From Sialis fuliginosa (taxonomy: Eukaryota > Arthropoda > Insecta > Megaloptera > Sialidae): a DNA stretch of 64,000 nucleotides. This document shows, one piece after another, positions 1-64,000 of the stretch. The DNA is taken from the NCBI GenBank assembly GCA_961205875.1, contig OY540813.1, positions 2,451,001 through 2,515,000 of the forward strand. The letters run 5' to 3'. Numbering within the stretch: the stretch's first letter is position 1; each line of letters starts with the position of its first letter. The notes beneath the pieces were generated by a model. It made no database searches. It had not been told where the DNA came from and worked only from the letters and a program-made list of their open reading frames with translations. The position numbers and the translations under genes are program-made.

Positions 1-88
1 GGTAGTAATCAAATATCAACAAATATTTCTAATTCAGTACATTTAATTTAAAAATAGCCATTACTGGGGTCATATCCAAGACCTTATT
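1..88 (-). mobile_element. Family A MITE, truncated copy at window edge
   Basis: The stretch reads like the inner part and degraded end of family A in reverse orientation (compare 55905-56005). It contains the ATCAAATATCAACAAATATT block followed by an ACTGGGGTCATATCCAAG-like terminus. The inverted terminal motif itself is worn. The rest of the copy lies outside the window. Confidence 0.7.
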
Positions 89-114
89 TTTTTCCATATA
101 AATTATAAAGCTCA

Positions 115-330
115 GTCTGTCTGTCCGTCCGTTAGTATGTTTATAATTCGAGAACCACTTATCCGATTTATGTGTTTTTTTTAATTCATAGATATGTTAT
201 TTACCCAGATTTTAGTATATATTTCGTTACGTTAGGTAACATAAGGATTAAGCAATGAAGATAATAGTAAATCAAGTTCGTCTGCCGTCCGAGGGTTAAC
301 ATTGCATTTAAAATGAATCTAAATTCATAT
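115..330 (+). repeat. Dispersed repeat with CTGT-rich head
   Basis: A CTGTCTGTCCGTCCG run is followed by an ATCCGATTTATGTGTT segment and TTAGGTAACATAAGG. The same blocks occur on the opposite strand at 18935-19075, so this is a dispersed repeat. CTGT/CAGA-rich tails are typical of insect non-LTR element ends, but no reverse transcriptase remains and the class is unproven. Confidence 0.5.
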
Positions 331-704
331 TCGGTATATCTATAGTTGTATATGCATAATGTATACAACATATACATAATATAATATACTGTATTTATGC
401 ATGTATAATATGTTTATGAACAACAAACAACTGCGGTAAACTTATATTAACAGTAATTATAGTTTAACCACAGGATAATTTTGCTTATGAATTTAAATTG
501 GAAACACGTACAAACATTTCATCGATATTTTAAAATTAAATGTATATAGATTAATTATTGTTAAAAGCAAAATATTTATTTATTCTTTATTGTTTAAATT
601 TACCAAATATAATATTTTGTAAATGATGAAACTGCTATTACCTACTTTATTTGTTAGCTTTTGCAAAAAAAAATTGTATTTATAATGAGTTTTTTCGTCG
701 TATA
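331..704. other. AT-rich DNA, no feature seen
   Basis: This is very AT-rich with short TATA-type repeats near 340-410. I see no coding, RNA or repeat-end signal. Confidence 0.5.
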
Positions 705-905
705 TTGGATCATTTTTAACCGACTTGAAAAAAGGGCATAACTCTGACAAATATGCACCGATTTAGATGATTTTTGTTTGTTTGAAAAAGTATGTTCCCA
801 AGGTGGTCCCATATAAATTTCAACAGAATCTGAACATTAATTTCTTAGATATGACACCTAAAAGGGTAAAAAAACAGTTTTTGAAGTCGGTACTAAATTA
901 CTAAG
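705..905 (+). repeat. Family P dispersed repeat (TTTTTAACCGACTT type)
   Basis: It begins TTTTTAACCGACTTGAAAAA, runs through GGTGGTCCCATATAAAT and ends near TTTTTGAAGTCGGT. The same landmarks recur at 42540-42960 and 49185-49400, with smaller pieces near 1660-1690 and 54520-54560. From general knowledge this repeat type is abundant in Lepidoptera. Its two ends are inverted (AACCGACTT and GAAGTCGGT), which suggests a non-autonomous DNA element. No coding capacity is seen. Confidence 0.55.
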
Positions 906-963
906 CCAATAAAAAACTTAAAAAAAAGAAAATAGATTTCAAAAACTGTTAATTATTATAATA

Positions 964-1476
964 AAGTACTGGCACCAGCCTTTGCAAGGCCCCCATAATG
1001 GTAAATTTTTAATTAAATGTACTGAATTAGAACTATGTGTTGATATTTGATTACCACCATTTCTGAATATTAATCTATATACATTTAACTGTATTACAGC
1101 GTGATTTGATGACAATCGGCCAATAGGCGTCAAAATGGTGGACATTTAAACTAATCATTAGTATAATTTATTAATTAATTATTATATTATCATACCAACT
1201 GCTTTACATTGTTTCAAATTTGACGATTCTTTCTTTTATATCTTTTGTGTCGTAGTACTTATCATTTCGTTTTGTGTCCATCACTGCGTGTTCATCACTG
1301 GTTTTATCTTTGCCATTACTGGAGAAAAAACATGAACAAAATAAAAGGTTATAATTTAAAAAAGATTTAGTGACTTTGGTCATTAAATTAATTAAATAAA
1401 GAGTTACTTGTTTTATTAGTAACATGAGTTCATGAGAATTACAAAAAAACATAGCGGCCATAACTGGTGCATTTGT
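964..1476 (+). mobile_element. Family A MITE
   Basis: A non-autonomous element of about 510 bp with terminal inverted repeats AGTACTGGCACCAG at the left and a decayed CATAACTGGTGCATTTG at the right. The interior (AATTAAATGTACTGAATTAG, then TTACAGCGTGATTTGATGAC, then CATGAGTTCATGAGAATTAC) is shared with 19713, 20710, 46129, 48427 and, reversed, 55513. Other copies are flanked by TA or TAA, as in Tc1/mariner-type insertions, but the superfamily is not proven. The right end is worse preserved than in the 48427 copy. There is no transposase, so mobility would have depended on an element elsewhere. Confidence 0.8.
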
Positions 1477-2127
1477 GTTTACGTTTATGTTATATTTTAT
1501 GCATGCTTACTTTTTAGTCATGAATTTTTCTATCTTTTCACTCTGTTAAAATTATTATGAATTTATTTTTACTTTCAGTTTTAATATTTCTTGCTGACGT
1601 TTTCTATGTACTATGTACCTTTCGAAATAAACTATTATTATTATTATATACTTTTCAGTGTTTTTAGGATTTTTTTGAAGTCGGTAAAATTTTTTTTAGG
1701 TTTTTTATCATTGTATGTTATGTATATAGTTCACATTTTTACTTCTATAAAAAATCTTCATGTGGAACATAAATATTTAAAATATATAGATTTAATTATA
1801 TTAAAGGTCTTAAAAGTAGGGGTAGACAGCAAGGCAATAATAAAATAATATCGCAGTCATAAACATTTTATGGCCTAAAAATGCTCACTCATATAGACTT
1901 TTATGAATTCTTATTTAGCTGTGAAAATTGACAGTAATAACATATCGTATATGATATTTAAATTTTTATGCAGCAAGAACTGAATTTTATTGCAATATAC
2001 AGAAGATAACTTGAAGTTAGTTAGGGGAACGGTGGCTAATGTAGCACATCTAAGGAATGTTATAAATAGGAAATAATGAATGCATAAAATTTGAATTTTT
2101 TTTCGGTAGTTTGAATATTGTCAATAT
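1477..2127. other. AT-rich DNA with small family P fragment
   Basis: No gene is seen. Around 1655-1690 a CTTTTCAGTG...TTTTTTGAAGTCGGT fragment matches the end of family P. The remainder is AT-rich without recognisable structure. Confidence 0.4.
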
Positions 2128-2640
2128 AACTCATGATTTAAGAATATCGAAGATACGAGAAGCTTTGGGATCGTTTCAGATTGAGACAAAAAAAAATCGT
2201 TCCGTGTCTGTCTGTCTGTCCGTCCGTCCGTATGTGTATGTGTCCGTCTGTCCCCTGTATCCTATACGCATAACTCATGAACCACTGAACCGATATTATT
2301 GAATCTTGGTCGGATGGTTGGGTCTGACTTGAAGACGGTCCCATTTCAAAATCGTGTGTAAGGGGGAGGGGTGACATTCTAAAATATTAATTTTTTCAAG
2401 ATATTTCAATAACTTAAACTAAAATAATACACCTTCACCACAATAAAACAATGTCACTCGACACGTGTTTCGACTTCACAAGAAGTCCTAGTGACTAGAA
2501 ACCACAGTTTCTCCGTTTTTCTAGTAGTATCTCAAGAACGACACATGTTACGTAAAAATTTTATAGAATATTTTTTGTAGAGCATTAAATTTTCTATAGT
2601 ATGGGTCTAGTTTTATCCTGAACACGTTTAAATAGTTCTA
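2128..2640 (-). mobile_element. Family H element, partial
   Basis: The AATATCGAAGATACGAGAAGC block, CTGTCTGTCCGTCCGTCCGT run, ACTCATGAACCACTGAACCG, and the TATCTCAAGAACGACACATGT and GTATGGGTCTAG blocks follow in the reverse order of the fuller copy at 58114-58979. This copy therefore lies in the opposite orientation and lacks both ends. Homology of the two halves is read by eye. No coding frame is evident. Confidence 0.65.
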
Positions 2641-3143
2641 CATTTTTCCCGATTATTTATAATTTACGTACTATAATATTTTTGTTGACAAAGTCCTATT
2701 TACTATTTATATCAGCTATAACACTTTAAAAACGCCCAATTTGCGAAGTGTTTGAATTTAATGAATTTTTAATGCTACACGCACGGCCGTTATGCAAAAT
2801 AAAGAAATACTTAAAGCTAATTATAATGCAAACGGCGCTCGAAGACGCTCTCCGAACGCCGCCAAATTCACGGTTTGATTTTCTCCAAACTTAATTTTTT
2901 CTTTGTAGGTATATATACATAATGGCGAGGCTCAATCTAATTACTTATGTAATCATGCGTTTATTATGTTCAAGGACTTTAAGTTTACCCTCTATTGGAC
3001 ACCAATTCATTAAAGTTAATGGTGATTGGAGTGTTCGGAACTCAATATGACCAACCAAAGAATTTTATATAATTTGTATTTAACACAGGTAAAAAAGTGA
3101 CGTGCTCTATAACTGAAAATATCGGTATGGAGAACCATACATG
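2641..3143. other. AT-rich DNA, no feature seen
   Basis: A short GC-richer patch at 2830-2868 could form a 5-bp stem (CGGCG/CGCCG) around a loop. Otherwise nothing is recognised. Confidence 0.4.
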
Positions 3144-3815
3144 ACTTCCATGTTCTTTCTATCTTTTTAAATAACTTAAATAACTTTTCAAAAAATTTAT
3201 TTATATAATCTACTACTATGAATATACATTTCGTAATACATAAAAAACGGTTACAGCAGTTATTGCCATTTGTATATAAATATTAGTTTTCTAATGTCCT
3301 AATGTCAAAAACATTCGTAGAACAACTAATTTGACGTTTTGAATTTAGTTGCATTTGTTTTCAAGACAACATGAATTAATGACGTATTAATTAGTATTTG
3401 AAATTCAAATTTTAAGTGTGTTTTTCACCCTTTTAATAGCTGTTTGGACACGTACAAATAATAAATGTCCCTTAGATTCAATTGAACTGCAAATGTACCA
3501 AATCTTATCAAAATTAGTAGGATAATACTAGCAATATTCACTTTTTAGACGAAAAAAGTTACAAAATTTCGAATATTTCCAAAACCCCTAATCCGATTAG
3601 AACCAAAATCAATAGGTCTGAAGTACTCACTAACACAAATATTTTCCCCAAAAATAATTCAGATCGGCGTATTTTTACAGTAGTTATCGTGAACGAAAGA
3701 AAATTCTACATCCAGACACACACTATGCGGAAATTAACTTTTCTTTAGGTTTTGAAGTTAGTACAATCAGAATTTGTCATTTTCTCGGACACGATTTTTT
3801 GATGGTATTACAATA
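3144..3815 (+). mobile_element. Family C MITE, 3' end lost
   Basis: It starts ACTTCCATGTTCTTTCTATC, like the better preserved copy at 26782. It carries TTTCCAAAACC, AATCCGATTAG and TTTTTACAGTAGTTATCGTG in the same order. The right terminal repeat (AGAACATGGAAGT in the 26782 copy) is missing here, so the element fades out near 3815. No transposase is present and the superfamily is unassigned. Confidence 0.65.
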
Positions 3816-4272
3816 AAAAAGTAAAAAACATCCATAAAACATTTTTACAATAATAACAGACGATTTAATAACATCCTTCCTATAATTTGAAGCGAAATTG
3901 TTATAATTTACGATAATTATTTTAACCGGTGTCTATGTAATCAATGCATGTGAAAAAGAACTACAACGTTCACCAATTAAACAATAAAAACCCAATTTTA
4001 ATCCGTCACAGCACACTACAATCGTATTTTGATTCAATGCTTTGATCACATGCAGAATTTTCCGTGGCGTTTGAATCGTACCCACATTGTCGACGTGGGG
4101 AGGGGTGGAGACGGGGGAGGGGGGGGGGGTAGAAGGGGCAGAATTGTACAAATTAAAGTGTACAAAGCTTTACGCACATAAGATGTTTTTGATTGTTCCT
4201 GGACCTGTTTAATAATACGAGTGATTTTCAAACAGGGAAAATGTCTTTACTAAACACAATTATATTGAAATA
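3816..4272. other. AT-rich DNA with G-rich tract
   Basis: The only notable feature is a G-rich strand from about 4096 to 4139, including an uninterrupted run of about 11 G at 4119-4129, which could form a quadruplex. No gene is seen. Confidence 0.45.
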
Positions 4273-4441
4273 AGGTAAAGGCACCAGTTATCGCCGCAAG
4301 AGCAAGTTTTCGGTATTTTTGGATTAATGGGCTTGTTTTTTGTTATTCTCATGAACTCATGTTACTAATAAAACAAGTAACTCTTTATTTAATCAATTTA
4401 ATTGCTAAAGTCCGCAAATATAGTTTGTTTTTTAAATTATT
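4273..4441 (-). mobile_element. Family A MITE, truncated by family B
   Basis: It begins AAGGTAAAGGCACCAGT and continues with GAGCAAGTTTT, CTCATGAACTCATGTTACTA and AAAGTCCGCAAATATA, which is the end of family A read in reverse. It stops at TTAAATTATTAAT, where the family B left flank begins at 4442. The rest of the A copy is absent. Confidence 0.75.
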
Positions 4442-5507
4442 AATAAGGGAAGCATATTTTGTCAATCCTCCCCCTACTATTAACAAAAAAAACTAGTTAT
4501 GAAACACCTTAAATTCAAGCTTTTACTTTTTTTAAATTCTTATATAAATATTTATATAGTGACTAAATGATTCTACGTCTTATTTTCTTGTATTTTAGTC
4601 AATATTTGTATGACGAATTGAAGTTCACTGCAGGAATTTCACTAAAAAATTTTGAATTTTTGATTTCGTTAAAAGTATGTTTATTGTATAGAAAATGACG
4701 TGAAAAGTTGTTTGTTTCAAACCGCAGGTCTGTATCTCAAACCGTTCTCGAGATATAGCCTCTCAAAGTTTTAGTTTGTTCAAATTTTTGGAGAAAAAAG
4801 GCCATAACTTTTGAACGGGTGGTCGGAATTGATTTTAGTTGACGGATTTGAAATCAGCGTGTCAAAATCTATATAATGATATGTATAATACTTTAAAATC
4901 CAACAAAAAAAATTTCGTCAAAAATCGACATTTTTTTAAGGTATACCCCTTTGAATTTTTTCGATTTTTCGCGAAATTTTTTTTTTCGAGTTTTAAGGTA
5001 TTATTTATGTAATCATATAGATTTTGTCACGCTGATTCCAAATCCGTCAACTAAAATCAATTCCGACCACGCGTTCAAAAGTTAGGGCCATTTTTCTTCA
5101 AAATTTTGAAAAAATTGAAACTTTGAGAGGCTATATCTCGAGAACGGTTTGAGATACAGACCTGCGGTTTAAAACAAACAACTTTTCACGTCATTTTCTA
5201 TACAATAAACATACTTTTAACGAAATCAAAAATTCAAAAATTTTTAGTGAAATTTCCTGCAGTGAACTTCAACTCGTCATACAAATATCGACTAAAATAC
5301 AAGAAAATAAGATGTAGAGGTATTATAGTTTTATAATTGAGCGTTTAAATTAATATTAAATGCTATTTTTGATTTTTGGTTTGAAAGATGAATATTCTAA
5401 TAATACTTTTAAATTATTTATTAACTGAAAACACAGATTTGTATTAATTTTACCCATAGAGTAAGGGAAGCACTGCTTCCCCTGCTTCCATGGACGCTTC
5501 GCCACTG
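4442..5507. mobile_element. Family B palindromic (fold-back) element, copy 1
   Basis: The core 4573-5317 is an inverted repeat with arms of about 355 bp around a short loop near 4930-4961, so most of the element can fold into one hairpin. Matching landmarks are ACCGTTCTCGAGATATAGCC at 4741 and its complement ending at 5148. A 130-bp left flank (GGGAAGCATATTTTGTCAAT) is shared with the copy at 56637. On the right, 5462-5507 ends GGACGCTTCGCCACTG, which read inversely starts CAGTGGCGAAGC and resembles a hAT terminus. I infer a hAT-type MITE whose left tip is lost. Other copies are at 40991 and 56637. Confidence 0.75.
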
Positions 5508-6654
5508 CTCTACATAGTCGTAAAGAACCCTCCGCGTTGTATCACCGCTCACCCGCCAGGTGGCGACCCGTTTTTTCGAAACCGGGGGTTACATTTGTGA
5601 CCCATATGGATATTTTTTCCATACTCAACTCATCACAAAACCTGGACTTACCAATTTTGAAGCTATCATAAAATAGCAACAACAATAAATTTGATCTTGA
5701 AATGCGATTATCAAGGTCAAGTTTGCCTCCAAGATTTTTTTCACAATTTTTTTCGTATTCAGTGCATCAAATTACTTAGGAAAACCTCCTCAAATCGTCT
5801 AAACTGATTTTTTTACAATGAACTTTCTGTTACGGTCGGGACTGGTCGATATATCGACCGGCAACTTGATCGGGCACGCCACGTGAGAAATTAATTGATT
5901 TTATGTACAAATTTTGTGTAAATAAAAAGATCGATTTCATCGTAAAAATCCCCGTCCATAAAATGTTAAACAGCTATTGAAGAAGTGAAAATCTTTTAAA
6001 CACGTCATTAATTAAAAAAAATTACATATTTCGAAAGATTATAAAAAGTATTTACCGGTCGCTTGTACAATTTTGAAAAATGTTTGTTTCAGACCATACT
6101 AAATTAAATGACAACATCTTCAGTTTTCTGTAGTAAATATAATACATTTGTGGTGAAAATGTGGAGCCAGCAAGAATATTGGAGAACTAACATATTGCGT
6201 ACGGTTGATTGGAAGGGGCGCTCAAACAATTAATTACACTAATGAGAGAGTATTTGAATAGTTATTACACGCACTCACGTATTGGGAACTCTCTCTCCTT
6301 TGCTTCTGGCGAGCTTTTGTTGTTAATTTGCTATTTACGAATTGATTTGGTTCACAATAAGTCACGTAGAATAGAAAAATACTGTATTTAACGTAATTAA
6401 AATTACATTGCAGGAGAGTTCGCAAGGTACAATTTTAATACTCGAATACGCTATAAAGCTAAAAGAGGGTTAGGACTTTGGCAGTATATATGTCGCATGC
6501 AGAAGTGGTCGACCAGTTTTCATTCAAATTCGCTTATCGCAAACTTAGTAGGTTACTTTCATTTGATTATTAGTATTTTTCAAATCATTTCTCCATGTAC
6601 CAAACAAAGACAGATATTTTGAAACTAATTTGCTAGATAAAGAAGTACTCTTCG
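5508..6654. other. No gene seen; one perfect 16-bp palindrome
   Basis: This is single-copy-looking sequence with no recognised repeat. GGTCGATATATCGACC at 5844-5859 is a perfect 16-bp palindrome. A moderately GC-rich patch with ATTGG near 6205-6330 is not interpretable further. Confidence 0.45.
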
Positions 6655-6835
6655 TTTATAGTACTCATATATATTTGTGACAAGGATTCAATCGAAACAC
6701 ACACAGACAGACAGACAGACACAGAACGAAAAATGTTTGTCTTGACCTGAAACGAAAATTTTGAAATCGGAGTACATTTTTTTTTAAATCACAAAGCTTC
6801 TCGTATCTTCGATATTGCGAGGAAGCAAAATACTT
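6655..6835 (+). mobile_element. Family H element, short fragment
   Basis: ACAAGGATTC, a CAGACAGACAGACAGACAC run, TGTTTGTCTTGACCTGAAAC, and CTTCTCGTATCTTCGATATT followed by GCGAGGAAGCAA match 58670-58855 in the same order and strand. Both ends of the element are missing. Confidence 0.65.
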
Positions 6836-7674
6836 ATAAATGTATGTACGCAGCTTTCTAATAGATCTTAATAGATCTGAGTAGATCTAAAAAAATTAAA
6901 TACAAAAATATTTTAAAAACTAAAACTCGACTATACCTACGTTTGTAGATATCAAATTAAAAATATAAATAAAATTTATAGCGTTATATTGGTAGAAATA
7001 TTGATCAAAATAAAGCACATGAAGATAACTTGTATATGTGGTATAAATTGTATCAACATTTTGTTTTTAATTTAATAAAAATGTCAATAATACAACAACT
7101 TCAACTACCCAGCGCCTACACCATTTAATTGAAATTTTTTATTCCAACAAACGAAAGGTATATAATCTAATTTTGAAGTAAACTGAGGAAAAATAAAATC
7201 TCATGTATTTCATATTTTGTTTATTAACAAAAAAAAAATAATTAAAATTCACTTTTGATTACCACTGACATAATATATATTGTTTTGCGAGAGACGGAAA
7301 TTTCAGGATATTCTGTTTGCGTTTTAATTAAGACTTGTGCTTCCTCCCCCCCTCTGTATCCGACATCCCCCCCCCTCCTCAGAACCCCGTTGCTCACAGT
7401 TGAATGGGTTTGTTTCTACTGTCTCTAACCTAACAATATTACTCTTATTAAATGCAGCCGATTGCTTTTGTTCTACCAAGTTCCTCTTGCACGTTCTAGA
7501 GGTTCAACATGCGTGGTCGAGTCGCCGAACGTTTGTCATAATATTTAAAAGTGTTGGGATTCGTAAAATATGTTAATTGTGTGGAAAATATCTATTTAAT
7601 ATCGTATTTTTATGACCGAATACATTTTTTCTACAATCGTGTAAAAAAGTAGGCTTTTTCATTGACATTTCAGT
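6836..7674. other. AT-rich DNA with AGATCT and C-run patches
   Basis: ATAGATCT occurs repeatedly at 6860-6890, recalling the AGATCT-rich MITE at 20188. C-rich tracts lie at 7345-7380. No gene is seen. Confidence 0.4.
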
Positions 7675-7729
7675 ACTTTTGCGCTCGCCGTGCGTAAAAG
7701 TTACTTTTACGCACGGCGAGCGCAAAAGT
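7675..7729. repeat. Perfect GC-rich 55-bp palindrome
   Basis: Two perfect 27-bp inverted arms (ACTTTTGCGCTCGCCGTGCG, then TAAAAGT, and the complement) flank a single T at 7702. Outside the arms the match continues weakly (CAGT on the left, ACTGC on the right). The arms are markedly GC-rich in an AT-rich neighbourhood and contain several CpGs. This could be two transposon ends joined head to head, or a fold-back whose loop is lost. It would extrude readily as a cruciform. Confidence 0.9.
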
Positions 7730-8680
7730 GTTTACTGCTTCCATAGTAATACATACATTTTTTTACGATTAATGAATTTTATAAATACTATTGTATTATA
7801 GTATTGAACAAATTACTAAAATTTAATTATTGTAATAAAAAAAATTAAATAAATTATAAAAAATACTTTCTCGGCACCATTCATGTTAATATGTGTAATT
7901 TTCATATACAATTTAGATTTTGCAGATGGTAAATTTAAAATTACAGAATTTGCAGCTTCTGATATCTCTGGTGGTTGTTCTTTCTCAGTATCACCACTTA
8001 TCCATCTTATATTATAGAATAACAAATGAAGAAACACATTTTAATGAAAATAGAACTGTAAAAAAATTTTGTCCAAAGCTTACTAGAGTTCAATTTTAAT
8101 ATTAATATAGCAAAATACAAATTATATAAATTAATTATTATATTATATTATTGTTAATATTATATAATATAGAAAAAATATTATGTGCATCTCGAGTGTA
8201 AAATGCGTTTTTCGCGCCTCGACTAACAAACATTCCTACTCATGTAAAAAACTATAATTTTACACCCTAGATACACAAATATATATTTTAGCAGAAACCA
8301 ATTTTTTTAAATAATATAAGCAGAAATTTATTTATTAATTTCTCATATCTGGCTTCAGACAAAATTATCATTAAATATTAAGTGCATCCCTAAAGTAATT
8401 ATTTCTACAAAGATTTTAAAATAAGTTTTAAAATTATTATACTTAAACTTTTATAATCAATTAAGCGAAATAAATTATTGTTGCAAAATAACATTAATGA
8501 AGAAGTTACCATTAAAAATAACAAGTTTATTTTCCTTCGAAAATATTCCAATTATGAAAATGGCTTTAAGAGAGAATTATCAAGCGACCAAAACTAGCCG
8601 GAGAAAGTTGAGAGATCTCGACAAAGAATACATGCCGTCGTGGCGTCAGTAGAATTACCAAAGTAGCCTCAGTGGGGCGT
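7730..8680. other. AT-rich DNA, no gene seen
   Basis: Very AT-rich with no repeat end recognised. Weak open frames here have no domain content. Confidence 0.4.
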
Positions 8681-8683
8681 TGA

Positions 8684-8698
8684 GGGGGGGGGGGGGGG
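8684..8698 (+). repeat. G15 homopolymer
   Basis: Fifteen consecutive G. It is one of many long G or C runs in the window and is followed by a GC-rich patch CAGGGGCGGTGCTGCGCCCA at 8730-8749 that resembles a transposon terminus, with no partner seen. Confidence 0.9.
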
Positions 8699-8863
8699 TT
8701 GTAATGTTTAATGTCAGGGCAGAGACCCACAGGGGCGGTGCTGCGCCCAGGGGAAAATCCCTTCGGTCGAGCTGCATTAAATCTAAATTTTGAAGACTTG
8801 TCATTAAATTTAAATAATATGTGATATATACAAGGTTTGAGTTGAAGGGTGTATTAAATTTAT

Positions 8864-10195
8864 TACTAGCTGTTACCCGCGACTTCGTCCGCGTGAAATT
8901 TGTACTTTTAGGGTTCCGTAAAAAACTAGTATTAAGTATATAAATTAGTATATAAATTGTATACCGATTAAGATGAAATTTGGTAACAGATGTGATAAGA
9001 TTTTTGGAAAAAAAAAATTTTTTTTGGACCTTCCAATTAGAGCTGGGCGCGGGCCGTGAATTTTTCGGGTCACGTTGGGTCACGGCCGTGACCCGACGTG
9101 ACGTGAGCGATTTTCAAATATTGAATCGTGAGCGGGCGTGATCGTGAGTCAAATTAAAACAGTCGGGCGTGACCGTGCGTGAGTACATTTTTCTCGTGCG
9201 TGAGTTCGTGAGTATATTTTGAAGATAATTTGTTTATAAACTTATTTGATATTTTTTTTAATATCTGAACTAATAATGCATAAATATAATAATGTTTTAA
9301 AACGAATTTTGACATTAAAACATATAGTATGAAAAATAAATGTTATTTTAGGAAGCATTTTCACATGGTCAGTATTGCCAACTATATCAGAACACCAAAA
9401 AAAGATTTAAAAATACATTGTAGCTTTATTTTATTATTGTTTTGTTTGTAATTTCTTTTACTAGAATGCAGTTTAGAAGAAATAATATGAATATAAAATA
9501 CACACAATATATTGCACGTAAAAACATAAATTTTCATCATTTCAAAATTTAATTTACAACAATTACATTAAATCGGGTCACGCGTGTGACCCGTCGTGCG
9601 TGAGTAAAAAAATAGTATTCGTGAGCGTGCGTGATCGTGAATACTTTTTTTTGTAACCGTGAGTGAGCGGGCGTGACTAAATTTTTTTCTCTCGTGAGCG
9701 TGCGTGATCGTGAGCAAAAATTACTCACGCGCCCAGCTCTACTTCCAATAGAATGAAAAGTATATCCAAATTTTTTTCCCACTTATCCCATTGAGTGGGG
9801 TGTCTTTAGATAGGTCTCCTAAAATGCAACAAAACATGTTTTAGGACCTTTTCATTTTAACCTTTCAGTCACGATATATTTGCTTTTCAATGTGGTTATC
9901 AGAAACAAAATCTGAGAAAATTTAATTAGTATTTTCAATGAAAATTATAGCAAAAATAGTTTTTGGAATAACTCTTTATTAGAAATCGTAGTGAGAATGA
10001 CTACGGAACCCTAGCATGTGCATGCCCAACACGCACTTGACCGTTTTATTTTATTTAATCAATTTTCTGGGATAAAAATGTCATTCGTCAGGATGCAAGC
10101 TATCTTACTGCCAAATTTTATCAAAATTGGTTCAGTGGTTTAGCCGTTATCGGACAGGCAGACAGACAGAGTTACTTTCGCATTTATAATATTAG
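8864..10195 (+). mobile_element. Family O dispersed element, interrupted by a hAT MITE
   Basis: It starts ACTAGCTGTTACCCGCGACT, which continues with a TCGTCCGCG segment, and ends GTTTAGCCGTTAT, CAGGCAGACAGACAGA, CTTTCGCATTTATAATATTA. Such ends mark a family widespread in lepidopteran genomes. Pieces here lie at 18778, 23957, 31430 (reverse), 39775, 53009 and 61205. The body is split by a hAT insertion at 9038-9741; removing that and one CTTCCAAT restores continuity. I see no reverse transcriptase or transposase frame, so the class (non-LTR tail or non-autonomous DNA element) is undecided. Confidence 0.65.
9038..9741. mobile_element. hAT MITE with CGTGA-rich subterminal arrays (family I)
   Basis: Perfect 14-bp terminal inverted repeats TAGAGCTGGGCGCG bound a 704-bp element. 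It is flanked by a perfect 8-bp target duplication CTTCCAAT (9030-9037 and 9742-9749), which identifies the hAT superfamily. No transposase is encoded; the middle (about 9230-9560) is AT-rich filler. Both subterminal regions (9050-9210 and 9575-9730) are packed with CGTGAG, GCGTGA and GATCGTGA words, giving high CpG density. By analogy with Ac-type hATs, such arrays are probably transposase binding sites. It sits inside family O and is therefore younger than it. Confidence 0.92.
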
Positions 10196-11404
10196 TTATT
10201 TTGAATTTTGATTTTTCTGTATAATAAAGGAGGAGTGGCAAAAAAAATTATTAAAATTTTTTCAAATCCTTTCGTTCATCCGGAGCATTATGTCATTAGC
10301 TAATGATCCCTTTTGTTTTATTTTATTTCAGATGATCTAGTGACGAGCAGCAGTGATTACGGCAAAACACTTTTTTTTGGACCCCTCCCAAATTTGCTGT
10401 ATCCCACTTATTTTTTAATATTTTGCCATAAAAAAATTACAATGTTTTCTGTAAATACATATCTTTCATGTGGAAAAACATTTGTTATTAATTATTTTAA
10501 TGCGTGGCCAAAAAAAAATCCTAACTGGGTCAACCCCCTTAAGCTAAAAAACTTAAAAAAAAAAAAAACTTAAAGAACTTTTAAATTTAATTATTATATA
10601 CTATATTTATTTTTTTCTTAAAAAGGTTTTTATTCTATAATAACGAACATTGTTCCTCGCTAAGTAAAACTTTAAAACTAATAAACCCATCTAGTTAAGT
10701 ATAAATGCATACTACACATATTAATTTATAAACGGTTGCATAATTATATTAGGATTGTTTTTCTAGGGTCGCTAACATTGTTATCTTTAGTCCGGCCCTG
10801 GTTGGAATGTGGAAGGGAGGGTAGGAATGACGTAACGAGGTTAAATTCCGCAATTAGTCGGGCAAGGTTAGTTCGGGACAACGTGTTAAAGAGGCTGTAT
10901 TAATTTAACTTTCGTTTATTGAGTACTCGCTCAAACCGAAAATTGTTCCCAGTTTGTGTGTGTTGGGTGGGTGGGTGTGGGTGGGTATGCGGGTGTGAAA
11001 ACATGTACATACATAAGCATACACATCCTTCATTAGTTTACCGAAAACTTTCTGTAGAGGGTTTGGTAATAGGGCATGAATAAAATCTTGTATACATTTT
11101 AAATTGTATTAAACAGTCAAAGAAGGCTTAGCGATTTATTTTTAGGTTGTCTTTTATTTCTTTAATAATGATTAAAATATTATTAAGGATGTATGGCAGG
11201 TATCTAATTTCAACGAGAAATAGTTGAAATTTGGAGAAATTACTCCTTTATAAATCTTAAGTACCCACACAAAATGATGTAACTTTATAAGCTCCGCCCT
11301 ATAGAAAAAGATAACCGATGATGTTTGTCTTAATATTGTCGAATATGTTGTAAGTGATTCTGACCTTTACAGTGGCAGACGACTTCTGAAGCCCATAGTA
11401 CACA
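10196..11404. other. No gene seen; hAT-like end and GT-rich tract
   Basis: GACTAAAG-type sequence ending CCGGCCCTG at 10799 looks like a transposon right end (inverse CAGGGCCGGAC), but I find no left partner. 10958-10997 is a G/T-rich GGGTGGGTGGGTGTGGGTGG tract. The rest is featureless. Confidence 0.4.
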
Positions 11405-11407
11405 TAG

Positions 11408-11580
11408 ATCTTGGCTTCTGGGTGTAAGCCGCGTCGATTTGGTCGTGTTATCGGCCAACGTTTCGTCACACATTCCAGTGGACATCTTCAGGGCTCTTCT
11501 AAAAAGACCAAATCGACACGGCTTACACCCAGAAGCCAAGATCCATATCAAGATCAGCCTCAAGATTTGTATAGTAAATT
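11408..11580. mobile_element. Family J fold-back element
   Basis: GATCTTGGCTTCTGGGTGTA at 11408 and its complement ending at 11543 form inverted arms of about 40 bp. They enclose TTATCGGCCAACGTTTCGTC and CAGTGGACATCTTCAGGGCT. Beyond the fold-back, a CAAGATCAGCCTCAAGA tail is shared with the 22205 copy. Read on the minus strand the middle contains CTGAAGATGTCCAC...GACGAAACG. Other copies are at 22205 and 52232, with fragments at 19095 and 63425. No protein is encoded; open frames crossing it are chance. Confidence 0.75.
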
Positions 11581-11723
11581 TACTTAGAACTTTGTGTTTA
11601 AATATCATATTTTTACCTGATGTTGATTTAAACGCAGATTCAAGATTTCTTCTTTATTGACTTACCTGAAAGAAAAAGAAAATACAATTAATATAATTAC
11701 AATAAATCATTCAAACTATCTTA

Positions 11724-11812
11724 TACCCGGTATTGCAAAGTAGCTAATAAAATGTGCTAGCTAACAAGCACTTTCAAGGAGGTATTAATTATTATAGACT
11801 AGTTTATAAAAT
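11724..11812 (+). mobile_element. Family F element, left-end fragment
   Basis: TTATACCCGGTATTGCAAAG, GTGCTAGCTAACAAGCACTT and GGAGGTATTAAT parallel the start of the F copies at 49464 and 50438. The right end is missing. Confidence 0.55.
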
Positions 11813-11815
11813 TAA

Positions 11816-12215
11816 AAATTTCCTATAATATGGGGCTATAACGTTTGTTGTAAAATATTCCCTTACAAAGATTTATCTCAATTTATTTTTAAAAACCGTG
11901 TTTTGTTTTTTCTAAATTGATATTTACTTGGACATATTAAATGTCATTTTGATTTTTGCATAACTTCAGATTTAGATTGAAATTATCAAAAAATTAAAAA
12001 TATACGAAAAAACAATCAGGTGCGTCTTAAGAAAAATTTCGAACTAATATTTTTTAGTAATACTGTATAAAAATTAAATGTTTAACCAATTCCAGGCAAT
12101 TTATCTAAAATCTAAACGCTATCGGTTTTTATTTAAATTGTTCAATAATTAACTACCTTTGTTGAATTTAGCACGAGGAAGCATTGTGCATTTACTTGAG
12201 TTAACTACTATAACT
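11816..12215 (-). mobile_element. Family H element, 5' half
   Basis: AATTTCCTATAATATGGG, TTGTAAAATATTCCCTTACA, TTGATATTTACTTGGACATA, AGGTGCGTCTTAAG and GAGGAAGCATTGTGCATTTA are the reverse of 58140-58465. The second half of H is absent. The part past 12150 also resembles 59130-59205. Confidence 0.6.
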
Positions 12216-13154
12216 TCTGAATGGCTTATAAAGAAAAAATTAAAAAACATCATTTAAGAAATAAATCATGTTGAAATATTATGTTAATGAAGAAGAAATT
12301 TTCAGATAGAAATAAATGTGTCTATGAACAGGCTAACGTTTAATATTTCTTGTTTCATTGCTTTAATTAATTTTTAGTCGCTGATCTGTAATTAGATACA
12401 TAGAACAAGCGAGACGGAGAGAGAGCGAAAGACATGCATAATGAAATACAAGAGAGATAGAATATCATCCACGAGAATCTGCTGTTGTTTTTTTTATTAC
12501 TTTTTGTGAATAACTTCACTTAATTTAACCGCACGAAGTTTTGAAACTGATATACATATACAGTGGGTGTTGATGTAATAGTCTATTACAGAAATATATG
12601 CTGAATGAATACTATAAATTTTATGAAATAATTAGTAAAGTTTTCATTGGAAAGTAATTAAATATTTTTGAAGATCGATTTTCAATTATTAAATTATGAG
12701 CCGTTCTTATATAAAATATCTGCCTTGGGAACCACGGGACTTTCTTATACCTAACCTAACAGTGAATTGTATACGTGATTCTTTGTTTATTAAAACATTT
12801 CTAACAAACTAACAAGAAAGAACAAAATGAATAATTTTATATTTATTTATATAACAAGTGTTTTTTTTAACGTAAGTAATAACTTGTAAATTTTTGGATT
12901 TTTAAATTATTTTTGAAATAAGAAAAAAATGTTTTAGATAAAAAATGTCGAGTATGTTATTATCTATAATTTATTCCCCAAACATTTTTTTCTCTGTTAT
13001 GAACCATTTTAATTATAATAATTTTTTTTTTCAAAAATTCGTTTTTACAAAAAAATGAATAGAACATAAATTATAGATATAGATATTACCAATATTTTTT
13101 AACTTGACCATTTTTCTCTATTTTGCACTGTTTCAGAGTAATTCGAAAAATTAA
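12216..13154. other. AT-rich DNA, no gene seen
   Basis: A purine-rich GAGACGGAGAGAGAGCG patch lies at 12411-12430 and a CCTAACCTAAC motif at 12752. No gene or complete repeat is recognised. Confidence 0.4.
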
Positions 13155-13440
13155 AAAATCGACGTAGGTAAACATCCGTATCCGGTTGAAAGATCGTTTT
13201 TAAAAATAAGACGTTTTCTTCCCAGCCAAAAATTAATCTTAAATATAAAATATCAGCCTTCTACGATTTGTCGTATTTGAGTTACAGCGCTTACAGACAG
13301 ACAGACAGACAGACGGACACACAGACATCATGGCGAAAATAGTCAGAATGGATTCAGGGTAGGTCAAAATAGATAATTCCGTCAAAATCCGGAGTTCGAA
13401 AAAAATCGGCTTCACTATACTTACTTATACTAATGTATAT
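13155..13440 (+). repeat. Repeat with CAGACAGACAGACAGACGGA tail
   Basis: AGTTACAGCGCTTACAGACA is followed by a CAGA run at about 13293-13316, CATGGCGAAAATAGTCAGAA and GGATTCAGGGTAGGTCAAAA. This resembles 3' regions of insect non-LTR retroelements as far as I can recall. There is no coding remnant and no second copy in the window, so the assignment is tentative. Confidence 0.4.
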
Positions 13441-13836
13441 TGCATATACATGGTATAAGAAAGTAAAAATTGGCGTGTGCTTCACCCTCATAAGCGCACG
13501 GTTCAAGTGAAACTTATTTTTTTATAAATAAAGCTAAATGTATTAAATTAATAATCAAATTTATTATTTTGACGCATAAATCGTATACAAAAGACATGGC
13601 ATGATATCGACTTTAAATGACTTGTACGTATTCATCTATCTTTCTCTTGTACATCTACTCATCGCTCTCTCACACGCATATGCACACTATCCTTAGCGTT
13701 TCATCTTGAAAACCTGTCGTATTTTAAAACGTGTCGAGGTCATTCCAATTCAGTAGCTCGCTAAAGAATTTTCACTTCAAAAAAAGGGAAAATTATTAGA
13801 CAAGATAATAAATACGAGTATTGTATAATATGTATA

Positions 13837-14280
13837 CAGGGTGTGGCATTATATTTTTATATGGGACCATCTACTAATCAGACTCAACTAATAAACCAAG
13901 ATTTATTAGAATCAGTTTATTGTTCCATGATTTATGTTTGTGACAAGAATCCATGCTATAAACTAGACTATACTCAACGAACATCTTAAAACCTTCCTGA
14001 AGAATGTGTGATTTATAGTTGCAAAGTACTATGTCGTCAAACGTTTTTATTATTCCAGCAGTACTTATATAATTGCATTTGAAAAGCATTCCGCCATTTG
14101 CATTTTATATACAAACTAAATAATAACATCTTAAAATCATCTTGTGTGATTTATAGTTGCAAAGTACTATGTCATCAAACAGTCGTCAAACGTTTTAATC
14201 ATTCCAGCAGTACTTATATAATTGCATTTAAAAAACATTCCACCATTTGCATTTTATAAACAAACTTAATTATAACATCA
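13837..14280 (+). repeat. CAGGGTG-type end followed by 138-bp tandem duplication
   Basis: TATACAGGGTGTGGCATTAT at 13835 looks like the left end of a TA-inserting transposon. Downstream, 13981-14276 is a two-unit direct duplication: TGTGATTTATAGTTGCAAAG occurs at 14007 and 14145, a period of 138 bp. The second unit carries an extra CAGTCGTCAAACG. No matching right terminus is visible. Confidence 0.7.
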
Positions 14281-14565
14281 TTTAAGATAAGAATTTGACC
14301 CAGTTTTGAAGAATTTCACCCATCACAAACACGTGTCATTAAAACGCTTCTCGTACACGTGGAGCAATTCGTACTCATAAACTCAAAGGATTAGACTAAT
14401 ATTAATAAAATGTGCAAGATTAGATCATTAATCGTGAGTAAGATGACAGATAGTACAAAAGATAAGAACTATCTACGTTAGACCATAGAATTACATACAT
14501 ATATACACGTAGAATAGCAGGACTGTCCTTAGTCCTTAGGGTTTTTTTACGTCTTGGAAAAAACT
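14281..14565. other. No feature seen
   Basis: Single-copy-looking AT-rich sequence with nothing recognised. Confidence 0.4.
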
Positions 14566-15240
14566 GTCAAAAATACTTTTTAGTACTTAAAGTACTTTAC
14601 TTCAAGGTAATTTAAAAATAGTAAAAAGTACTTGATAATTTAAGTATCTTTTTGAAAGTTAAACTTGAATTTTATAAGTATAGTTCTTCACATTTAAAAA
14701 TAGAGTGAAGTACTTAATACTAAAACTAATTTTTGGTACTTTACATCAAGGAAATATAAAAATCAGCAAAACGTACTTGGTATTTCTAGTACTTCTTGAA
14801 CGAAATACTTGAACTTTACAAGTATAGTACTTCACACTTAAAAATAGTGCGAAGTATTTAATACTTCAATTAATTTTTGGTGTTTGAAGTACTTTACTTC
14901 AAGATAATTTAAAAGTATATATATAATTTTTGAACGTATTACTTGAATTTTACAAGTACAGTACTTGAAGTACTTAACAAGTACAGTACTTAAAGTACTT
15001 AACAAGTACAGTACTTGAAGTACTTAATAAGTACAGTACTTGAAGTACTTAACAAGTACAGTACTTGAATTACTTAACAAGTACAGTACTTGAAGTACTT
15101 AACAAGTACAGTACTTGAAGTACTAAATAAGTACTTTACATTTAAAATTAAGTGAAGTATTTATAAAAAAATTTATAAATAGTAAAAGGTACTTGATATT
15201 TCAAGTACTTTAAATTTACCAAGTATTACTTACGAACTCA
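14566..15240. repeat. AAGTACTT-rich tandem array
   Basis: About 670 bp dominated by the 8-bp palindrome AAGTACTT and its variants. 14954-15130 is a regular 25-bp tandem (AAGTACAGTACTTGAAGTAC, then TTAAC), with seven units plus a partial. The flanks form looser 140-150-bp units (compare 14651-14797 with 14798-14935, both with ACTTGAATTTTA/ACTTGAACTTTA and TTCACA.TTAAAAATAG). The motif is strand-symmetric, so the array can be read either way. It may be a minisatellite grown from the subterminal repeats of a transposon. Confidence 0.85.
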
Positions 15241-15856
15241 TAAGATGGGAATAACATAGTAAATTATTCAACAAACAAACAAAAATATGAAATAACAAAT
15301 ATCTGCCCTGAGTTCCTAAGGGCCCAGTTAATTCTTATTACACTTCTGCACATACACACACACACAATGTTATATTAAAGCAGGCATATAACGGAGTGCA
15401 TACATACGTACATACATACATATTCCTACGTGTTCTGTAAATATCGTACTTTTTACTCTTCAGTCAACGTCATTATATAGAGGTACCTATCGTCAGGTCC
15501 TTGTATAGTAGGCACAAGCAGTTGGTAGTTGGTAGTATTGCGTATATAAAGTAAGTAATTGCAGTAGTAAGAGTCAAGCCCGATGGTAAATAACGTAAAA
15601 AAATATTAATAAGAAATAAAATAAAAACAAACACAACAAGAAATAAATAAAAATAGTCAGGTGCGAGTCGAGCATCGTAAATTAGCGTCACGTATCGTAT
15701 AGTTTTTCAATTTACTCGGTTATGTTAATTTGACTTGCACCTAAGATATACACTATAGAATTTTTTTAACCCAAACTTAAAATTTTATTTTTATAATTCA
15801 GGTTTATTATAATTATACTAAACCACAGCTTTCTACGTTAAACGGTTTAGTAGTTA
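15241..15856. other. No gene seen; CA and CATA microsatellites
   Basis: A CACACACACACAC run is at 15354-15366 and CATACGTACATACATACATA near 15402-15421. Otherwise nothing is recognised. Confidence 0.45.
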
Positions 15857-16143
15857 ATAGGCTATGACAGACATACTGACATTGATTCCATAAGTGTTTC
15901 CTTTTTTGATATCCGCAGCGAACACAAAATAAAATAAGAAAAAAAACATCTTTGCTAATATACTGAAATAAATTGTAAATTGCTTAAGAGCAATAAAACA
16001 GCTAATAAGCTGTGACAGACAGACTGACATTGATTCTATAAGTGTTTCCTTTTTTGATATCCGCAGCGAACACACAAAAAAAAAACATCTTTGCTAATAT
16101 ACTGAAATAAATTGTAAATCGCTTAAGAGCAATAAAACAGCTA
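15857..16143 (+). repeat. 147-bp tandem duplication
   Basis: AATAGGCTATGACAGAC at 15857 and AATAAGCTGTGACAGAC at 16004 begin two direct units sharing CCTTTTTTGATATCCGCAGC and CATCTTTGCTAATATACTGA. The units differ by a few substitutions and an A-rich indel, so this is a fairly young local duplication. Confidence 0.9.
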
Positions 16144-17349
16144 GAGATACCCTAACATATAGCACCGTGACTGCGGGGATATCTGTAAATCTCGCGGGGC
16201 GTTGGGGATCTCCTTCGTATAACGAATTTTAAACGACTCACTTTCACATTTACATACTCGGGGAAAAATAACGCCAGCTCCTGTTGACATATTACTAGAG
16301 GAAAAACTTTTTTATAATATTATCTCGTGACAAACTTATCAACTTCTGAGGTCATCTGAACCAGTTATATGATGTAGACTATAAAATTTAGTCTAAATGG
16401 ATTGTTTCCACATTATCGACTTGGTTATATTTTACGTAGACCATAAAAAATTAGTAAAGATAATTTTAATTAGTCTATTATAATTTTGCACATTTTGAAA
16501 AATATTGACTGTTTTTTTAAATTCAGAAATATTTTGATGTCTGTACTTGAATAGGCGATTTCGTAGGTTTTTGAGATAACCTAACCTAAAAGTGAAAAAA
16601 TAAAGATTTTGGCAATGTTTAAGGATTTATTACCAAATAGGTAAATTTTTTCTAAAGGTTTTGTTCACGGTAAGAAATAGTAACTATCTTTTCTCTTTAA
16701 AATGAATTTTAATTTTTTACTATACGATTTTTTTTTCGGCCGAGATATGTTAGTTTGAAAATACGATATTTTTATTATAGAGAAGTTATCTGAAAAAAAT
16801 GATTCGATTTCAGCACATCAAAAACCTCCAAAATCACTTATTCAAGTCTCTACAACAAAATGATGTCGATTTGTCTTATTATTTAGTCAAATTTTAGCTC
16901 AACTTTTCATAAATAGTAAAAAAAAAAAATCTATTCAAATGAATATTGCATAATTTTACTTGAATACACAAATACACACACATACCTCCCCCCCCCCCCC
17001 CCTTCCCTTTAAGCACCAACGTTAATTGTGAAGGAAACAAAATTTACATACCGAATTCTATTATCATCTTGTTGAATATCTCTCAACTTGTGTAAATCAA
17101 TTATACAAAATAAAATCACCAGGGCGTGTAAAGCGCAGGGTGGTAGGTGCCCCTAGGGGAGGGGGTAAGGTACAGGTGTGAGTGGGAGGGGCACGACCTA
17201 ACCCAAAACACCTGGTGTTGTTAATTTGCTCAATTATCCGTTCCGATTAAGCTCCAACTTTTGTACCCATTTACATTATTTATAGGTGACTATATTTCTT
17301 TTAAAATCCTCGCTGGATTACGTTATATACGGGGATAATGACTCTAAGA
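16144..17349. other. No gene seen; C15 run and a GC-rich patch
   Basis: 16988-17002 is an uninterrupted C15. 17118-17215 is GC-rich with the palindrome CCCCTAGGGG and CACCAGGGCGTG/CACCTGGTG near its ends, which might be a worn element. CCTAACCTAA occurs at 16580. The rest is AT-rich. Confidence 0.45.
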
Positions 17350-17863
17350 CAGCGGTTCTAAAACATTTCGTATGTTCCAAGGTTTCAAACGATTACATTT
17401 ATTATTACACCATTTCTGCAGATTTAAACATACAAACTTTAAACAAATTAAGACAAGTGCAAGCTATACTGTCACAATTAGTGTTCTGTGCCATTAGCCC
17501 TCCCCCCACTTAAATTATTGAAAATTTTGAGCGATCCTTTTGATGATAAGGGTTAGGGACAGCAATTTTAAATCATTTTTAATTTATTTTTAACCCCTAG
17601 AATCAAAACTCAACTTTTATACATTACGTCTATAACTAGGCCAACATACTTTGTCTCTTTATTAAATTTCAAATTTTACGTCGAATGGTTTCAAAGAAAA
17701 TCACCTGTGACAGACGGACAGACACTGAAGTGATCCATAAGTATTCCGTTTAGCACAGACACTAAAAAACGAATTCGATAATAAAAAAGCTCGTTCAAAC
17801 ATGAAAAAATTTATATCTTTTTTTAAATTGTAAAAGTTTGGCATCCCTTGTTGAGGACCACTG
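17350..17863. mobile_element. Probable hAT-type element with decayed ends
   Basis: It starts CAGCGGTTCTAAAAC and ends TTGAGGACCACTG, whose inverse is CAGTGGTCCTCAA. These match the CAG(C/T)GGT(T/C)CT style of Charlie-like hAT termini. No 8-bp target duplication survives (CTCTAAGA versus ATATGAGC). A GACAGACGGACAGACAC patch inside (17708-17724) suggests a nested retroelement tail. No transposase domain is seen. Confidence 0.5.
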
Positions 17864-18777
17864 ATATGAGCTATATAAAGGGAGCCTTTTTATTAGTTTC
17901 TTAAGGGTGCTAATAGACGCTTACTTGATAATCATCTGTGTAATAATTTTAGATTTTATAACACCAGAAGAAATAATTAGTTGTATATACATAGAATTTA
18001 TTCTAACATTAATGTCAATAATAATAATAACAATAATGTTTATGTTATTATTAATTACCATATAAACTTATTAATCGCCTGTATAATACAGGTGTTAAGT
18101 ACTTATTTACTGTTTCTTCTACGTAGAGGAATTTTAAGTAATTTATGTATATATTAACTACCCTATATAGGCACATTAAAATTTGTTTAAATACCTTTAG
18201 AAATAAAAAGTTAAGATTATTATTCACAACAATATGTAATAAAAAATACACTGAGATCATTACTATATTTTTTATTAACAATAAAATTCGATTTAAGATC
18301 ACGAATTTAGAAACCACTTAATTTTGAATTTTTTAAAGCAGGAATTCTATTAAAGATGAACTTGATACCTAATTTAATTTTCTTTTTATTTTATTATAAC
18401 TAAAATGTTTGTAAATTTTAACATTCTGCGTCTTTTTTAAAGGGGGGAGGGGGTAAAACATAGGGTGGATAAATAAATTGGATGCTTTTGAAATTGTTAG
18501 TTTTACATATTAAAATTTCAAATCAATTTTCATATATAGTAAATTAGTTATAACTAAAAGTATATAAAAACACCTGTATCTGAAGAAATAAAAAGAGAGA
18601 GAGTAGCATCTCAATCAGATAAACCCCAATCGACTCGATTTTTGTGGTTAGGATGAATTTAAAACTTTGGATTATCGAAAAATGACTTTATCATTTTTAA
18701 AAGCGATTTAAAAACTTCTTATAAAGATTTTTGTGATATAGAATAAAGTAAAAATACGTTACTTATATTATAACAAA
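17864..18777. other. AT-rich DNA, no gene seen
   Basis: Short AAT/ATT microsatellite-like stretches near 18010-18060. Nothing else is recognised. Confidence 0.4.
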
Positions 18778-19090
18778 CTAGCTGTATTCGCGAACTCGCT
18801 CGCTTATATAGAAAAGTTAGATATATGGTATCGCAGAGTTTATTTTAGATTTTTTTAGTCGACATAATTCTTTACTACATTATAATTCATTATATTGTTC
18901 AATATTTAACGGTTTAGGTAGTGTACTGCAAAAGAGCGCGCTGGCGGCAAACTTTTTTCCGACTTGTTTTACTATTATCGTCACTGCTTACTCCTTATGT
19001 TACCTAACATAACTTGTGTAAAGAACACATAAATCAGATAAATTACACCTTCAAATATATTCACTGCAAATTGTAATCAATTAACGTTAA
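18778..19090. repeat. Family O left-end fragment and dispersed repeat
   Basis: ACTAGCTGTATTCGCGAACT at 18778 is a diverged family O start. 18935-19075 contains TTTTACTATTATCGTCACTG, TTATGTTACCTAACATAA and ACATAAATCAGATAA, the reverse of the repeat at 115-330. Confidence 0.55.
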
Positions 19091-19094
19091 TATA

Positions 19095-19130
19095 TAAACA
19101 TGCAGCTTGTACCCAGAAGCCAAGAGTAAA
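19095..19130. repeat. Family J terminal fragment
   Basis: TTGTACCCAGAAGCCAAGAG is a remnant of the family J right arm (complete form at 22320-22355). Confidence 0.6.
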
Positions 19131-19712
19131 AGTAAAGTAATAATTTATTTAAGGAAAACAAATAAGAACCAAAGTTGAAAAGTTATCATTAAATATTTAA
19201 AAATAACTTTAAATGTGAACAAAATCTTGAATCAAAGGCACTTTTCGTGTATCTGTTTCCCTTCTTCCCTGTACACCCCTCCCCTCACGAACAACAAGTT
19301 TCGCCAAACAAATCAAATCTTATTCGATGAAACATTTAAAGAATTGAATCAATATTTAATTTTGCTGTTGAGGTCCTCCCGGTTCTATGCAAATAACTTT
19401 CTTTGCGTTTCTGATTTTTGATTTTTCTTCTTGTTAAAATATTTGTTTTCATCAAAAAAATAATAAAATAACTCTCCTCTTTCTGTAATAATTTATTAAT
19501 AATGTCATTCTCTTTGTCGTATTTGGAAAACATCTTATGAAATATTTATTATTTTGTTGATTTAAAATTTAAAAGATCGTATTATACTTCTAGATAAATA
19601 TTTGAACTATAGTTTTTTTTAAGTTGTTTAAAATTTAAATAACATCACAAACATAATAGATTATATTATATTATCCGATTACGCAAATAAGTTTGGCAGT
19701 CTATGTATGTAT
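19131..19712. other. AT-rich DNA, no gene seen
   Basis: A pyrimidine-rich TTCCCTTCTTCCCTGTACAC patch lies near 19257. No repeat or gene is recognised. Confidence 0.4.
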
Positions 19713-20150
19713 AAGGTACTGGCACCAGTCTTGGATCATAACCCAGTGTAGGACTCTTGTTTAACTAAATGTACTAAGAAAAAATGTACTAGAAATATTT
19801 GTTGTTATTTGATTACATACTGCCATGCCATTAATGAATCATAATCTAGAGACACTTAACTTAAAATTGATGACATGAGGTCAATGGGTGTCAAAATGAT
19901 GGACATTTAAACTAATTATTAGTGTAATCTATTTATTAATTATTATATTATCATAGCATCTGCTTTACATTGTTTCAAATTTTACGATTCTTTATTTTTT
20001 TACTTTTATGTCGTAGTACTTATCATTTGTAATCATTAGTAAGTGTCCATCACTGAGTACCCATTATAAACTGGAGAAAAAACATAAACAAAATAAAATG
20101 CTATAATTTAAAAAATATATATATTTGCGGACTTTAGTCCATAATCTCTA
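19713..20150 (+). mobile_element. Family A MITE, right end lost
   Basis: A good left terminus AGGTACTGGCACCAGTCTTG follows ATGTATATA, consistent with a TA target. The interior follows the family to TTTGCGGACTTTAGTCC, then the copy stops. Its head (CATAACCCAGTGTAGGACTC) resembles the 55513 copy more than the 964 or 46129 copies, suggesting two subfamilies. Confidence 0.8.
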
Positions 20151-20187
20151 ATGATTTTGTTAAGAACTTTAAAATCACCGTGCCTTT

Positions 20188-20438
20188 CCGGGGAAAAAAT
20201 TCAGATCTTGATAGATCTTCATTTTTAGACAAAATCATATTTTTTCTGTGGAGACCTGCAAAGATCTACAAAGATTTCTAAAGATCGTTGTAGATCGTGA
20301 TGGAGATTGAAACATTGAAAATTCATGAATTTGAATTAATCTCTATCACGATCTATAAAGATCTTTGCAGGTTTTTTCTCAAAATGCAGATCTATCAAGA
20401 TCTGATTTTTTCACTTTAGATCTAAAATTTTTCCCTGG
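20188..20438. mobile_element. AGATCT-rich fold-back MITE
   Basis: Ends CCGGGGAAAAAATTCAGATC and, inverted, CCAGGGAAAAATTTTAGATC bound 251 bp. The interior is itself inverted: GATCTTGATAGATCT and ATCGTGATGGAGATT on the left return as AATCTCTATCACGAT and AGATCTATCAAGATC on the right. AGATC(T) occurs about ten times. A right-end fragment lies at 53371-53422. No clear target duplication is visible and the superfamily is unknown. Confidence 0.75.
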
Positions 20439-20709
20439 CTGTCCTTTAAAGTAAAACTACACCAAACAACGGTAATTTAAATTCAATATGTGTTTTAATA
20501 TGACCTCTTCTACATATTTCATTTTAAATAAATTATTCGATATTTTAATTAGCCTAGTTGCCATAATTCGAAAATGTAATAATGTATAATGTATATGAAC
20601 ATTAACATATGGATCTATATTACTTTTAATTACTAATATATATGGTCGTAATTTTAAACAAATAACATTGTTTTAGTTATACATGTATCTAATTTTTATG
20701 TTCAACTAA
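20439..20709. other. AT-rich spacer
   Basis: No feature is seen between the AGATCT MITE and the next family A copy. Confidence 0.4.
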
Positions 20710-21207
20710 AGTACTGGCACCAGTCTTGGATATTTTTAATTAAATGTACTGAATTAGAAATATGTGTTGATATTTGATTACAACCATTTCTGAATATTAA
20801 TCTATATACATTTAACTGTTTTACAGCGTGATTTGATGACAATCGGTGAATAAGTGTCAAAATGATGGACATTTAAACTAATTATAAGTATAATTAATTT
20901 ATTAATTATTATATTATCATAGAAACTGCTTTACATTGTTTCAAATTTGATGAATCTTTCTTTTATATCTTTTATGTCGTAGTACTTATCATTAGCAAGT
21001 GTCCATCACTGCATGCTCATTACTGGAAAAAAAACATAAACGAAATCAAAGGCTATAATTTAAGAAACAAACTATATTTGTGGACTTTGGTAATTAAATT
21101 GATTAAATAAAGAGTTACATGTTTTATTAGTAACATGAGTTCATGAGAATTACAAAAAAAACGAAAACTTGCCCTTATAGCGGTTATAACTGGTGCCAGT
21201 ACATGTC
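20710..21207 (+). mobile_element. Family A MITE, both ends present
   Basis: AGTACTGGCACCAGTCTTGG at the left and TATAACTGGTGCCAGTACAT at the right are matching inverted ends about 495 bp apart. The interior is in the same order as at 964 and 46129. Small internal deletions distinguish it from other copies. There is no coding capacity. Confidence 0.85.
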
Positions 21208-22204
21208 TACAAGGCATAAAATAATTTAAAATTCAACCTCAATAAAAGGTAAGATATAACCTAAAAAAATACCTGCAAGGTATATCTGATAGCTATTTAA
21301 AAAATAACAACATAGCTGTTGACACAGGTAGTTCCTACATTAATCGAGTACATTTTGAATAAAAGCGGACACGGGTTGGAGGGGGAAGGCGAGACTAGCT
21401 CCCGTATAGAATTACCTATGTCGGTAAGGAAGCGGCCTGTTAAATCATGAATAGATGACCCTGGACAGTACTGATGCACATTGAAAGGGATCAAGATTGC
21501 TATGAATATTTCATAGACTTCCAGATGCGCGATGATACTTCACACGAATAACCCCCCCCCCACCCCCTCCCCTCCCCCCACTTTCGTACCGGCCGTATTT
21601 TTATCATCGTTTTTTTTTTCCCAACAAAACACTCTTACGTGTTTTGAAAATAAAACTTATATTTTTGTATCTCATTTTTATGTATGAGTGAAATATGAAT
21701 TTGAAAGAACTCGGATTATTGTAATTCTTAACGTAGAGACGATTGGTGATGGATTTTTGATAAAAAAAGACTTATTTGATTTTTACAATACATAAAGTAT
21801 TTTTCTCGGTCCTTTTTTCGCCGCGTATATTTTTACATTTTTATTAATGTATGTGCACACGTCTGCTTTCCATGTGCAGGATGTTTTTTAATGTAAACAG
21901 TTTTGTTGTGTGTTTACCCCCTCCCTCCCCTTCCCTCTTCCACCATTATTCAATAATATTCTTGTAAATAAATATTTTACTTTGATGTCTAACAATGTGT
22001 ATTGGAATTTCATAAAAGTATTTCGTGTTTGAATAATTAATTAATATAATATTATATGAGATACAGTCAATTTGTTATGTATAGAAGAGGGGGGGGGGGT
22101 ATAGGATTCTTAGTATTCGGATGAAATTATAATTGGAAAAATAAAATACAATTAAATAGAGTAACTTATCAGTCAAGGATTTTGTAAACATACTGTACTA
22201 ATTA
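21208..22204. other. No gene seen; several C/G tracts
   Basis: 21552-21582 is a C-rich pyrimidine tract, 21918-21942 another, and 22089-22099 a run of 11 G. Moderately GC sequence at 21360-21500 is not recognisable as a gene. Confidence 0.4.
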
Positions 22205-22402
22205 TGGATCTTGGCTTCTGGGTGTAAGCCGCGTGGGTTTGGTCGTGTTTTCGAGTACGGACCCTTACCTCTGAAGATGTCCACTGCAATGTGTGAAGAA
22301 ACGTTGGCCGATAACACGACCAAACCGACGCGGCTTACACCCAGAAGCCAAGATCTATATCAAGATCACCGCGGAAGCCTCAAGACTTGTAACTGTACTA
22401 TC
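22205..22402. mobile_element. Family J fold-back element
   Basis: GATCTTGGCTTCTGGGTGTA begins the left arm at 22208 and the complement ends at 22353. The right arm extends as GGCCGATAACACGACCAAAC. Between them CTGAAGA (22271-22277) and GAAAC (22298-22302) bracket GTCCACTGCAATGTGTG. A tail TATATCAAGATCACCGCGGA then CCTCAAGACTTGTA follows the fold-back, as at 52232. This is the best preserved copy in the window. Confidence 0.8.
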
Positions 22403-23026
22403 TAATGAACGGAATGTCCGATCAACCTCAACATAGTATAATTTATGACATCCTTAAATTTTAGGGAAACGGGACCCCCCTTTGCGGCACCTCTTAAAAT
22501 TGAATTACAGGGTAATCCTTCGGCAAGGATTTATTTTAGGTCATAACTAATTTATTTCGTAATAAGCGAAGAAAAAAAAATTGCTTTTTTGACACACCCT
22601 AATATTTATATTGAAATGGTTTCGTAAAATTATTATATCTCGTAAATTAAAAGTCGGATCAACCCTCTCTTTCAAGTGTCGGAAAAACAATTAAATACAT
22701 TACAATCAGTTGTAAATTTTTTTTGGTCATATATAATTGTATACCTTTCAAAATGACAGTCGAACTCAAAGTTTGGCTGTAAAATTTTTTTAAGTTAGAG
22801 TAAAATTTTTATTTGTGAGCCATTTTGAAAGGTATTTGTTAAAATAATAATAAAAAAGTTATAGAAAATTAAATTTGTTTTAAAATAGTTCATAAGACAG
22901 ACGGGCTTAGATCTAGCTGAATTATCTATGCTATACTATACTTTATTTAAAAAAAACAATTGATGTTTTCTAATAGAAAGATTTGATTCGAAATAAACGC
23001 GGGTGAAACCACGTAAAGTTTTTAGT
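22403..23026. other. No gene seen
   Basis: ATTTTGAAAGGTAT at 22823 and its inverse ATACCTTTCAAAAT near 22741 form a short inverted repeat about 80 bp apart. Otherwise the stretch is featureless. Confidence 0.4.
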
Positions 23027-23588
23027 TTAATAATAAATCAATGGCTTTAATATTATATAAAATACTTCTCTTAAATAATTATAAAGAAGAAAAAAAATCG
23101 TTATGTAATTGTAAAAATTATTTTAATTGCATAAGGTATAAATTATATTTATTATAAGTTTGTAATATCTTTTAATTTGTAATGCAATTAAAGTAATAAT
23201 TATAGAAGCTATAGTTTTTTGTTTAATAATAAGTCTATAGCTCTTAATATGTATTATTTAAAATAATTATAAAGAAGAAAAAAAACTGTATGTAATTGTA
23301 AAAATTATTTGAATTGCATAAGGTATAAATTATATTTATTATAAGTTTGTAATATCTTTTAATTTGTAATGCAATTAAAGTAATAATTATAGAAGCTATA
23401 GTTTTTTGTTTAATAATAAATCTATAGCTGTTAATATGTATTATTTAAAATAATTATAAAGAAGAAAAAAAACTGTATGTAATTGTAAAAATTATTTGAA
23501 TTGCATAAGGTATAAATTATATTTATTATAAGTTTGTAATATCTTTTAATTTGTAATGCAATTAAAGTAATAATTATAAAAGCTATGT
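23027..23588 (+). repeat. 188-bp tandem array, three units
   Basis: AATAATTATAAAGAAGAAAA recurs at 23074, 23262 and 23449, giving periods of 188 and 187 bp. Units two and three are nearly identical (AACTGTATGTAATTGTAAAA, then TTATTTGAATTGCATAAGG), while the first is more diverged. The unit is extremely AT-rich and its length is in the usual range of satellite monomers. Confidence 0.9.
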
Positions 23589-23956
23589 AATTGTTTATTC
23601 GTTTATAAATAATTATTCCATTTGACACCGAAACACTGTTTCTACCTTAATGCCTCTCGTGTATATAATTTATTAGATTATTTTTTTGGTTATTTTTAAT
23701 TTAGCTGAGAACAAAAGTCAGAACGTAGCATGTTTTATAATTAAATTATGAATACAGCAAACAGAAACATTTGTTTGAGATTTTAAACCGTGACTTTTAT
23801 TTGACTACTAATATATTTGTATACCCGTTGTAATTTCTTATGAACATTTTTCTCGAAAGCAGATATTAAAAATTAAATTGGGTTGTATGTTAACTCAACA
23901 TGGACATTTTTTATAAAATTTATTTTATCAAAAAAAATCTTTTTTACTTTCTTATA
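23589..23956. other. AT-rich DNA, no gene seen
   Basis: No recognisable element. Confidence 0.4.
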
Positions 23957-24714
23957 ATAAAACTAGCGGCTTTGCACGGGAGTTAATATTTCACCTCCTG
24001 TCATATATGGAGGGTTGTAATTGTTGTTTTAGCTGACCCGGCTTTAAAAATCATACCATAAATATACATTTTCATAAATATAAACCCAAATTAATATAGG
24101 GTCGAGCGGGGTAAATATGAAACACCAAAAAAATGGGGTAAAAGTGAAACAAGCTTGCAACTAAAAAACTAATTTGTTTATAGGAGAATTATAAAAACTG
24201 ACATCATCATTAAAGGTTTGTTAAAGCGACCTGAAAATATGAATCGCCTAATAAGTGATGTGTCACCCTTACAGATTTCCCTGTTAGTCGATGTCAAAAC
24301 GTGTGAATTAAATTTTAATTCTTTGCACATAACTTTCTGTATAGCTCAGATATTAATTAAAGTTACAATTTCACATTGATATGCCACAAAGAAGATAAAT
24401 TAAAAAGTTGCCTTTGTAGCTTTTCTTTTAATTTTTCGAGAAATATTTTCCATTTGAGGCCTGTTTCACTTTTTACCAAATTATAAGTTAAAAATGAAAC
24501 ACACTTTTATCATTTTTAAAGTCCGTAAGTATTTATATCATGACTATCGCTAACTATTCCCCAAATTATACACCAAAACCTTCCTTGTAAAACACTCTAC
24601 CCATTAGTGAAAACCGGAATAAAATCCGTTCGGTAGTTACTGAGAAAATCGTCCACAAACAGAATGACGCGGCGAGGCACTTTGTTTTTTATACTATGTA
24701 TTGGATTTGATACG
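23957..24714 (+). mobile_element. Family O copy with GGGGTAAATATGAAAC insertion
   Basis: AACTAGCGGCTTTGCACGGG begins a diverged family O copy. Near the far end AATCCGTTCGGTAGTTACTG and CACAAACAGAATGACGCGGC are its usual tail landmarks. From 24096 to about 24510 a different repeat intervenes, bounded by AGCGGGGTAAATATGAAACA and its echo AAGTTAAAAATGAAACACAC, probably a nested element. Boundaries are approximate. Confidence 0.45.
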
Positions 24715-25229
24715 ATTTTTTTATGTAGATTATGTTTTTTTTGGTGTCTCTGCTATCAATTATTATAAAATACAGACCCTCTGAGAAATTTTAGTAAAAA
24801 AGTACAGTTGTTACTAATAAATAAATTCATTTTTTCCCCCTCTCTTTCCTTCAGCAAAGAGCATCATAATTAGTCAGCTAAAATCACCCCCAACAGCCAT
24901 CACTCTAGAAAACGTCTAATCCAGAACCGATAGATAAAAACATAAATTACACATCGGGCAAACAAGCAATTCGTCAAGATAACACCGTTCACTTACATGT
25001 CCCTCTTTTGAATCCAACAAGCGTTACACGGAAATCGGAAGGAGTAATTTAACCTCACGGAAAGAGAGAAAAGAAAAAACACACTGCCTGATTTACTACA
25101 ACATCGCTGTAGAACCATTACCAGCTTTTAATGCACAAGTCAGCTAAAAAGCGCGCCACGAACTTGTCGATAAAACTACGTTCGCATTGGTGGAGGCCAG
25201 AGACGTATAGTTTAAAATTAAACGGGCGT
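24715..25229. other. No gene seen
   Basis: A moderately GC patch at 25080-25210 is single-copy here and not interpretable. No open frame of note. Confidence 0.4.
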
Positions 25230-25330
25230 TTTGAAGTTATACTTCTTTAGGCACGTTCAGGGTGAAGTTTTAGTAATCCTACGAAATTCGCATGCACTAT
25301 GCAACGAAGATAACAGGATGAACTTAGGTT
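25230..25330 (+). repeat. Family N dispersed repeat
   Basis: TTTTGAAGTTATACTTCTTT and CGTTCAGGGTGAAGTTTTAG are shared with 28338-28450. GAAGTTATACTTC is itself a 13-bp inverted repeat. I recall similar motifs in lepidopteran DNA. Class unknown. Confidence 0.55.
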
Positions 25331-25550
25331 TTGTATGCATATATCTTATACAAATATTCACTCGTGTAGGTAATATAGATTTCTGTTTTTTTTTCACTAT
25401 TAATATAAAAATATTGTTGAATTTTTTACTTATGAATTATTTTCTGCTCTACACAATGGAACATCATTTTATTACTTTAAACGATTTTATTTATAAAAAA
25501 ATAAAAAACTAAAAAATTTGTCGTTTTCACTCTAATTTTAAGTGATAACA

Positions 25551-25815
25551 TAGGAATTTTCATAATAGCTTTTCAACTGCGAAAAATGCATTTATTGTAA
25601 TTTTTATTACATATCTCCACCGTTTTCAGAAAACTGGTTTGATTGAACACAATTTGAAATCAACTATTTGCAACTACCTTTCCAACTATTTGCGACACTT
25701 TTTACAGCTTCGTTTGCACCAATTATTATTAAATCGCAAAAAAAAACTATTTTCCGAAAAAAAATTCAACTAGTAACTATTTCGTTGAAAATAACAACTA
25801 TTTTTCCAATCTCTA
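25551..25815. mobile_element. Family M hAT MITE, left end decayed
   Basis: TTACATATCTCCACCGTTTT, ATTTGAAATCAACTATTTGC and AACTATTTTTCCAATCTCTA match 32426-32716 in order. The right terminus is intact and the left (TAGGAATTTTCATAATAGC) is diverged. Possible target copies GTGATAAC/GTTACTAC are too degraded to be convincing. Confidence 0.7.
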
Positions 25816-25831
25816 GTTACTACACATCATA

Positions 25832-26310
25832 GGCGGCTATTACACTATCAAAGAAATATGACAGTGTAATAAGTCAACTTTTATAATATTTACCTTCATA
25901 ATATTTCTATGATCATAGTTAATGACAGTTTCTTATATTTGATCAAAGTTTTTTGACGTGAAAAACAAAATGGCGACTACCAAGTTATCACTGACAGTTA
26001 CTGATACATAATTATTAATATATGAATATCAAAAAAAATCCAGTATTATATGATAATCTTCTTATTGATTATAAAAACCACAATACACGGTTGTAAATTC
26101 AAACCTCGATCGCGTCAATTGACGAACATCCACGCACTGATATTCAAAAGGCACCAAAAAAGAAGAAAATATCCCTAGATAATATTGAGAAAATATTATC
26201 AAATATTTTATGTAGTGTAATAAAACAAAATCTCGTATTTTATCAAAGAAATATGATCAAATCTTTGTCAAAGATCTTTGACATATTTATTTGATAGTGT
26301 AATAGCCGCC
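25832..26310 (+). mobile_element. Family D MITE (PIF/Harbinger-like)
   Basis: Inverted ends GGCGGCTATTACACTATCAA and TTTGATAGTGTAATAGCCGCC bound 479 bp, flanked by ATA on both sides (25829-25831 and 26311-26313). The copy at 39841 has a TTA duplication. A 3-bp target and the GGCGGC...TTACAC style of end suggest PIF/Harbinger, by inference only. Subterminal inverted pieces (ATATGACAGTGTAATAAG) and a CAAAATGGCGACTACCAAGT interior are shared with the second copy. There is no transposase. Confidence 0.8.
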
Positions 26311-26781
26311 ATAGTAATTTTTCTCGAAAGTTCCAACTACGTCACTGCAAATTGGTTAAACTCTTGTTCCTTTTCTACAATTGAGCACACACACAAAAAA
26401 AAAAAATTACTGCCCCCACCCCCCAATCTATGCAAATTTAAACGACGTCGCTTTGGTGCGGATCCGTTTGATGAAACATGTCGTCTCCTTTTGTTGCTCC
26501 CTGATTAGTGGCAGAGGAGCAACAGCGTATTTTGCATTCTTGTTGTGTCAGTGGTTTTGTGATTCGTTTGCGATACAGATTCAATTACTTTACGAAAGGG
26601 TCTAAGGACGGGACTATCCTCAATCATATTCGGATTATTTATGGTTTTTTGAAATGCGTCTAAGATATTGAATAAGGAATACTAAACCCGTTTTTTGGCG
26701 AAATATTTGGTAAAAAAAAAACAATTTTTTAAATCATAATGAACCTAAAGACCTAAATGCTTTGTTAAATAAAAAAAATAA
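26311..26781. other. No gene seen
   Basis: A poly-A tract with C-rich sequence lies at 26391-26425, and a moderately GC patch at 26440-26620 with no recognisable coding content. Confidence 0.4.
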
Positions 26782-27346
26782 ACTTCCATGTTCTTTCTAT
26801 CTTTTTAAATAGTTTTAAATGTATAAGAAATTTCAATGATACCTTTGTATTATAAATATTAGTTTTCTAATGACGTAATGTCAAAAACATAATACACATT
26901 CGTATAATGACTAATTTTAATTAAAATGTTGAGGGTAGTTTTCACCCCTACAAAAAAATATCCTTTAGGTTCAATTGAACTACAAATGTACCAAGTCTTA
27001 TCAAAATTAGTGAGATAATACTCGCAACGTTCACTTTTTATACGATAAAAGTTACAAAATTTCGAATATTTCCAAAACCCTTAATCCGATTAGCACCAAA
27101 ATCAATAGGTCTAGAGTACTCAGTAAGACAAATAATTTCCCCAAAAATAATTTAGATTGGTGCATTTTTACAGTAGTTATCGTGAACGAAATAAAATTCT
27201 ACATCCAGACACACAAACCCACGCACAGCCGTCATGCGGAAATCAACTTTTCATTTTGAAGGTAATACAATCAGAATCTGCTTTTATCTCGGACACGATT
27301 TTTCGACGGTATTTCAATACTTCCATTTCTTTTAGAACATGGAAGT
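26782..27346 (+). mobile_element. Family C MITE, both ends present
   Basis: ACTTCCATGTTCTTTCTATC at the left and TTTTAGAACATGGAAGT at the right give inverted ends (ACTTCCATGTTCT). If the ends are taken as CTTCCATG, both flanks read TAAA, a possible 4-bp target duplication. Inside are ACTACAAATGTACCAAGTCT, TCCGATTAGCACCAAAATC and TTTTTACAGTAGTTATCGTG. Other copies are at 3144 and, reversed, 34201. The right third carries a 60-codon frame also open in the 34201 copy, but without known similarity. Confidence 0.75.
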
Positions 27347-27391
27347 AAAAATCAAGATTTTATATTAATAAATAAATAACGCTAGTAATTA

Positions 27392-27510
27392 GTTAAAATG
27401 TCTGCTAGTTTGACAGTTATTGACCGATTGTCATCAAATTAAGCTGTTTTACAGTTAAGTGATTCAGTTATGGCAGTAAACAAGAATTCAACACTTATAA
27501 TGTTGAAATA
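27392..27510 (-). mobile_element. Family A MITE, internal fragment
   Basis: AGTTAAAATGTCTGCTAGTT, GACCGATTGTCATCAAATTA and TTATGGCAGTAAACAAGAAT are a diverged version of 55830-55925. Both ends are gone, so this is an older copy. Confidence 0.55.
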
Positions 27511-28337
27511 AAATTACAAATCAGGAAAAATATTAAAAGAAATATTTGAGCAAAGGTCAAAGAGTGTAAGCTAAGATTTTTTTATTTTTGTTTACCTTGA
27601 CACTTTCTATAATCAACATCGCATGTAAGGTCCTTTTTCTCAGAGCCTACCTCGTTCAAAATAAAATTAAATGTGTCCCAAATGTGGGCATAAACGTATC
27701 AATCCCACACTTTCGACATTTCTCTGTTCTTAGAGCCAATGTTAACTAGATTGTTCAAGAATAAAACATTACTTTTACAAGAGTTTAGACTTACATTAAA
27801 TGTCTTTAGGACTTTGATTGTGATAGAATTACTATTGAAACATGTGTAAGTCTTAACTGCTACAATTTTTATTGGGATTCGTATTTGATAACTTTTATAA
27901 TTTTGAAAGCTTCCACAGGCTTTGATAATTTTTTTTTACCAATTCTAATAAATGATTTTTGAAGATCAGATTTTTCTCTTCAATTTTTTTTTCTGTATCG
28001 TTGTTTGGACCATTTTTAACGGAGTTAAGTAGGTAAGTTGTAGAATTATTTGTTTCAGAGTTGAAAGTGTATTTTTTACTTTGATCGCAAATAACTCGAT
28101 CAAAAAAGGTCGTATAATATTATAAAAAATATTTTATTGAAGAGAATAGTATGATCTACAAAAAGCATTCTTTAGATTTGGTCGAAAACATATGGGGGAT
28201 ATCAAAATTGATTTTTCGGCCAAAGTATTCTAACTGCATACTTAAAAACTTTAGTTTTCAAGCAAAGATCTTTAAAATATTATTTTATTACTATTATTAA
28301 CCACTATTCCAATTTTGTAAATTCTATTCGTAGATAC
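27511..28337. other. No gene seen
   Basis: 28080-28220 (AACTCGATCAAAAAAGGTCG, TTTATTGAAGAGAA) is a distant relative of the tandem unit at 63107. No coding signal. Confidence 0.4.
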
Positions 28338-28450
28338 TTTTTGAAGTTATACTTCTTTAAGCGCGTTCAGGGTGAAATTTTAGTAATTCAACGGAAATGA
28401 AATGCGCGTTTCATGTAACGGAAACAATTTAACACCATGAAGTTAGGTTA
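28338..28450 (+). repeat. Family N dispersed repeat
   Basis: TTTTTGAAGTTATACTTCTT, GCGCGTTCAGGGTGAAATTT and AGTAATTCAACG match 25230-25330. The copy ends near a GTTAGGTTAGG motif. Confidence 0.55.
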
Positions 28451-28831
28451 GGTGTAAATAATACAGATTTCTGTTATGATAGTCGGTAAAACAGGTTTTT
28501 AGTTGGATATACCCACTTTAAATAAAATAAAATTGTTGTTTCGGATAAATTCCACTATACACATCTAGGCACTATGCGTATATTAATGGTCTAAGGTTCT
28601 AGAACGAGCTCGTGAACATCTCAACCACAATCTGGAAATCAATGGACATTATTTCGGTGCGTTTTTTTACTGCTAGTGACGGCTATTCGCGATTGACCTG
28701 TCGTTCCTTTTTGTCACCTTCCAGAAGCGCCGGTAACGTCCTAGAGAAACGCGCAAGATCCGCAACTTGACGGCATTACAACTGTCTATCGTATAAAGCC
28801 TCGTCCACACAGAGTTATAGTATACACTATA
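28451..28831. other. No gene recognised; moderately GC patch
   Basis: 28660-28800 is richer in GC than its surroundings and apparently single-copy, but shows no usable frame or clear promoter motif. Confidence 0.35.
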
Positions 28832-29365
28832 CAGTAAAAGCTCTTTATTCGCGGGGTATATGTTCCATAAATATGCCGCGAATACAGAAACCGTGAATAC
28901 GGAATGGTAATTTATATGGGATTATAGGGGATACGTTCCTAGGTAACAAAATAAATAAACAAATACAATATAAAAAAATCAATTTAATTGAAGTTTTTGA
29001 CCATATTGATTAATTATTATCTTCAGGCTTAGGCAATGGTTTAAAGAATTTTGTAATTTTTTCTTGCTTGGCAGTTTTTAAAAGCTCCTTCAATTCAGAC
29101 TGATATTCAGCAGTGGCATTAGCAATTTGCCTCTTAAAAATAAGACTTCGTTCCATAGACGGATCAATTTTCATAAAGAAATCACAAAGCTCATTTGCCA
29201 TTCTTAAACCTTCATTAAGATTTTTCAAATTAAATGTCACGTTTCCTGATTAGATCCGCGAATAAAGAAATCTTTAGCCGCGAATATAGGAATTGAGTCG
29301 CATTTTTTTAGTCCGCGAATAGTGAAAATGCGAATGAAGGAAGCGCGAATAAGGAGCTTTTACTG
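28832..29365 (-). mobile_element. Pogo/Tigger-type element, internally deleted
   Basis: Inverted ends CAGTAAAAGCTCTTTATTCG and, inverted on the right, CAGTAAAAGCTCCTTATTCG bound 534 bp. TA dinucleotides flank both sides (28830-28831 and 29366-29367), the Tc1/mariner/pogo target. The retained reading frame at 29010-29240 resembles the C-terminus of a Tigger transposase; the DNA-binding and DDE domains are missing, so this copy cannot mobilise itself. CGCGAATA words repeat within both subterminal regions (near 28873, 29254, 29278, 29313 and 29344) and are likely transposase sites. Confidence 0.9.
29010..29240 (-). pseudogene. C-terminal remnant of Tigger-like transposase with PIP box
   Basis: A 76-residue open frame ends naturally at TAA. 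Residues 15-40 (ANELCDFFMKIDPSMERSL, then IFKRQIA) resemble the helical tail of Tigger/pogo (TIGD-type) transposases. Residues 59-66, QEKITKFF, fit the PCNA-interacting (PIP) box Qxx[ILM]xx[FY][FY]. A PCNA-binding motif near the C-terminus is known for the Drosophila pogo transposase. The helix-turn-helix, CENP-B and DDE domains are absent, so this is a remnant and the first Met is probably not an original start. The family call rests on recalled similarity, not an alignment. Confidence 0.7.
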
Positions 29366-29663
29366 TACCTAGTTATTGCGTAACACTTCTTAATAAAGTT
29401 GTATTCGTATTTCTTATTGAGTAGGACTCACGACCTGAAAGTTCCGTAGCGCAGTGCCGGCCTTAGCAAATCTGGCACCCTGGGCGAGATTTATTTTTCC
29501 GCCCTCTCTCCCACTAAAAAAATGTTAAAAAATCACCGTAAATGTCAATTTAAATTGATAAATTAACAAATAAGTTGAATAATTCATATCTCAGCTTGGC
29601 GCGATCCTACAGACTCAAACACTTTTTTTTTAAATATAGCTTACATCATTAATTTATTATTTA
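29366..29663. other. hAT-like terminus and spacer
   Basis: CAGTGCCGGCCTTAGCAAAT, followed by CACCCTGGGCGAGAT, at 29452-29490 looks like a hAT left end. No right end with a matching 8-bp duplication was found before the fold-back at 29664. Confidence 0.4.
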
Positions 29664-30000
29664 TCAGCGGTTTTCGGAATAATGACGTTTGAAAATTGAC
29701 ATTTTGAAATACACACAAGTCAAATAAAATGTTTAAATTGAACAAATACAACTTGAACTTTTTTTTAAAAGCCAATAAAAACAACCTGGTATTGCAAAAA
29801 AAAAAGAAAAAAAAAAAGATAAAATAAAAAAAAGGAAAAAAACAGAAAAAAAAGTTCAATGTTTTTTTTGCCATATCAGTATGTTTTTGTTAGCTTTTAA
29901 AAAAATGTTCAAGGTGTATTTATTCAATTTAAGCATTTTTTTGACATGTGTGTATTTTAAAATGTCAATTTTCAAACGTCATTATTCCGAAAACCGCTGA
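29664..30000. mobile_element. Family L fold-back MITE
   Basis: TCAGCGGTTTTCGGAATAAT at the left and its inverse ATTATTCCGAAAACCGCTGA at the right start inverted arms of about 110 bp (including GACGTTTGAAAATTGACATT and its complement). The arms surround an A-rich loop at roughly 29775-29905. It is 337 bp, non-coding and single copy here. The target duplication is unclear, and the long A-rich loop makes the superfamily uncertain. Confidence 0.8.
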
Positions 30001-30587
30001 TTTTAGAGATATGGTACCGTACAATTCAAAAATGGCATAATATTGACTGTATATGTTCTTCTTGAGACACCCTGTATACAATTTTCTTATATCAAAAAAT
30101 CCGCAACTAAAAATACTAATCGACGTATCCGAGCGTTTTTGCACAAAATAATTACCTGAATTTTAAACGAATTTGTTCCTTTCATCATGTTAATATTAAG
30201 TAACTCGCCCACTCGACTAGCAGACAGTGCGAAGCATGCTTTATCGGATAATCGTTTATCTATCCATCACATTGTGAACGCATACCCTCCAACAAATTGT
30301 GCTTTTGTTGTGAAATAAGAGAAGACATAGGGCGTTCACGGATCATTTGCTATGTCTCTATTAATGTTAGTTTTTTCATGTTCCCTTTTAACATAATGCG
30401 TTTCAAAGAATCATTCCGAGAAACTCTAAATTGATACGTACTACATTTGGATTTGTGTTGAAATTTAGACGTATTGCAGATGGCTGTTTTATCGACGCTA
30501 ACAAATGGTTTACGCTATTGCTATAAACAAATTTGCTCTATGTTAATAGATGGTGGTAAGTATTTATGCTGAAACAGTTTATTTTAT
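30001..30587. other. No gene seen; CACCCTG-type end
   Basis: GAGACACCCTGTATACAA at 30064-30081 resembles the right end of a CAGGGTG-type TA-inserting element, with no left partner nearby. Confidence 0.35.
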
Positions 30588-31142
30588 AGAGCCATTCCAC
30601 TGCGACGATTTTTTTTTTATTGAATAAAATTCGATAATCAGATTTTTTTTTCGTTTATCATATGACTTATGTTGTATACTTTTTTTATCTAATTTTTTTG
30701 GCCACTGCAAAAAAAAAGCGCCAGACGGTGGAGAATCCTACTCTTCCAGAAATTGCCAAAAAGAAAAAACAAAAAGATTTCCGATGAAAATGGTGGCCAT
30801 TTCAAAATTAAGACAGTATTTCGTTCAAAAAAATGTGAAATTTTCAAATAAAATGTAAATTCAAATGATGTGGTAAAATTTGAGATGGATAGCTTGAATA
30901 CTCTTCGTTTAAAATCTCCCGCCGTTTTGAGATGTTTCGAGAAAAACGCGTTTAAAGTTGGCATAAGCGATCTCTGCTTTATCTTACATGCAGCTGGTCG
31001 ATCTATTTTTCTAAGAAAGGCTGTAGCGACCGGAATAATTCGAATGTTGCGATCAAAATTTAACAGTATGTTTATGAAAGTCCATATTTTTCGATAATGC
31101 AAAAAAAAGATTTTCCAAAATTTTTACAGTGGAATGGTCCCT
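30588..31142. mobile_element. Family K element with CCATTCCACTG ends
   Basis: AGAGCCATTCCACTGCGACG at the left and ACAGTGGAATGGTCCCT at the right form inverted ends about 555 bp apart. Inside, a TTTCGAGAAAAACGCGTTTA motif (30937) recurs at 62523. Open frames on both strands overlap this block but show no domain. The target duplication is not clear. Confidence 0.6.
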
Positions 31143-31429
31143 TAATTGATATTTGTATAATTTTGTTTTGGCCGAAAAATTTTTTTTTACGTTTTAAGAT
31201 CCCCACAATCCAAAAACCATTAAAAAGTTTGAGCGTCTGTCTACTTGAAAAATAAGTTAATTATTTTTGGGTAAGTACGTTAGTTTACTGCGTTTGAATT
31301 TTGATAATTATTTTGTTAGAAATTGAAATAATGCTAATCCAATTGCAAAAATTGGAAATTGATATCGGTCTGTGTGTCTGTCTATTCGACAAACCCGTAA
31401 AATTGTCTCAAAAAATGACGAATTAAAAG
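31143..31429. other. No feature seen
   Basis: AT-rich; nothing recognised. Confidence 0.35.
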
Positions 31430-31677
31430 TCCATTTGTCTGTTATCTTTTCACGGCTAAACTGCTGAACCGATCTTGACGAAATTTGGCAGGGAGATAGC
31501 TTGCATCTTGAAGAAAAAGATAAGCTACTTTGTATCCTAAAAATTTTGTAAGATATAAAAATGGGTGTGTGATATTTGTACCCGTAGACATCTAGCGTAC
31601 AAATATGAAACTAAAAACTGTATTATTTACCTAACCTAACTTAAATTTCACGCGAACGAATTTGTGAGTAACAGTTA
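31430..31677 (-). mobile_element. Family O copy, reverse orientation
   Basis: TTTGTCTGTTATCTTTTCAC, GGCTAAACTGCTGAACCGAT and TTTGGCAGGGAGATAGCTTG are the complement of the family O tail. AATTTGTGAGTAACAGTTAG is the complement of its left end. The copy is short and internally deleted relative to 8864-10195. Confidence 0.65.
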
Positions 31678-32425
31678 GTTTAAAATAAAGGATGAAAAGT
31701 ATTCGAAAAATATAATAATTGTATAATGTCACATTTTTAGTTTTCTCTATAAAATTAATAAAATATTCTACGTACAAAAAATATTTAGGATCTCTGGTCT
31801 TCTCTCACAAACCGAACCGATGATACAAAAACAGAACCATATAGGAATGATCTCGTAAAGCATAAAGACAAACGATAATTTTGTTTGTGAAGCATATTTC
31901 TACATCTCATACGTGGAGAAAAAAATATTCAAATAATCGGTGCGTTGTCTAAAATATGTCCAGCCATAATTCACGAGTAAAATTAAATCACAGTTTTGGG
32001 TCTACATTTCTCAACATGGGCGTATCCAACTGGGAGCGATTTTTCATATGGAATTTCCCTCTTCAAAATACAGAGTCTAAAACAAACGAATTTTTTTTAA
32101 ATTTTTTATCACGTTACTGATAAGAAAAGAGGGCGTCTATTAACTATGTAAATTTTGGAGGGGGGGATTAAAAACAATAACGATAATTCTGATGAAAAAA
32201 ATATAAAAAATATTGTTACTTATCAATGATATTGAAAAACAAACTTATTTAATTTTAAGTTTTACATAAATTTTCGAATTAATTTTCTTTCTATTTAGGT
32301 ATTCTTATTTTCGCGAATTTTTAAGAAACTTTTTCGATGTAATTTTCGGCCTATTTTAATTGATTTTTTTATTACGTGGTTTTAGAAAATTATGGAATAT
32401 ATCCCTAATTTGACTATGTAATCAA
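31678..32425. other. AT-rich DNA, no gene seen
   Basis: Nothing recognised beyond ordinary AT-rich sequence. The last eight bases are the left target copy of the family M insertion. Confidence 0.4.
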
Positions 32426-32716
32426 TAGAGATTGGAAAAATAGTTTTTCAACTATTGCGTAAAAATGAATTTATTGTAATTTTTATTACATATCTCCACC
32501 GTTTTCATAAAACTGGTTTGATTGAATACAATTTGAAATCAACTGTTTGCAACTACCTTTCCAACTATTTTAAAACTATTTGCGACACTTTTCACTGCTT
32601 CGGTTTGCATTAATTATTATTAAATCTTAAAAAAATCTATTTACCAACAATTTTTCGAAAAAAAATTCAACTAGTAAGTATTTAATTGAAAATAACAACT
32701 ATTTTTCCAATCTCTA
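32426..32716. mobile_element. Family M hAT MITE with intact target duplication
   Basis: Perfect 20-bp inverted ends TAGAGATTGGAAAAATAGTT bound 291 bp, flanked by a perfect 8-bp duplication GTAATCAA (32418-32425 and 32717-32724). This places it in hAT. The interior holds CAACTATT/AACTATTT words in both orientations. There is no coding. A degraded second copy is at 25551-25815. Confidence 0.93.
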
Positions 32717-33649
32717 GTAATCAATGTTGTTTTGGTGCGATGGAACGTATCTACCGCGTAAAAAGAGACCTTACTGTATTTATAAATCCATACAGAAAAT
32801 TGCTTTTTTGAACGAGACGAGAAAATTTCTTAGTAGGTAAATGTATTTTTTACTTGTTTTAATGCAAGGGGGGGATGTGTGTAACCGTTATTCCCTATAG
32901 ATACGCCCTTGGATTTATTTTATATAACAAGGAAGTTTAATATATGAGTAGTCGGCAACCTGAGGAGGGCAAAAAAGTAAAGTTTAGTAGCACCTAGCTA
33001 TAACTCACGTATGCAAACTATTCTTTATAATCCGGGCCGCAGGGGTGGCCGTAAATAATTGTCTGTCAGCACGTTTGTAACAAGTTAAATAACAGTGGAC
33101 GTGTTAATAAATCAATTTGCGCGCTTTGCATTCTTTGGATTCTAAGCTGCGTAGAAATTAGTAGAAAGAAACTGATTTATTTCTAGGTTATGTTCTCAAA
33201 CGATATGCGATAATAATAATCGTTTTAACGGTGTTCGACTATATAGAGCAATATTGTATAGTCTAATGAAAAAATTAAGTATAAATTTTGCCCCCTTAGT
33301 TATTAATTGGGACCGATATTGGGCTTAGCGGTTTGGATGAAAAATGGGATAAATGGGATAAATTTAATTCCGGGGGTAGTTTTTTTTACGTGAAAGGGGA
33401 TGTTCCATCCACGATTTAGGTGGGAACTTTTCGGGCTCTTATTCCGAATCTTACTGAGAGTTCGTGGACAAAGTATCAAAATTTTATAATTTTTTTCTTC
33501 AAAATTTTTTTTTTCTAAATTTAATAGGTTGTTTAGGTAACAAAAATATGTTATTCGTGTTTTTGAAACATTTTGACTTATTTTACAAAATATGCTTCCT
33601 TTATTAAAAATAACACGCCTCGCAACTGGAGTATATACGAAATTTAAAC
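32717..33649. other. No gene seen
   Basis: Open frames on the minus strand (to 33749) run through ordinary AT-rich sequence and the transposon end at 33650. No domain or codon-use signal persuades me that they are real. Confidence 0.4.
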
Positions 33650-33673
33650 AATATACACCTTGAACCGGCCCTG
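33650..33673 (-). mobile_element. Transposon terminus, CAGGGCCGGTTCAAGG type
   Basis: Read on the minus strand the end is CAGGGCCGGTTCAAGGTGTA, typical of hAT-like termini and similar to the end at 10799. The opposite end and the target duplication were not found, so only this edge is annotated. Confidence 0.4.
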
Positions 33674-34200
33674 TGAACAATTCTTTACAATCTAGCAACC
33701 ATAGAAACACAGCCAACCTAGCAATATATCTCATTTTTATATCATACATCCCGTATGCTAGTGAGTCGTTGAAATGTCTCCATATGTAGAGGGAAAAAAA
33801 ACAAACACTGTTTTATTTTTTAAAAGAGATAAGAGTTTTTTTTTGTGAATGTAAAAAAACATCCATATCTACAACATAGATGCAATAAGTAGGTATATAT
33901 ATGTAAAGTATATATTAAATAACATTTAACGTTGGATATTTGGTCTATATGGATGTCGAACAAATGCCTTTTTGGCCGATGTGAAAACGAACTTTGAAAG
34001 TTTTATGAAATGAAACTTTAGACAAAATTTTTGAGGGTTTTCTAAGAAATCGCTAGATTTATTTTGTATGTAAATAATTGGGAAACTTTCGATGGTATAA
34101 ATTCACTCGAGCAAAAAAATAATTAACCCTGCAGTGGTAGCACCATATCACGTTTTTAAATACCGTAGGAGGGTGTCATTCTTAGTAGTTTTTTTTTTTT
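33674..34200. other. No gene seen; piggyBac-like end
   Basis: TTAA at 34123-34126 followed by CCCTGCAGTGGTAGCACC looks like a left end of a TTAA-inserting element. A related inverted end ACCACTACAGGGTTAA lies at 42993-43008. They do not obviously belong to one element. Confidence 0.4.
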
Positions 34201-34650
34201 ACTTCAATGTTCTGAATGAAATGGAAGTATTGCAATACCGTTGAAAAAATGTATCCGAGATAAAAGCAGATTCTGATTGTACTAACTTCAAAACGTAAAG
34301 AAAAGTTGTTTTCTGCATGGCGGCTGTGCGTGTGTCTGTGTCTAGAATTGTCTTTTTTTCACCATAACTACTGTAAAAATGCACCGAATTGAATTATTTT
34401 TGGGGAAAATGTTTGTTTTAATGAGTTCTCCAGACATATTAAGTAGGGGTTTTGGAAATATTCGAAATTTTGTGTCAATTATCGTTTAACAAGTATATAA
34501 TTTAAAAAAAATAGTTTAATCGAACCTAAAGGACACTTATTTATTTATGGATGTCCTAATTCACTTTGTATTGGAAACAAATGCAACTTAATCCAAATAT
34601 TAAGGATATTACAAAACTAATATTAAAAATATTTTATGTATGTATAATTT
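34201..34650 (-). mobile_element. Family C MITE, reverse orientation
   Basis: ACTTCAATGTTCTGAATGAA, GATAAAAGCAGATTCTGATT, ATAACTACTGTAAAAATGCA and TAGGGGTTTTGGAAATATTC are the complement of 26782-27346. The terminus nearest 34201 is recognisable; the far end fades around 34620-34650. Confidence 0.7.
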
Positions 34651-34710
34651 ATTATATCATTTCCATAACGAATATATATCATAACTCTATTTTTGTTTAA
34701 CAATGTAGAA

Positions 34711-35132
34711 CAGTGGCGTAGAAAGGGGGGGGATCAAGGGGATCAATCCCCCCCTCCCCCATGAGTCTACTTCATGAGAAAACTCAAAGACATTTTTTCA
34801 ACTCAGAGACATTTTTTTAAACTCTTCTAGTATGAACAAAATCAACTTTGTTTAAAATGCAATAGTTAATACGAAAAGAGTCTAATAAAATTTTATTTTC
34901 AGCTTTTTAGTCGGTTTTAAAAAGGCAAATTAATTTTTTAAACGTTTTTTTAATATTTTTTATTATACATACATGAAATGTACTGTATAATAAAGTATAG
35001 TTATCATGAAAAAAATCGAACTCGATATTTTAACGGAATTACACGTACTGAGGGTCCCTGAACCAAAAATATGAGATTAAATACTAAGTCATATCCCCCC
35101 CCCCCCATCGCAAAAAGCTATCTATGCCACTG
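34711..35132. mobile_element. hAT MITE, CAGTGGCGTAGA ends, intact target duplication
   Basis: Ends CAGTGGCGTAGA and, inverted, CAGTGGCATAGA bound 422 bp with a perfect 8-bp duplication ATGTAGAA (34703-34710 and 35133-35140). Just inside both ends are G or C runs (34725-34732 and 35095-35106), followed by GATCAATCCCCCCCTCC on the left. The rest is AT-rich and non-coding. The end sequence is close to the inferred right end of family B (5501-5507), so the two may use the same transposase. Confidence 0.93.
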
Positions 35133-35140
35133 ATGTAGAA

Positions 35141-35532
35141 TGTAGAGTATGTTATTAGAAGGTACAAAATATATTCACTTATAGATAAATGTTCTGAGAA
35201 CATAAACATCCCATTTTTATTTTAGTGTTGTTTACCGTTGCTATAAAAAAAATCTAGGAGGATCTATGTATAATCTATTCATAACAGGATACAATACCAT
35301 TCTAAACTGCAACATGAGCAGTTTGAGCAGTGTTTATTTTAGTTTACAGCAACATTAAGCTTATCGAGGTTTCTACTAGATGTATTTCTAACCGCTATAT
35401 TTAATATACATAGAATAAGACATAGCAACGTCCGAGACCATAGAATTTTGTTAACCTAACCTAAGTCAATTATATTAACGATTTTTCGTAATATCTCCTT
35501 TCTGGTTGGTCCAAGATATATAAAGACAAGGT
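35141..35532. other. No gene seen; 22-bp tandem
   Basis: AAGATATATAAAGACAAGGT and AAGGTATATAAAGACAAGGT (35513-35555) are a short direct duplication that runs into the fold-back arm at 35533. A CCTAACCTAA motif lies near 35455. Confidence 0.45.
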
Positions 35533-35570
35533 CAAGGTATATAAAGACAAGGTAGTCTCAACAATTCCTT

Positions 35571-35604
35571 GACCAATCAGCGTTGGCGCGGGAATTGACG
35601 TCAC
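35571..35604 (+). promoter_or_regulatory. CCAAT box, E2F-like site and CRE in left arm
   Basis: Within 34 bp are GACCAATCAG (CCAAT box), TTGGCGCGGGAA (good match to an E2F site) and TGACGTCA at 35596-35603 (perfect cAMP-response/ATF palindrome). These are sequence matches to well-known consensus sites. Promoter activity is inference. Confidence 0.5.
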
Positions 35605-35986
35605 TTGAGGGATGTATTCAAATGCTATAAATGTATAATAGAATATCAATTACACAAAATTCCTTTATTTATTCTTGTTTTCGTATTTTTTGATATTTTA
35701 ACAACACAGATAATCAAATAAATACAAATTCGACATAGCAAAATCATAAAGAGCTGTCAGAATCGCATAACGTATTGCCAACTTAAGAATAGTAAAAATG
35801 ACGCCTTCCCGAATTGACCAAATTGTCTGTGACAGCTTTTTTCTGATTTTACAATGTCGAATTTGTACTTATTTAATTGTATGTGTTGTTAAAATACCAA
35901 AAAATACGAAAACAAGAATAAATAAAGGAATTTTGTGTAATTAATATTCTATTATAAATTTATAGCATTTGAATACATCCCACAAG

Positions 35987-36021
35987 TGACGTCAATTCCC
36001 GCGCCAACGCTGATTGGTCAA
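35987..36021 (-). promoter_or_regulatory. CRE, E2F-like site and CCAAT box in right arm
   Basis: TGACGTCA at 35987-35994, TTCCCGCGCCAA and CTGATTGGTC repeat the left-arm cluster in inverted order. All three motifs are preserved, although the arms differ elsewhere by scattered substitutions. Confidence 0.5.
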
Positions 36022-36057
36022 GGAATTGTTGAGACTACCTTGTCTTCATATACCTTG

Positions 36058-36116
36058 AGACAAGGTAGTCTCATCAGCTACTTGACAAATCATCGTTGAC
36101 GCGAGAATTGACGTTC
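36058..36116 (+). repeat. Third, diverged copy of the fold-back tip
   Basis: AGACAAGGTAGTCTCATCAG, then CATCGTTGACGCGAGAATTG, aligns with the left arm tip, but the CCAAT, E2F-like and CRE motifs are mutated. It suggests a second, mostly lost element inserted next to the first. Confidence 0.7.
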
Positions 36117-36204
36117 ACTATCTGAAAAAATACAACTTGCCACCGTTTGTGAACTGGTGCAAAATCTAGTTAAATGAATATTTTAATAATAACAAAATGT
36201 TTAG

Positions 36205-36944
36205 AAAGGACCCCGCAGTTTTTGATAGGGAAATGGCTTTCAGTCAATTTCTTTGAAACCAACTGGAAAATATTCTCTAAATCATCCCGATTAAAAATCT
36301 CAATGGTCGCAACCGCCTAAGTTCCCGAGGTCTCGAGCAAAAAGCTGTTTTGTACCTAATACTGCAATAAAAAAATCGATATAGTACAGGATTTCCCAAG
36401 TTAATTTATTATAACAAATGGAAGAAAACTTTAAATACAAAAGTTGTCAGGCTAGACAAGCAGCATATTTTTAAAATAAATACATTTCTATAAGGTGTCC
36501 CATAAGTGTGTTACAAATCAAAGTTATATTTTTTATGACAACTAATTTTCTATTGTTTTTATTTTACAATTTAATATTTTTAATACTATCGCTAGTAGCT
36601 GGCGCTGACGGCACTACACATACCTTAACATGTTTTATAAAAACTTTATTATAATCCATAAAATAATTTGCTAGAACTTGCAAACTTTAACAACATAAAA
36701 ATCTAGAAATTAAATAAACAAAACGATACATAAAAATTAATTTCTTTGTTCAAAATGTCCTGTACTATATCGATTTTTTTATTGCATTATTAGGTACAAA
36801 ACAGCTCTTTGCGCGGGACCTCGGGAACTTAGGCGGTTGCGACCATTGAGACTTTTAATCGGGATGATTTATAGAATATTTTCCAGTTGGTTTCAAAGAG
36901 ATTGACTGAAAACCATTTCCCTATCAAAAACTGCGGGGTCCTTT
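36205..36944. mobile_element. 740-bp inverted-repeat element
   Basis: AAAGGACCCCGCAGTTTTTG starts the left arm and its complement ends at 36944. The arms (about 185 bp) include CAACCGCCTAAGTTCCCGAG, TTTTGTACCTAATACTGCAA and ATCGATATAGTACAGGA with complements at 36762-36850. The roughly 365-bp middle is AT-rich with no open frame. Outer flanks read GTTTAG and TTTAAA, so a short T/A target is possible but not proven. It is a typical long-TIR MITE, single copy in this window. Confidence 0.85.
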
Positions 36945-37204
36945 AAATTCATTAATTTATCAGTTTTCATTTGGTACCCCACTCTCCGAAATGGCGTAAA
37001 AAGAGATCCTATTATATATATGGTACCTATAGCCATATATAGGTATAATGAGAAAGTAATAACAGCTCGTTTAATATTCAAGCTCTATTGGACAATTTCA
37101 TTATAACATAACAAGTAAAAAGCAAAAACAAAATAAACAGTGGCAGCGGTACCATAAATCAAATCATGTAGTATTCATAATTATTCTGCGGAAACACGAT
37201 AGAG
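36945..37204. other. AT-rich spacer
   Basis: CTCTATTGGACAATTTCATT at 37082 contains an ATTGG motif upstream of the GC-rich patch that follows. Nothing else is seen. Confidence 0.35.
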
Positions 37205-37395
37205 TATTAAGTGCATGGAACGCGTTAGAGAAGCACCTAAGGGCTGGAATATCCCCGCCCTTTTACAACCACATGTCTTGGGGGGTAGTTTACGGTCGCA
37301 CTGGGCGCCGTCTGCCGGCGATACCATAAACAATGGGGGCGTCCCCATACGCGAGCTCACAGTGGCTGGCCGTGTTTACGGTAAGAGAGGTTATT
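37205..37395 (+). other. GC-rich candidate exon ending at a splice-donor-like site
   Basis: This about 190-bp patch is clearly GC-richer than its surroundings and not part of a recognised repeat. An open frame runs from an ATG at 37215 (start MERVREAPKG) to the donor-like TTTACG/GTAAGAGAG junction at about 37379. I recognise no protein family. It could be a first coding exon, a non-coding exon, or an island of non-genic conserved sequence. Confidence 0.25.
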
Positions 37396-37409
37396 TTAAA
37401 CATTTAAAC

Positions 37410-37714
37410 CAGTGATTCTCAACATGTGGGGGGCGCGAGCATATCGAGAAAAAATATTATTAAAAAATTTATTTAATTTAGGTACTGACATAATACAAAA
37501 TAAAATACACGTTTACATTTACACTGATATAATAAACTTTTAAATAAGATGTATTATGTACAAAGTATTTAATAATTGACTTATCTATATTAAATTAAAA
37601 ACAAGATTAAGATTAATTAGTGACTCCCTTGGACCTATCTTGCAGAGCAAAGTTTTTCGAAAGGTTTAAAAAAATTGTGTAGGGTCGCAAATACTAAAAA
37701 GTTGAGAAACGCTG
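37410..37714. mobile_element. hAT MITE, CAGTGATTCTCAAC ends, intact target duplication
   Basis: Ends CAGTGATTCTCAAC and, inverted, CAGCGTTTCTCAAC bound 305 bp, with a perfect 8-bp duplication ATTTAAAC (37402-37409 and 37715-37722). The CAG(T/C)G.TTCTCAAC terminus with a GGGGGGCGCGAG segment behind it is typical of Charlie-like hATs. A second member at 40728 shares GAGCATATCGAGAAAAAATA and AGTGACTCCCTTGG. Non-coding. Confidence 0.93.
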
Positions 37715-37722
37715 ATTTAAAC

Positions 37723-38060
37723 TGTATTATTTAAATATTCAACACAGTTTATCATTTCTTACTTTCATGTTATGAATGATATAATTATATTACCCTGTGG
37801 AAAGTGCTTCAAAATAATAAATTTTAGGAGCCCTATCGAAAGACACACTCAATGGGGTAAGTAAAAAAAAAAATTTCAGTACACATTTTTGGTCGTATCG
37901 AAATAAAAATAAGGCATTTTAAAGCTTCAAGTTTCTAGTTTTGAGATTTGTTAGCATACAATTTTTTTGAGTTATAATCATAAGAAATAGTGGGACACAA
38001 AAATTTTCCAATTTAAAAAAAAATTTGTAAGGGTCCACGGGCTTGGGAAATTTTTTTTCA
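37723..38060. other. AT-rich DNA, no gene seen
   Basis: Nothing recognised. Confidence 0.35.
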
Positions 38061-38745
38061 GCTAAACCAATGCATTGGTAAGTTAACTTTTTTATTCAGC
38101 TTTAATTTGTGTTTTTTTTGGTCCCTCTCATTTTTTTGCCGAGATATCTGACTTTAAATGAAAAATGATTCTTTTGTCTTCGATCATCAATATATCAGCA
38201 ACTAATAATAATTAAACAGTAAATTTAAGGGCAGTTTTAAAAACTATAATAAATTTCCTATAAGACCCTTTCATGACTTTATTAGAAAAAAAATGTTTTT
38301 ACCCTCACTATTAGTTTGAAAAAGTACAAAAAAAATGACTTTTTATAGTCTTTTTAGTAAATCTATCACTACTTTACAAATATTGATAGAAAAACTAACG
38401 ATGCCAGTTAAACCAATTCATTGGTAAGTTAACTTGTTTATTCAGCTTTAATTTGTGTTTTTTTTTGGTCCCTCTCAATTTTTTTTGCCGAGATATCTGA
38501 CTTTAAATGAAAAATGATTCTTTTGTCTTCGATCATCAATATATCAGCAACTAATGATTAAACAGTAAATTTAAGGGCAGTTTTAAAAACTATAATAAAT
38601 TTCATATAAAACCCTTTCATGAATTTTTTTTTACCCTCACTATTAGTTTGAAAAAGTACAAAAAAATGACTTTTTATGGTCTTTTAGTAAATCTATCGCT
38701 ACTTTACAAATATTGATAAAAAAAATAACGTTGCCAGTTTTTTTA
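38061..38745 (+). repeat. 346-bp tandem duplication
   Basis: GCTAAACCAATGCATTGGTA at 38061 and GTTAAACCAATTCATTGGTA at 38407 begin two direct units. Both contain GCCGAGATATCTGACTTTAA, CTTCGATCATCAATATATCA and CCCTCACTATTAGTTTGAAA. The units differ by small indels in T-runs and one short deletion, so duplication is fairly recent. Confidence 0.92.
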
Positions 38746-38814
38746 CAGCTTAATGTACCCCCAATAGTTCTGCAAATTTTGAAATTGTATAGTAACTCAC
38801 TTTAAACTAGGGTA

Positions 38815-39080
38815 GGGGGGATTACCCTTGAATACAACACAGGCGCCTCCACTGTCGTAAACAGGAACACACGAGTTTAGGAAAAACGTGAATACCGCAG
38901 CTCGCGAGTATAAACGCGAATGTTCAGTTCGCTTTAGGGTGTGATGGAGGTAAGAGGGGGGAGGGGGGGGGTTGTGTGTGTGAAATGCATTACGGGAATG
39001 CGGTTTGACTGCACTGAATCAAAAAAGGACATATACGCACACGCTCACGTTCCATGCTGCGTACGAGCGTAAATATGGCC
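38815..39080 (+). other. GC-richer patch, unassigned
   Basis: It contains CGCAGCTCGCGAGTATAAAC, a TGGAGGTAAGAGG donor-like string, a G-rich run at 38955-38971 and GCTGCGTACGAGCGTAAATA. CpGs are common relative to the surroundings. No recognised repeat or open frame. It may be a promoter or exon remnant. Confidence 0.25.
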
Positions 39081-39632
39081 GCGATCAAATGCAAAATCTA
39101 CGATAATATATGTATTGAAATGTAGAATGCATAAATATGTATTACTTTTTGTTTCTGATTTCGGTGATATGATATGAAATGAATCTAGATATATTTCAGA
39201 AAGATGTCGTGTTTTCTTTAAGGATGTACAGTCTGAGTCAAAAATAATGTAAATCTAGATGCAATGAACGATCGAAATCAAATTATGAATTATTCACTTT
39301 AAATGCTTATAAGAAAGTCAAATTGGTTTGTACACTACATAAACTATAAAAATACTTTTGTTTAAAACCTTATTATCCATTATTGTCAGATATAAAAACA
39401 AAAGAAGTATTTTATTGTTATAAATGACATAAATTATAATATGTTATATTTAGAACATATGTGGAACATACAAATGTAATGAAAATAACAATATTAGTAC
39501 TTCATATGCTTACATATATGAAAAAATATGTAATAAAAACAAATCATTACATTTCAGTACGTCATTTTTCTGTTGTGTATGTGTATAATTTTTTTCTATG
39601 AAACTTGTTCCTAAATATGTAAGTCAGATGTT
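39081..39632. other. AT-rich DNA, no gene seen
   Basis: Nothing recognised. Confidence 0.4.
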
Positions 39633-39774
39633 TACCTAAATAAAGGATAATTCAATTAATAGTCAAAAATTAAATAAATGGTAGACAATTTGCACGCTAG
39701 ATGTCACAAAGCCAAATAAGTATAACCTTCGCGCATCCATTTTTGTTATCCAATAGATTTTTCGTTATACAAAC

Positions 39775-40237
39775 TATGTCCTTCCTCAGGATTAAAGCTA
39801 TCTCCTTGCCAAATTTCATCAAGGTCGGTTCAGCGGTTTAGGCGGTTATTACACTATCAAATAAATATGTCAAAGATCTTTGACAAAGATTTGATCATTT
39901 TATAATCAATAAGAAGATTATCATATAATACTGGATTTTGTTGATATTCATATATTAATAATTATGTAACTGTAACTGTCAGTGATAACTTGGTAGTCGC
40001 CATTTTGTTTTTGACGTCAAAAAACTTTGATCAAATATAAGAGACTGTCATTAACTATGATAATAGAAATATTATGAAGGTAAATATTATAAAAGTTGAC
40101 TTATTACACTGTCATATTTCTTTGATCAAAGAAATTTTATCATATTTCTTTGATAGTGTAATAGCCGCCTTAGCCGTGAAAAGGTAACAAACAGACAGAC
40201 AGACAAATACACTTTCCGATTTATAATATTAAAATGG
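39775..40237 (+). mobile_element. Family O copy, interrupted by family D
   Basis: TATGTCCTTCCTCAGGATTA, ATCTCCTTGCCAAATTTCAT and GGTTCAGCGGTTTA lead to the insertion. TTAGCCGTGAAAAGGTAACA, a CAGACAGACAGACAA run and GATTTATAATATTA follow it. Removing the D element and one TTA restores the usual CAGCGGTTTAGCCGTG. Confidence 0.8.
39841..40169 (-). mobile_element. Family D MITE inside family O
   Basis: Ends GGCGGTTATTACACTATCAA and GATAGTGTAATAGCCGCC bound 329 bp, with TTA on both sides (39838-39840 and 40170-40172), a 3-bp target. It lies opposite to the copy at 25832 and lacks about 150 bp of it. The uninterrupted family O sequence confirms the boundaries. Confidence 0.9.
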
Positions 40238-40399
40238 ATAAAAAAGTATTCCCATACCCTCTAGAAAAAAAATCGTCATGAAAGGGTTAAGTGCGTAGAA
40301 TAAATGTTCCTTACTTTATATTTATATTCTTTATTATTTGACTGTACCTAAATAAAGGATAATTCAATTAATAGTTAATAATTAAATAAATGGTAGAGT

Positions 40400-40727
40400 A
40401 GTACTTTTCAAGTTTCTTGAACGTTTTAATAATGAATATAGTATACAATACTTTATCTAAAATATATTTCTCCATAGTTCCATTTGTGTGCTTGTTGGAA
40501 AATTAATTTGAGTTGAGCAAACAGTATTTAATTATTTATTTTCATGTTAAAATATCTCTAATTACTTTATATTTAACTCATTATAACTTTTGTTAACTCT
40601 TGTCTTGTATTATAATCATTTTACCGACAAATTACAGTTAAGACATTATGTAATTTATAAATCAGATCTTATATAATATCCATTTAATGTTAGCAATAAT
40701 ATTGTCATAAGGTACTTGGACTTAAGA
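40400..40727. other. AT-rich spacer
   Basis: Nothing recognised. Confidence 0.35.
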
Positions 40728-40990
40728 CAGCGATTTTCAAAATGTAGGGCGCCCCCCTCTAGGGGGCGTGATAAAATGAGCATATCGAGAAAAAATATTA
40801 TTAAAAAAAAAAAATTAATTTACTGAAAAAAAGCAATAAAAAATTTTTAGACATAATAAAAAATAAAATACACGTTTATATTTACACTGATAACTTATCA
40901 GTATTAAATTAGAAACAAGATTAATAATTATTAGTGACTCCCTTGGGCCTGTCTTGCAGAACAACAAAGAATTTTTGATTTATTTTTGAA
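40728..40990. mobile_element. hAT MITE of the 37410 family, truncated by family B
   Basis: CAGCGATTTTCAAAATGTAG at the left, GAGCATATCGAGAAAAAATA, then AGTGACTCCCTTGGGCCTGT, follow 37410-37714. The right end is replaced at about 40990 by family B, which therefore arrived later or joined by rearrangement. Confidence 0.8.
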
Positions 40991-41690
40991 TATTTTCTTG
41001 TATTTTAGTCGATATTTGTATGACGAGTTGAAGGAAATTTCACTAAAAAATTTAGAATTTTTGATTTCTTTTAAAGTTTCAAACCGCAGGTCTGTATCTC
41101 AAACCGTTCTCGAGATATAGCCTCTCAAAGTTTCAGTTTTTTCAAAATTTTGAAGAAAAATGGCTCTAACTTTTGAACGGATGGTCGGAATTAATTTTAA
41201 TTGACGGATTTGAAATCTGCGTGTTAAAATCTATATAATGACATGTATAATACTTTAAAATCCGACAAAAAAATTTTGGCCAAAAATCGACATTTTTTTA
41301 AGGTATACCCCTTTGAATTTTTTCGATTTTTCGCGAATTTTTTTTTTCAAGTTTTAAGGTATTATACATGTCATTATATAGATTTTGACACGCTGATTCC
41401 AAATCTGTCAACTAAAATCAATTCCAACCACCCGTTCAAAAGTTATGGCCTTTTTTCTCAAAAAATTTGAAAAAATTAAAACTTTGAGAGGCTATATCTC
41501 GATAACGGTTTGAGATACAGACCTGCGGCTTGAAACAAACAACTTTTCACGTTATTTTCTATACAATAAACATACTTTTAACGAAATCAAAAATCTTAAA
41601 AAATTTAGTGAAATTTCCTGCAGTGAACTTCAACTCGTCATACAAATATCGACTAAAATACAAGAAAATAAGACGTAGAGGTATTATAGT
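40991..41690. mobile_element. Family B palindromic element, copy 2
   Basis: The right arm is complete through AAGACGTAGAGGTATTATAG. The left arm has lost two pieces (including the stretch around TGCAG and the TATGTTTATTGTATAG block) but keeps CTCGAGATATAGCCTCTCAA and GACGGATTTGAAATC. The hairpin is thus asymmetric. The left flank shared by copies 1 and 3 is absent. Confidence 0.85.
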
Positions 41691-42539
41691 TTTATAATTG
41701 AACGTGTAAATTAATATTAAATGTTATTTTTGACTTTTGATTAAATGTTTGGGTTTCTCATAAAGATTTTTGGCACTATGATTTTCTGCAATTTTTTTTT
41801 ATTAATCCCTTCAAGTAGCATCACTAATACGGGCCTGTGACTGGCAGATTACGCGGCTGATCCAGCGGGCTTTGTGATATAAATCACTAAACCTGGAACA
41901 ACACTAGGCTCTTCTTAATAAGTTAGAGATACAAGTTAGATAAGATTTAGACCGAGTGAAATTTATGTTTCAGAGTTGTTGATAGACAATGCTACTACAT
42001 ATAGTCTAAAACCATTGTTGTGTTACTAACTTTCATTTTGACTTCATAATTTAGATTGTGTATTGCATAATGTTACAAACTATTCCCACGGCTATGTATA
42101 TTCTACACACTGTTAATTATTCCATTATAATTCAGGAACATATTACCATTTTCATGTATTTTGTATTTTTCAAAAGAGTAGATACATAAATCAAATAAAT
42201 TCTAGTTTGGAAAACTAAAAGACTAAAACATGCTGGATGGTGCCATAAATTGGCAAGAGAATTGCATAACACTGCAAAGTTTCAAATCGATACGACAAAA
42301 TTAAAAGTGGGTGAAAAGTGAGTTGTAAAATTTGTTTAAAATATTACAGATCAATATTACGGGTTGAAAAAAAGTTTCCTGTTTTGTGAACGAGACTTGA
42401 CACTCTCGTCCTGTTTCGTCTCGTGTGCAACCCTAGAGACATAGTTCCTTGAAACTGTAAATACAAAAGAAAACTAATATTATAAGGAAAATGAGAAGAA
42501 TATGTGTTTAGCACCATCCATAATTAAATTAATTACACA
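41691..42539. other. No gene seen; CGAGAC-rich transposon-like end
   Basis: 42375-42436, read on the minus strand, begins TAGGGTTGCACACGAGACGA with further CGAGA words. It looks like a hAT end with subterminal repeats in the style of 9038-9741, without a partner. Confidence 0.4.
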
Positions 42540-42960
42540 TAAAAAATTTAAAAAATAAAATCGACTTAAAAAAAACCCGAAAAACACTGAAAAGTATATA
42601 ATAATTAAATTTAACAGTTTTTGAAGTCGGTCTTCTATTTTTTTTTCTTAAAAAGTTTTGTATTGGCTTGGCAGCGACTTCAAAAACTGTTAAATTTAAT
42701 TCTTCGGTATATTTTAGGTTATTTTTTGAAGTCGGATTTATTTTTTTCTTGAACTTTTTTTTTATCTTTTAAATCTATGTTCAGATTCTTATAAAATTTA
42801 TATGGGACCACCTTGGGAGTATGCTTTTTCAAACAATGCAAAAAAATAATATTATAATTGAGTGAGTTTTGCTAAATTTTTTTTTTAAATGGAACGAACG
42901 AGTTTTGTAACTCGCCTCCTCATATATATTGTTGAATTGAAAACCTCCTCCTTTTTATAA
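42540..42960 (-). repeat. Family P fragments
   Basis: TTTTGAAGTCGGTCTTCTAT, AGCGACTTCAAAAACTGTTA, TATATGGGACCACCTTGGGA and CCTCCTCCTTTTTATAAA are family P landmarks in mixed order, so this is probably two overlapping or nested copies. Confidence 0.55.
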
Positions 42961-43420
42961 ATAGCATTGATTGTATCCTCAAGTCTTAGCACCACCACTA
43001 CAGGGTTAATTCTTGAAATAAAAATTCAGAATATACCTTCAACAAATCGTAGAAAATATCCATTTTTTATACTTTTGAATTGTTCAAAATTTTCAACTGA
43101 GAAATAGTGTATGTAACATACATAGAAAATGTAAAAAGTTATTCTGAATAAGTTTTTATATCAATAGAACAAAAATAACAATAAATCGAAAAGAAGCAGG
43201 CCGTAGGCTGGATACCACTGATTTAATCATCTAGGCTTCTGAACAACTCAAATTTAGCATCTCCTTAATAGATATTGCGTAAGAAAATAATATGCCTGTC
43301 ATATTAGATTTTAAGTTCTCGAGAAAACTCATACTTTAAAAGCAATTAAAAATAGTCTGTATGTATGTACAAGTTTATCTTTTAATTGAATTCAGTTAAT
43401 TTTCCTCAAACTAGTATATA
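42961..43420. other. No gene seen; TTAA-type end
   Basis: ACCACTACAGGGTTAA at 42993-43008 resembles a piggyBac-type right end (see 34127). Nothing else is recognised. Confidence 0.4.
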
Positions 43421-43743
43421 CAGGGTGGTCCGGTTTGGGATACAGATATTTTTGGAGCTGATTTCTTTTTTATAAACAAAAAAAATGTTGATAAGGTAAG
43501 TAGCATATTGTCACTTTAGGGATTAATTTAGATAAATTTATAACAGAAAAACTGTCCAAACTTTGAATGGCGAATTTGACACAACAAAATAATGATAAAA
43601 ATAGGTACCACATATTGTAGATACTTTTAGAGGAAAATATTATTTTTTGATTTTGTTGAGCAATAACTCTGAACTAGAAACACGGCTAGCAATAACGCTA
43701 ACACTGAAAAATATGTTAGTTAATTACCTATGAAACTGACTCA

Positions 43744-44288
43744 GTGAGTACGTTTACACAGCACTATTATTCCGGTTTTACTATAACCGATGTAATAACA
43801 CCAGGTGTAAAAGTCCGTGTAAACGGTACTTTACACCCGACATAACTAATCAGGTTTAGTTATGCTATTCCTCTTGGTCTACGGGAATAGCATAACTAAA
43901 CCGGAATAGAGCAGGAAAAAAATGCGTGTAAACTACATGGACATAGTTATATCTACTTAGCCAACCTCAAAAAATATAAGTATCTACGGAGTATAGGGAT
44001 TTCATCGTAATGCACTTCGAATTAACATTTGAAAAAGCGTCATCAGTTAAAACACCTGGGACGAAGAGATGGAAAACAAAAGAAACGTGATTTGTGGGAC
44101 GTAAAGGAGACGAAATATTTTTGAGATTTCTTGTTGGTACGCCATCGAACTTATAGCATATTTCAAATCGGAATTATAATTCCAGCTGACGTCACTTATT
44201 CTCGTATGTGTAAACAGCACCACTTAAAACGGTTTAACTAAATCGGTTGTAGTAAAATCGGAATAACAGCGTTGTGTAAACGTACTCA
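43744..44288. mobile_element. Family G MITE nested in family E
   Basis: TGAGTACGTTTACACAGCAC and, inverted on the right, TGAGTACGTTTACACAACGC begin inverted ends of about 39 bp with a few mismatches (both continue to a TCCG.TTTTACTA). Subterminal copies of GTGTAAA are frequent. The target is near ACTCA, but the exact duplication is unclear. The end style suggests PIF/Harbinger, as an inference. It is non-coding. Confidence 0.75.
43853..43902. repeat. Perfect 19-bp stem-loop inside family G
   Basis: GGTTTAGTTATGCTATTCC and its exact complement GGAATAGCATAACTAAACC are separated by 12 bases. It lies off-centre in the G element and resembles an extra copy of its own subterminal motif. Confidence 0.9.
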
Positions 44289-44462
44289 TTTTTATGAGAT
44301 AATCTTTGTTTGTAAGTACTACTCTAAAGGAATTTTTTAAACATCCTGTAGCTCAGAGAGTGTTGAAGATACACCCCCCCCCCTTCACCATACATTTTTT
44401 TACTTACAATGAGCCAAGGAATCAACTCTTAAAATATCTGTATCCCAAACCGGATCAGCCTT

Positions 44463-45315
44463 TATATATACCTATATATATTTTTGCACAGTAATAAAGT
44501 TTTCTTGTAATAACACTGCGAATACTACAATAAGATTATACCCCTTTAAAATAACAGTCTGATAAAATAACACAGAAAAAGTATAAGTCAGGGAAACTTG
44601 GGTTACATTTTGGTGTAGATTATACAAGACTTTTCAAAACATAAAGTCAGTAAAGGTTATAAATTTGGCATGTATTTTGTACAGTAAAGTGAGACCTGAA
44701 AACTCATTATACATGGATATAACATAAATTGGATACAGTAAAGTGCCAAAAAATTTAATCACATTTTTCTCAATTTTTATATTTCGCTTCTTACTGGCTT
44801 TTACCTATTCACGGCTGTATTATCATATAGCCGAAGTTAATTCTAGGGTTATAGATTTTCTTTAAAAAACCACTATACACATTTATATTATTTAGAATTG
44901 AAGTGTACGAACAAAAATAAAAAAATTTAATGAATAAAATTATAAAGAAGTTAAACATTATAGAATTGATATTACCATATTAGTGAGGTTTCCCTTACAA
45001 GTACAAAAGGAAAAAAATGCATTTAAAAACAGATTCAATTCACAATATAAAAGAATCATTTCAATATAAAGATAGAAGAGCGTTCTTTCTTCGTGCGTCT
45101 GATATCTTGATAAAGGAATAAAATATCGTATTCTACAATACGGTACTGTTTTTTACTGTTATTATTTTTACAGGGGTGTACTGGCAAGTTGATTTATTTA
45201 ACTGATAAAAAATATCATCAAATTAAAATAAATTGAAGCGAAACTTAAAATATATATTTTATATCTTGTGGAATGAATCATATAATTTTTGTATTTGTCT
45301 GTAATTAATAATAGG
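44463..45315. other. AT-rich DNA, no gene seen
   Basis: Nothing recognised. Confidence 0.4.
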
Positions 45316-45468
45316 CAGTGGTTTCCAAACTTTTTGAATTCGCGGCGTCCTTTTTTTACTAAGGTTTTTCCCATAGCACCCTTCCCTAAGTCGAAGCATA
45401 ACTTGTAACAAATGCATTATTGAAAAAATGTATTCAGGGTGACGCGGCGCACACTTTGGGAACCACTG
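45316..45468. mobile_element. Short hAT-type MITE, CAGTGGTTTCCAAAC ends
   Basis: CAGTGGTTTCCAAACTTTTT at the left and, inverted on the right, CAGTGGTTCCCAAAGTGTGC bound 153 bp. GCGGCG lies inside both ends (CGCGGCGTCC and GACGCGGCGC). This terminus style is typical of Charlie-like hATs. No 8-bp duplication survives, so it is probably older than the copies with intact scars. Confidence 0.75.
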
Positions 45469-45757
45469 TCTTAAGTTACTTATAAGATAACATTTTAATT
45501 GGTATTAATAATAATTCTCAAATCATAAACAAATTTAATATTAAAAATTAAAAGTTAATAGTATTTTTTTCGTATCTGAAAAATGCTGAACCGATTTAGA
45601 TTGTGTTTTTTATGATACCTACGTAACATAAAGTCATAAAGTAAATAAATAATTATTATACATACTATTATATAATGCAAACAAAAAAATATTTAAAATT
45701 ATGTATATGCAAGCATAATTATTGTCTAACTCTAAATTAATTGGTGGTTTTCTTTAA
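45469..45757. other. AT-rich spacer
   Basis: Nothing recognised. It ends with the left TTAA target of the next element. Confidence 0.35.
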
Positions 45758-45893
45758 CCCTTTAACTACGATTGTCGTTAATACACGATTTGATTAATAA
45801 TGCTGATACGATTGTCGCTTATCGATCATTCTATTTATATGCGTTTAAACTTTAGACAGCCAGGTCTGTGAGTATATTTCAGTAGTTAAAGGG
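45758..45893. mobile_element. piggyBac-type MITE
   Basis: Perfect 12-bp inverted ends CCCTTTAACTAC / GTAGTTAAAGGG bound 136 bp between TTAA sites (45754-45757 and 45894-45897), the piggyBac target. GATTGTCG occurs twice inside. It is very short and non-coding. Confidence 0.88.
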
Positions 45894-45897
45894 TTAA

Positions 45898-46128
45898 ATC
45901 AATCTTAATAGTATTTTAACCAATTTAATGACATTCCAAAATTCACATGAGTATAAGAGATAGTAATAAAATTTTTATGAAAATGAGTTTTTTAATCTTC
46001 CCTGATAATCGCTAGACGCAAATGATTGATTTTCATAAATACTAAAAATATGCGTCATTTCTACCATCTTTAATAACACGATCTTATAAGTACCAAAATA
46101 CATACATACATATGTATGTACGTATATA
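45898..46128. other. AT-rich spacer
   Basis: CATACATACATATGTATGTA lies at the right, next to the family A insertion. No gene. Confidence 0.35.
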
Positions 46129-46645
46129 AGGTAGTGGCACCAGTCTTGGCAAGGACCCCAATAATGGCAAATTTTTAATTAAATGTACTGAATTAGAAAT
46201 ATGTGTTGATATTTGATTACTACCATTTCTAAATATTAATCTATATACATTTAACTGTCTTACAGCGTGATTTGATGACAATCGGCCAATAGGTGTCAAA
46301 ATGGTGGACATTTAAACTAATTATTAGTATAATTTATTTATTAATTATTATATTATCATAGCAACTGCTTTACACTGTTTCAAATTTGACGATTTTTTTT
46401 ATATCTTTTGTGTCGTAGTACTTATCATTTTGTAATCATTAGCAAGTGTCCATCACTGGTTTTACTTTATCCATTACTGGAGAAAAAACATCAACAATAT
46501 CAAATGCTATAATTAAAAAAAAAAAAAGTTACTAGTTTTATTAGTAACATGAGTTCATGAAAATTACAAAAAAACAAGCCCATTAATCCAAAAAGAAAAC
46601 AAAAACTTGCTCTTATAGCGGCCATAACTGGTGCCTTTACCTTAT
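46129..46645 (+). mobile_element. Family A MITE, both ends present
   Basis: AAGGTAGTGGCACCAGTCTT at the left follows GTATAT and CATAACTGGTGCCTTTACCT at the right precedes TATTA. The interior is nearly the same as at 964 and 20710. A 75-codon minus-strand frame here and at 939-1145 is open in both copies, but it spans the terminal repeat and has no domain, so I do not call it a gene. Confidence 0.87.
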
Positions 46646-48426
46646 TATATTACATGCATACGTATATATATGTATGTATATTAAGGTTATGCCTACTTTA
46701 TATTAAGATTTTTGTCAGTTTATTTTTTTTTCAAATTTATTTTAATATAATATCGAAGAAACGTGATATCCACGTCGCTTCTGATAAGCGTTCTAGTGAA
46801 CACATCCCCCCCCCCCTCGAGCGGTGTCGAGTGACAGGATTTATATTGGTGTGTTAACTCACGACATACTAGAATTGCACAGGGATGCTACTTTTACACA
46901 CCTTTTTACAATATGTTTCTCAAACTGTTTCCATGAAAGATATGACATAAAAAAGTGTTACCGTTTAGTTCCGAACGAAAGTAGGGTTGCCGGTCTACTT
47001 CCAAAAAATAGCGGAGGGGGAAGGGCGTTGAGTAGTAAAAAAAATAAAAACAATTTTTATATAACCTAACAAAAAGTATTTTTACACATGTGAAAAATAA
47101 GTTTGAATATCTGACTTTTTATATGGAAATATATAATTTAATTTTGTATACATCAGATCTGATTGATCCGAGTATATTTTTTTCTTCGAAAGAAAATGTA
47201 TGACACATATAATTTATATTTCCTTTGATTATTACCTACATACTCTCTGAATAAAATTGATTGTATCATTTTGAACGGTAATATCCATTGAAATCAAATA
47301 TAAAAATTATTGTTCATGATTTCGTATTCAGCGAGACGAAATTTCAAATTAATAATTCATTTGAATGAATTTCCAAAAAAATATATTGTTCAAGTTGATA
47401 TATTTTTAAATATTAAAAAAAAATATATTTGCATGTATCTGAAATAACATTGATTTTCTTATGAATCGTTATCTTAATCACGTATATCTGTCGGTCTATC
47501 TCTTCTCATAGAAATTGATGAAAATTACATACATGCAATTTTAAAATTTTAAAAAAGTTGTAGAGAATATCATTATTTAAAAATTTATGTTTTTTCTTCA
47601 AGGAGAACAATTTTTGAATTTTTCAATCGGAACGAAGTAGGAAAAAATTTAAAAAATGTTTCCAATTAAAGTTGTAGAGAATTTTAGTGTTCCCCACATC
47701 CGGTCCCCCAAACTGGAATTGTTGGTGGGCCCCCCTAGGAATTCTTACGGTTAATTTTTAGATTTAAAAAATAAAAAATAAAAAACAGGGATACAAAAAC
47801 AGTTGCCTCTGCGCCTGCCAGGGCAGGATAATACAAACAATACGTCACGGTCGGATAGGATGTGGTTTGGATGTAACAAATTGGGGGTACGATTGTTTTT
47901 TTTTTAACTTTTTTTTTCTCTGATTTCTTAAATTTTTAAATTGGTCCCCTTATATTTAAACCTATCTAAAAATAACAGAAAACAATACCTTCATCGAAAT
48001 AACAAGCACTAAAGGCATGTGTCACGTTATTGGAATCTATCTGAGAGACAAGAATACGATGAAAAACATAAAAATTTAACGAATGGGGCAATAACCATTT
48101 TCTCCTTTCCAATCCATCAGCGTGGCCACAAGATTGGAAAACGCGCGTTCTAAGTGTGATGGTCATCACACCCCCGCACACCCCCTCCCACACATTCACC
48201 AATAATAGTAAATGTTTGAAACGCGACAGTCGTTTAAGCCTACAAAAATTTTCATTTTTATACATATACGATTTTTGTAATCCTATTTTTTTACGTCTTT
48301 TGAGCAAATATACCAAAAACTTCGATACGTTTTTTTGGGGGTGGAGGGAGGGGGGGGGGGGGGCATTTAAAAAATATCAACTCAAATTTAATCACTGTTT
48401 TTGTAGTCAATTTTTTTCCAAAACGA
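46646..48426. other. No gene seen; C11 and G14 runs
   Basis: C11 at 46806-46816 and G14 at 48350-48363 are the only sharp features. TTTTGAATTTTTCAAT-type AT sequence fills most of the interval. Open frames at 47966-48431 on both strands overlap the G-run and are not credible. Confidence 0.4.
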
Positions 48427-48869
48427 TATAAGGTACTGGCACAAAAAAAAATATTTGTTGATATTTGATTTCAGCCATTTCTGAATATTAATCTATATAC
48501 ATTTAACTGTCTTACAGCGTGATTTGATGACAATCGGCTAAGTGTCAAGTATAATTTATTTAGTAATTATTATATTATCATAGCAACTGTTTTACATTCT
48601 TTCAAAGTTGACGATTGACGATTCTTTCTTTTATTTATTTTGTGTAGTAGTACTTATCATTTTGTAATCATTAGCAAGTGTCCATCACTGCGTACTAATT
48701 ACTGGTTTTACTTTTTAGATTGCTGGAGAAAAAATATAAACAAAATAAAAGGCTATAATTTAAAAAACTAATTATATTCGCGGACTTTGGTCATTAAATT
48801 GATTAAATAAAGTTACTTGTACAGTAAACCTCGCTCTTATAGCGGCCATAACTGGTGCCAGTACCTTAG
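48427..48869 (+). mobile_element. Family A MITE, short form
   Basis: AAGGTACTGGCAC at the left runs directly into an A-rich stretch (the CAGTCTTGG head is deleted). The right end CATAACTGGTGCCAGTACCT is perfect and followed by TAG. The interior has several deletions. ATATAAGG at the left and CCTTAG at the right fit a TA target. Confidence 0.87.
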
Positions 48870-49184
48870 TTATGTAAAACAAGAGATATGAAATAAAACT
48901 TTATCTTTTTGCAATCGAAAAAAACAATTATTGTTCCTTAAAATAATTTAATTTGTGTTTTTTTTAAATTATTTATTCTTAACAAAGTAAATGTTTAAAT
49001 CGGTAGTCAATAACAGAAATTGAATTTACAGGAATTATAAAAATAAATTTGATAAAAAGTATTTGTTTAGAACAAAAAAATTCCAATGATTGAATATTTT
49101 CGTTTCCAAATATCTAAAATTTCTTGATTCCATTTGTTGAATAATTCAATTTGAAAAATTCTAAATTGAAATGTACTGTCATCT
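48870..49184. other. AT-rich spacer
   Basis: Nothing recognised. Confidence 0.35.
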
Positions 49185-49400
49185 TTTTAACTGACTTCAG
49201 AAAAAGAGGAGGTTCTCAATTTAACTGTGGATATTTTGTATGTATTTTCTATACTATACTCCCGAGGTGGTCCCATATAAATTTTATCAGAATTTGACCA
49301 TGGACTTCGAAGATATGCCACTCAAAAGGGAAAAATAAAAAAAAATAAAAAATAAAAATAAAACTGACTTAAAAAAATACTAATAATTAAATTTAAAGAA
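49185..49400 (+). repeat. Family P dispersed repeat
   Basis: TTTTTAACTGACTTCAGAAA, AGAGGAGGTTCTCAATTTAA and CGAGGTGGTCCCATATAAAT are the standard landmarks of this repeat. The tail AAATACTAATAATTAAATTT ends the copy. Confidence 0.6.
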
Positions 49401-49463
49401 TGAGTTAATAAATGAAAGTAATTTTAAGTAATCCAATTCTTATTATTAAACCTAACTGACTTA

Positions 49464-49743
49464 TGTCCAGTATTATAAAGGAGTTAGAAAAGCTAGCTCC
49501 TGCTAGCAAGGGGTATTAATTCTGTGAAAGTATTTCTGGATTAGCTCTGGAATTGAAAGCAGTGATACTTCAATTTATTAAACACAGTTGGCGACTCTGA
49601 CGGTACAAAATAATTTTCATAATATCGCCACTGTTGTCAAACACTTCATGAAACTACAAGAGAACTGTCAAACAGATTTAAAACCTCATTTAGAAGTGAT
49701 CGCAGGCTCGCAAAATTTTCTATCTCGTTTATAATACCGGACA
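49464..49743 (+). mobile_element. Family F MITE (3-bp TTA target)
   Basis: TGTCCAGTATTATAAAGGAG at the left and TTATAATACCGGACA at the right bound 280 bp, flanked by TTA on each side. GCTAGC words lie near the left end and GACGGTACAAAATAATTTTC in the middle, shared with 50438. The 3-bp TTA target suggests PIF/Harbinger by inference. Non-coding. Confidence 0.85.
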
Positions 49744-50260
49744 TTAATGTAGATAATGCAATAATTAGAATCAATAAATAATTGTTAGTCCACCAAATAA
49801 TAATATATTCATTTCAACAATTGCCCACTTTTCATGAAAATCCTTCAAAGAAGTAATTACGTATTCTATTATTGGTTATTCCAAATAACATATTAGAAGT
49901 ACACTTTTTGTTCTTAAATCAATATCAAATAAATTCATACATCCTAAGTTGATGGTCTTCCACTCACACACACACACAGACAGACAGACAGTAGGACGCA
50001 CACACCCACCTACGTCCAACAGCAGTAAATGTTAGACACGCGCCAACAGTTTTAAGTCAGAGACAAACAAATTCATAAATAAACATCGCGAAGCAATATT
50101 GCTCAAGGAAATTGGCCTCACTCTTTTATAAATTTACAAGAGGTCGTGTCACTGTAGAATTTACAGTGTCGTAAACATTGTATTGACGAGCTTTGTTATG
50201 TACTTATTTATTTATATGTGTGTGCAATATATATATGTATACGTTGTTGAGTTATATATA
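49744..50260. other. No gene seen; CA/CAGA microsatellite
   Basis: ACACACACACACAGACAGAC lies at 49966-49985, with further CACACC nearby. The rest is unremarkable. Confidence 0.4.
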
Positions 50261-51320
50261 CAGGGTGGTCCGGTTTGGGATATAGATATTTTAGGAACTG
50301 ATTCCCTGGGTTATTATAAGTAAAAAATTGTAATGAAAAGACGGTCTAGCTTCAACACCCTCTGAGCTACAGGGTATTGAAAAAAATCGTTCAGAGTAGT
50401 ATTTACAAACAAAGATTTTCTCATAATTTTATTGTTAGTCCGGTATTATAAAGGAGCTAACAAAATTTACTAGCTAGCAATTACTTTCAAATGGGGTATT
50501 AGATCTGTACTAGTATCTATGGATTAGTTATGGAATTTAGAGCAGTGACACTTCAACTAATTGTAACACAGTTGGCATCTTTGACCGTACAAAATAATTT
50601 TCATAACATCACCACTGTTTTAATACCGTTTGTATTTACCTACAACGCGTGCGCGAAACTTGTCAAAGTCATCAACAAACTCCAAAAGAACTGTCATATA
50701 AGTTTGATATCTCAGTTGAGAGTGCTTGCTAGCTAACAAATTTGCTAGGTCCTTTATGATACCGGACATTAATGTTAATTTGTATAATTTTAAAACTAAT
50801 TATGTAATTATAAACAAAACTGTTTCATTTAATAAGGTAGGTAGGAAAATAGTCACTTTGGGAATTATTTAGATACATTTATAACTGGAAAACTGTAAGA
50901 CCCAGATCAAAACTTTATATAGTGAATTTGTAGGTAACATTATGACACACCAAAATAATGATAAAAAATACCACATATTGAAGGTACTTTTGGGGAAAAA
51001 TGTCATTTTCAGAAAAAATTTCCAAAAAAGAAATATATTTTTGAATTTGCTGAGACACGGCTAGCAATAACGAAATACTGAAAAATAAGTTAGTTAATTA
51101 ACTACGAAACTGACTCATTGTGGTTGCTCTAGTTGCGTCACTTTGGAAGTTATGAGATAATCTTTGTTTGTAAGTACCTACTACTCTGAAGGAAGTTTTT
51201 AAACAGCCTGTAGCTCAAAGGGTGTTAAAGATAGACCCCACATTCCCGTACAATTTTTTACTCACAATGAGCCAAAGAATCAGCTCTTAAAATATCTGTA
51301 TCCCAAATCGGACCACCCTG
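50261..51320 (+). mobile_element. Family E element with long inverted repeats, nested family F
   Basis: CAGGGTGGTCCGGTTTGGGA after TATATA and TCCCAAATCGGACCACCCTG before TATATA are near-perfect ends on TA targets. Arms are long (about 170 bp): GTAAAAAATTGTAATG, AACACCCTCTGAGCTACAGG and TTACAAACAAAGATTTTCTC at the left return inverted at 51150-51300. The left arm ends where family F was inserted (50438-50768). This is the fuller E copy; that at 43421 lacks part of the left arm. Confidence 0.88.
50438..50768 (+). mobile_element. Family F MITE nested in family E
   Basis: It begins GTCCGGTATTATAAAGGAGC after TTA (50435-50437), ends TTTATGATACCGGACA, and is followed by TTA (50769-50771). Compared with 49464 it carries about 50 extra bases in the middle. 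Its location inside E makes it younger than that E insertion. Confidence 0.87.
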
Positions 51321-52231
51321 TATATATACAATGTTAACAATGTAAACCAAATTAGAGTTTAGTGGAGAAATAGGTTATGACAGTTTTGTTTTGTAGGTCA
51401 TATACAGATTCATAAAGTTTCTCACAAGAGAACCTTCTTAAATGATAAAATCGTATCGAGTTCAAATTTAGTCAAGGGTAGTAAGAAAAAAAATTAATAA
51501 AACGGTGAAATACCCATATGAAAATGTACAAAATAATCGAATATTTCAAATAACTTTGAAACTAACAAAGGTTTAAAAAATCTATAATACAAAATTTTCA
51601 TCATTTTTTATACTCTTTCGAATGGCAACAGTCGAAATTCGAAAACGTGAAACCGCCACCCACCTCTTTATTTTTTAAGATTTGCGTTATTGTTCTTCCA
51701 GAACAATTAATTTATATTTTTTTTACAATAATATCGACGAATTTAGTAAACAAAGGTGGGGTTAATTTTGTTACCTTGTGAAGGGTCCTTTAACTAGGCC
51801 ATAATTTTGCAAAAACATGCATCTTTAATAACCATAAACAAACTCTAATACATAAATGGCTACTGTGGCCATTTACCATTATAACTAACTATATTATATA
51901 AAATAAACACGGTTGGTGAGCAATAGAGGAACACTTAAGGACCCTACAAAATGCGATATAATAATCTATACCATACCAGAGGTAGTCAACTTATTTTTTA
52001 TACTTTTGATACTTTTTTTAAAAGCACATTTTTTATAACTAACAAAAAAATGTGAAGCAAAAACTAGAATAAATAAATCGAGGAAAGTCTATTGACCTTT
52101 TTAAATACAACAAATAAGATATTTTTATTCATATATAGAAACTAAAATGTTAGTTTACTTTCCGGATAAAAATTATTAAAAATACAATTTATATTGTTGG
52201 AAAAAATTGGTACACCTTAAATACCTATAAA
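51321..52231. other. AT-rich DNA, no gene seen
   Basis: Nothing recognised. Confidence 0.4.
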
Positions 52232-52420
52232 GTGTCAAAAATCTGGATCTTGGCTACTGGTTGTAAGCCGCATCAATTCAGTCGTGATATCGGCTATCGT
52301 TTCGTTTCACATTGCAGTGGACATCTTCAGGGCTCTTTCTATCTTTGTTTTAGAAGACCCCTAAAGATGTCTATTGCAATGTATGAAGAAACGTGGAGAT
52401 CACCGCAGAAGCCTCAAAAC
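52232..52420. mobile_element. Family J fold-back, degenerate copy
   Basis: GGATCTTGGCTACTGGTTGT, ATCGTTTCGTTTCACATTGC, then CATCTTCAGGGCTC, are followed by an inverted version of the middle (CTAAAGATGTCTATTGCAAT, then AAGAAACG) and the GATCACCGCAGAAGCCTCAA tail. The right arm proper is missing. Confidence 0.7.
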
Positions 52421-53008
52421 TTGCTAAAAATAATAGGTACTGAATAAAACGAACATTATTTTTATCAATAATATCTATGTAAAAATTAAGAAATATAAAA
52501 AATAAAATTTGAATTTTACTTATATCGAGAATTTTTCGAGATAAAACCAAGTAATTCAGACTAAATAAATTAATTATTCCATTCATTTGAAATTGGAATC
52601 AACCTATATAATTTTTCGTATGGAATATTTGTAAATGTAAATAAAAATTAAGTAAATAAATAAATTCAAATAAACGTATAAACATGATATTAGCAAGATT
52701 GTTGAACAGCTGATTGGTCGATTTCGAGAGTCTCTTACGGCTCTGTTACCGCGAGTTGGTCGTTATTACTCTATACATAATATAGAGTCAGCCGGCGCGC
52801 GGGCGACTGATCAATACACAAATTATTATTGGAAACCTCTATAGATACAAGATGTTCCCAAAGGAATACACGTAGTACTTCTTATTGAAAGGCTTTACAC
52901 GTTAATTGCTTTTCAACAGGCTTTGTATATTAAGTCTCTACATCTCTACCCCTCCCCTTCACCCTTGTACTAGGAAATTGCATAATACTGGAGTATGTGT
53001 ATCATACA
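52421..53008. other. AT-rich DNA containing a GC-rich patch
   Basis: The patch at 52700-52870 is listed separately; the rest holds nothing recognised. Confidence 0.35.
52700..52870 (+). promoter_or_regulatory. Candidate promoter-like GC patch
   Basis: GCTGATTGGTCGATTTCGAG contains an ATTGG (inverted CCAAT) box. Downstream are the inverted repeat ACTCTATA-CATAA-TATAGAGT (52767-52787) and CAGCCGGCGCGCGGGCGACT. It is not similar to other repeats in the window. With no adjacent gene seen, promoter function is speculative. Confidence 0.2.
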
Positions 53009-53422
53009 TTAGCTGATACCCGCGGCTTCGCTCGCGTGGATTTTTAAACTAATTACAACCCTCCATACGTGACATGGGGTGAAATATTTAATTTTTCCTT
53101 TATTTGTTTTTTTATTGATTATACAAAATCGTAAATATTTCGGCTCCTATGCAAGACCTCCTCCCCGTAGTATTTTTCCCGCCGGATCGAATAAAACTGA
53201 TTACAACTCTCCATAAATGACAGGAGATGAAATATAATTTTTTTCTTTTGTTAAACTTTTATTTATTATACAAAATCGTAAATATCTCGGCTCCTATAAG
53301 TTTATTCAAAAATTACAGCCTGTACACACAGATTAAAAATCAGTAAACAAATATAACTTTGTCTCAAACGAAAGATCTATCAAGATCTGATTTGATTACT
53401 TCAGATCAAAATTTTTTTCACG
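53009..53422 (+). mobile_element. Family O left part, with AGATCT fragment
   Basis: TTAGCTGATACCCGCGGCTT, then CGCTCGCGTGGATTTTTAAA, and CAAAATCGTAAATATTTCGG (repeated at 53273) are family O left-end landmarks shared with 23957 and 61370. A direct repeat within it (ATTACAACCCTCCATA / ATTACAACTCTCCATA) suggests duplication. 53371-53422 is the right end of the AGATCT MITE family. Confidence 0.6.
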
Positions 53423-53928
53423 AGATAGTATTTAGTTTGCAATGATAATAAGCTGTCATAGAAAAATATGCATTGAAAAAACATAGTACAGAAAATAAAA
53501 AATCCTTTTAATTAACTATGATTTCCCCAAAAGAAATTCATTGTTTTTGCTTGGGGTTCTTTTTTTGCTGTACTGCTAAAACGGCTCGTTTGCGGACATA
53601 GGTTTATAAACAATTTTATTGTCCTCGATAACTCCTGAAAGTTTGTGGGTATGTTTCGGGACAGCCTGTATATATAATAAGTAATAATGAATTTAACGCG
53701 CAATTTTCCACGGTACCAAATCAATAATATTTCTCTTTATCGTCTACAAAATCAACAAGATAAAAAAGCAGCGCACTAGAACGCTCTTGGTGGTTTCCCC
53801 GTGATTGTTCACGATTTCCCAAACACCAGGGGATTCTATGGATCAAATAAAATATATGGGACCACCTCACTTTCCACTTATCGGATTCCGATTCTAGGTG
53901 TCGTACCGTATTCTCCCGTGACGTCAGA
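53423..53928. other. No gene seen
   Basis: CGGGACAGCCTGTATATATA at 53658 resembles a CAGG-type transposon end on a TA target. A moderately GC patch at 53780-53920 precedes the tandem duplication. Confidence 0.35.
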
Positions 53929-54366
53929 CTGTTAGGGAGAGGCAACGCGGCTCGATCTTACCGGAAATACCCCCCCCCCTCCCCTCACCATTCATCGGTC
54001 TACTAATAGAAGGCACAGTCTTTATGTGATTTCTGACTTCGTAGTTTAATTTCTTATAAAGGCTATTTTATGTAATTTTTCTCCGCCTTGCGTTACATTT
54101 TACTGCTTATCTCATTGGTATGGTCTAGACTCTAGACTCTAGAGTCTAAGCCAGTATGTTAGGGAGGTGACGCGGCTCGATCTTACCGGAAATACCCCCC
54201 TACCCATCACCCCTCATCGGTCTACTAATAGAAGGCACAGTCTTTATGTGATTTCTGACTTTTGGTTTTAAATCGTAGTTTAATTTCTTATAAAGGCTAT
54301 TGTATGTAATTTTTTTCCGCCTTGCGTTACATTTTACTGATTATCTCATTGGTATGGTCTAGACTT
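53929..54366 (+). repeat. 227-bp tandem duplication
   Basis: TGTTAGGGAG at 53930 and 54157 starts two direct units sharing CGGCTCGATCTTACCGGAAA, CATCGGTCTACTAATAGAAG and CCGCCTTGCGTTACATTTTA. A C-run differs in length and the second unit has a short TTGGTTTTAAA insertion. TCTAGACTCTAGACTCTAGA lies at the junction. Confidence 0.92.
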
Positions 54367-54480
54367 AGAGTGTCCAACCTTTTGAACTTTCTGGGCCGCA
54401 TAGCAGAAACTTTAATTAATTTATTTTACTAAGGGCCGCAGGCCAGAATATAAAACTGAGGACCTTTTTTTTTTGGTCGT
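54367..54480 (+). mobile_element. Family H terminal fragment
   Basis: GAGTGTCCAACCTTTTGAAC, CTGGGCCGCATAGC, TTTACTAAGGGCCGCAGGCC and AACTGAGGACC are the complement of the right end of H at 58866-58979. The TGTCCAACC...GGGCCGCA terminus is hAT-like. The rest of the element is missing. Confidence 0.65.
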
Positions 54481-54689
54481 GCCAATTTGAATTCCTAATT
54501 TTATTAAAAAATTAAAAGTATATAATAATTAAATTTAACAATTTTTGAAGTCAATGCCAAGCCAGTAAAAATTTTTTAAGAAATAAAAAAATAAAAATTT
54601 GAGTATAATAAGATCGAACGTTAAAATAAAATCCTTTTTTCACGAAGGAGGGGAGGGAATTCTACAATCTTATCAACAATCAAATAAAA
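54481..54689. other. Spacer with family P remnant
   Basis: ATTTAACAATTTTTGAAGTC followed by AATGCCAAGCCAGTAAAAA (54530-54570) is a family P end. Nothing else is seen. Confidence 0.4.
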
Positions 54690-55000
54690 AATAAATAAAA
54701 ATGGAGCAGTGGGGTAGAAGGAGGATTAGCCTTAATTCTAGTGAAAACTGCACATAATTAAAAAAATAAAATAAAATATTGTCAACGAGTCGCTACTGAT
54801 AATTCAGTATCAAGTAAATATAAGAAAAATGTGGAAGAAGGAATGTGAGGGGGTATAAAGTAGACAGTGAAAGCCTTAATTTTAGTGAAAACTACACCAA
54901 TTTTTTTATAATTAAAAAAATCTAAAATCTGATCGACGAGCCACTACTGAAGTGAAGTATCAACTAGAAGATAAAAACGATTGCTGAAATGGGGGAGGGG
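54690..55000 (+). repeat. 144-bp degenerate tandem duplication
   Basis: GCCTTAATTCTAGTGAAAAC at 54729 and GCCTTAATTTTAGTGAAAAC at 54873 mark two units. Both continue with AATTAAAAAAAT, GAC/ACGAGTCGCTACTGA-type sequence and a G-rich segment. They are more diverged than the 53929 pair. Confidence 0.75.
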
Positions 55001-55512
55001 GGTATGGGGGTAGGTCGAAGCCGAAGATCAGACTGATAAAAATCAGTGGAAGGAACGATTTCTAAAGTTTTCTCGAATACTCTCGTTATCTTATATTAAT
55101 GACGACTAAATATGCCAAAGTTAGTTTTTATTTATGCCCCTTCGAAAACTTTAGCGTATAATTTTTGATTATTTTAAATTACAACAATGGGATCATCTTA
55201 AAGCGCTTGTTAAATTCGATATTCTGGTATTTAATGATCTGGAAGAAATTACAATGATATGCTAAAATATTAAAATTAAGAATTAATTATAGTTAAAATT
55301 CAAAAATAAAACCGATCAACTTTTCTGTCTAGTGTTCACAAATGTTACTTAAATTATTACAAACGAATAAATTGAAAAACAATACGGTACGCGACACTAA
55401 TATACAAGGCTCGACTCGAATTTGACATTTTTTTTATGAAATGTGAAAAGGTTAACCTAGTATAGAGATTCCCAACCTTATGCACTAATTTGTGGGTGCC
55501 CTAAAGAGAATA
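55001..55512. other. No gene seen
   Basis: Nothing recognised. Confidence 0.4.
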
Positions 55513-56005
55513 TAAGGTACTGGCACCAGTCTTTGTCGCTTTAAGAGCAAGGTATACTGTTTAGGCTTCTTTTTTGTAATTCTCATGTTACCAAAGTCCG
55601 CAAATATATTTAGTTTTTTAAATTATAGCCTTTTATTTTGTTTATGTTTTTTCTCCAGTAAGTAAAACCAGTAATGGGCACCTAGTAATGGACACTTGCT
55701 AATGATTACAAAATGATAAGTAGTACAACACAAAATTATAAAATAAACAATCGTAAAATTTGAAACAATGTAAATCAGATGCTATGATAATATAATAATT
55801 TATATAACTACACTACTAATTAGTTTAAATGTCCACCATTTTGACACCTATTGGCCGATTGTTATCAAATTAAGTTAATTGTCTCTAGATTGATTTAGTA
55901 ATGGCAGTATGTAATCAAATATCAACAAATATTTATATTTTAGTAGATTTAATTAAACAAGTGTCCAAAACTGGGGTATGATTCAAGACTGGTGCCAGTA
56001 TCTTT
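55513..56005 (-). mobile_element. Family A MITE, reverse orientation, both ends present
   Basis: AAGGTACTGGCACCAGTCTT at the left and AAGACTGGTGCCAGTATCTT at the right are inverted ends. The interior runs in the reverse order of the 964 copy (AAAGTCCGCAAATATA near the left, CAAATATCAACAAATATT near the right). ATAT at the left and TATT at the right fit a TA target. Confidence 0.87.
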
Positions 56006-56636
56006 ATTTTATTGCCGGTATAAAAGTTGGGAACCCCCGGATGTAGTAAGATAATTTCAAATAATAAACGTAATGCAAGTAACAAAAAAAAAAACAAAAC
56101 TAACGACCATAATTTAAATTCATCGTGACCTTTTAAAGAAAATTTGTACTTTTTACTGTGAAAACCTTTAGTATGAAGAGAAAAGCAGATATCTAGCGAG
56201 CCGTGTGAGTTATTGTCACATTTGGGCAGCAGCCAATTGGCGCTCGTATTTTACCTAAACCACTGCACTGATTGGAAACTCTACTCTCTGTATGTGGAGC
56301 TGGGGCGGTGGAAAGAGAGGGGAGGGTGGGGGTGGGTAAAGATGTTCGTTACCGGATGTAGTAATTTACACTACGGAAAAAAATTAACCCCGGGTTCCGA
56401 TTGGATCCTCTAATTGTTTTCTATCGTTTTGGTTCAATATGTACTTGCAGTATTTATTTATTTTCGATTCTTACGCGTGTTTCCATCTAACCCTTTTTAC
56501 CGATTGGTTTAATAGTCGAATTTCTTCGTATGTCGAAAACAATTAGGGTATTTCTGACCTGTTTTTTATACTGCCCATTAAAATAAATGTAAGTAATAAA
56601 AATATTTATATAGATATAAGAAATTTCCCAATTTTT
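56006..56636. other. No gene recognised; CCAAT-bearing patch
   Basis: 56215-56345 has CAGCCAATTGGCGCTCG, ACTGATTGGAAA and a purine-rich GGAAAGAGAGGGGAGGGTGG stretch. It is apparently single-copy, and an open frame here shows no domain. Confidence 0.35.
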
Positions 56637-57510
56637 AATAAGGGAAGCATATTTTGTCAATCCTCCCCCTCCTATTAACAAAAAAAAATATGAAACACAT
56701 TAAATTCAAACTTTTACTTTTTAAAATAAATTTTTATATATTTATATAGTAACTAAATGATTCTACGTCGTATTTTCTTGTATTTTAGTCGATATTTGTA
56801 TGACGAGTTGAAGTTCACTGCAGGAAATTTCACTAAAAAATTTAGAATTTTTAATTTCGTTAAAAGTATGTTTATTGTATAGAAAATGACGTGAAAAGTT
56901 GAACTGTTCAAACTGCAGGTCTGTATCTCAAACCGTTCTCGAGATATAGCCTCTCAAAGTTTTAGTTTTTTCAAATTTTTGGAGAAAAAAGGCCGTAACT
57001 TTTGAACGTGTGGTCGGAATTGATTATAGTTGACGGATTTGAAATCAGCGTGTCAAAATCTATATAATGACATGTATAATACTTTAAAATCCGACAAAAA
57101 AATTTTGGCCAAAAATCGACATTTTTTTAAGGTATACCCCCTTTGAATTTTTTCGATATTTCGCGAAATTTTTTTTCCCGAGTTTTAAGGTATTATACAT
57201 GTCATTATATAGATTTTGACATGCTGATTCCAAATCCGTCAACTAAAATCAATTCCGACCACACGTTCAAAAGTTATGGCCATTTTTCTTCAAAATTTTG
57301 AAAAAACTGAAACTTTGAGAGGCGATATCTCGAGAACGGTTTGAGATACAGACCTGCGGTTTGAAACAAACAACTTTTTACGTCATTTTCTATACAAAAA
57401 ACATACTTTTAACGAAATCAAAAATTCGAAATTTTTTAGTTAAATTTCCTTCAACTCGTCATACAAATATCGACTAAAATACAAGAAAATAAGACATAGA
57501 GTTATTATAG
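56637..57510. mobile_element. Family B palindromic element, copy 3
   Basis: A left flank of about 125 bp (AATAAGGGAAGCATATTTTG onward) matches copy 1. The palindromic core spans 56763-57498, with ACCGTTCTCGAGATATAGCC at 56932 and its complement ending at 57340. The right arm has lost about 15 bases around the CTGCAG region. Sequence to the right does not match copy 1, so the true right end is lost or differs. Confidence 0.85.
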
Positions 57511-58113
57511 TTCTATAATTGAGATTGTAAATTAATATTAACACACCCTAAATCACCTACACATCATTTACAAAAATCTGAGGTCGCGTAATTTGTGTAC
57601 TTTCATAGTTAAAAGTAAACTAAAACTTATTCAGTTAATATTACAAATGTACACAGATGAGATAGTTATTTGGGAGTCTGTCTATGCAAACACAATCTTA
57701 AAATTCTGCACCCCTGCCAGCATCTATTACAAACCCCAACAAACAATCAGAAAAGGGACACAATTTGAGGTTAGATACACACGCAGATAATATATCGGCC
57801 TAATCAACGTAAATCGTGTGAAAACAGTTGCCTACTTTAAATATTTGCTTTTGTAAAACAACTATTTGTGTTTAGTTTAACCGTTGTGGTCTGTACGGGG
57901 AGGGGGGGGGTTCCTGTACCCCCACACCATATTAATGTACCTGATTGGCAATCGAACAACACGCATAGTAATTCCAGGATTAGCTGACACACATAGTTAT
58001 TATGCAAGGATCAGATAATGCAGTATAATCCTGTTAATTTACATGTGAATCTTCCTAATTGATATAATACAGAATGGCCTAGAAATTATCCCGTGTATTT
58101 TGAAAAAAAGTCA
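57511..58113. other. No gene seen; G run
   Basis: A GGGGAGGGGGGGGG stretch lies at about 57897-57910. Nothing else is recognised. Confidence 0.4.
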
Positions 58114-58979
58114 TTGTCCAACCCGTGGCCCGCAAGGATAATTAAAAAAAAAACATCTGCCAAGTAAATGCACAGTGCTTCCTCGTGTTAAATTCACTAA
58201 ATCCATTTAATTTTTATACAAATTTTACTAAAAAATCTTAGATCGAAATTTTTTTTAAAACGCACCTGAATATTTTTTCATTTATTTTTAATTTTTTGAC
58301 AATTTCAATCTAAATCTAAATTTATGCAAACGCCAAAGTGACATTTAATATGTCCAATCAAATATCAATTTAGAAAAACAAAACACGAATTTTTAAAATA
58401 AAATGAGATAAATCTTTGTAAGGGAATATTTTACAACAAACGTAGTAGACCCATATTATAGGAAATTTAATGCTCTACAAAAAATATTCTATAAAATTTT
58501 CTCGTAACATGTGTCGTTCTTGAGATATCTTGAAAAAAGAAATATTTTACAGTGTCACCCCTCCCCCTTACACACGATTTTGATGATTTTTAAATGGGAC
58601 CGTCCTCAAACCAAACCCAACCATCCGACCAAGTTTCAATAATACTGGTTGAGTGGTTCATGAGTTATGCGTGTGACAAGGATTCAGGGCACAGACGGAC
58701 GGACGGACGAAAGACACGGAACGAAAAGTGTTTGTCTTGACGTGAAACGGATAAATCAATTTAAAATTTTGAAATTGGAGAACTTTTTTTTTGTCTCAAT
58801 CTGAAACGATCACATAGCTTCTCGTATCTTCGATATTGCGAGGAAGCAATAATAATAATATAACTGCATCGAAATTAGCACGACTAAAAAAAAGGTCCTC
58901 GGTTTTATATTCTGGCCTGCGGCCCTTAGTAAATTGAGTTTATGCTATGTGGCCCAGAAGGTTTAAAAGGTTGGACACC
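58114..58979 (+). mobile_element. Family H element, most complete copy (hAT-like ends)
   Basis: TTGTCCAACCCGTGGCCCGC at the left and, inverted on the right, GTGTCCAACC...GGGCCACATAG bound about 866 bp. Inside are AAACGCACCTGAATATT, GAGTGGTTCATGAGTTATGC, a GACGGACGGACGGACGA run and CTTCTCGTATCTTCGATATT. The termini look like hAT, while the interior (a query-like GGACCG...CAGACGGACGG segment) resembles a retroelement tail, so H may be composite. No target duplication or transposase is seen. Fragments lie at 2128, 6655, 11816 and 54367. Confidence 0.6.
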
Positions 58980-59833
58980 TATGATTTAAACAACCTCCCC
59001 CCCCCCCGAAAAATGAATTTTCGAAATATTACTCTTAGTTTGCAGTACTCTGTACTGTATTTTTCAAATATTTTTTTTGGTTGTCCATCAAAATGAAAAA
59101 GTAATTTATCAAAATAGTCGATATTTATTAAAATTGTCCGATTATTAACTACCTTTGGCGAATTTGGCAAAAAAAGCACTGTGCAATAATTTGGCAGATG
59201 TTATTTCTACATTAATAAATTTTTAAAACCGAAAAAAGACATTTTGGATTTTAATTACATACAAAAAATGCCCCATATAAGCTCAGACAAGAAAAAACTA
59301 TAGTTACCTATAAAAAAATTTCATATCATGAATATGCAATAATAAAAATCCAAAAGTGAAAGAAAAGACATTATTTTCTGTCTTATTTAATACCCATAAT
59401 GCCTTTCACTTTGTGACGAAACAAACAATAATTTTATTTGCGAGAGCATTTTATTATATTTTGATTACATTTAGAACGTGTTGTGAAAGTATACCCGCAT
59501 AACTTTTTTATGAGTGCTGCTGACCAGATCGACAAGAAATATATTTATTTGATCGTTTTCTCGAGGTTCTTATGAATATTTCATTTTTATTCCCGTTAAG
59601 TTTATTTGTGTATATATTGACACCACTTTGGGGGTAAACTGTATTTGTATTTATTATTGTATGTCGTAACAAATACAATATATAAATAAATATCACAACG
59701 ATATTGTATCAAATATAAGTATTTATTTATTTATATATTTATTATAAGTCTATCGATACAATATAAAGTTATTTATTTTATATGTTTTTATGTATCGGAC
59801 CCGGTGTTAACCGGGGATATAAATTTTATCTGC
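58980..59833. other. AT-rich DNA, no gene seen
   Basis: A C run sits at about 58997-59006. The TATTTATTTATTTATATATT region near 59720-59740 is simple sequence. 59130-59205 resembles the H-adjacent sequence at 12140-12200. Confidence 0.4.
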
Positions 59834-60545
59834 GTATAGAAATAAACGCAAGTTAACTCTCATCAGTACTGTGTTTTCAGTTTCTGTTTATAAGTAGAAA
59901 AGAAGAGAGAGAGAGAACATACATACATATATTTGTATTAAAAAAGACACACTGTCAGATAGATAGACAGACAGACATGTGTATTTCGTAACATATGGTT
60001 GTATAACAAAGTAAAAAAAAATACAACAGACTTGAACTACGTGACAAATGTATGAAAATGTAAGTAACACGTAGCCTAGCAACGTATAGAAATAAATGCA
60101 AGTTAACTCTCATCAGTACTGTGTTTTCAGTTTCTGTTTATAAGTAGAAAAGAAGAGAGAGAGAGCATAAATATCTTTGTATTAAAAAAAGACACACTGA
60201 CAGATAGATAGACAGACAGACAGACATGTGTATTTCGTAACATATGGTTGTATAACAAAGTAAAAAAAAAATACAACAGACATGAACTATATGACAAATG
60301 TGTATATATGAAAATGTAAGTAACACGTAGCCTAGCAACGTATAGAAATAAATGTAAGTTAACTCTCATCAGCACTGTGTTTTCAGTAACTGTCTATAAG
60401 TAGAAGAGAGAGAGAACATACATATCTTTGTATTAAAAAAATATACACTGACAGATAGATAGACAGACAGAGAGACATATGGTTGTATAACAAAGTAAAA
60501 AAAACATAACAGACATGAACTATGTGACAAATGTGTATATATGAC
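59834..60545 (+). repeat. 250-bp tandem array, 2.8 units
   Basis: GTATAGAAATAAACGCAAGT at 59834 recurs in near-identical form at 60084 and 60340 (periods 250 and 256). Each unit includes CTCTCATCAGTACTGTGTTT, a GAGAGAGAGA stretch, CAGATAGATAGACAGACAGA and ACATATGGTTGTATAACAAA. Units one and two end with ACACGTAGCCTAGCAAC, and the third stops before this segment. Differences are mostly in microsatellite lengths. Confidence 0.93.
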
Positions 60546-60546
60546 T

Positions 60547-60790
60547 TTTTACATCGTTCTCCCCCGCTTCCCCCTCAGTGTCTACGCACGGTTATGATTG
60601 GTTGTCAATCAGAATTATTGATGAGAAGCTGTGATTGGTTTTTGTACGCAGAGCCACTGGCGCCAGAAACAAAGAAAACTCGGCAGGAAACTTTTGTTTG
60701 CATTGTTTTGATAGAGAACTTTCTACGAGCCTGCTGTAATTCATTAATATAGTTGACTAGGAGAAGATCGCGCTAAACTTATCGAAGGAA
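60547..60790 (+). promoter_or_regulatory. Candidate promoter-like single-copy patch with two CCAAT boxes
   Basis: GGTTATGATTGGTTGTCAAT (near 60590) and GCTGTGATTGGTTTTTGTAC (near 60630) each carry an ATTGG box about 40 bp apart. A GC-richer CAGAGCCACTGGCGCCAGAA follows. The region directly abuts the 250-bp array and matches no repeat in the window. A downstream TTGATAGAGAACTTTCTACG offers no clear TATA or splice signal. Promoter or exon function is a guess. Confidence 0.25.
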
Positions 60791-61204
60791 TTTGTCAAGT
60801 TTAGTTTTTTGTTGTTAATGTTATCTTGTTGAGAAATATTTTCTCTGTAGATAGATAATGAAGTTTGTCAATAATAATGGACAGTATTAGAGACATATTT
60901 TAGATGATAAAGCAATTGACTTTAAGGTTATTCAATCGTTAGACAAATATATAGATAGCTCATACATTTTTAAATATTGGATTAAGATTTTTTAGTACAA
61001 ATAGAGTTTTTAATACACGGTAAATGAGATAACTCGCTGAAAGTGCTTTATTTATTGAAATTCTACACATAGCTGTTTTAAACACTGATCATTCGAAACT
61101 TCAGCCCTTTTAAATACTATAAAAATTATAAAACACATACATTCACGTGTAGTTTTAGAATCAGATTTGTTAAAAAAACATTTTTCTAATAAATTTCCGA
61201 GATA
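60791..61204. other. AT-rich DNA, no gene seen
   Basis: Nothing recognised. Confidence 0.35.
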
Positions 61205-61500
61205 CAAAGTAGCCTATGTCCTTCCTCAGGTTGCAAGCTATCTCCCTGCCAAATTTCATCACGATCGCTTCAGCGGTTTAGTCGTGAGGAGGTAATAGAC
61301 ATACAGACACACTTTCGCATTTATAATATTAGTACGGCGTTTTTTTTTTGTTTTTGATATTTAATCACTATAAAAAATCGTAAATATCTCGGTTTCTATG
61401 CGAGATAGGGGTAAATTTGCCTAAAAAATCTTTACACCCCCGTAGGATTTTCCCGCCGTATCGAACGTGACCAGTTACATCTGTGATAAAAAATCCTATG
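61205..61500 (+). mobile_element. Family O pieces
   Basis: 61205-61338 has CCTATGTCCTTCCTCAGGTT, CTATCTCCCTGCCAAATTTC and a CTTTCGCATTTATAATATTA tail. 61370-61500 has AAATCGTAAATATCTCGGTT and TTTTCCCGCCGTATCGAACG, which match the left part at 53100-53200. The parts are in the order tail then left part, so either two copies abut or a tandem arrangement exists. Confidence 0.65.
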
Positions 61501-63106
61501 AAATTTAACTTATCAAAATTTAAAATTCTAATGCCTATTAATAAATCGTTTATTTGAGAAAAAATAAAAAAACTCCGTTGATTATGGGAAAAATAAAATA
61601 TATGATACGCCACTGGCTTTACGGAGCACACTGGTAACAAAAATATTAACCAATTGATTATATTATATAACATTAACAAAATATCAACGTCAATGTATTT
61701 TTATGTATTTTTTTGATAATTTTTCTGTTAAATAAAGTTGTTTGATTATTTACATAATTTTTTATGATAATATCTAAATGTATATATTTACTTGATCCAT
61801 CAAAAAATTAACACAGTTAATTGTATGCTCGTATCCTTTTTACAACAAAATTATAAGCGTATTATTATATGTGTTTGCACGCTAAAAATATACATAAAAA
61901 TTACAAATTCTAAAATGAATTAACGTCACATTTTCACAAATGTATAAATTTACATTTTCATCCCGCGTTATCTATTACCCAGTGTTACTCAAATTATGCC
62001 GTCGACTTTAAAATGCAAGCGAAATATAAAAATATACTACATACGTACATACATGTGCCTCGCAATTTCTCTCCACTTTCTTCGCATTTTATTTATTTAT
62101 TTTTCTATTCTTTTAGCTCGCAGACATCCGTTGCGACAATTTTTCATTTATTTTACTTTTTTTTATATAGCAGATACGTGTGCATATTTATAATTAAAAA
62201 ATATGCATAAATGTACAGTAGAATTGGTCGAATATCTGTTTTTTGACGTAGAACTATTAAGTAGAACTGATAATCGTAAAGCAATAAATAAAATTCCAAT
62301 ACATATCTTAATAAAAAACAAATTGGCGGACTTGTAAATTTTTTTTGCAAAAAATTGTATTTTTTTCGTTGAAAATCGAGAAAAACAGGAAATTATTAAT
62401 AAAAATATTTTTGTTTTTACGTAATACGATAAACATTAGTGTGCAGAACAACGTGTTAAAATTATAACTCGATCTGTTGATTAGAATTTCGTTTTTGCTC
62501 CTCACCAACCGAAAAAAGTGATTTCGAGAAAAACGCGTTTAAAGATTTAGTAACAGATTTTTTTGTTGTTCTCTTCAATGTGCTATAACTTCGTAAATAC
62601 TTTTAATTTCGGTCTAAAATTTTCACAGTATACTCTCAAAATATTTTAATTTCATAATTATATATATTTATATATATATATATATATATATATTTTATAC
62701 GTATAAGTCGACACGCCGAAATTCTGTCTTAAGATCATAACTACGAAACCTCATAAACCAAGAATATCAGTATTTTGAATATTATAAATAATGATTTAAA
62801 CTGCTCCAACTTTTATTCACTCGAATATACATTTTACATACGACATATAACAGTAGGTATACTATATATATACGATATACCTAATGGTGTTTTTGTATTT
62901 GATCATCCGTCATGTTGGTACGAGTGTAATAAGCTGTTGTCGGCCTGCTCGCACATAAATGTCATTCGTTCACCTCAAAAATATCCTACGTCATGAAAAA
63001 ATACCCATAACTCATCGCGTCAAGGATTCATATGCTCTTGTTTTATATTTAATGGAGTTTTTGTTTTACCTGAATTTTTATAAAAAAAAATAAAATCAGA
63101 GACTCG
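61501..63106. other. No gene seen; TA microsatellite
   Basis: 62658-62694 is a TA-rich microsatellite. TTTCGAGAAAAACGCGTTTA at 62523 is shared with family K (30937), followed by GTTGTTCTCTTCAATGTGCT, so a K-related fragment is likely. Other sequence is AT-rich and featureless. Confidence 0.45.
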
Positions 63107-63299
63107 AAAGATGAAAGACTTTTCTTCATAACTCGATTAAAAATGGTCGTACAGCGATATAAAAAAAAGTAAATTGAAGAGAAAAGTCTAATTTACAAAA
63201 GTAAAGATGAAAGACTTTTCTTCATAACTCGATCAAAAATGGTCGTACAGCAATATAAAAAAAAGTAAATTGAAGAGAAAAGTCTAATTTACAAAAGTT
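63107..63299 (+). repeat. 96-bp tandem duplication
   Basis: AAAGATGAAAGACTTTTCTT starts at 63107 and again at 63203. Both units contain AATGGTCGTACAGC and AAATTGAAGAGAAAAGTCTA and differ at only a couple of positions. AAAGTCTTTC-type inverted words lie within each unit. A distant relative is at 28080-28220. Confidence 0.93.
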
Positions 63300-63924
63300 A
63301 TTTATTAGATTTGACCAAAAAAAATTATTACGACCCGTGAAGGCTCTCAAAATTTTCAAAATTTTTTTACTATAAAATTTTGATTAATTTCGTTTTCAGC
63401 GCCCAAAAATATATTGACAGGGTACTGGATCTCTGTATCTTGACTTCTAGGTTTAAGTCACGTAGTTATGTGAAAAACATGATATCACATTACATTTATA
63501 TATTTTCCAATATATTTAAAATATGTTAAAAATAAAACTATGTTTTTCATAAACCGTAAACCGGAACTAAACCATTATTTGTTGCGGTTCAAGTCCCAGT
63601 TATAAAATATTTATTGTGACGACATTTAAGCAATGCCGAAAAATCAAAAAGTTTTTCTTTGAATTTTATGAGTTTTCCGCTATGTCAGTGCGAACTTTAG
63701 AAGAAGTTGAGTGAAGCCTAGTATTATTTTTGAAAGTCAACAAGCACCTCCTCCTCTTCCTTCTGTAAGGATTCCCAAGGAATCATTTTACGTTATTTTT
63801 GTTCCAAACTTTTCCTACTGCCGTAAAATAAGTTTAAAATATTTTATACGTATAATTTTCTTCTTATTAGTACTGTTCATTTTTGTACGAAAATAACGTA
63901 GGCTTCCGCGGTGAAAATTATTGT
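63300..63924. other. No gene seen; family J fragment
   Basis: ATCTTGACTTCTAGGTTTAA at 63437 is a worn family J end. The rest is unremarkable. Confidence 0.45.
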
Positions 63925-64000
63925 TTGAATATATCGTACTTGGTTTATACCTCAGTGTTATTTAATTAAATGTACTTAAATAGAAATATTTGTTGATATT
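63925..64000 (+). mobile_element. Family A MITE, cut by window edge
   Basis: TACCTCAGTGTTATTTAATT leads into AAATGTACTTAAATAGAAAT and ATTTGTTGATATT, the start of family A in plus orientation. The terminal repeat is diverged and the rest lies beyond the window. Confidence 0.65.

What the first reader, a model, noticed from the sequence alone, without database searches (positions are those of the whole stretch)
35533..36057. Fold-back element whose arms carry CCAAT, E2F-like and CRE sites
Both arms keep ACCAATCAG, TTGGCGCGGGAA and a perfect TGACGTCA within 35 bp, although other arm positions have diverged. A nearby third copy (36058-36116) has lost all three. Such a mobile element would scatter a ready-made cell-cycle/cAMP-type promoter module in divergent orientation. 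I know of no described MITE with this combination, but cannot search.
Basis: partly seen in the sequence, partly recalled or inferred. Interest (0 to 1): 0.75.

Follow-up and report, generated by a model that had tools for sequence, protein, structure and literature searches.

The report
Abundant fold-back transposon, promoter-like sites unproven
This is one copy of a jumping hairpin-shaped DNA element present roughly a thousand times or more in this genome; its ends contain look-alikes of gene-switch sites, but those sites show no clear extra protection from decay, so they more likely belong to the element's own machinery than to the host's genes.

Summary
The fold-back element is real and the coordinates exact. 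Window 35533-36057 is a complete 525-bp element with 204-bp arms and a 9-bp target-site duplication. Its family is abundant: 22-base arm words with up to 2 mismatches occur 1,953-2,933 times, about 980-1,470 two-armed equivalents. 31 of 40 copies have perfect 9-bp duplications. It is a non-autonomous inverted-repeat transposon (MITE), probably Mutator-like; no autonomous partner was found. Both arms carry ACCAATCAG, TTGGCGCGGGAA and TGACGTCA. The 'third copy' is the remnant of an older relative's arm into which this element jumped.

The conservation test gives no support. Motif positions are not significantly better kept than neighbouring outer-arm positions in any of three subfamilies. In subfamily B the E2F-like word is worst kept (11 of 41 arms intact); the CCAAT-like word is best kept, short of significance. 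Three subfamily consensus sequences share the block, so I read it as element-level sequence (transposase contact and/or parental promoter). Precedents: cell-cycle enhancer motifs in MuDR ends; E2F sites spread by plant MITEs. Promoter activity is untested.

The parts
35533..36057 (.). complete non-autonomous fold-back element (MITE), 525 bp
   Evidence: same ends in the other copies fetched; 9-bp TSD
35533..35736 (+). left arm, 204 bp (the arms of the 40-copy consensus are perfectly complementary over 204 bp)
35854..36057 (-). right arm, 204 bp
35737..35853 (.). spacer between the arms; no ORF of 110 aa or more overlaps the element
35524..35532 (+). target-site duplication, left copy AGACAAGGT
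36058..36066 (+). target-site duplication, right copy AGACAAGGT
35538..35545 (+). TATATAAA near the tip (TATA-like by recall of the consensus; right-arm counterpart 36045-36052 carries one change)
   Evidence: sequence; function not tested
35572..35580 (+). ACCAATCAG, left arm (NF-Y/CCAAT-like, name recalled)
35583..35594 (+). TTGGCGCGGGAA, left arm (E2F-like, name recalled)
35596..35603 (+). TGACGTCA, left arm (CRE, name recalled)
36010..36018 (-). ACCAATCAG, right arm
35996..36007 (-). TTGGCGCGGGAA, right arm
35987..35994 (-). TGACGTCA, right arm
35512..35532 (+). first 21 bases of an older relative's arm (target of the insertion)

Best explanation
The feature is one copy of a high-copy, non-autonomous, long-armed MITE that moves by cut-and-paste using a transposase made elsewhere, most likely of the Mutator-like (MULE) type. 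Shown: defined ends CAAGGTATATAAAGACAAGG, 9-bp target duplications, 204-bp arms, at least three subfamilies, and nesting of this copy inside an older relative. Inferred: the transposase grips the outer arm of both ends and makes a 9-bp staggered cut. The CCAAT/E2F/CRE-like block at bases 40-71 from each end belongs to that element-level end sequence: a transposase contact and/or the remnant of the promoter of the autonomous parent, inherited by the copies. It is not a module maintained for the host; once inserted, copies decay at the motif about as elsewhere in the outer arm.
For: Same ends and 9-bp duplications: 31 of 40 copies perfect, 33 of 40 with at most one mismatch. Family size: 22-base arm words at up to 2 mismatches give 1,953, 2,933, 2,462, 2,583 and 2,907 places, with reversed controls 0, 0, 0, 2 and 5. 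Consensus arms are identical over 204 bp. No consensus difference between subfamilies A1, A2 and B falls in bases 34-72, while 13 of 17 diagnostic positions fall in 73-129. Within subfamilies, substitutions at motif against other outer positions: A1 5/1972 vs 10/2652 (p=0.60), A2 9/348 vs 17/466 (p=0.43), B 81/1167 vs 76/1525 (p=0.04, motif worse). A MULE with a 9-bp duplication exists in this genome: L090 has FLYWCH plus MULE domains and TATTTTATT on both sides of its ends (read). Literature passages: MULE duplications are 8-11 bp (PMC6446971); MULE ends hold both transposase sites and promoters (PMC3310237); the Galileo transposase binds about 70 bp from the end (PMC3688188).
Against: No autonomous element with these ends was found: in 10 of 10 MULE-domain loci read to about 4.8 kb on either side there was no match to the arm tip beyond 12 bases (E 0.75); the best match anywhere was a 31-base inner-arm stretch in L092, E 0.002, and L090's ends are different. 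A1 shows fewer changes at the motif than in the inner arm (5/1972 vs 57/7615, p=0.011), though its outer non-motif positions do too (10/2652, p=0.049). In B the CCAAT-like word alone is nominally better kept than the outer and inner rest (10/358; p=0.09 and 0.056). The outer block is not uniquely conserved between subfamilies: only 1 diagnostic position falls in 130-204 (outer vs inner p=0.18; motif 0 of 29 vs rest 17 of 175 p=0.14). Copies were picked by similarity, not at random.
Confidence: 0.62

Rival explanations
1. The arm is a working promoter/enhancer: host CCAAT-, E2F- and CRE-binding proteins bind it, so each insertion brings a divergent, cell-cycle- or cAMP-responsive promoter to its surroundings, and some copies have been kept for that.
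For: Three recognisable words within 32 bases, in the consensus of all three subfamilies; a TATA-like word near the tip; the E2F-like word seems largely confined to this family genome-wide (1,678 places vs 3 for the reversed word; places not checked one by one). The CCAAT-like word is nominally the best kept in B. Precedents in MuDR and in plant MITEs.
Against: No significant extra conservation of motif positions over other outer positions among inserted copies; the E2F-like word is intact in only 11 of 41 subfamily-B arms and is significantly worse kept there than its surroundings (p=3e-7). No expression or chromatin data.
Confidence: 0.17
2. A special case inside the best explanation: the block is the left-over promoter of the parent element's transposase gene (as in MuDR), useful when the element still carried a gene and now a passenger in the MITE.
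For: Position within the end sequence, presence in the three subfamily consensus sequences, MuDR precedent (PMC3310237, passage).
Against: The parent has not been found, so no gene start can be placed next to the block.
Confidence: 0.15
3. The motif cluster is a chance resemblance with no binding at all; many GC-rich 30-mers can be labelled with transcription-factor names.
For: The words were chosen after seeing the sequence; conservation tests give nothing clear and specific to them.
Against: A perfect 8-base CRE, a full CCAAT consensus and a 12-base E2F-like word together look unlikely in a roughly 31% GC background, though no probability was computed because no motif list was fixed beforehand.
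Confidence: 0.2
4. The main consequence of the element is its hairpin transcript: read-through RNA folds into a 200-bp duplex feeding small-RNA silencing, and the arms' symmetry is kept for that.
For: The transcript would fold at -325.6 kcal/mol, z -43; six changes of the window copy relative to A1 are present in both arms.
Against: Any inverted repeat folds so; after insertion arms are hardly more alike within an element than between elements (mean distance A1 0.0131 vs 0.0139, 34 elements; A2 0.0655 vs 0.0626, 6; B 0.1052 vs 0.1168, 19 of 22), so symmetry seems set at the source and not maintained in place.
Confidence: 0.06

Closest known systems
MuDR / Mutator long terminal inverted repeats (maize)
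   Same: About 200-bp ends with 9-bp duplications (from recall) that hold transposase sites and a promoter with cell-cycle enhancer motifs (citing passage seen in PMC3310237; Raizada et al. 2001 itself not read)
   Different: MuDR carries genes and its promoter was tested in plants; here the element has no gene, no MULE partner with the same ends was found, and nothing was tested experimentally
E2F-site-carrying MITEs of Brassicaceae
   Same: High-copy MITEs scatter E2F-like words; most such words of the genome lie in transposons, mainly MITEs (passage seen in PMC12595863; Henaff et al. 2014 not read)
   Different: There the sites are reported to bind E2Fa; here binding is unknown, and CCAAT- and CRE-like words lie next to the E2F-like one
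Phantom/Foldback-type MULEs, e.g. Tm1 of root-knot nematodes
   Same: Long arms, 9-bp duplications, MITE-like members (passages of PMC3169594)
   Different: Tm1 arms contain a variable number of 13-15 bp motifs; the arm here has no such repeats
Galileo (Drosophila)
   Same: Fold-back shape; [quoted passage not shown]
   Different: P-element superfamily with 7-bp duplications (recalled); here 9 bp

Membership tests
MITE | short element without coding capacity | tested here: met
   525 bp; no ORF of 110 aa or more overlaps it
MITE | terminal inverted repeats and a target-site duplication of fixed length | tested here: met
   204-bp arms; 31 of 40 perfect 9-bp duplications
MITE | high copy number with homogeneous length | tested here: met
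   514-526 bp in 39 of 39 fetched best-scored copies (chosen for full-length similarity); 1,953-2,933 arm words
MITE | mobilised by an autonomous element with the same ends | tested here: inconclusive
   no such element among 10 MULE-domain loci; other superfamilies not searched
Mutator-like (MULE) superfamily | 8-11 bp target-site duplication | tested here: met
   9 bp; range from a passage of PMC6446971
Mutator-like (MULE) superfamily | MULE transposase in an element with the same ends | tested here: inconclusive
   10 of 10 MULE-domain hits lack these ends in the 9.9 kb read around each; introns and missed copies possible
Foldback/Galileo type | arms made of internal tandem repeats | tested here: not met
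   no direct repeats of 12 bases or more in the left arm; one trivial 2.2-copy, 10-base array in the right arm
Host-maintained regulatory transposon | binding-site positions better conserved than neighbours among inserted copies | tested here: not met
   motif vs other outer positions p=0.60, 0.43, 0.04 (wrong direction); CCAAT-like word alone in B p=0.09; copies not a random sample
Host-maintained regulatory transposon | factor binding, open chromatin or transcription at copies | not testable with these tools
   no functional data available here

The most novel reading that the evidence does not exclude
Young copies of this MITE are live divergent promoters or decoys: with 1,678 exact copies of TTGGCGCGGGAA in the genome, apparently nearly all supplied by the family (inferred from 3 for the reversed word), it would set the genome-wide landscape of E2F/NF-Y/CREB binding, either wiring nearby genes to the cell cycle or titrating these factors, and would be transcribed when cells divide, which would favour its own spread.
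Probability: 0.1. Interest if true: 0.65.

Novelty: new member of a known kind. Interest (0 to 1): 0.3.

Why it matters
If the arms bind host cell-cycle factors, this would be a counterpart, in a host whose group I did not determine, of the MuDR and Brassicaceae cases, with a natural experiment built in: roughly a thousand or more copies of different age with two arms each, and a subfamily (B) in which the E2F-like word is mostly damaged. If not, it is a cautionary example: three textbook motif names in one repeat arm, none clearly conserved beyond its surroundings.

Tried and rejected
Search for the autonomous parent through the MULE domain: 10 hits, all ten loci read at 9.9 kb, none with these ends. 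The idea that the third copy is an independent, motif-less family: rejected, because its two pieces join across the focal element and its far side is another repeat. The idea that the two arms of each inserted copy are kept alike by conversion: not supported, intra-element distance is not clearly below inter-element distance. Looking for the element in viral contigs: two exact scans, 0 matches each. Literature: NF-Y + E2F + CREB + terminal inverted repeat, 0 papers; miniature inverted-repeat + insect + promoter activity + CCAAT, 0 papers; MITE + TGACGTCA, 9 papers, none on transposons to judge by titles and abstract starts; the listings were seen as listings only, apart from the papers named. 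[quoted passage not shown] These searches cover only the open library.

Rows dropped and limits: arms under 70% identity to the A consensus were left out: 3 of 44 subfamily-B arms; all 68 A1 and 12 A2 arms were kept. L087 (one intact arm) was left out of the counts. Copies were the 40 best-scored of 2,270 and 2,389 candidates, so they over-represent well-kept copies; of the places I fetched 20 stretches of my own choice. In some searches, 24 of 204 positions that are diagnostic or differ in the window copy were excluded; without that exclusion A1 shows a larger inner/outer gap (0.0103 vs about 0.003). One search ended in an error after printing and was redone; one search misplaced the CCAAT interval by one base and reported 0 intact CCAAT; one search corrects it. 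One search found the junction in only two of the loci because the others were handled in the wrong orientation or lacked the search word. The word-retention model takes the first 100 exact places (one chromosome, in one case two) as standing for the genome and assumes a single age. L025 and L027 were counted as imperfect duplications although an end indel may be to blame.

Full report
What is there. Positions 35533-36057 form one complete element of 525 bp. A similarity search scored the 40 best of 2,270 candidates; the 39 others are spread over many contigs and match at about 94-95% identity from base 1 to base 525, save two whose match is short by 2 and 10 bases at one end. I fetched these 39. 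They are 514-526 bp long, with ends CAAGGTATATAAAGACAAGG or close variants. Directly outside the ends, 31 of 40 copies (the window's included) have a perfect 9-bp direct repeat and 33 of 40 at most one mismatch; among the 31, the repeat begins with a purine in 27 and ends with a pyrimidine in 28. The window copy's repeat is AGACAAGGT at 35524-35532 and 36058-36066. This is the footprint of transposition.

The consensus of the 40 copies has arms that are perfectly complementary over 204 bases. 34 of the 40 form one young group (A1) with 1-7 differences from the consensus; six, including the window copy with 29, form an older group (A2) with 29-44. A third group (B), met through L086, was sampled with 20 further stretches. 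Six of the window copy's changes relative to A1 are present in both arms, so the source elements seem to have had matching arms; but after insertion arms within one element are about as different as arms of different elements, so the match appears to be set in the source and not kept up in place.

The third copy. Bases 36058-36114 are 86% like the left arm. Its missing first bases are found at 35512-35532, so the focal element jumped into the outer end of an older relative of the B type, which has since acquired changes in the CCAAT-like and E2F-like words and ends inside TGACGT, where another widespread repeat takes over. It is a decayed relic, which makes its loss of the sites uninformative about selection.

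How common. Arm words of 22 bases with up to 2 mismatches occur 1,953 times (bases 4-25), 2,933 (36-57), 2,462 (51-72), 2,583 (130-151) and 2,907 (155-176); the same words read backwards occur 0, 0, 0, 2 and 5 times. That is roughly 980-1,470 two-armed equivalents. The 12-base word TTGGCGCGGGAA occurs 1,678 times against 3 for its reversal, so nearly all its copies in this genome probably belong to this family; I did not check them one by one. TTGACGTCA occurs 7,639 times against 3,951 for its reversal, so the family can supply only a part of all CRE-like sites.

Are the sites kept? Three tests. First, inside the window copy: 9 of 204 arm positions differ, 0 of the 32 over the motif; chance 0.24. 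Second, within subfamilies: substitutions against the subfamily consensus at the 29 motif positions, other outer positions, and inner positions were, for A1 (68 arms) 5/1972, 10/2652, 57/7615; for A2 (12 arms) 9/348, 17/466, 21/1344; for B (41 of 44 arms) 81/1167, 76/1525, 228/4466. Motif against other outer positions: p = 0.60, 0.43 and 0.04, the last in the wrong direction; motif against inner positions: p = 0.011 (A1, motif better), 0.25 (A2, nominally worse) and 0.017 (B, worse). Word by word, the E2F-like word in B is far worse kept than its surroundings (58/481 against 76/1525, p = 3e-7), the CRE is ordinary (13/328, p = 0.48), and the CCAAT-like word is nominally better (10/358, p = 0.09 against outer and 0.056 against inner). 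Intact words in B number 29 of 41 (ACCAATCAG), 11 of 41 (TTGGCGCGGGAA) and 31 of 41 (TGACGTCA), all three together 6 of 41; in A1 63 of 68 and in A2 5 of 12 arms have all three. Third, genome-wide: comparing exact with near-exact words gives losses of about 3.2% per base (36-57), 3.5% (40-71), 4.1% (51-72), 3.3% (tip, 4-25), 4.6% (155-176) and 6.8% (130-151); the motif is no better kept than the tip. The model is crude and rests on the first 100 exact places of each list.

What the block is for. Between subfamily consensus sequences, no difference falls in bases 34-72, three fall at 29-33, thirteen at 73-129 and one at 187. Differences among sources reflect what the moving element tolerates, whereas differences among inserted copies reflect what the host tolerates. 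The first are absent from the block; the second are not clearly reduced there. That pattern is statistically weak (outer against inner p = 0.18; motif against rest p = 0.14), but it fits element-level function better than host-level function. P-superfamily transposases bind some 40-70 bases from the end (PMC3688188, passages), and MuDR ends hold both the transposase site and a promoter with cell-cycle enhancer motifs (PMC3310237, passage). I therefore favour a transposase contact and/or inherited parental promoter. A TATA-like word lies at bases 6-13 of the arm; whether anything starts there is unknown. The names NF-Y, E2F and CRE are recalled; no binding was tested.

Which superfamily. A 9-bp duplication and long arms point to MULEs, whose duplications are 8-11 bp (PMC6446971, passage). 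The genome does hold MULEs: ten domain hits, of which L090 encodes FLYWCH plus MULE domains between 1.5-kb repetitive arms and is flanked by TATTTTATT on both sides (read). None of the ten has the ends of the present family in the 9.9 kb read (the best match was a 31-base inner-arm stretch in L092, E 0.002). Membership in MULE is therefore likely, not shown. It is not filed under Foldback or Galileo because the arms have no internal tandem repeats to speak of and the duplication length differs from Galileo's (recalled).

Verdict. Real, abundant, mobile, and carrying the words described, but the sites show no clear conservation of their own, and both halves of the idea (cell-cycle motifs in a MULE end; MITEs scattering E2F sites) have precedents in plants. 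Interest is modest unless functional data show activity.

Noticed in passing
window 36205-36391 and 36758-36944: A second fold-back element right beside the first: arms of 187 bp, 96% complementary, ends near AAAGGACCCCGCAGTTTTTG, about 740 bp in all. No duplication was established.
   Followed up: partly
window about 36104-36188: Part of another widespread repeat (820 first-look candidates for a query that contained it), next to which the older arm lies.
   Followed up: partly
L090 (G000:C7:18226800-18236700), 691-9642: An apparently complete MULE with a 468-aa FLYWCH/MULE ORF, 1.5-kb arms of roughly 105-bp repeats and a 9-bp duplication TATTTTATT: a Phantom/Foldback-like autonomous candidate with different ends.
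   Followed up: partly
L066:1606-2444: A fold-back of about 840 bp with 96% complementary outer arms beside the same repeat as at 36104-36188.
   Followed up: no
subfamily B arms, bases 51-53: About 7 of 41 arms share a variant GCC in place of TTG in the E2F-like word, suggesting a sub-subfamily that moved without it; an alignment effect is not excluded.
   Followed up: no
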